A stretch of 26,946 nucleotides of DNA from a virus, in the IMG/VR virus record IMGVR_UViG_3300007775_000023, positions 1-26,946 of that record. One strand, 5' to 3'. The notes beneath the pieces were generated by a model. That model did not search any database. It worked only from the letters and a program-made list of their open reading frames with translations, and had not been told where the DNA came from. Every line of letters begins with the position of its first letter. Positions within the stretch are counted from its first letter, which is position 1. The position numbers and the translations under genes are program-made. Below, piece after piece: positions 1 through 26,946 of this stretch.

Positions 1-1485
1 CGCGGCTACCCACTAACTGCCGCGGCGGGTGTCTATACGCTATCGGGTCAAGCCACTGGCTTGACGACTACTCGCACATTAGGAGCGGGCGCGGGTGCCT
101 ATACGTTGACCGGCAATGCTAACGGATTGATCGTTGACCGGATGTTAGCGGTGGCCCCCGGCGAGTATGCCCTCACCGGCCCAGCGACTAGTTTTCTGCG
201 CGGCTACCCACTAACTGCCGCGGCGGGCGTCTATACGCTGACCGGTACCGCCATTGGTCTACTCGTTGATCGCACGCTAATAGCCGCGGCGGGTGCCTAT
301 GCGTTGACCGGCCAAGCCACCGGCATACTCGCTACTCGCACATTAGCAACCGCTGCGGGTGCCCACACTCTGACCGGCAACGATGCCGGGCTACTGCGCG
401 GCTACCCACTAACTGCCGAGACAGGTGTCTATACGCTGACCGGTACCACCTCTGGTCTACTCGTTGACCGTCAATTGGTAGCAGAGACTGGTGCCTATAC
501 GCTAACCGGCATCAGCGCCGCACTGACATACACGCCGCTTGGTGCGTACACGCTAACTACTGATGTCGGGGTATACACGCTGACTGGTGTCGTTGCCGGT
601 TTTCTTGTTGACCGCACATTAGGAGCCGCGACCGGTGAGTATGCCCTCAACGGCCAATCCACCGGCTTACTCGCCAACCGTCAATTGGTGACTGCCGCGG
701 GTGCTTACACGTTGACCGGTCAAGCGGCTGGGCTATTGCATGGCTATGCGTTGCCCGCTGCTGCGGGTGCCTATACGCTGACCGGCATCAATGCCGCTCT
801 ATTGGTTGATCGTCAGTTAGTAGCCGCCGCGGGTGTCTATACCCTCACTGGTCAAGCCACTGGTCTACTCGTTGACCGTCAATTGGTAGCAGAGACTGGT
901 GCCTATACGTTGACCGGCATCAGTGCCGCACTGACATACACGCCGCTTGGTGCGTACACGCTAACTGCTGATGTCGGGGCATACACGCTGATCGGTGTTG
1001 TTGCCGGTCTACTCGTTGACCGCACATTAGGAGCGGCGCCCGGTGCCTACACGTTGACCGGCAATAATGCCGGGCTATTACGCGGCTACCCACTAACCGC
1101 CAACGCCGCTGTTTTCACGCTCACCGGCACCGGCACCGGCCTACTCGCCAACCGTCAATTGGTAGCCGTCGCGGGTGCCTATACGTTGACCGGCAACGAC
1201 GCCAACGTATTACGCGGCTATCTCCTAGTGCTAGCGGCGGGCGACTTTGTACTGACCGGCAACGTTGCCGGTATGCTCGCCACGCGTATTCTGTCGGCAA
1301 ATGTTGCATCGTTCGTCCTGGTCGGCAATGGAATTGCCTTGACTTATTCAGCCGCCCCGGAACTGATAACACCGATATCGCGTATTTTTTCAGTATTGTT
1401 TGAGGGAAGGACTACAGACGTGCATTTTGAGTCACGCACATATTCTGTATCATCAGAAAATAGAACTATACCAATAGAGAGGTAA
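1..1485 (+). CDS. Repetitive phage tail/fibre-type structural protein (5' partial)
   Basis: The reading frame is open from base 1, so the true start lies upstream; the TTG at 61 is only an internal codon. About 450 of the visible residues are some 20 degenerate 22-residue repeats of the pattern [R/Y]xLxAxAGxYTLTGxxxGLLxx, with Tyr/Leu/Thr/Gly strongly conserved, which suggests a regular beta-rich fibrous fold. The last 44 residues change to a short 9-residue repeat (R-x-[FTY]-x-V-x-x-E-x, e.g. RIFSVLFEG, RTTDVHFES, RTYSVSSEN). There is no signal peptide or membrane segment in the visible part. It sits directly before a fibre-tail adaptor-like gene. From repeat style and neighbours I infer a virion surface or tail-tip fibre component. 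I do not recognise a named family, and the missing N-terminus could carry the functional domain. That it is coding and virion-associated is fairly sure; the exact role is not. Confidence 0.75.
   Translation, partial: RGYPLTAAAGVYTLSGQATGLTTTRTLGAGAGAYTLTGNANGLIVDRMLAVAPGEYALTGPATSFLRGYPLTAAAGVYTLTGTAIGLLVDRTLIAAAGAYALTGQATGILATRTLATAAGAHTLTGNDAGLLRGYPLTAETGVYTLTGTTSGLLVDRQLVAETGAYTLTGISAALTYTPLGAYTLTTDVGVYTLTGVVAGFLVDRTLGAATGEYALNGQSTGLLANRQLVTAAGAYTLTGQAAGLLHGYALPAAAGAYTLTGINAALLVDRQLVAAAGVYTLTGQATGLLVDRQLVAETGAYTLTGISAALTYTPLGAYTLTADVGAYTLIGVVAGLLVDRTLGAAPGAYTLTGNNAGLLRGYPLTANAAVFTLTGTGTGLLANRQLVAVAGAYTLTGNDANVLRGYLLVLAAGDFVLTGNVAGMLATRILSANVASFVLVGNGIALTYSAAPELITPISRIFSVLFEGRTTDVHFESRTYSVSSENRTIPIER
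452..626 (+). repeat. Segmental duplication, copy A (partner at 860-1034)
   Basis: This 175-bp stretch recurs 408 bp downstream with about 11 mismatches by eye, far closer than ordinary neighbouring 66-bp units. It includes the period-breaking 21+27 residue unit pair, so the array grew at least once by duplicating a block of about six units. Confidence 0.8.
860..1034 (+). repeat. Segmental duplication, copy B (partner at 452-626)
   Basis: Second copy of the 175-bp block. The differences from copy A are scattered and are mostly silent or conservative (e.g. TTDVG versus TADVG), so the open frame has been kept since the duplication. Confidence 0.8.
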
Positions 1486-1491
1486 ATTACG

Positions 1492-1905
1492 ATGGCAAGC
1501 TTTGTAAAATTCAATACATTTGTTGAGGCATTGGCGGAAAAAACACACAATCTTGGGTCAGATCAGATCGTTGTCGCGTTGACAAATACCACGCCGACCG
1601 CGGCGACTGATGCGAATATATCAGATATCACGGAGGCGACATACACGAATTGCAGCACGCGTAATGTGACAACCACGTCCAGCGCGCAGACATCCGGCAC
1701 GTACAAGCTCACGCTGACAGATCTTGTTCTCACCGCCTCGGGTGGGACAGTCGGGCCGTTTCAATACGTCGTGCTATACAATGACACGGCGGCGGCGGAT
1801 GAGCTAATTGGGTACTATGATTATGGCTCAGCGATTACACTAGCAGATGGCGAAACGCTCACGATTGATTTTGATGGCAGCAACGGTGTTCTTACTATCG
1901 CATAG
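1492..1905 (+). CDS. Phage structural protein, 137 aa, role unknown
   Basis: The ATG lies six bases after the preceding stop; a purine-rich gagagg just upstream, overlapping the end of the previous gene, serves as ribosome site. The protein begins [20 protein letters not shown] and is then rich in Thr, Ser, Asp and Gly with alternating hydrophobics, ending in a short acidic beta-like stretch ([16 protein letters not shown]). No signal peptide or membrane segment. Proteins with this kind of N-terminus occur in tail or fibre modules of tailed phages, and here it stands between the repeat protein and the adaptor-like gene. A tail-tip or fibre-associated role is inferred from position; I cannot name a family. 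Confidence 0.75.
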
Positions 1906-1914
1906 GTAATATTT

Positions 1915-2220
1915 ATGTCAAAAAGCTTTTTACACGATCCCGATGCTGTGCTCGACTATCGATTCGATTGGAAGTCGAGCACAAACGGCAGTGGGGGGAC
2001 AGACTGGTTAGGCTCCAGTGAAACCATCGCTAGCCACACCGTCACGGCTGATACTGGCATCACAGTCGATAGTAGCGAGTTGGCTAGCACGGCAACAGCC
2101 GTTGTCGCGTGGGTGTCCGGCGGCACGGCCAGCACGGCCTACAATGTGACTTGTCACATTGTGACATCGGCGGGCCGGGAAGATGACCGCACGATCACGT
2201 TGCGCGTGGTGGAGAGATAA
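1915..2220 (+). CDS. Fibre-tail adaptor-like protein
   Basis: The protein has 101 residues. The N-terminal FLHDPDAVLDYRFDWKS, the middle ETIASHTVTADTGITVDSS and the C-terminal YNVTCHIVTSAGREDDRTI match, from memory, the small beta-sandwich phage proteins annotated as fibre-tail adaptors: a D-P-D-A-V-L-D-Y-x-F-D-W start and an R-x-D-D-R-[ST]-I-x-[LI]-R-V end. Such proteins are thought to link fibres to the tail tip. The start follows the previous stop by nine bases with a weak upstream aggtaat. Length is typical for the family. Its position after fibre-like genes supports the assignment. Confidence 0.75.
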   Translation: MSKSFLHDPDAVLDYRFDWKSSTNGSGGTDWLGSSETIASHTVTADTGITVDSSELASTATAVVAWVSGGTASTAYNVTCHIVTSAGREDDRTITLRVVER

Positions 2221-2223
2221 AAC

Positions 2224-2352
2224 ATGCAGACACTCAAAAACATGTGGGCTAGTGCCTCCGACCCGGTGCGCATTGCGCTGGTGGTCGTTGGGGGTATCAT
2301 TATCATTGCCGGGTTTGTGGTCGGGGTTGACTGGTCGGGACTGTTGCGGTGA
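2224..2352 (+). CDS. Small single-pass membrane protein, 42 aa
   Basis: ATG three bases after the adaptor stop, with ggagag of the upstream gene end as ribosome site. The protein starts MQTLKNMWASASDPVRIA, followed by one clear membrane segment (about residues 17-36, with VVVGGIIIIAGFVV) and a short tail ending DWSGLLR. Tiny membrane proteins near the end of a tail module are often lysis-related (holin-like), but nothing here proves that and no endolysin is in the window. Treated as a probable gene of unknown function. Confidence 0.6.
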   Translation: MQTLKNMWASASDPVRIALVVVGGIIIIAGFVVGVDWSGLLR

Positions 2353-2367
2353 AACGTCGATGAGTTG

Positions 2368-2418
2368 GCGGAAAAAACGGAAAAAACGGGAAATTTCCGT
2401 TTTTTCCGTTCTTTCCGC
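2368..2418. repeat. 51-bp near-perfect palindrome with internal 9-bp repeats
   Basis: The left arm is built from gcggaaaaaac-ggaaaaaac-gggaaa. The right arm (2394-2418) is its reverse complement except for one mismatch and one extra G, with essentially no loop. The axis is at 2393/2394. Each arm is itself a direct repeat of ggaaaaaac. It lies 15 bases after the small membrane gene stop. It could end transcription in both directions, but there is no clear T run after the stem on the plus strand. Confidence 0.85.
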
Positions 2419-2448
2419 TATTAATCAAGAAAACAAATGCGCGATGAT

Positions 2449-2458
2449 GGGGGGGGGG
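2449..2458 (+). other. G10 homopolymer upstream of a tiny ORF
   Basis: Ten consecutive G residues directly follow two overlapping ATG codons (2444 and 2447) and end seven bases before the ATG at 2466. The tract may be an over-strong Shine-Dalgarno site for the 26-codon ORF, or a slippage-prone tract. Confidence 0.7.
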
Positions 2459-2465
2459 ATAACCT

Positions 2466-2546
2466 ATGGGCGACTTAAGCCCCGCTATCGTACTGCTGTG
2501 CATCATGCTGATCATGGTCGGGTGGTTGGCGGATAGGCCAAAATAG
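2466..2546 (+). CDS. Possible 26-aa membrane peptide
   Basis: The translation starts MGDLSPAIVLLCIMLIMVGW and ends ADRPK: one hydrophobic segment flanked by an acidic N-terminus and a basic C-terminus. The G10 tract is seven bases upstream and could bind the ribosome. Very short, so chance is possible. It follows another one-segment membrane ORF at 2224, and the pairing makes it slightly more credible. No function assigned. Confidence 0.35.
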   Translation: MGDLSPAIVLLCIMLIMVGWLADRPK

Positions 2547-2615
2547 CCGTTGATAATGCACAATATCATAAGCTAACGGAGATTTTCGTTAATAAATCTA
2601 TTTTGAGGGTTTAAT

Positions 2616-2792
2616 ATGGAAACAAAAATTATTAAGATCTACGAGTCAATCAAAGATCCAAATCCAATCATAATTACAAAAGTGACTGGTTTTACTGTCG
2701 ATGGTGATGGCACTCTGATCGTGAAGGACTCTTGTAGTGTATGTTATTTCGCTGCTTTATCTTGGGCGCGGTATGACGTGTTAGATGAATGA
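2616..2792 (+). CDS. Small hypothetical protein, 58 aa
   Basis: The ATG is preceded by gagggt at 2605-2610, a good ribosome site. The protein starts METKIIKIYESIKDPNP, then beta-like IIITKVTGFTVDGDGTLIV, and ends with SCSVCYFAALSWARYDVLDE, which contains a CSVC pair. Its TGA overlaps the ATG of the methyltransferase gene (ATGA), the standard arrangement for coupled translation, which supports it being a real gene co-expressed with the methyltransferase. Base composition is more AT-rich than the structural genes. No family recognised. Confidence 0.6.
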   Translation: METKIIKIYESIKDPNPIIITKVTGFTVDGDGTLIVKDSCSVCYFAALSWARYDVLDE

Positions 2793-3970
2793 ATCAAATC
2801 ACCTGGACAAACGAAAAGCGCACCTTGCGCAGCCTGGCACCGTGGGAGAACAACCCGCGCTACATCAAGGATGCGCAGGCAGAGCGGCTGCTCGAATCCT
2901 TCAATGAGTTCGGGCAGGTGCTGCCCATCTGCATTGGGCCAAGTGGCGAGGTGTATGACGGACACCAACGCCGGAGCGTGATCGGCGCGGCGGATGCGTA
3001 TGGCATGGACTTCGAGATTGATGTCCGTGTGGCGAGCCGAGAACTGTCGGAACGCGAACGGCAAAAATTGACCGTATATTTGCACCAGGGCGCTGCGGGG
3101 CAGTGGGATTTTGAAGAGCTAGCGAATAGTTTCGATTTTGATGATTTGGTGCTGTGGGGGTTCGATAGTGACTTTCTGTTGGGCAACGGCTTCGACGAGC
3201 CGGAAGAAGCCGAGCCATCCGACGCTGAGCCACAGATTGACCGAGCCGCAGAGCTGCTCGAAAAGTGGGGCGTCAAACCCGGCGACCTGTGGCAGATTGG
3301 CGGGCACCGGTTAGTGTGCGGTGACTGCACCGACGCTGCGACGGTGGAGATGGTGATGGGGGGCGAGAAGGCGGATACGCTGATTTTCGATCCACCGTGG
3401 GATAGTCAGGTAAATATCCCTGTAGATGGCTATCAGTCGGTGCTGGCTTTTGCAGATGGATACCGTATTGGTGACCTGGTGGAGATATTCGGGCGACCTA
3501 CATGGATTTTTGTTTGGGATTGCGTAACGAGTTGGTATACGCCCAATAGACCATTGCGAAGACATAAGAATTGTCTTTGGTATGGCGATATTAGCATGTT
3601 TGATTTTGACGCAGCACATTACGGAGAAGCACCAGAAGCAAAGACGGTGACGAATACGAGGGGATCTTACGATTACAAGCCAGACACGCGGGGCAAGCAT
3701 TTGTCCGATGTGTTTGTTTCTCAAATCACGGCCGAACATGCGACCCATCTGCACAAGCATCAAAAGCCGCTTGATTGGATGCGGCTTTTGATCGGGGATT
3801 GTACGAATGGATTAGTATATGACCCGTTTATGGGGTCGGGAACATCGTTAGTTGCATGTCACCAACTGGGTCGTTTATGTTTTGGGTGCGAGTTGGAACC
3901 CGCGAATGTGGCTGTTGTGCTAGAGTGGGTAACGGACTTAGGAATCCATCCCGTCCGTGATGCTGATTGA
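2789..3970 (+). CDS. ParB-domain / DNA methyltransferase fusion (N6-A or N4-C, beta order)
   Basis: The protein has 393 residues. Residues 10-70 look like a ParB/sulfiredoxin-type domain (PWENNPRYI, FGQVLPICIG, VYDGHQRRSV). Residues 172-205 carry GDCTDA and the catalytic motif IV DPPW (201-204). Residues 322-335 have HKHQKPLDW, resembling the QKP segment. Residues 345-352 have DPFMGSGT, the S-adenosylmethionine-binding motif I, followed by GCELEP. Catalytic motif before cofactor motif is the beta arrangement of amino-methyltransferases. Fusions of this kind are common in phages and usually act without a partner restriction enzyme, protecting or marking phage DNA; no endonuclease is seen here. 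The start overlaps the 58-aa gene stop (ATGA). The last 143 bp overlap the convergent radical SAM gene. Exact base specificity cannot be read from sequence. Confidence 0.9.
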   Translation: MNQITWTNEKRTLRSLAPWENNPRYIKDAQAERLLESFNEFGQVLPICIGPSGEVYDGHQRRSVIGAADAYGMDFEIDVRVASRELSERERQKLTVYLHQGAAGQWDFEELANSFDFDDLVLWGFDSDFLLGNGFDEPEEAEPSDAEPQIDRAAELLEKWGVKPGDLWQIGGHRLVCGDCTDAATVEMVMGGEKADTLIFDPPWDSQVNIPVDGYQSVLAFADGYRIGDLVEIFGRPTWIFVWDCVTSWYTPNRPLRRHKNCLWYGDISMFDFDAAHYGEAPEAKTVTNTRGSYDYKPDTRGKHLSDVFVSQITAEHATHLHKHQKPLDWMRLLIGDCTNGLVYDPFMGSGTSLVACHQLGRLCFGCELEPANVAVVLEWVTDLGIHPVRDAD

Positions 3971-5804
3971 TGTATTTCGGATTGTAGTACCCGGTCGGCA
4001 GGTACTTTTGCAAATCCTTTTTAATGTAATGCTTGACGCCGAGGCGATTGACCGTCTCGACGATACGATGGGTGTAATCTTCCCAGTCCGTATTGCTTGT
4101 CATCGGCAGATAGTTGGCTCTACCGATTTTGAACAGGTCTACGAATTCATGCGTATGTTCGATGATTGCAAGACTGCTATCGCAATCGAGGGTCGGCTCA
4201 AGGCTGACCCACGTAAATATCCCGGCATCGTGAAATGTCTTGAGTGTGGCAATTCGATCACCTGGAAGAGCAGCGCCACGTTCCCATTTCTGGCTAAATG
4301 CGTCATCAAGAGATGTGAGCGTAGACGCAAAGGCGTCACGGTCGGGGCGAAATAAGTCAATGTCACGCATGGCACGCTTGCCGCCCTTGGTCAGGGTGCA
4401 GATGCCCAGGCCATGCGCCTGGAGCGACTTAAGGACATCACGAGTCAGCGTGTTGTCGAATGGGTGATAGGGGTCGGTCGTAAAGGACAGCATCACTTGC
4501 TCTGTGATGCCGAGTGCCTGATATTTATGGGCGTCTTTTTCGAGCAGGCGCATAAAGTTTGGCCGCTCGTTGGCCCCGCTGTCGAACTCGGGGCGAGTCA
4601 TGCGCAGGACTTTCGGAACATAACAATTGTGGCTAATCATGCCGTTGGCGATAAAGTTCTCAGTGCCTGTTGTAATGTCGAACATGTCCATAGTTTTATT
4701 GAGTGGTTCGATACTGACAACCTTGACGTTTTCGCTGATGGCTTGTCCGTCAAGGGTAAATTTCCGTTTAATGGACGGATTGATCAGTTGCCAGAAACGC
4801 AGATGTTCAGAGCGACCGCCACGAATGCGGATGTAGGAGACATCACGTTGGGACGGAGTTTCACGGACAAAATCGAAACCGAAAGTTGAAAGCGCTTTTT
4901 CGGTAGTACCAAGGATGGAGGGGTCAGAGTTTGCAATTCGCAAAGCTTGTTTTCCGTGACTGCCTTCTGCGTCAAAGATTCCAGCCAGCCAACCACGTTG
5001 CCATTCGCTGTCGTCTTGGCGGGTAAGCATTGATTTTATTTTGGCAAATCGTGTAGGACTGGTTGTTCCGATAGCAAACATGGGTTCACCATCACTTGGA
5101 AAGTCGAAGTCAGTTGTTTTAATGCCATGCTGAGTAAGATAGGACTTGGTTCGATGCAATGCACAAGTGTCTTTGAGTGCCAACCGAAAACGATGTTGAA
5201 TACCTGCCGTTTTCCCCGATGGGCGACGCTTGTGCGAATAGTCGTAGATCGCCAAGTTAGCGTCACCTTCGACCATGCCAGCAATGTATCCGATCTGGTA
5301 ATTCGTGCTCTCTGTGGGTGTCAGTGTAGCTGCACCCAGCTTGCGGATAAAATTGTTGACTGTCAGATGCGGACGTTGGCCATCGCCACTTGTTGCGCCG
5401 GTCGTGTATTTCCATCCGCGCTCTGTGAGCCATCGGTGATCGGCGGAACAAATAGCGGTAGTACCATCGGCGAGTGTAACTTTATAGGCTTCCTTATGCG
5501 TAGAAATCTTAGCAAGCACTGTCGTAGTAGTGATACGTGTGCCCCAAGACCGCTTCTTTCCGTCCAAGGTAACGCCAATAATGGTGTCGCCGATTTCGAT
5601 ATCACGGAGTGTTTTTGTAGAACCATCGGCCATTTGGATGAGGGTATCACCATCAAGACAGTATGCACACTTATGGCCGCAGCCGCGATAGGGATTGGTC
5701 GCAAGCTTGGAGTACTCCCCAGCCTGCCCACGGGGGGCATAAATCATGGAGCAGCCTTTTACGCTCCAGCCGTCTTCATTCATTGTGTAGGTTCGGGTTT
5801 TCAT
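3828..5804 (-). CDS. SplB-like radical SAM protein interrupted by a LAGLIDADG intein
   Basis: The precursor has 658 residues. The exteins (1-48 and 394-658, 313 residues together) resemble COG1533/SplB-type radical SAM proteins: NPYRGCGHKCAY then CYVPKVL gives CX3CX2C after splicing, followed by TTDPYHPF, TLTKGGKRAMRDIDL, WVSLEPTLD and DLFKIGRANYLPM. The expected activity is SAM cleavage to a 5'-deoxyadenosyl radical at a [4Fe-4S] cluster; the substrate is unknown, and DNA repair is only one possibility, by analogy with spore photoproduct lyase. The intein occupies residues 49-393. The start has aaagga about ten bases upstream and overlaps the 69-aa gene by 29 bp. The recognisable domain ends near residue 610 (TGYYNPKY); the last 47 residues are antisense to the methyltransferase motif I region and may be a run-on tail. 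It is the last gene of the minus-strand operon. Confidence 0.88.
   Translation of the reverse strand: MKTRTYTMNEDGWSVKGCSMIYAPRGQAGEYSKLATNPYRGCGHKCAYCLDGDTLIQMADGSTKTLRDIEIGDTIIGVTLDGKKRSWGTRITTTTVLAKISTHKEAYKVTLADGTTAICSADHRWLTERGWKYTTGATSGDGQRPHLTVNNFIRKLGAATLTPTESTNYQIGYIAGMVEGDANLAIYDYSHKRRPSGKTAGIQHRFRLALKDTCALHRTKSYLTQHGIKTTDFDFPSDGEPMFAIGTTSPTRFAKIKSMLTRQDDSEWQRGWLAGIFDAEGSHGKQALRIANSDPSILGTTEKALSTFGFDFVRETPSQRDVSYIRIRGGRSEHLRFWQLINPSIKRKFTLDGQAISENVKVVSIEPLNKTMDMFDITTGTENFIANGMISHNCYVPKVLRMTRPEFDSGANERPNFMRLLEKDAHKYQALGITEQVMLSFTTDPYHPFDNTLTRDVLKSLQAHGLGICTLTKGGKRAMRDIDLFRPDRDAFASTLTSLDDAFSQKWERGAALPGDRIATLKTFHDAGIFTWVSLEPTLDCDSSLAIIEHTHEFVDLFKIGRANYLPMTSNTDWEDYTHRIVETVNRLGVKHYIKKDLQKYLPTGYYNPKYINQHHGRDGFLSPLPTLAQQPHSRVPTRTQNINDPVGDMQLTMFPTP
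4626..5660 (-). mobile_element. Intein (345 aa) with LAGLIDADG homing endonuclease
   Basis: Begins at Cys49 (block A, CLDGDTLIQM) and ends ISHN before Cys394, the standard Cys1 / His-Asn / Cys+1 class 1 splice pattern. Block B is CSADHRWLTE (SxxH in place of the usual TxxH). Two LAGLIDADG motifs are present, YIAGMVEGDA (173-182) and WLAGIFDAEG (272-281), each with an acidic residue, so the endonuclease looks intact. Block F is MFDITTGTENFIANG, with Glu where His is usual; block G is NGMISHN. Precise removal joins KCAY to CYVP and rebuilds the radical SAM cluster motif. All splicing residues needed appear present. The homing site would be the intein-free CX3CX2C codons of related genes. Confidence 0.93.
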
Positions 5805-5985
5805 GGGTTTGTTCCTTTGCTGTCGTTATTTGATGATCGGCTATGGCGACCATCAATTTTCCGATTGATGGTTTATTGTTAAAAAAATAGCCGAATTTTT
5901 CGGCTATTTTTTCTAACGCTATTTTTCTCTGCTCACCCTGGACACCAGCCCCCAGATGAACAGAGATTACAATATTTTTTAACAT
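5776..5985 (-). CDS. Small hypothetical protein, 69 aa
   Basis: The ATG at 5985 has aaggaaa upstream and overlaps the stop of the 60-aa gene by seven bases; its own end overlaps the radical SAM start by 29 bases, so it fills the operon exactly. The middle segment ALEKIAEKFGYFFNNKPSIG then KLMVAIAD has the look of small phage proteins with a helix, a GY turn and an SIxxLMxAIAD helix, which I recall only loosely. No catalytic motif. A perfect hairpin at 5882-5912 lies inside it, which is odd for a coding gene and lowers confidence a little. Confidence 0.55.
   Translation of the reverse strand: MLKNIVISVHLGAGVQGEQRKIALEKIAEKFGYFFNNKPSIGKLMVAIADHQITTAKEQTHENPNLHNE
5882..5912. terminator. Bidirectional terminator-like hairpin inside the 69-aa ORF
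   Basis: AAAAAATAGCCGAA (5882-5895), loop TTT, then TTCGGCTATTTTTT (5899-5912): a perfect 14-bp stem that ends in a T run on either strand. On the minus strand it would attenuate transcription between the 60-aa gene and the radical SAM gene; on the plus strand it would stop read-through toward the terminase. The GC core is only about six pairs, so strength is uncertain. Confidence 0.6.
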
Positions 5986-6161
5986 ACGCTCAGTTTCCTT
6001 TCGATTTCGTTGTATTTCTGGTCAATTGCGAAAATCTTATGAAAACAATCTTCGTCTGGATTGTATCCATGTTTCAGGTAGAGCTCGATCACTTTTTCGC
6101 GTTGCTCTTCCAGAGCGGTCAGGCTGTCTAGTAGTTTCTCGAATTTGTCTCGGTTTTTCAT
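5979..6161 (-). CDS. Small coiled-coil-like protein, 60 aa, first gene of minus-strand operon
   Basis: ATG at 6161 behind an excellent ribosome site, aggagag, about five bases upstream, and about 30 bases after the predicted transcript start of the consensus promoter at 6200-6228. The protein is highly charged and helical: MKNRDKFEKLLDSLTALEEQ, then REKVIELYLKHGYNPDEDC, ending with an IDQKYNEIERKL helix. No helix-turn-helix is evident, so it is probably not the repressor of its own operators. Family unknown. The longer overlapping frame 6037-6318 is rejected because it crosses the promoter. Confidence 0.75.
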   Translation of the reverse strand: MKNRDKFEKLLDSLTALEEQREKVIELYLKHGYNPDEDCFHKIFAIDQKYNEIERKLSVC

Positions 6162-6190
6162 GGTTTCTCTCCTGTTGTTGATTTTTTGTT

Positions 6191-6200
6191 TCTATATAGA
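6191..6200. promoter_or_regulatory. Palindromic operator candidate O1 (TCTATATAGA)
   Basis: Ten-base perfect palindrome covering the predicted transcription start and touching the last base of the -10 box. A bound repressor here would block the promoter. Identical to the site at 6212-6221, with a centre-to-centre distance of 21 bp, two helical turns. Confidence 0.7.
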
Positions 6201-6228
6201 TTATACCACCATCTATATAGAATGTCAA
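6200..6228 (-). promoter_or_regulatory. Perfect-consensus sigma70-type promoter for the minus-strand operon
   Basis: On the minus strand TTGACA (6228-6223) is followed after exactly 17 bases by TATAAT (6205-6200). The predicted start is near 6193, giving a leader of about 30 bases to the aggagag site and the ATG at 6161. Consensus at all twelve positions with ideal spacing implies a strong, early-type promoter that needs repression. Confidence 0.9.
6212..6221. promoter_or_regulatory. Palindromic operator candidate O2 (TCTATATAGA)
   Basis: Second identical perfect palindrome, lying in the promoter spacer between -35 and -10. Two identical dyads on the same face of the helix suggest cooperative binding of a dimeric regulator, not encoded visibly in this window. 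Confidence 0.7.
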
Positions 6229-6277
6229 TAGTTTAGTCCAATACTCGTGCGGAAAGACGATTTCTTTAAGGTTTGTA

Positions 6278-6285
6278 TCTATAGA
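6278..6285. promoter_or_regulatory. Shortened operator-like palindrome (TCTATAGA) before the terminase gene
   Basis: Eight-base palindrome equal to the other two sites minus one central AT step, nine bases upstream of the small terminase ATG. It could let the same regulator act on the plus-strand packaging operon, but an 8-mer can arise by chance. No convincing -35/-10 pair was found for the plus strand in 6229-6290. Confidence 0.35.
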
Positions 6286-6293
6286 GTTAGTAT

Positions 6294-6833
6294 ATGGCAG
6301 CACCAAAACGAACGGCATTTCAACGAGAACATGACTACGAACGCATCACCGGCTACTATCTGCGCGGCTGGTATCAGTCGGACATTGCCAAAGAGCTAGG
6401 ACTGTCACAGCAACAAATCAGCATCGATATCCGTACCATCCAAACCCGCTGGCGCAAAGACACGGCCATCAACCTAGACGAGGCCAAACAAAAGGAGCTT
6501 TCTCGGCTGGATGAATTAGAACGTGAGTTCTGGCAGGCGTGGGAATCGAGCAAAGATGAGCGCACGAAGGCGCGGCAGGAGAAGACCGGCGACTTAGTTA
6601 CGAAGGCATCAATGGAGAAAGAGCAGCGCGACGGCAACCCCGCATTTTTGCAGGGTGTATTGAGTTGCATTGACCGGCGCTGTAAACTACTGGGCATCGA
6701 TGCGCCGGTGAAGACGCAGAGCATTGATATTGATCTATCCAAGCTCAGCAACGAACAGCTTGACCAGGTGGCAAATGGAGCAGACCCGATGAAAGTGGTA
6801 CTCGATGGATACATCGCTAGCGCTCAGGGCTAG
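6294..6833 (+). CDS. Terminase small subunit
   Basis: The protein has 179 residues. Residues about 20-50 form a helix-turn-helix (YQSDIAKELGLSQQQISIDI), used by small terminases to recognise packaging sites. A charged helical middle (LDELEREFWQAWESSKDE) fits the oligomerisation region, and the C-terminal part has LQGVLSCIDRRCKLLGIDAP, a sequence typical of phage small terminase proteins, then a short tail that may contact the large subunit. It is followed with a 29-bp overlap by the large subunit. The ribosome site is weak (tagagtt about ten bases upstream). First gene of the plus-strand packaging and head cluster. Confidence 0.85.
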   Translation: MAAPKRTAFQREHDYERITGYYLRGWYQSDIAKELGLSQQQISIDIRTIQTRWRKDTAINLDEAKQKELSRLDELEREFWQAWESSKDERTKARQEKTGDLVTKASMEKEQRDGNPAFLQGVLSCIDRRCKLLGIDAPVKTQSIDIDLSKLSNEQLDQVANGADPMKVVLDGYIASAQG

Positions 6834-8457
6834 GGCGGAATTAGAGCGGCGGCGGCGCGGGTTGACCGCTGGCAATCGCTTCGAGGAGTACCAGTTCGAG
6901 CCGATCCGTTACATCATCGAAAAACTGCGCTGGCATCCGTGGGCAGGGGACGATCATCCTGGGCAGGTCGAGGTACTCGACGCATACCGGCGGGCCCTGC
7001 TACAGTTGCATGAGCGCGACGATTACGAGCAGGGCAACAAGGCGCGCGGCGCACTTGAGCACTGGACGCCGGGCCAGGTCATAAAAAACCGGATACGCAT
7101 CGAGGCTGGGCATACGGTCGGCAAAACAAAACTGGCATCGGGCATCCTGTCGCATTTTTTTGATTGTTTTGTGCCGTCGATTATTTATTCGTTTGCACCG
7201 TCGTCTGAGCAAATCAACGACCTACTGTGGAAGGAAATCCGCACCGACCGCCGTAAAAACAATCTACCCGGCAAGGTGCTAAAAATCCCACAGCTCGACT
7301 TTGGGGAAAGCCAACCTGATCATTTCGCTAAGGGCCGCGCCACGAATAACATCGGCACGGAGGGCATCCAAGGTCAGCACGGTAAATACCTGATGTTCAT
7401 TATCGATGAGGCGGAGGGCATTGCCGATTTTGTTTTCGATGCGGTGGAATCGATGACCAGCGGTGGGATCGCCATCGTGTTGATGTTGGCGAATCCACGG
7501 ACACGAACGAGCCGTTTTTACAAGCAGCGCACGCGGGATGATATCGAGAATTTCCGGATTTCATGCCTGTATCACCCCAATGTGTTGGCTGACCGTGAGA
7601 TTGTACCCGGCGCTGTTCGCCGTGGCTATGTGACAGCGATGGTAAAAGACCATGCCGTTGAGGTTGATGAGCACAACGAAGACGAGCATACTTTTTGCCT
7701 ACCGTGGCAACCGGATGTGATTTATCAGCCTGATACAGAGATACTTTTTCGTGTCCTAGGCATCGCCCCGGCGAACTTGGCCGGTAATACATTTGTCCCG
7801 GTTGGCCGGTATGAAGCAGCCAAGGCGCGAACGCCGGTGGGTCATGAGCCGGAAACAGCTAGAATCGGCATTGATGCAGCACGGTATGGCACCGATTTTG
7901 GCACCATTTATTGTCGGCACAATGGCGCGGCATGGCGCGTGGCCGCTATCCAGGGGCAAGACACAAATGCCTATTTGAACAAACTCAGACCGCTACTGGA
8001 ACGGCTGCACCGGCGTGGCGTAAAACGCGTTGATATCCGGGTTGATGGCGGCGGCGGGTATGCCAGCGGCATTGTCGACCCGCTGCGGATTGACATGGAT
8101 TTGCGCAAGAAATTTGAATTGGTTTTACGCGAGGTGCATTTCAATGGGGTGCCGCATGACGCTGCGAGTTACTATGATCTAGGGACAGAGATGTACGCCG
8201 AATCCGGCGAGACGATGAAAGGATTAGCGATCACGAATGCGCCGCCATTGCTGGAAGAGGACTTGACCGAGCGCACCTATGGATACGTCAACAAAAGTGG
8301 CGTTGCTGTGAAGAAATTGGTCGATAAAGAGAAGTTCAACAAGGATTTTCACCGCTCACCAGATGACGGAGATGGATTTGTGTTAGCGGTTGCGCCTGAT
8401 TTTATATTTATCAAACCAGTTTCACCAATCGCCCAAGGCAAAGCGAAAATGAGATAA
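6805..8457 (+). CDS. terL: Terminase large subunit (ATPase-nuclease)
   Basis: The protein has 550 residues and drives DNA packaging into the prohead through the portal. ATPase domain: Walker A AGHTVGKT (101-108), Walker B YLMFIIDEAE (195-204, catalytic D201/E202), and a probable coupling motif MLANPRTRTSRF. Nuclease domain, RNase H-like: first Asp in IGIDAARYGTD (D357), second in RVDGGGGYASG (D414), and third in the SPDDGDGF region (about 518-525). All the metal ligands expected are present, and length is normal. The start at 6805 overlaps the small subunit gene by 29 bp, consistent with coupled synthesis. The protein looks complete. Confidence 0.95.
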   Translation: MDTSLALRARAELERRRRGLTAGNRFEEYQFEPIRYIIEKLRWHPWAGDDHPGQVEVLDAYRRALLQLHERDDYEQGNKARGALEHWTPGQVIKNRIRIEAGHTVGKTKLASGILSHFFDCFVPSIIYSFAPSSEQINDLLWKEIRTDRRKNNLPGKVLKIPQLDFGESQPDHFAKGRATNNIGTEGIQGQHGKYLMFIIDEAEGIADFVFDAVESMTSGGIAIVLMLANPRTRTSRFYKQRTRDDIENFRISCLYHPNVLADREIVPGAVRRGYVTAMVKDHAVEVDEHNEDEHTFCLPWQPDVIYQPDTEILFRVLGIAPANLAGNTFVPVGRYEAAKARTPVGHEPETARIGIDAARYGTDFGTIYCRHNGAAWRVAAIQGQDTNAYLNKLRPLLERLHRRGVKRVDIRVDGGGGYASGIVDPLRIDMDLRKKFELVLREVHFNGVPHDAASYYDLGTEMYAESGETMKGLAITNAPPLLEEDLTERTYGYVNKSGVAVKKLVDKEKFNKDFHRSPDDGDGFVLAVAPDFIFIKPVSPIAQGKAKMR

Positions 8458-8463
8458 CCAACT

Positions 8464-9966
8464 ATGGGATTCACTGACTACCTCCAAAAACTACTTGGCC
8501 GCCCACCAGCGCGTAAACCGCAGGGGGTAACTACCCGCGCCGTGACTGGGGGCCGCGCCTCCATCGATGGGGCAAACATGATCCCCAACGCGTCGTGGCT
8601 CATCGTGCCACCGGCAAACTATGAGACCAACTGGCAATTAATCAATCTGCAATCGAAGGATTTCGACCAGATTAATCCGGCGTTTTTGCTGGAGGCGATG
8701 ATGGACTTATCGCCAGAGATCAGCCGCGCCGGGTGGGATTTTCTCCGGCTGATGAATCCGGGTTGGGAATTGAAGGTCACGCGTCCCGGCTCCGATGCGG
8801 AATATACCGAGGCTCAAGCGCTGCTTGAGTCGTTCATCGACGAACTTAGCGACATGTATGGCTCATTTGACATCCTGCTGGGCCGCATTCACATCGGCGG
8901 TTTCATGCGCGGTGCCCTATGCGCTGAGTTGGTACTGAATCGCCGGGGCCGGTTGCCGATCGATCTTGCCACGCCTGACCCCGTGTCGATTCGTTTTCGC
9001 AAGCGCAAGGACGCCGAACGCGGCGAGGTGTGGCAGCCGGGGCAATGGCAGGAATACAAGTTCATGCCGCTGGATATGCCAACGTTTCGCTATGTGCCAA
9101 TCGACCCGTTACCGGCGTCACCGTATGGCCGACCGATGGCAGCCCCGGCGCTGTTTACCTCCATCTTTCTATTAGGCGTCATGCACGATCTCCGGCGAGT
9201 CATTCAACAGCAGGGTTACCCGCGGCTCGACCTGTCAATCGACGTTGACCAGCTGCTCTTATCCGCACCGCATCTAGCGAGTGATACAGTTGCCTTCGAC
9301 GCCTGGGTTGCCACCCTGGTGGATAGTGTGGCAACCGCTTACAGCGCACTTGAGCCAGATGATGCCTATATCCATACCGGCAATGTATCCGTCAATCGAC
9401 CCGTGGGAGCCGGTGGCACCGCTTCGCTCGGTGGCATTGATGCCCTGATTACAGCCCTGGAACGAATGGCCGTCCGCGCACTGAAAACTATGCCGCTAAT
9501 GCTGGGCATTACGGACAATATTGGCGATGTGCAAAGCAACCGCCAATGGGATATTTTTTCAGCCGGTATCAAATCGATCCAGCATTACAGCGAAACGATG
9601 ATCGAACGACTGTTTGCGTTGGCCCTCGAGGCGCAAGGCGTGCAGGCTGATGTGGAATTTCGCTTCTCCGAATTCCGCACAGCAGAACGCCTTCGCGATG
9701 CCCAGGCCGAGGCGATGGAAATCGCCAACGAGGCGGAGAAGCGCGACCAGGGCTGGCAAGACCAAGACACGGCAAGCGAGGCCGTCACCGGCTCCTCCTC
9801 TGTAGCCGATGCCCCCAGCGCTCAGCCAGTTGCGTCGGGCATTGTACAGGGCAGCGCCGATGGAATGCAACTAAATGGCGCGGCGCTAGCGCAACTCCGC
9901 ATGGCCCAACAAGATGTGCACGAGGCACTTAAGACGGTACGGCTAAATGGATACCATGCAAATTGA
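8464..9966 (+). CDS. Portal protein
   Basis: The protein has 500 residues and lies directly after the large terminase and before the MuF-like gene, the classic portal position. Sequence features agree: AFLLEAMMDLSPEISRAGWD near the N-terminus, a wing-like beta region (AELVLNRRGRLPIDLATPDP), FRYVPIDPLPASPYGRPMAA, and the stem/crown part RALKTMPLMLGITDNIGDVQ followed by QSNRQWDIFSAGIKSIQHYS, then a long acidic helix (RTAERLRDAQAEAMEIANEA). A low-complexity Ser/Ala-rich tail ends the protein. As a dodecameric ring it would form the DNA channel and head-tail joint. gataacc is the only upstream purine patch, six bases after the terL stop. Complete. Confidence 0.9.
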   Translation: MGFTDYLQKLLGRPPARKPQGVTTRAVTGGRASIDGANMIPNASWLIVPPANYETNWQLINLQSKDFDQINPAFLLEAMMDLSPEISRAGWDFLRLMNPGWELKVTRPGSDAEYTEAQALLESFIDELSDMYGSFDILLGRIHIGGFMRGALCAELVLNRRGRLPIDLATPDPVSIRFRKRKDAERGEVWQPGQWQEYKFMPLDMPTFRYVPIDPLPASPYGRPMAAPALFTSIFLLGVMHDLRRVIQQQGYPRLDLSIDVDQLLLSAPHLASDTVAFDAWVATLVDSVATAYSALEPDDAYIHTGNVSVNRPVGAGGTASLGGIDALITALERMAVRALKTMPLMLGITDNIGDVQSNRQWDIFSAGIKSIQHYSETMIERLFALALEAQGVQADVEFRFSEFRTAERLRDAQAEAMEIANEAEKRDQGWQDQDTASEAVTGSSSVADAPSAQPVASGIVQGSADGMQLNGAALAQLRMAQQDVHEALKTVRLNGYHAN

Positions 9967-10819
9967 CTGGTCAATCGAGAAGGGGCTGTTCGGCTTGGGA
10001 CGCGCCTTTGATGCGCTGGTGACTACACGCCAGGGCCCCCATGATAAGCTCTCCACGCTCAAAGCGCGCCTTGATGAGGATTGGCAAGGCGACATGTTGC
10101 CGATTATCGAGGATCTATACTGGTATCCATTCCGCAACGGTATCGCCGAAGCGCCGGAAAGCGCGGAGGACTTGCGGTCATGGCTGGAGCGGCAATATGA
10201 CGATGCGGCTATCATTGCGATTCTACTGCTACTATTACAGCGCTACCAGATACGGGCGTACAACCTGGGTGGTCAAATCGGGTTAGAATTTCTCGGCATT
10301 GACGGCACATTTGATTTGACCAACGCTGAGATTATCGCCGCTCTCGATGCCTGGGCGGAGGATCTGACCACGCAAGGCACTGAGTACAGCCTGATTGACA
10401 CGACGATTGAGGATTTGACCAGGGAATTACCCAAAGCACGCGAGGCGGACAGCAGCACACTACTCGCGCTGTCCGCCTACATTGCCTTACGGTCTGCGCA
10501 GCGCAATGAGATGATCGAACGGTCAGAGCGTCCGCGAATGGTGGCGCAGGCATTGATGCAAGCATTCCAACGCAACGGCGTTGCTCACATGATGTATGAT
10601 ATCAATGGCATTGGCTGCCCACAAATCTGTGAGCCGTGGCATGGACGTGTTTTTCCGGTTCCATCACAGGGGGGGGTTATCCCGCAACATCCGCGCTGTG
10701 ATTGTATCTGGTCACCGGTCATGTATGACGGACAATTGGTTGGCTATCCGCCTGTCATTGTGAATGTGTCGGGTCTCCCGACATGGGAAGCACCGGAGGA
10801 CGTATGGACGGGAACGTAA
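9947..10819 (+). CDS. Head morphogenesis protein, MuF-like C-terminal domain
   Basis: The protein has 290 residues and overlaps the portal gene by 20 bp. The N-terminal two thirds are helical with a hydrophobic AAIIAILLLLLQRYQIRAYN patch (about residues 87-106). Residues about 205-260 carry the MuF signature: MMYDINGIGCPQICEPWHG, then VPSQGGVIPQHPRCDCIWSP, i.e. C-x-x-x-C-x-x-W-H-G followed by P-x-H-P-R-C-x-C. This domain is found in minor head proteins such as Mu gpF and SPP1 gp7 that assist prohead assembly or DNA delivery. A second in-frame ATG at 9956 is an alternative start. A G8 run at about 10669-10676 lies inside the gene. No extra C-terminal toxin domain is fused. Confidence 0.85.
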   Translation: MDTMQIDWSIEKGLFGLGRAFDALVTTRQGPHDKLSTLKARLDEDWQGDMLPIIEDLYWYPFRNGIAEAPESAEDLRSWLERQYDDAAIIAILLLLLQRYQIRAYNLGGQIGLEFLGIDGTFDLTNAEIIAALDAWAEDLTTQGTEYSLIDTTIEDLTRELPKAREADSSTLLALSAYIALRSAQRNEMIERSERPRMVAQALMQAFQRNGVAHMMYDINGIGCPQICEPWHGRVFPVPSQGGVIPQHPRCDCIWSPVMYDGQLVGYPPVIVNVSGLPTWEAPEDVWTGT

Positions 10820-11001
10820 CGCAGAGTCGATGTATACATTGTAAAAGCGCCGACACGGCTCACATAGTTGGGCCTATTTACTGGTGCGATGATTGCAAAG
10901 TGTCTTTCTGTACTGACCAGACAGTCAAATCATTTACGCGCACATGGACTGACCCAAGATTACCGCGGCAGCTTGACCCACGGCAGGCGAATCCTTTGTA
11001 G
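10804..11001 (+). CDS. Small zinc-ribbon protein, 65 aa
   Basis: I choose the ATG at 10804, with ggagga five bases upstream, over the in-frame ATG at 10783, which has no ribosome site and lies deeper in the previous gene. The protein begins MDGNVTQSRCIHCKSADTAH and has a second pair in YWCDDCKVSFC, giving CX2C and CX2C knuckles of a zinc ribbon, then a basic/proline tail. It overlaps the MuF-like gene by 16 bp. Small zinc ribbons inside head operons have no single known role; nucleic-acid binding is a guess. Confidence 0.7.
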   Translation: MDGNVTQSRCIHCKSADTAHIVGPIYWCDDCKVSFCTDQTVKSFTRTWTDPRLPRQLDPRQANPL

Positions 11002-11016
11002 CACCACGGGAGAGGT

Positions 11017-11217
11017 ATGAAAACAACTGTACAGACTGGCATGATTTACGGTCAAATCAAGCAAGCGGTTGCCGGCCCAGAGCGCCAACTGAATTTCAAC
11101 ATTGCCGACCTACAGCGCATAGAACGCCAGCTGATACCGCTCCTCAACACGGTGCGCCAATTGCAGGGGAAACCCTCTGTGATCGTGCCGACCAGTAAGC
11201 GCGTGTCCAGCGAATAG
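11017..11217 (+). CDS. Small hypothetical protein, 66 aa
   Basis: ATG with gggagagg immediately upstream (gggagaggtATG), 15 bases after the zinc-ribbon gene. The protein starts MKTTVQTGMIYGQIKQAVAG, followed by a predicted helix (LQRIERQLIPLLNTVRQLQG) and a basic tail ending SKRVSSE. No membrane segment, no known motif. It is the last gene before the promoter-terminator interval at 11225-11365 and appears to close the packaging sub-operon. Confidence 0.65.
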   Translation: MKTTVQTGMIYGQIKQAVAGPERQLNFNIADLQRIERQLIPLLNTVRQLQGKPSVIVPTSKRVSSE

Positions 11218-11224
11218 ATGCTGC

Positions 11225-11251
11225 TTGACAAGCTAACCTTTTTCGTATAAA
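11225..11251 (+). promoter_or_regulatory. Sigma70-like promoter in the head operon
   Basis: TTGACA (11225-11230), then 15 bases, then TATAAA (11246-11251). Both boxes are near consensus; the spacer is two bases shorter than ideal. Predicted start about 11258. It lies just after the 66-aa gene stop and could re-initiate transcription for the protease-capsid genes or drive a short RNA. Confidence 0.6.
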
Positions 11252-11257
11252 CTGTAA

Positions 11258-11365
11258 GCAACTGAACGGGGGCGCAATGCGCCGTTAATTGCATACTGGC
11301 TCCACTTGAGCATTTCAACTGCGGCTGTTACCGGGTAAATCCGGTGACAGCCGCTTTTTTGTTTT
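11258..11365 (+). ncRNA. Candidate small RNA or leader attenuator, about 108 nt
   Basis: The interval runs from the predicted start after the 11225 promoter to the T run of a strong terminator. It holds no plausible ORF. Inside it is a hairpin with stem GGCGC/GCGCC around loop AAT (11271-11283), extendable by AAC/GTT across a GGG bulge, then an unpaired-looking stretch, then the terminator. Either a free-standing small RNA is made, or the leader decides whether RNA polymerase continues into the protease gene 16 bases beyond. No known RNA family recognised. Confidence 0.45.
11321..11365 (+). terminator. Intrinsic terminator before the prohead protease gene
   Basis: GCGGCTGTTACCGG (11321-11334), loop GTAAAT, CCGGTGACAGCCGC (11341-11354): a 14-bp stem with one G-U wobble, followed by TTTTTTGTTTT. 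A textbook rho-independent terminator on the plus strand. Confidence 0.9.
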
Positions 11366-11380
11366 CTGGATTTAACACAA

Positions 11381-12580
11381 ATGGCTGACGAACTGATTTT
11401 TCAATATCCTGCCAAAGTGCAGCGCATCGACAGCAACCGGCGCGATGCGCTCATGGATATTGCCCGTAATAGTGACGTATTTGATGCGGAAATCTTTGAA
11501 GAGCGCCCCCCATTTTTCTGGGATGCCGAAATTAGCAACACACAGATTGACTCCTATTTTACCCACATGCTCGACGGGACGCTGGCGAACTTCGCATCAG
11601 ACGCGCGGGCCGGTGTGGGATTCCTCAACAGCCATCGTCACAACGAGTTGCCTTTTGGCCGGTCGCTCAGTGGCCGAGTCGAGGACGGTGGCGACCGCAA
11701 GCGGGTCATCTCCGAATTTTTTACCTTACCTGGGTTGAATTTGAACGGTGTATCCACGGATGATTTTATCGCCGGTGTGCGGTCGGGGATTGTCTCGGAT
11801 GTATCGGTGGGTTTTCACGGCGGCGACTGGTGGTGTGATGTCTGCGGCGGCAATTACCGCAGTTATCAGGACTGCCAACACTTCGCCGGGATGCGCGTTG
11901 AGACCAAGGACGGCTTTGTCACGGTAACGGTCGGCGTGGATGACGCTCGCCTTTCGGAGGTGTCGGCGGTCTACGATGGCGCAACCCCAGACGCGACGAT
12001 TATTAAGGCGCGGGCAGTGGCCGAAGCCGGCGACCTAGATCCGAAAGCGCGCCACACGTTGGAAGAGCGGTACCGCACGAAATTTCCGGTTGTTCGCAGT
12101 TTTGCAGGTGTCGATCTGCACGAAGAGGAAGGAACCATAATGGATTTTGAACAGATTGTAACCGATGTGCGCTCGGCGCTTGCCATTGATGAGAGTGCCG
12201 ATGTTGTGGAAGTCATCACCACGTTGACTGCCGAAAACCAACGGCTAACCGGCGTCGAGGTGCAATGGTCGGAGATGGATGAACGCGTCAAGGAACTTGC
12301 TCCGCTCGCCGAAGACGGACGGGCCTATCGGGAAGACTTGGTTACGCAGGCGCTAGCAGAGGGAGTTCGGGCACATGGCGAAAAATTTGACAGTGAGACG
12401 TATGAGACTATGTTGCGCTCATCTTCGCTGAGTGTGATTAAGCGTCTTCGCGATGACTGGCAGGCCATTGGTGATAGCCGCTTTACCGGCGGGCGGAAAA
12501 CGACCGATGAAAACAACGACGCGCCAGGCGGCAAGCGCAAAGCACGGGTGCATGTACCCGCTGCCGCGTATCAGGTTTAG
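11381..12580 (+). CDS. Prohead protease fused to scaffold domain
   Basis: The protein has 399 residues. The N-terminal part resembles phage prohead serine proteases: VGFLNSHRHNELPFGRS (candidate catalytic His85 or His87) and SGIVSDVSVGFHGG (candidate Ser139 or Ser142), then VTVGVDDARLSEVSAVYDGA. Between them and the end of the domain is a zinc-knuckle-like insertion, WWCDVCGGNYRSYQDCQHFAG minus its last residue, with C152, C155, C165 and H167. Residues 254 onward are acidic, helical and scaffold-like, ending in a basic tail (GGKRKARVHVPAAAYQV) of the type that contacts the capsid shell. An internal start at 12140 probably makes the scaffold alone. No strong ribosome site precedes 11381 (T-rich terminator tail upstream), hinting at tuned low protease output. 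Catalytic residues are assigned by pattern only. Confidence 0.8.
   Translation: MADELIFQYPAKVQRIDSNRRDALMDIARNSDVFDAEIFEERPPFFWDAEISNTQIDSYFTHMLDGTLANFASDARAGVGFLNSHRHNELPFGRSLSGRVEDGGDRKRVISEFFTLPGLNLNGVSTDDFIAGVRSGIVSDVSVGFHGGDWWCDVCGGNYRSYQDCQHFAGMRVETKDGFVTVTVGVDDARLSEVSAVYDGATPDATIIKARAVAEAGDLDPKARHTLEERYRTKFPVVRSFAGVDLHEEEGTIMDFEQIVTDVRSALAIDESADVVEVITTLTAENQRLTGVEVQWSEMDERVKELAPLAEDGRAYREDLVTQALAEGVRAHGEKFDSETYETMLRSSSLSVIKRLRDDWQAIGDSRFTGGRKTTDENNDAPGGKRKARVHVPAAAYQV
12140..12580 (+). CDS. Nested scaffold protein (internal in-frame start), 146 aa
   Basis: An in-frame ATG at codon 254 of the protease-scaffold gene is preceded by aggaaggaa (12126-12134), six bases before the ATG: one of the best ribosome sites in the window, whereas the full-length start has none. 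The product begins MDFEQIVTDVRSALAIDESA and is acidic, helical and coiled-coil-prone, with a basic C-terminus. In lambda, Nu3 scaffold is made from inside gene C in the same way, so making excess scaffold beside a few protease copies fits. The internal start is inferred. Confidence 0.65.
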   Translation: MDFEQIVTDVRSALAIDESADVVEVITTLTAENQRLTGVEVQWSEMDERVKELAPLAEDGRAYREDLVTQALAEGVRAHGEKFDSETYETMLRSSSLSVIKRLRDDWQAIGDSRFTGGRKTTDENNDAPGGKRKARVHVPAAAYQV

Positions 12581-12588
12581 GGGGAACG

Positions 12589-13080
12589 ATGAAACGAGCT
12601 ATTTACTCAGGATTGATTGCAGCCGCTCTCATGATTGCGCTGATTAGTATCCCGGTATGGGCGCAAATCAGCAATTTTGACAGCATTATCGCCAGTGGGG
12701 ATGTTACAGCCGGTGACGATATTACGTCGGGTGACGATGTGATATCGACCGATGACGTAACGGTTGGCGATGACATCGTGATCGGCGGACTGGAGCGGTT
12801 GACCGCGGCCACGGCTATCTCTGTCACGACGGACGGCACAGTCACGCCAACCGGCAGCTACCAGCCACTAGAAAGCGCCGGGACAGTAGCAACTAGTGAT
12901 ATCACGGTATTGACGGCGGGCACGATTGTGCATCTGGTCAATACAACAAATACATCAATTACATTTACAGATACGGCAACGCTGAAACTATCCGGCAATG
13001 CGGCATTGGGACAATACGATACACTCACGATTTTGAGTGATGGCACCAACTGGATCGAAGTCGGGCAGGTAAATAATTAG
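12589..13080 (+). CDS. Signal-peptide protein with GDD hexad repeats, possible decoration/stalk protein
   Basis: The protein has 163 residues. Residues 1-25 are a typical Sec signal peptide: basic MKRAIYSG, a hydrophobic LIAAALMIALISIPV, and a V-W-A site for signal peptidase I. No lipobox Cys. Residues 36-67 carry five six-residue repeats (SGDVTA, GDDITS, GDDVIS, TDDVTV, GDDIVI). The C-terminal half (TIVHLVNTTNTSITFTDTA, ALGQYDTLTILSDGTNWIEV) resembles beta-rich domains seen in phage decoration or fibre proteins. aggggga precedes the ATG. A secretion signal in a gene between the scaffold and capsid genes is unusual, because heads assemble in the cytoplasm. It may be an exported host-surface factor or an anchored assembly protein. 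Confidence 0.75.
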   Translation: MKRAIYSGLIAAALMIALISIPVWAQISNFDSIIASGDVTAGDDITSGDDVISTDDVTVGDDIVIGGLERLTAATAISVTTDGTVTPTGSYQPLESAGTVATSDITVLTAGTIVHLVNTTNTSITFTDTATLKLSGNAALGQYDTLTILSDGTNWIEVGQVNN

Positions 13081-13091
13081 GAGCAAGAAAC

Positions 13092-13517
13092 ATGGCAGAT
13101 GCAAGACTTGATGTAACGTTCGATGGGATTGGGTATGGTGCCGAAACCTACGCAATCGATGATAGCACCATTACCTACAGCGCTACTTCCGCCAATGGCA
13201 GTGCATCCGTGGGATTGGCTGTCACGTTAAGCGCCGGTAGTACGGTAGCGCTGTGTGCGGATGCCGAGCACGTACTCGGCAAACTCATCAGTGTATCGGC
13301 GGACAATTTTGCCACCGTGCAGACGAGCGGCTTTGCGACACTCCCCGGCGGGACTTCGGCCACGCTGACAGAGGGTAAAGCCGTGGTCGGCGACCTGCTT
13401 GTCGCAGCAAAAGGGTACGTCCGCGATGCTAACACCGCGGTCGCGGCAGAATTAGGTGTCATGAACGGGCGCATTATCGACGCAGACACAACCACCGCCG
13501 TGTGGGTCAAGTTGTAA
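13092..13517 (+). CDS. Probable head decoration/stabilising protein
   Basis: The protein has 141 residues with taggagc about 11 bases before the ATG. It starts MADARLDVTFDGIGYGAETY and continues with short alternating strands, Gly/Ala/Ser/Thr-rich, including VGDLLVAAKGYVRDANTAVA. It lies directly upstream of the major capsid gene, the usual place for decoration proteins. By sequence it resembles small phage head-stabilising proteins only in general character, so the function is inferred from position and composition. No signal peptide, unlike its upstream neighbour. Confidence 0.6.
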   Translation: MADARLDVTFDGIGYGAETYAIDDSTITYSATSANGSASVGLAVTLSAGSTVALCADAEHVLGKLISVSADNFATVQTSGFATLPGGTSATLTEGKAVVGDLLVAAKGYVRDANTAVAAELGVMNGRIIDADTTTAVWVKL

Positions 13518-13531
13518 GGAGGAATGACAAA

Positions 13532-14770
13532 ATGAGTGATTTGAAAATTACCGGAATGGGTACCCGCGAACTGTGGGAAGCATTCCAGAAAGACCCTATC
13601 GGCCTGTATACCACCGAGGCGAACCGGCTTTTGGACGCCGGTATCGAAGACAAGCCGACCATGAGCCGTGCGCTGGAAGAGGCTAGCCCCACCGAAGACG
13701 GCGGGCCGGATGCGTTCGAGCGGCTCATGCAAGAGGCGGGCATCCGCACCAAGAGCGATATGCAGGCGGGATACTATGCCAGCCATGCTAGCCGATTTTT
13801 GGATACACCGGCTACCAAAACGCTGTTGACCGAGTTTTTCGCACGAAACTGGCGCAAGGTCAGCATGGGCGGAATGCAGCAGCGTTCGATCCTCTTGAGC
13901 GATGCCGGTACGTCGGGCAGCTTCGAGCGCCCGTATGCCGATGCCATGATGGTACGTCCGTCTGAGCGTATCGAGGCAGCGATCCCACTTAGTGAGCTCG
14001 TAGCCATGACCACGCCAATTGACAGCGACAGTTACCGGTCGTACTACCTGACGTATGACGCGACACAGTTGCGTCAATTCCGCGTTGGTGAATCCGCCAC
14101 CATTCCAGTGGCGACCGTCACCGGGGCTGAAAACACCATCCGCCTGACAAAATTTGGGCGCGGGATTCGAGCCAGTTACGAGGATTTGCGCCGGATGCGC
14201 GTCGATAAGCTTTCTTGGTTTATCCAACAAATGGCCGTGCAGAGCGAGATTGACAAGGTCGCGGCGGCATTGACCGTGATGATTAACGGCGATGGCAACA
14301 GCAACTCCACGCCCACCACACACAATTTGACCACGCTCGACACAGCGGCATCCGCCGGCACCATGTCGATCAAGGGCTGGCTGTCCTATAAGATGAAATT
14401 CGCGCAGCCGTACATTATGACAACTGCCCTGATGCAAGAAGCGGTTGCCCTGCAAGTTGCCTTACTCAATACCGGATCGGCCAATGTGCCATTGTCCGGT
14501 GCGAACCTGGGCAATCTCGGCACTGGCGTCACCCCGATCAACAAGTTTGCCGATAACGTCGGCTATGGCTGGACGAGCGATGCTCCGACGCTGAAGATTG
14601 TCGGATTCGACAAGCGGTTTGCCCTGGAGCGCGTCACGGAGATCGGCTCGGAGATTGCCGAGATGGAACGCTTTATTTTGAATCAGACGCAGACAATGGT
14701 CATGTCAGAGGTCGAGGGGTACGCCGTGCTTGACTCCAATGCGGTGCGCCTGCTCGACGTGAATGCATAG
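13532..14770 (+). CDS. Major capsid protein (HK97 fold)
   Basis: I start at ATG 13532 because aaggagga (13516-13523) is nine bases upstream; the longer GTG start at 13502 would place this site inside the gene. The product is 412 residues. The N-terminal 80-100 residues are charged and helical (LWEAFQKDPIGLYTTEANRL, ALEEASPTEDGGPDAFERLM), as in capsid delta domains removed by the prohead protease. Then come HK97-type features: FRVGESATIPVATVTGAENT, LTKFGRGIRASYEDLRRMRV (the spine-helix region), and the C-terminal VGYGWTSDAPTLKIVGFDKR. Placement after the protease, scaffold and decoration genes fits. Cleavage is likely but the site cannot be named. Confidence 0.9.
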   Translation: MSDLKITGMGTRELWEAFQKDPIGLYTTEANRLLDAGIEDKPTMSRALEEASPTEDGGPDAFERLMQEAGIRTKSDMQAGYYASHASRFLDTPATKTLLTEFFARNWRKVSMGGMQQRSILLSDAGTSGSFERPYADAMMVRPSERIEAAIPLSELVAMTTPIDSDSYRSYYLTYDATQLRQFRVGESATIPVATVTGAENTIRLTKFGRGIRASYEDLRRMRVDKLSWFIQQMAVQSEIDKVAAALTVMINGDGNSNSTPTTHNLTTLDTAASAGTMSIKGWLSYKMKFAQPYIMTTALMQEAVALQVALLNTGSANVPLSGANLGNLGTGVTPINKFADNVGYGWTSDAPTLKIVGFDKRFALERVTEIGSEIAEMERFILNQTQTMVMSEVEGYAVLDSNAVRLLDVNA

Positions 14771-14778
14771 GTGAATCA

Positions 14779-15033
14779 ATGACTAAGACAATCAAGGTGA
14801 TGCCCGCGAAAACAGATGGGCGGGTACTTCTGTGGGAAGTACATCCTGCCCACCCTGCCGGTGAGGTGTTCATCAAAGGCGATGAAACCACCTATCTGGT
14901 GGCGCAAACCACCGCCGTAACCGGCCTGTTGGAGCGGGGGCAACTGGTAAAGATACAAGCGCCAGAACCGCAAACCAAGAAGACCGTGAAGGCAACGAAG
15001 GCAACAGCCGATGGCAGTGACGATAACACTTGA
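14779..15033 (+). CDS. Small capsid-adjacent protein, 84 aa
   Basis: The ATG follows the capsid stop by eight bases; gaatca is a weak ribosome site. The first 60 residues (MTKTIKVMPAKTDGRVLLWE, FIKGDETTYLVAQTTAVTGL) look like a small beta domain, and the tail is Lys/Thr-rich then acidic (PQTKKTVKATKATADGSDD). It overlaps the next gene by 23 bp. Small genes in this position often encode head-tail joining or minor head proteins. No family recognised. Confidence 0.65.
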   Translation: MTKTIKVMPAKTDGRVLLWEVHPAHPAGEVFIKGDETTYLVAQTTAVTGLLERGQLVKIQAPEPQTKKTVKATKATADGSDDNT

Positions 15034-15382
15034 CGATCTAAAATATCCCGGCGGCGAGATTCAGCCACGCATGTTCCCCGATGGGGATATCGATGTTGTG
15101 CTGACGATCTGGCTACTAGAGGCGTCGGCCCTGACCGACGCCACCGACGACATCGCTACCCATTACATCTACTGGCGTGCATATAGTGCCGTAGCCAATC
15201 GTATTGCTGCCACGCCGACGAGTCAGAGCACGAGTACGGGAAGCCATAGCACGACCTGGGGGCAAAATCGCGTTAGCGATATGCGCAATCTCGCTGACTA
15301 TCACAAAAATGAATATGACAAACTCGTAGAAGCATCGACGCTGACGCAGCCACATGCGTATTTTGGCCGGGTGAGTGTGTAA
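15011..15382 (+). CDS. Head-tail connector-like protein, 123 aa
   Basis: Starts inside the preceding gene. Contents include LDDLKYPGGEIQPRMFPDGD, a helix-rich ATDDIATHYIYWRAYSAVAN, a Ser/Thr loop (TPTSQSTSTGSHSTTWGQ) and a second helix (MRNLADYHKNEYDKLVEAST). The pattern of two or three helices with an internal loop, in the first slot after the capsid genes, matches gp6/gp15-type adaptors that dock onto the portal. Assignment is by position and secondary-structure style, not by a diagnostic motif. Confidence 0.6.
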   Translation: MAVTITLDDLKYPGGEIQPRMFPDGDIDVVLTIWLLEASALTDATDDIATHYIYWRAYSAVANRIAATPTSQSTSTGSHSTTWGQNRVSDMRNLADYHKNEYDKLVEASTLTQPHAYFGRVSV

Positions 15383-15895
15383 ATGGCTGAATCACTCTGG
15401 AACGGTGTCGATGATTATCTCAAGGCGCAAATCTTGGCGAATCTTGGCCCGGCGGGCGATTACACCACGCTCAAAATTTCTGACGTGCGTAAATGGGCTA
15501 GATTCGATGTCGTGGACTGTGCCAAGCTTACCTTACCGGCGGTCATCGTCGTATCGCCAAACAGTAACGCCGTCCCGGCCGGCCACAGCGGCGCGGTAAC
15601 CATCAACCGCAAAAACACCTATCTCATTACGTTGGTGAGCGTGGTCGAGGGCACGATGGAACAGGCGACCGAAGACGCAAAAACGTTGGTGTGGCGGGTC
15701 GAGGATCTGTTTGCCACGCTGCGTTTTTCAGGTGTGGCCGCCGCTGACGGAAGTAAGGCTGATCGGGTAATCGGCGGCGGTGAATCAAATATGTTCCGGT
15801 CACAGGTCACACTCTGGGATAAGGACAGCATGGCCGCTGATTCGGTTTACGGCATCGGGATAACGGCAATGGCCGTGACAGGAACAACTGCATGA
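15383..15895 (+). CDS. Tail terminator / neck-like protein, 170 aa
   Basis: The ATG abuts the stop of the adaptor-like gene (TAAATG). It contains MAESLWNGVDDYLKAQILAN, LTLPAVIVVSPNSNAVPAGH, a central YLITLVSVVEGTMEQATEDA and a C-terminal MFRSQVTLWDKDSMAADSVY then GIGITAMAV. A helix-start, beta-sheet, helix, beta-end plan with a VEG...AT.....L.WRVEDL segment fits tail terminator (gpU-like) or neck proteins that cap the tail for head joining. Its position two genes before the tail tube agrees. Not a diagnostic match. Confidence 0.6.
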   Translation: MAESLWNGVDDYLKAQILANLGPAGDYTTLKISDVRKWARFDVVDCAKLTLPAVIVVSPNSNAVPAGHSGAVTINRKNTYLITLVSVVEGTMEQATEDAKTLVWRVEDLFATLRFSGVAAADGSKADRVIGGGESNMFRSQVTLWDKDSMAADSVYGIGITAMAVTGTTA

Positions 15896-16152
15896 GTAGG
15901 CAAGAACTACTGAAATATATAGAGAAAATACACGGTGACGCCTTGGCGCAGGTCGGCCTTATGGCGGTGGATAGCCAAGAATCACTATTCTACGTGATTG
16001 ATGATTCGCTGCGCATGAGCAACGACGACAAGCGCAAAGCCGAAGCCGACCGCCGCGTTGGAATTCTGATCAATGACCGGTCGCAAATGCTCGGTGTGGA
16101 ACCGATGCCGGCTATAGAGAATGAGGAAATAGAAAATGTCAGCAACAAGTGA
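15892..16152 (+). CDS. Small helical hypothetical protein, 86 aa
   Basis: The start overlaps the previous stop (ATGA) and its own end overlaps the tail tube start by 17 bp, so it sits snugly in the operon. The protein starts MSRQELLKYIEKIHGDALAQ, is largely helical and charged (MSNDDKRKAEADRRVGILIN), and ends acidic (PAIENEEIENVSNK). Possibly a minor neck or tail-assembly factor. No family recognised. Confidence 0.65.
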   Translation: MSRQELLKYIEKIHGDALAQVGLMAVDSQESLFYVIDDSLRMSNDDKRKAEADRRVGILINDRSQMLGVEPMPAIENEEIENVSNK

Positions 16153-17173
16153 AGCACCGTCCCTAGAGGCATTTTTTGCCATCGGCATTCAGTCGGCAAA
16201 AGGCACCGCGGCCACCACGCTATACAAAACACTAGCGACTGTTTCGGGGCTTGCGCCAATCTATGATTACCGCGACGACCGATCCGAACACCCCGCAGCC
16301 TCTTCCGTGTGGGTGCGGTCTGCCTATCAGACAATTACCGGGACGCTTGCCGGTGCAAAGGTCACCTTTGCCCTGCGCCCTAGTTTCATCATGCCGATGT
16401 TGATGGCGGCGGGGTACCAGAATACGCCAGCCAACAACTCGACCTACTACACCCATACCGGCATCCAGGGAACGAACGCCGCTCACAAATGGGTTACGTG
16501 CGCATGGAGCGTCCCCGATTCTGACGGGGCCTATGTTATCCGTGGGGTGGACATGCGCGCTACATCGATTTCGATTGCGGCATCGACTGACGAAATTACT
16601 TGCACGGCTGAATTACGCGGCTTGACGGTCGAGCCGATGGCCGGTTCTCCGACCTATGTCAGCGAGACGATTGACGAGATTGTACCCTGGACGGGTGCGC
16701 GAACGACCCTGACCGCTGGCGTGTCGGGCAGTGCCTATGCAGTCGTTGAGCGGGTTCGGGGGGTGACCATCGACATCACCAACAATCTGCGCGTTGATGA
16801 TAAAGCGCTCTGGGAGCCGGCGCGCACCACCTTGAGCCGCGAAAGCCACGATGTCACATTCAGCTTTAGCGGGATCAACATGTCCGATTCCGTGTATGAA
16901 GCTGCCTTTTTTGGCGCTGACGCTGCTACCGCTACCACCACCTCGGTACTGACCGGGGATATTGATTTGGAATGGGAAAGCGTGGATGACATCACCGGGG
17001 CCTCCACGCCCTTCCGTTTCGAGGTCGATGCCCCCACGGTGCAATGGCAATTTGACGCACAGAGCGCCGAGGCAAATGGGACTGACATTATTTCAATTGA
17101 CGGTACGGCTAATGTCATCGGCACCGGTACGCCCGTCACTTTTAATGTAGACAATGCTATTGCGAGCTATTAA
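16136..17173 (+). CDS. Major tail (tube) protein
   Basis: The protein has 345 residues. The start AFFAIGIQSAKGTAATTLYK is typical of phage tail tube proteins (a G-x-Q-x-x-[KY]-G-T start). It continues with beta-rich segments such as TGTLAGAKVTFALRPSFIMP, MRATSISIAASTDEITCTAE, RVRGVTIDITNNLRVDDKAL and SHDVTFSFSGINMSDSVYEA. It lies right before the gpG/gpGT chaperone pair, the normal siphophage order. It is longer than many tubes (often 150-250 residues), so it may carry an extra surface domain or be a duplicated-fold tube. The protein should polymerise around the tape measure. aggaaat at about 16123 serves as ribosome site. Confidence 0.82.
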   Translation: MSATSEAPSLEAFFAIGIQSAKGTAATTLYKTLATVSGLAPIYDYRDDRSEHPAASSVWVRSAYQTITGTLAGAKVTFALRPSFIMPMLMAAGYQNTPANNSTYYTHTGIQGTNAAHKWVTCAWSVPDSDGAYVIRGVDMRATSISIAASTDEITCTAELRGLTVEPMAGSPTYVSETIDEIVPWTGARTTLTAGVSGSAYAVVERVRGVTIDITNNLRVDDKALWEPARTTLSRESHDVTFSFSGINMSDSVYEAAFFGADAATATTTSVLTGDIDLEWESVDDITGASTPFRFEVDAPTVQWQFDAQSAEANGTDIISIDGTANVIGTGTPVTFNVDNAIASY

Positions 17174-17667
17174 TGAATTTGACTGACTGGCAAATTATCG
17201 AACATGCGGAACTAACAATCGATGACGGCAAATCGGAAACGGAATACCGGTTTACCTTCGGGTCGCTAACGACCTATGCCGAAGCGAAATTCAACCGCAA
17301 ACGTTCGGCGCTTCTTGACACGCTGGAAGAAAAAATTGGTGCAAAATACAACGAATCTGACGCCGAACAAAAAGCCGACATGGACACGCTCTACGTGCTC
17401 ATGCTAAAGCACGCCGGGATTCTAGCCGCTTTGCAGTTGGTGGAAGTCAAAGACGACGAGGGGAAATGGCAGCCTGGCACCTTCCCCGAAGGCTGGAGAG
17501 ATGCTTATGAGTTCGCCATGTACGGCCCTGCCGGCGTGCTTGATTACCTATATAATGCGGTGCTGATTGCCGGTAATTCCCTACGCACACTCGGCCTGAA
17601 TTTGCCTGCCACAGACGAAAAAAAAGTATTTCGGCTGAACGTGAGCGCGAAGAAGTCAAAGAGCTAG
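17173..17667 (+). CDS. Tail assembly chaperone, zero-frame product (gpG-like)
   Basis: The protein has 164 residues and its ATG overlaps the tail tube stop by one base. Features include LTIDDGKSETEYRFTFGSLT, a helical DTLEEKIGAKYNESDAEQKA, and a DYLYNAVLIAGNSLRTLGLN segment near the end. Genes between tail tube and tape measure in siphophages encode chaperones that coat the tape measure. A poly-A slippery site at 17619-17625 lies 42 bases before its stop, with an open -1 frame continuing to 17975. This shorter form is normally the abundant one. Confidence 0.8.
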   Translation: MNLTDWQIIEHAELTIDDGKSETEYRFTFGSLTTYAEAKFNRKRSALLDTLEEKIGAKYNESDAEQKADMDTLYVLMLKHAGILAALQLVEVKDDEGKWQPGTFPEGWRDAYEFAMYGPAGVLDYLYNAVLIAGNSLRTLGLNLPATDEKKVFRLNVSAKKSKS

Positions 17668-17975
17668 CCAAGATTATTGTTGCGGCGGAAGAGGATGCGG
17701 CGGAAGAAAAACGCCCGCGGCCACTGACACCGGACGAACTCCGCAAAAAAAACGCGGCTGAAAAATACGACGGGCTTTGCGATCCGGCCAGTCTTGAAAT
17801 ATTCCAAACCTGGTACGCGATGGGCGGCCCGCAGCATGGTATATCCCCTACCGAACTCCTAACCATGCCCGCCTGGCTGCGTAAAGATTTCGCCTACATC
17901 CAACGCGTGATTGGTGATGAGCGTGACAAGACAAAGCGCGCTAAGCCACCGAAGCCCACGCCGAAAGGCCAATAA
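17173..17975 (+). CDS. Tail assembly chaperone, -1 frameshift product (gpGT-like), 267 aa
   Basis: Reading in zero frame to the AAA AAA codons at 17620-17625, then slipping back one base, gives 151 + 116 residues ending at TAA 17973-17975. The -1 extension begins SISAEREREEVKELAKIIVA, contains DAAEEKRPRPLTPDELRKKN, then LEIFQTWYAMGGPQHGISPT and WLRKDFAYIQRVIGDERDK, ending in a Lys/Pro-rich tail (KPPKPTPKGQ). This frame has no suitable start of its own, has no stop for 116 codons, shows coding-like codon use, and ends seven bases before the next gene. That is exactly the known gpG/gpGT design of lambda-like tails, in which the longer form recruits the tail tube protein. Without frameshifting the 300 bp after 17667 would be an unexplained gap in a gapless operon. 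Confidence 0.8.
17619..17625 (+). promoter_or_regulatory. Programmed -1 ribosomal frameshift site (A AAA AAA)
   Basis: The heptamer is in the correct X XXY YYZ register with zero-frame codons AAA AAA, preceded by an eighth A (17618) and followed by G. The zero-frame TAG is 40 bases downstream. No obvious strong hairpin or pseudoknot was identified by eye directly downstream. Confidence 0.8.
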
Positions 17976-17981
17976 CCCCGC

Positions 17982-18545
17982 ATGATTGATTTACGCCTCC
18001 TACGCAACACCATCGCCGACGATCTCGACAACCTCATCAACAAAATCGCCAACCCCGGCGGGCGGCAAGCGCGCAGTGTGGCTGATGCAATCCGCCAGGG
18101 GTTTCAAGATAATTTTACCAGCGAGGGCGGGGCGAGTGGTAATCAATGGGCGCAATTGGCACCGCGGACGGTATTGCAACGGCAAAAACTGGGCTTTGCT
18201 GGTCAGCATCCGATCCTAGTGCGAACGGGGCGCTATCGCGATTCTTTTGTAAGGCGCGGTGCTGCGGATAATTACGAAAACATACAGAGAAGCACAAACG
18301 GATTAACGATTGACGCTGGGACAACTAGCCCGCGGGCAAATGTACATGAGTTTGGGGCAACAGTAAGTATACCGTCCCTACAGGAGGCCAGAGGAGGAGG
18401 CTCCATGCATGTGGGTGGAGCGCGTAGCGTTCATATTCCGGCTAGGCCCGTCACCGAACTGGGCGCCGGTAGTGAACAGCGCATCATGACCGTGATTGAT
18501 TTCATGATCTCGCAGATTGAAGCCGATGTCATAGGGAAACGATAG
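17982..18545 (+). CDS. Phage virion morphogenesis / tail completion protein (gpS-like)
   Basis: The protein has 187 residues. Motifs fit the phage virion morphogenesis family (P2 gpS, Mu gpG): an N-terminal helix, a charged FQDNFTSEGGASGNQWAQLA, then HPILVRTGRYRDSFVRRGA, NVHEFGATVSIPS and HIPARPVTELGAGSEQRIMT, i.e. the W-x-x-L, L-x-x-T-G-x-x-R-D/S, H-E-x-G and P-A-R-P landmarks. The family acts in tail completion and head-tail joining. It lies after the chaperone rather than before the tail tube, where such genes often are. It starts seven bases after the frameshift product stop and ends three bases before the tape measure ATG. Confidence 0.8.
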   Translation: MIDLRLLRNTIADDLDNLINKIANPGGRQARSVADAIRQGFQDNFTSEGGASGNQWAQLAPRTVLQRQKLGFAGQHPILVRTGRYRDSFVRRGAADNYENIQRSTNGLTIDAGTTSPRANVHEFGATVSIPSLQEARGGGSMHVGGARSVHIPARPVTELGAGSEQRIMTVIDFMISQIEADVIGKR

Positions 18546-18548
18546 CCA

Positions 18549-21500
18549 ATGCCATCTCGTGAATTAACATATCGCGTCAATATCGATGTAGGCACCGCGC
18601 GCCAGCAGGCGCGCGCGATTCGTCAATCCATCGAATCTGAGCTACGTAATGTTAGCGTTGCGACCGTAAACCCGCGCACAGCCGGGACGGGCAATCTATC
18701 GAATGTGGCAAATGCTGCGAATAAATCGTTAGCATCATTAAATAAAACACTGGGCATTTTCGGGGTTGTTCTTGGCGCACATCAACTGGTGCAATTTGCC
18801 GGCAGACTGGCTGACCTATCCACAGAGGCGGCACGGGCTACAAAATCGTTTGAGGTGCTATCGGGCAGCGCGGGGAAAGCGATAGGTAGTGTTAGCGCGA
18901 TTCAAAACGCAGGCCAGGGGGCGATCGATTCCCTGGCTGCGATCAAGATCGGAACAATAGCTGCATCATTGGGGCTAGCGCATACATCCAATGAGTTCGA
19001 GCGACTAACAAGGGTAGCAAGGCTTATCGCTAGCGCTAGCCCCGTCATCAATGACGTGGGTGAAGCGCTGAACCAATTAAGCCTATTTGCGTCCAATGAA
19101 AAGTCATTCGCTAGGGCCGATCAGCTAGTGTTAGGCGCGCAGGAAGTGCGCGACCGCATGAAAGAGCTTCGCCAGGAAAACGACCTTCTTACTGGGTCAC
19201 AGGCAAAACTCGAAGCGTCGATGCAGTTGGTCGAAGAAAAGTTGGGCGCAACGCTCAACACAATTGAGGCTGCGGCGACCGGATACGAGCGTCTAAAAGT
19301 TGCAATCACCGAGGCCCGTCTCGCAGCCGCGGCGGGTGGTATCGGTGCGGCGATCCAGGGTACGGCTGGTTTTCTGGCGAATAGTGTCAACGAATTAAAC
19401 GTCCTGTTTTCCGGCGTCGATGCACAAGCCTCCGTAATCCAAGAGGCGCTAAAATCGGTCACGACGGCATACCAGAACCAGGCGAATATATTAAGCAACA
19501 CGCCTTTGTTTGGTGATGCTCTCAAAAAAGATCGCTTGCAGGTTGTCGGACAACTGCAAGAGGTTCAACAAATTTTCGCGTTGGCAACCGGTGCCCTTGG
19601 TGAAGATCCATCGCTGATTGGATACCAGCAGCAAATTAAAGATATTGTTGTCGAGATCACGCGTTGGGGGTTTGCCACTGATGGTCAGTTGGCGGCATTG
19701 CGGCGCTTATATGATGAGCTTGAGAATCAAAAACTATTAAATGCGCCCTCAATAGCCGTAGCTACAGAAGCCGAAAAGGCCGCAGCAATCGCAACGGCAC
19801 GAGCAGCCTCGATTATCGAGGCACAGGGTGCGATTGATACATCCCTAGAGTCCCGCGCTCAAAAGTCCGCCGATATTGTCGGCATTGACCAAACAATTGC
19901 CACGCTTAAGGAACAAAAGGCGCTTGTCGATAGCGCCATCACAGATCTGATCAACTCGGCGATTACCGACCCCGACGAGATCGCGTTACGTCTGTCCCAA
20001 ATAGAATCCCAGGCAACTGGTTTTTTTGATGCGATTGAAGAGCGCGCTAGCAGTGTCCAGATCGATTTTGGCGGCATCGATACCGCGCTGGGCCAGTTCA
20101 GCGGCGGGTTTGTCGATTTTCTGCCCGGCATGGATGACATGCGGGATCGGCTGGTTGACCTGCAAACCGAATTACAGTTCACTAGCGAGATTACGCAAGA
20201 ACAAGCCGACGAGCTCGCTTACCTGGAAGCGGCGGCGGCGGCGGCGGGCGGCGAGGCTGTTTTCCTCGATGGGGTTGTGGCCGATCTCGGTACAAGTTTT
20301 CTGGCCACGAACGAAGAGGCGTCCGCTCTCATTGATGCCATGTACCAAAGTGCGGCGGCTTACCTAGCCGGGCAAATCTCCGCGGAACAGTACGCCGGGA
20401 TTACCGCGGCGCTGGGTGGACAATTGCTAGCGTTAGCATCCGAGGCCGGTGTTGCGACCGGCGCTATCCTGCAACTTATCAGCGCACAATCTGGACTGTC
20501 TGGTACAAGTGGCTTCACGGTCGGATCTAATCGCGGCAGCGCCATCGCTCAGCGGATTGCGACGCAAAACCAAGAGCGCGAACGTCGGCAGCAACGCCAA
20601 GATGCCGAGCGGGCAGCGAAGGAAGCGGCCAGGGAAGCCGAACGCGCCGCCAAGCGCGCCGGGCAGGAGTTGGAGCGGGGCGCAAAAAAAGCCGCCGACG
20701 AACTACGCGGCGCACTCAATAGCGTCCCCGGTCTGTTCGGCGCATCGGCTGTTACACAGGGACAGCTGGATCTAGCAGCCGGGGGCGTACCGCAAAACTT
20801 TGCGGATGACTATGTGCGCCGGTTGAAAGATGAAGTTTTCAACGGCCACGACTGGCAAGATGTCAGCATCGATGAGGCCAAGGCCGCGCTGGAAAAGGTT
20901 GGGATCGAGGCATCCGATGATGCAAAACTTGCATTTCAACAATTTGCGGATGCGTGGGAAAACAGCATCCTTTTCAGCGATGAATCCAATCTAGACTTTA
21001 TCAATCAGGGTGCCGTGCAACTGGCGCTAGACATGCAGGATAAGGCCAAACAGGGGCAAGAAAACATTTACGCGCTGTTTGGCGTGGCGATTGATGATGC
21101 CGTGTCGGCGGTCGGCGCGGGCATCACCGCCGCCGGTGGTTCCGGTAGCGTGGAGACTGGCTACACCATTCCCATTCAGGCGGAATTAATTCCAGCCAAT
21201 GGTAACCTGACCGGCATTCCCACGCTGGGGGGTATCAGTCCCGTCCTGGACGTTGCCGCGATTCAGGGGCAACTCAACACGTTGGCACTACCGGCATTCA
21301 CCATTGACACATCGGCACTTGTTGACCAACTGACAACCGATTTGGCGGCACAAGAGGCCCCATCGATAACCGTACAGGCAAATATTGACACGGCGGCACT
21401 GGCTACCACGTTGAGTCAAATCGGCTCACAATCCCTGATTATCCCGATCTCGGCTGCGTTAAATGACGAATCTTTCCTGTCCGTATTTGAGAAAATTCAG

Positions 21501-22469
21501 TCAACCAGGGCAACCATCGCCGTTAACACCGCGCTCGACATTGCTGCCTTTGCAGCACTGTTTGAAAAAGTGCAGTCAACCAAGGTTACTATCACCGGCT
21601 CAGTCGGGTCGTTCGGGGTGGATGTAGCGGCACTCGACGATCTAGACATTATCGGCACGGGTGCGGCGATTCGGGTCAAGAGCAGCATCGCCAAGGCGAT
21701 TAGCACCACGGGATTCGATAACGGGCAAATTGTAGCGCCTATCGCCACGGGGCTTGCGGCGGCAATCAATACGCAAGTGCGGGGCAGTAGCGACTATTTT
21801 CGGAACATCGGACGCACCGTATCGGGTCTGATTCTAGCCGGTACAAATTTCAGTACAGCTGTTCCCGATGCACGCGCTAGTAATCCCATCGCCAATCAGC
21901 TGCTGGGCGAAACCACGCGCCAGTTCAACGAGAGTATCAATCTGTTCATTGCTGCCGGGAATGTCCCCGCGCAAAGCGTTCTATCTGGTTTCCAGGCTGG
22001 CTTTGTCGGCACCGCACCCGATGCACGCGCGAATACTGGCATCGCTTACAGTCTGATCGGCGAAGTGAACCGGCAATTCGGCGAAACACAAAATTTCTTC
22101 TATTCGGCGGGGCTAGTCCCGGCGCATTCTGTTCTGGACGGCTTCCAGAGTGCGTTTTCGGTATCGAATCCCGATGGGACAACAAAAAGCAGCTTGATCA
22201 CCGGTATGCTCGACAGCGTAACGCAAGGTATCCGCGCCAACTCGGAAAATTTTCGACAGCGCGGAGCCACGATTGCCACCGATATGCAGTTTGGATTTGC
22301 TAATCAATTTGGCAATGAGGACTTCAAAAACAGCATTATTTTTGCCGGTGAACTCATGGCCGGATATCTGAAACAGGGAATTTTGCGCAACCTAAACGGG
22401 GTGGCCGATGCCATCTCGTCCAAGGTTATGGACGATCTATCGAGCGAGTTGGAGGCTCCGATTCAATAA
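18549..22469 (+). CDS. Tape measure protein
   Basis: The protein has 1306 residues, the longest gene here, in the fixed slot after the tail chaperones. It begins with a basic segment (MPSRELTYRVNIDVGTARQQ) and then resembles tape measures: FAGRLADLSTEAARATKSFE, FERLTRVARLIASASPVIND, helical LASMQ-type repeats. A strongly charged coiled coil lies at about residues 660-725 (RQQRQDAERAAKEAAREAER, AAKRAGQELERGAKKAADEL). The C-terminal third has degenerate 50-residue repeats (see repeat entry). No lytic transglycosylase or peptidase domain was spotted. At about 0.15 nm per residue the length predicts a tail of roughly 195 nm, if the whole protein is extended helix. Complete. Confidence 0.93.
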   Translation: MPSRELTYRVNIDVGTARQQARAIRQSIESELRNVSVATVNPRTAGTGNLSNVANAANKSLASLNKTLGIFGVVLGAHQLVQFAGRLADLSTEAARATKSFEVLSGSAGKAIGSVSAIQNAGQGAIDSLAAIKIGTIAASLGLAHTSNEFERLTRVARLIASASPVINDVGEALNQLSLFASNEKSFARADQLVLGAQEVRDRMKELRQENDLLTGSQAKLEASMQLVEEKLGATLNTIEAAATGYERLKVAITEARLAAAAGGIGAAIQGTAGFLANSVNELNVLFSGVDAQASVIQEALKSVTTAYQNQANILSNTPLFGDALKKDRLQVVGQLQEVQQIFALATGALGEDPSLIGYQQQIKDIVVEITRWGFATDGQLAALRRLYDELENQKLLNAPSIAVATEAEKAAAIATARAASIIEAQGAIDTSLESRAQKSADIVGIDQTIATLKEQKALVDSAITDLINSAITDPDEIALRLSQIESQATGFFDAIEERASSVQIDFGGIDTALGQFSGGFVDFLPGMDDMRDRLVDLQTELQFTSEITQEQADELAYLEAAAAAAGGEAVFLDGVVADLGTSFLATNEEASALIDAMYQSAAAYLAGQISAEQYAGITAALGGQLLALASEAGVATGAILQLISAQSGLSGTSGFTVGSNRGSAIAQRIATQNQERERRQQRQDAERAAKEAAREAERAAKRAGQELERGAKKAADELRGALNSVPGLFGASAVTQGQLDLAAGGVPQNFADDYVRRLKDEVFNGHDWQDVSIDEAKAALEKVGIEASDDAKLAFQQFADAWENSILFSDESNLDFINQGAVQLALDMQDKAKQGQENIYALFGVAIDDAVSAVGAGITAAGGSGSVETGYTIPIQAELIPANGNLTGIPTLGGISPVLDVAAIQGQLNTLALPAFTIDTSALVDQLTTDLAAQEAPSITVQANIDTAALATTLSQIGSQSLIIPISAALNDESFLSVFEKIQSTRATIAVNTALDIAAFAALFEKVQSTKVTITGSVGSFGVDVAALDDLDIIGTGAAIRVKSSIAKAISTTGFDNGQIVAPIATGLAAAINTQVRGSSDYFRNIGRTVSGLILAGTNFSTAVPDARASNPIANQLLGETTRQFNESINLFIAAGNVPAQSVLSGFQAGFVGTAPDARANTGIAYSLIGEVNRQFGETQNFFYSAGLVPAHSVLDGFQSAFSVSNPDGTTKSSLITGMLDSVTQGIRANSENFRQRGATIATDMQFGFANQFGNEDFKNSIIFAGELMAGYLKQGILRNLNGVADAISSKVMDDLSSELEAPIQ
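21850..22320 (+). repeat. Three degenerate 50-residue repeats near the tape measure C-terminus
   Basis: Units contain PDARASNPIANQLLGETTRQ...VPAQSVLSGFQAGF, then PDARANTGIAYSLIGEVNRQ...VPAHSVLDGFQSAF, then a weaker NPDGTTKSSLITGMLDSVTQ...ATIATDMQFGFA. Boundaries are approximate. Each looks like a helix pair with a conserved GFQ/GF end. Confidence 0.6.
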
Positions 22470-22813
22470 TGGCACATCTCGGTGGCACCACGATTCCAGC
22501 TACGATTGACCTGCTCGGTAAATACCTCTACAAAAAAGAGGTGCTACGCACCAACGGCGACGGGGAAGCGGTCGTCTCTAATTATGCGACTATTACCTGG
22601 GCATTTGAGGCGATGGACATGTCTGATTTTACCTGGATTTGTGACACATTAATGGGGGGTGCGTACTCCGTGCTATACAACACGGCAAGCCTCTATGATG
22701 ACCTTGGCGACGCAATTACGCCCACCAATGTGGTGTCGCAGCGCCCCACCTACGATTACGCGTCCGGCGGCTATTGCTATAATGTGCAGTGGGTTCTGGA
22801 GCGGGTGTACTAG
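22469..22813 (+). CDS. Tail-tip-associated protein, 114 aa (distal-tail candidate)
   Basis: The ATG overlaps the tape measure stop by one base (TAATG). The protein starts MAHLGGTTIPATIDLLGKYL, includes a repeating aromatic pattern (YATITWAFEAMDMSDFTWI, TYDYASGGYCYNVQWVLERV), and is beta-rich. It stands between tape measure and hub, where distal tail proteins are found, but it is shorter than usual for those. Role inferred from position only. Confidence 0.65.
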   Translation: MAHLGGTTIPATIDLLGKYLYKKEVLRTNGDGEAVVSNYATITWAFEAMDMSDFTWICDTLMGGAYSVLYNTASLYDDLGDAITPTNVVSQRPTYDYASGGYCYNVQWVLERVY

Positions 22814-25522
22814 ATGGCAACCGCAACGCTGAATGATATCACCTGGCGGCTGTGGGTAGGGCCGCACTATACCCATTTCGATTGGTCAACCATTGATGCC
22901 GGTAGCGCACTGTATACAGCCCAGCCCAGTAACACCGTGGGCACCACACAGACCAGCGGCACCACATCGCTGGTACTGACTAGCGGCACCACCATACCAA
23001 CATCCGGTGGGGTGTGGGTGGGGCCGAACGCTACCGGCGAGGGGTGGGAGTATGAGCAATACACCGGCAAATCAACCAACACACTAACGGGCGTTACGCG
23101 CGAATCGAGCAGCGACCGCGACCATACCGGCATCCACACCGCCGGGGCAACCGTCCATTACTATTACCCAATCACGTCCAACGACGGCACGCTGAATATC
23201 ACCGAGGATGCCGACGAAAACGTCTCAACCGTGGCCTGGCAGGCCACTGTGTCTGGCGTACTTGCTCCGCATTTTGTCATGCGGGAAAGTCATGTGGTTG
23301 TCGTGGAGACGAGCACAAATGGCGGGGCGTACAGTGTGTTCCTTGTCGGCTTTCTTAGCGCCCCGCATATAACCGGCAATGCGCAAAGCAGTGCTGAATG
23401 GTCATTCACGATCATGTCATCCGCGCATATTCTATCGCAGCTGCAAGCCGATGGCGTGCGGGCCGGTGATAATTTGATGGATGGAGAAGGGACAGCCAGT
23501 ACACCGCTCGTGCTCGCCTACGACGAGCGGTGGACGGGGGACTACACCAAGGCTGCGCCGGACTTTACGGCAACCAGTATCACCGACAATCTGGACGATA
23601 CGCTCTGGTTAACTGAGCGATTCAAGGGTGCCGACATCTGGGATCCTGTTTGGAATAACGATCCAGAGAACAGCTATAGTGGCGGCTCCGGTGTGCGGTT
23701 TTCTCAAGTCTATGTCAACCCGCCTGCATCGGCGGGGCCGTTCACAAAATGGATTGAGATTGTTATCGGGGCCGGCACGACTAACCATACCGGCTATGCG
23801 ATCTACCACGCCAATGGGGGCGGGTCGGTTGAATGGCAGTATGGCGGGCCGGGAACGGTGGCGAGCGGAGATCGTATCATTCTCTGTGAGGATGAGGACG
23901 TTTTTACCCGCATGAACCCGCTTGCCAGTGTGGCCGTGATTTACGAAAGTACCACTTTTTTTGATGACATCGATCCAACCGGCAGCGAGTTGTGGATACG
24001 TCTCGGTGAATTGAACCAGTGGAATTGCCGGATGCGTTGGGGGCATGGCGATAGCTACGTGCAGCACGAGGACGCGCCGAGCCGTACCTGGACAGGGGCA
24101 ACCATCACCGCCCCGGCCACCGGCGAGACGATGCGCTACCGTTTCGATATCACGACCGGCGACGCTGCGGACTACTGGGAAACCGGGATGACACGCCATG
24201 TTGGGTATGATCTTGATGTCACCCTGTCGGAATGGGCGATGGTAACATTCCCCGGATTTGGCTTGAAATTGACCAACGACATCACGGACTCATCCCCTGG
24301 GGCCAGTGACCCACTGTACATCAGCGGCCCGGATGACAATCCGTCCGTTGACGGCCTGCCCGATTCAGGCACCGTTGTGTTAGGCGACGAACAAATCACC
24401 TACAGCGCCAAAGCTGCCGACAGCGGCTATGTGACCGTCACCGCACGCGGGGCGAACAGCACAACCGCTGCCATTCACAATGCCGATGATGAGATATTTA
24501 TTTTGGATGGGTCGGTTACTACCGACGCGTTTTTAAGTAAGGAGGTCGGCTGGTCACGCTATAGCGGCACGATCTACCCAAAGGTATTTAAGGTCTACAC
24601 GACCAACTTTGTGGACAATGTGCGCACACCGGCAGAGAGCGACTACGATCAGGACTGGACACTGCGCGGTGATGTCTCCGCTCATGCGGCGAGCACCTAC
24701 ACGCTGCCGCTGTCAACCGTCCGGGTGCGCCATATCCTGATCGAAGTTTACGAAATGACCAGCAACCCGGCGCGGGTGCGATTAAATGAGTTCTACGCCT
24801 ACATGGATCCGGCCAATCATCAGGATGGTCTATGGCTTGATGCAGATACAACCGCCGACGCCATGATTACGGCGATTGTCGAAAATGTTGGCCTACCTAC
24901 CGGTTGCGTGGTAGTCGATGAGACACTGCCCGCTTTGGATAATATCCAGACCCAGAGCGGCGGCGATGCGTGGACGGTGATCGCCGACCTTGCCGAGTTT
25001 ACCGGGAGCGAGGTGCTGGTGGCACGGGATAGCAAACTGCATTTGGCGGTCAATGATTTTTGGGATGGCTCTATTTTCTCGACGCTCACTTGGTCACGCG
25101 CCAACGCTGAATCCATCCAGGTCACCAGCCAGCCATCACAATATGTATCACAAGTCGTCTTGCCGTGGCGGAGTGCCGACGGCGAAACGACCGGCACCGT
25201 TACATTTCCGACAACGCCCAGCGATGGGGCGAAACTGGAAGTCAACGAGACGATCTATGCAAATGAATCAGCGGCCCTAGCGGGGGCAACGCGGCTTTAC
25301 TACATGCGCCGCTATCCGGTGGAATTCACCGTCAACGCGTCAATTGACGGCAGCGCTTACCGGCCACTAGACGCGCATATCGCTTTTTGGCAATACAACC
25401 TAGATCACGTGTTGGTGTCGCGGTATTGTATCGTGCTCAGCACCAATCATACGCTGACCAAGGGGCACTGGGCATCTGAATTACGCCTCCTGCAATATGA
25501 CCACAAGAGCAACTTTACCTAA
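22814..25522 (+). CDS. Tail hub / minor tail protein with an embedded discoidin-like domain
   Basis: The protein has 902 residues and starts directly after the previous stop. Residues 130-240 (TLNITEDADENVSTVAWQAT, HVVVVETSTNGGAYSVFLVG) and residues 675-902 (DAWTVIADLAEFTGSEVLVA, SRYCIVLSTNHTLTKGHWAS, ELRLLQYD) recall hub proteins of the gp27/gpJ class. Residues about 575-665 resemble an F5/8 type C (discoidin) carbohydrate-binding fold (GWSRYSGTIYPKVFKVYTT, TVRVRHILIEVYEMTSNPAR, VRLNEFYAY). Two small elements, YTGKSTNTLTGVTRE with a following H-x-x-G-A-x-V, and YVTVTARGANSTTAAIH, are of the type common in phage tail proteins. It would cap the tail and hold receptor-binding parts. Domain calls are by pattern. 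Confidence 0.75.
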   Translation: MATATLNDITWRLWVGPHYTHFDWSTIDAGSALYTAQPSNTVGTTQTSGTTSLVLTSGTTIPTSGGVWVGPNATGEGWEYEQYTGKSTNTLTGVTRESSSDRDHTGIHTAGATVHYYYPITSNDGTLNITEDADENVSTVAWQATVSGVLAPHFVMRESHVVVVETSTNGGAYSVFLVGFLSAPHITGNAQSSAEWSFTIMSSAHILSQLQADGVRAGDNLMDGEGTASTPLVLAYDERWTGDYTKAAPDFTATSITDNLDDTLWLTERFKGADIWDPVWNNDPENSYSGGSGVRFSQVYVNPPASAGPFTKWIEIVIGAGTTNHTGYAIYHANGGGSVEWQYGGPGTVASGDRIILCEDEDVFTRMNPLASVAVIYESTTFFDDIDPTGSELWIRLGELNQWNCRMRWGHGDSYVQHEDAPSRTWTGATITAPATGETMRYRFDITTGDAADYWETGMTRHVGYDLDVTLSEWAMVTFPGFGLKLTNDITDSSPGASDPLYISGPDDNPSVDGLPDSGTVVLGDEQITYSAKAADSGYVTVTARGANSTTAAIHNADDEIFILDGSVTTDAFLSKEVGWSRYSGTIYPKVFKVYTTNFVDNVRTPAESDYDQDWTLRGDVSAHAASTYTLPLSTVRVRHILIEVYEMTSNPARVRLNEFYAYMDPANHQDGLWLDADTTADAMITAIVENVGLPTGCVVVDETLPALDNIQTQSGGDAWTVIADLAEFTGSEVLVARDSKLHLAVNDFWDGSIFSTLTWSRANAESIQVTSQPSQYVSQVVLPWRSADGETTGTVTFPTTPSDGAKLEVNETIYANESAALAGATRLYYMRRYPVEFTVNASIDGSAYRPLDAHIAFWQYNLDHVLVSRYCIVLSTNHTLTKGHWASELRLLQYDHKSNFT

Positions 25523-26946
25523 TGGCAAGCATTCGAAGACGACAGGCCGCCAAGCGACTACGGGCGGCGCTGAATCGAAAATATACCTCACAGAGTAATG
25601 TGGTTCAGGCTGGGCCGGTTGGGTCTAGTCAGATTTACGCGTCCGGTCAAATCTACAGCGCCGGGGTCGCAGGGGTTACCGAAGTCGTGAATATCGGCCG
25701 GCCGGCCGCCGCGATCTATGTTGCCAAGACGGGCGGCGGTACGACCACCCTGCTGTCCAATGGTGGATCGGGCGGCGGTGGCGGTGGCAGCGGCTTGCCC
25801 ACCGATGGCAGTGGTGTAATGTCCGGTGATATCAATGTGGGCGGGTACGATATCATCAATGTGGGGCTGGTCGATACCGTCGACGTTGCCACACTCTACA
25901 GCAATTTCACCGGCCACAATCACGACGCCGATTATGTCAACATAACCGGCGACAACATGACTGGCGCGCTAACGATATCCGGTAACACCGTATGGCACGC
26001 CGGGAACGATGGCACCGGGAGCGGTCTCGATGCTGACCTATGGGACGGCAACCAGTTCGCAACGTACCTGAATCAGCCGGTTCTTACCTCGGCAAACGTG
26101 GCATTTAACCAGGTCACGACGCCGACACTCACCGCGTCGAGTGGGCTAACAATTTCCCCAACCGGCGATGTCACCTTTGACCCAACCGGTGACGATCTCA
26201 TCCTCAATTCTGCTACCCGGATCGGGACGGCGAACTTTGTCAGTGGTACAGCCGGATGGCGCGTGGATTATACCGGCAATGCGGATTTCCGTGATATATT
26301 CGCGGACAGTTTAACCGTTGAGGCGTTCATCAGCGATGTCAATCTAGCGTTGGCCGGTTCCCAAATCATCGTCAAATCGTTGGGAATTCTGTCTGATAAT
26401 TTCACTGTGCCAACCACGAGCGGCACGCTCAGCATTTTCGACCTACCCGGCTTTGACGACGCGCAAAATTTCGAGGCCGGCGACTGGGTGCGTCTGCGCT
26501 TTGTTGAGCGGGGCACGGGGTTGACGGTCGGGGACGCATGGGGAACGGTCAGCAGCTATAGCGATCAGGCCGATGGCGAGCAAACCTGGACATGGACACG
26601 GCAAAGCGGAACGGTAAGCAAGGCGATCTACGCCGGGATGGTTGCGCTCGACTATGGGCAGTCCGGCGATGGCTATATCCACCTAACCACGCTACAGAGC
26701 AATTCGCCGTACCTAGACGTTGCGACGTGGGTCACCGATCCGAGCGATGCCGGAAACCATACGACACATGTGCGGTTGGGCAACCTAGATGGCATTACCG
26801 CGGCTGGGTTGAATCCGGGCGGGTGGGGACTATACACCGACAACGCATTTTTACAGGGCGTACTCATTGCGGCTGGTGGCGACATCCGCGCCGACGAGAA
26901 CGGCATATCGATTACGGCTCCAAACATTGATGAGTTTGGCGGCTAC
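25522..26946 (+). CDS. Tail fibre / receptor-binding protein (3' partial)
   Basis: ATG overlaps the hub stop (TAATG). 475 codons are visible, running off the window edge with no stop. The N-terminus is basic (MASIRRRQAAKRLRAALNRK), then a Gly-rich linker (residues about 81-95). HNHDADYVNITGDNMTG and GNTVWHAGNDGTGSGLDADL are typical tail-fibre collar/shaft elements. The visible end, RLGNLDGITAAGLNPGGWG then LYTDNAFLQGVLIAAGG, resembles conserved segments of siphophage tip and fibre proteins. It is probably trimeric and carries the receptor-binding tip beyond the window. Several further frames in the region are shadows. Confidence 0.82.
   Translation, partial: MASIRRRQAAKRLRAALNRKYTSQSNVVQAGPVGSSQIYASGQIYSAGVAGVTEVVNIGRPAAAIYVAKTGGGTTTLLSNGGSGGGGGGSGLPTDGSGVMSGDINVGGYDIINVGLVDTVDVATLYSNFTGHNHDADYVNITGDNMTGALTISGNTVWHAGNDGTGSGLDADLWDGNQFATYLNQPVLTSANVAFNQVTTPTLTASSGLTISPTGDVTFDPTGDDLILNSATRIGTANFVSGTAGWRVDYTGNADFRDIFADSLTVEAFISDVNLALAGSQIIVKSLGILSDNFTVPTTSGTLSIFDLPGFDDAQNFEAGDWVRLRFVERGTGLTVGDAWGTVSSYSDQADGEQTWTWTRQSGTVSKAIYAGMVALDYGQSGDGYIHLTTLQSNSPYLDVATWVTDPSDAGNHTTHVRLGNLDGITAAGLNPGGWGLYTDNAFLQGVLIAAGGDIRADENGISITAPNIDEFGGY

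Follow-up and report, generated by a model that had tools for sequence, protein, structure and literature searches.

A probable homing-type intein at the third motif cysteine of a phage-encoded SplB-like radical SAM protein

Inteins in radical SAM proteins have been catalogued before, and an insertion site directly before the third Cys of the motif NPYRGCxHxCxYC is covered by the curated NCBIfam model NF038136 (intein-containing Rv2578c family radical SAM protein), while NF045703 covers an intein-containing tetraether lipid synthase (Tes). The intein of Pyrococcus abyssi MoaA presumably sits at the third cluster Cys of its host enzyme, which is consistent with the Cys at its position -3. Oxidation reportedly joins this N-extein Cys at -3 to Cys1 in a disulfide that blocks splicing (Callahan 2011, as described in PMC10663303 and PMC3922620). 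In the M. smegmatis DnaBi1 intein, the +1 Ser of the P-loop doubles as a Mg2+ ligand of the mature enzyme, and the splicing nucleophile is inhibited by a disulfide or by zinc (PMC6195587, PMC7360933).

Here, we describe an intein in a radical SAM gene of a phage contig of 26,946 nucleotides (positions 1 to 26,946 of IMG/VR record IMGVR_UViG_3300007775_000023; hereafter, the window, meaning this whole stretch). The precursor gene (3828..5804, minus strand) starts with ATG and encodes 658 amino acids. On the same strand, the N-extein (residues 1-48, 5661..5804), delimited by the translation and by intein-free homologues, ends in NPYRGC42GHKC46AY and is followed by an intein of 345 amino acids (residues 49-393, 4626..5660), delimited by Pfam, the TIGR01443 C-terminal splicing region and the alignment. 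The intein opens at C49 with CLDGDTLIQ, a typical block A, and closes with NFIANGMISH392N393, after which the C-extein (residues 394-658, 3831..4625; Pfam and intein-free homologues) begins with C394-YVPK. The two first Cys of the CX3CX2C motif, C42 (codon 5679..5681) and C46 (codon 5667..5669, intein position -3), as well as C49 (codon 5658..5660, Cys1 and formal third ligand in the precursor) and C394 (codon 4623..4625, +1, third ligand after splicing) are invariant in the 46 aligned precursors. The preliminary description had read C42-GHK-C46-AY-C49 in just this way, with C49 as intein residue 1 and C394 replacing it upon splicing, and both the translation and the intein-free homologues bear it out; its span, 4623-5680, was right except for one missing base of the C42 codon.

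The window protein shares with NF038136 the insertion site, a homologous intein and a homologous SplB-like extein, and the alignment to the model spans the two exteins as well as the intein (E 7e-69). However, the window protein is phage-encoded and its 233 bits lie below the cut-off of 700, which places it outside the NF038136 equivalog. Tes and a bacterial AmmeMemoRadiSam enzyme (L077) are likewise radical SAM exteins with inteins, but belong to other radical SAM families, and the similarity of their inteins is only distant. P. abyssi MoaA is also a radical SAM extein with a Cys at -3 beside Cys1 (C46 and C49 in the window), although of another family, and the redox control reported for it is hypothetical for the window intein. 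DnaBi1 resembles the window intein in that the +1 residue coordinates metal once the enzyme is mature, but it is a class 3 mini-intein in a helicase, with Ser at +1 and no Fe-S motif.

Three phage homologues without intein (L002, L003 and L004) provide exact empty sites. Their matches to the precursor break precisely at residues 49 and 394 and read CGH[KG]CAYCYVP uninterrupted across the insertion point, so the junctions are exact; this was the comparison with intein-free exteins that the preliminary description had proposed as a check. The C-extein of L002 is 62% identical to that of the window. The phage gene and its intein are certainly real. The best 80 of 108 confirmed phage relatives all matched an intein-free query without interruption, a fraction that is not an unbiased occupancy rate because the query lacked the intein and only these 80 were compared. 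Among the retrieved loci there were 75 uninterrupted NPYRGCxHxCxYCYVP sites, in which almost every motif codon was invariant at its first two positions; this follows from the fixed amino acids and is partly a product of selection, the sites having been found by their amino acid motif. Within the phages, the tree groups the window with L018 and L025 (about 78% intein identity) and with L020, and L018 and L025 retain matches to the methyltransferase and terminase-side genes. In L025 (11545 bases), the radical SAM gene with its intein is also present twice, owing to a near-perfect inverted repeat of 3.3 kb that is either a terminal repeat or an assembly artefact. A contig of 4368 bases from another metagenome (L005) is 100% identical to window positions 5685-10052 and ends 24 bases before the intein junction; this end point may be due to chance, or to a population in which occupied and empty alleles coexist.

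The intein matched the Pfam model Intein_splicing (PF14890) over residues 57-393 with 38.8 bits (cut-off, 35.8), and LAGLIDADG_3 (PF14528) was above its cut-off in the precursor at residues 267-332. Cys1 (C49), the block B His (H123, in SADH), the block F Asp (D376), the C-terminal His-Asn (H392 and N393) and Cys +1 (C394) are all present and invariant in the 46-sequence alignment. Both LAGLIDADG motifs, IAGMVEGD (residues 174-181, 5262..5285, minus strand) and LAGIFDAE (residues 273-280, 4965..4988, minus strand), keep their acidic residue, and Foldseek matched the intein to endonuclease-bearing inteins, including VMA inteins, and to I-DmoI, in line with an I-DmoI-like fold. Judging from its residues, this is a class 1-type intein of the Cys1/His-Asn/Cys+1 kind that bears a LAGLIDADG homing endonuclease, and it would be expected to splice and to home.

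The joined exteins scored 37.6 bits with the Pfam model Radical_SAM (PF04055; cut-off, 29.5), compared to 23.5 bits for the precursor, so that only the former passed. In contrast, the spore photoproduct lyase family model PF20903 matched neither the precursor nor the joined exteins in Pfam, and the protein is thus SplB-like rather than a member of SplB by that model. AlphaFold modeled an intein-free relative with an overall pLDDT of 92.5 and with no 10-residue block around the motif below 85; its Foldseek neighbours were SuiB, spore photoproduct lyase and viperin, and the TM score of 0.63 with the lyase structure 4fhf denotes resemblance of fold only. The CX3CX2C motif, PF04055 and this modeled fold together assign the predicted spliced protein to the radical SAM superfamily. 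In the precursor model, pLDDT fell below 50 in the motif loop (residues 41-45) and at residues 396-402 and 407-413, which leaves the junction too uncertain to be read; such values are not proof of disorder, but compared to the intein-free relative they do not point to a cluster site that is already formed. This bears on the proposal of the preliminary description that a [4Fe-4S] cluster held by C42, C46 and C49 masks Cys1 and stalls splicing until it is lost or oxidised. The precursor does have a formal CX3CX2C, and zinc on the splicing nucleophile inhibits the mycobacterial DnaB intein (crystal structure 6OWN; PMC7360933). However, Cys1 has to occupy the intein active site, the active holo-enzyme would be hardest to make precisely when the Fe-S supply is good, and the published analogue in P. 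abyssi is reportedly gated in the opposite direction. We regard such a switch as extremely improbable.

A search for the insertion site, another check put forward in the preliminary description, showed that it is not new, being catalogued in NF038136 and known in many bacteria. We scanned species genomes with a degenerate DNA version of the pattern C-x3-C-x-[YF]-[CS]-[LFIVM]-x-GDT-x-[IV], and at least 120 loci matched, nearly all reading NPYRGCxHxCxYC followed by [LMV]xGDT. Short frames that matched the N-junction pattern, WHWLFRCLCSCPFCLIGDTSG and similar ones, were discarded as chance matches. Among the matches listed, 92 bacterial loci could be parsed and have the intein at the same codon, with HN before Cys at its C-terminal end; the taxa among these matches were mostly Actinomycetota, together with Pseudomonadota, one myxobacterium (Myxococcota) and a Candidatus Omnitrophota MAG. 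The window intein is about 40-47% identical to those of the bacterial loci, whereas the exteins are only about 26-31% identical. Phage and bacterial inteins fall apart on the tree, so it does not show a recent transfer. At 15 of the 92 loci (L039, L040, L041, L045, L047, L059, L063, L087, L088, L092, L095, L112, L120, L133 and L147) the intein has only 137-174 amino acids, with no room for an endonuclease, and long persistence without mobility therefore occurs, which could hint at a function.

Most inteins start with Cys, and an intein insertion point needs a nucleophile at +1, which in this stretch is the cluster Cys. A Cys1 intein placed directly before the third motif Cys therefore keeps CX3CX2C in the precursor automatically, and the coincidence of the two Cys adds no information and needs no regulatory explanation. 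All 104 parsed precursors have Cys1, albeit in a weak test, as they belong mostly to one intein family and the patterns favour Cys (Ser TCN codons were allowed and AGY serine codons left out), and all 104 have the Cys at -3, which the scan pattern required. A phage B12-binding radical SAM protein (L175:6284-8857, plus strand) has a third-Cys intein that starts with Ser (CPFACSF, then SVTGDT...ISHN, then C), and its precursor motif reads CX3CX2S. The precursor CX3CX2C is thus dispensable at such sites. Together with the mostly empty alleles and the opposite direction of control reported for P. abyssi MoaA, this left the idea that oxidation or cluster loss frees a masked Cys1 unsupported.

The third-Cys site was occupied in about 10 distinct phage radical SAM lineages of IMG/VR (the window group, L020, L017, L011, the L007 group, L008, L022, L026/L028, L029 and L175; L008 is a fragment and was counted without a profile search), a mildly new observation. 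In the bacterial enzyme L077, the site reads CDFHCDFC followed by FPGDT, and the intein Cys is again the third motif Cys. Other phage radical SAM proteins have insertions at the second Cys (L155:1238-3685, plus strand, and probably L171) or at the first (L173:12795-14843, plus strand, and L174). The third-Cys site looks the commonest of the three, from a rough count with scan patterns of unequal sensitivity; the C-side pattern applied to the other two sites would detect roughly half of the lineages occupied at the third. Virus Rctr197k (L006, KX853510.1, 19211-22480), annotated as "radical SAM protein-like," was set aside, as its extein proved to be that of a helicase-like ATPase, with only the intein in common; the annotation appears to derive from that intein.

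This recurrence bears on a second regulatory reading, in which oxidation would link C46 to C49 by a disulfide and so prevent the first step of splicing, restricting production of the oxygen-labile enzyme to reducing conditions. The geometry and the enzyme superfamily are those of P. abyssi MoaA, for which such a block has been reported (PMC10663303 and PMC3922620), C46 is invariant at -3, and the site has been occupied in about 10 phage lineages. With C46 at -3, a similar response of the window precursor is plausible in vitro; its direction would be opposite to that of the Fe-S proposal. However, C46 is fixed as a cluster ligand, which makes its presence at -3 uninformative, insertions at the first and second Cys exist too, empty alleles predominate among the phage relatives, and Ser1 occurs at the third-Cys site of L175. 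A redox control of this kind seems unlikely. We consider it very unlikely that the folded intein gathers C42, C46, C49 and C394 into a four-thiol site that binds Zn(II) or a cluster and reversibly inhibits splicing. All four Cys are invariant in the 46 precursors (three of which residues the scan pattern demanded), C46 and C49 form a CXXC pair around AY, and the documented zinc inhibition of inteins, as on the DnaBi1 nucleophile, makes metal masking chemically possible (PMC7360933), but each Cys is already needed for splicing or by the enzyme and their invariance is uninformative. Inteins have settled at the third Cys repeatedly, in about 10 lineages of phages and in at least two families of bacteria, and a broader version would have them retained for a latch, responsive to redox state or to metal, that Cys-3 and Cys1 form close to C42 and C+1. 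Oxygen-labile enzymes would then be held back until their clusters can be assembled; this, too, we hold to be quite improbable.

Very likely, then, the window carries a homing-type intein belonging to the family of site alleles of SplB-like (Rv2578c/PA0069-type) radical SAM proteins, with the precursor motif as a by-product of splicing chemistry. The sporadic occupancy of a conserved site, the intact endonuclease motifs and a conservation that is higher in the intein than in the host protein are consistent with homing. The site would have been chosen because the NPYRGCxHxCxYC codons are highly constant DNA, well suited as a target of the endonuclease, and because splicing requires that a nucleophilic Cys follow the intein at +1. 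Once translated, the precursor would splice by an N-S acyl shift at Cys49, transfer to Cys394 and cyclisation of Asn393, and excision would restore C42-C46-C394 and hence the [4Fe-4S]/SAM site, the unspliced enzyme being presumably inactive. Any redox sensitivity would most likely come from an incidental Cys46(-3)-Cys49 disulfide, as in P. abyssi MoaA, and we infer that the intein does not regulate the enzyme.

The gene order around the precursor is phage-like. The radical SAM gene adjoins, on the opposite strand, a gene whose product is ParB-like in its N-terminal part and an N6_N4 methyltransferase in its C-terminal part (2789-3967, plus strand). On its other side lie a probable small terminase gene (6294-6833, from its position in the gene order; the PHROGs label is RNase E) and the genes of the terminase large subunit (6805-8457) and the portal (8464-9966). 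A sigma-70 promoter-like site (6200..6228, minus strand), a perfect TTGACA-17-TATAAT with a TG extension identified by consensus match only, faces the radical SAM gene, upstream of it and of a small ORF (5979-6161).

We found no description of this phage case in the titles and abstracts of the open-access papers searched for inteins and radical SAM proteins. The window extends an intein site known from bacteria by a phage branch and supports the view that related homing inteins are common to phages and bacteria in radical SAM genes. Insertion at the third Cys recurs across radical SAM families, and these loci offer a natural panel of precursors for a long-standing question, the possible regulation of splicing by cysteines of the extein.
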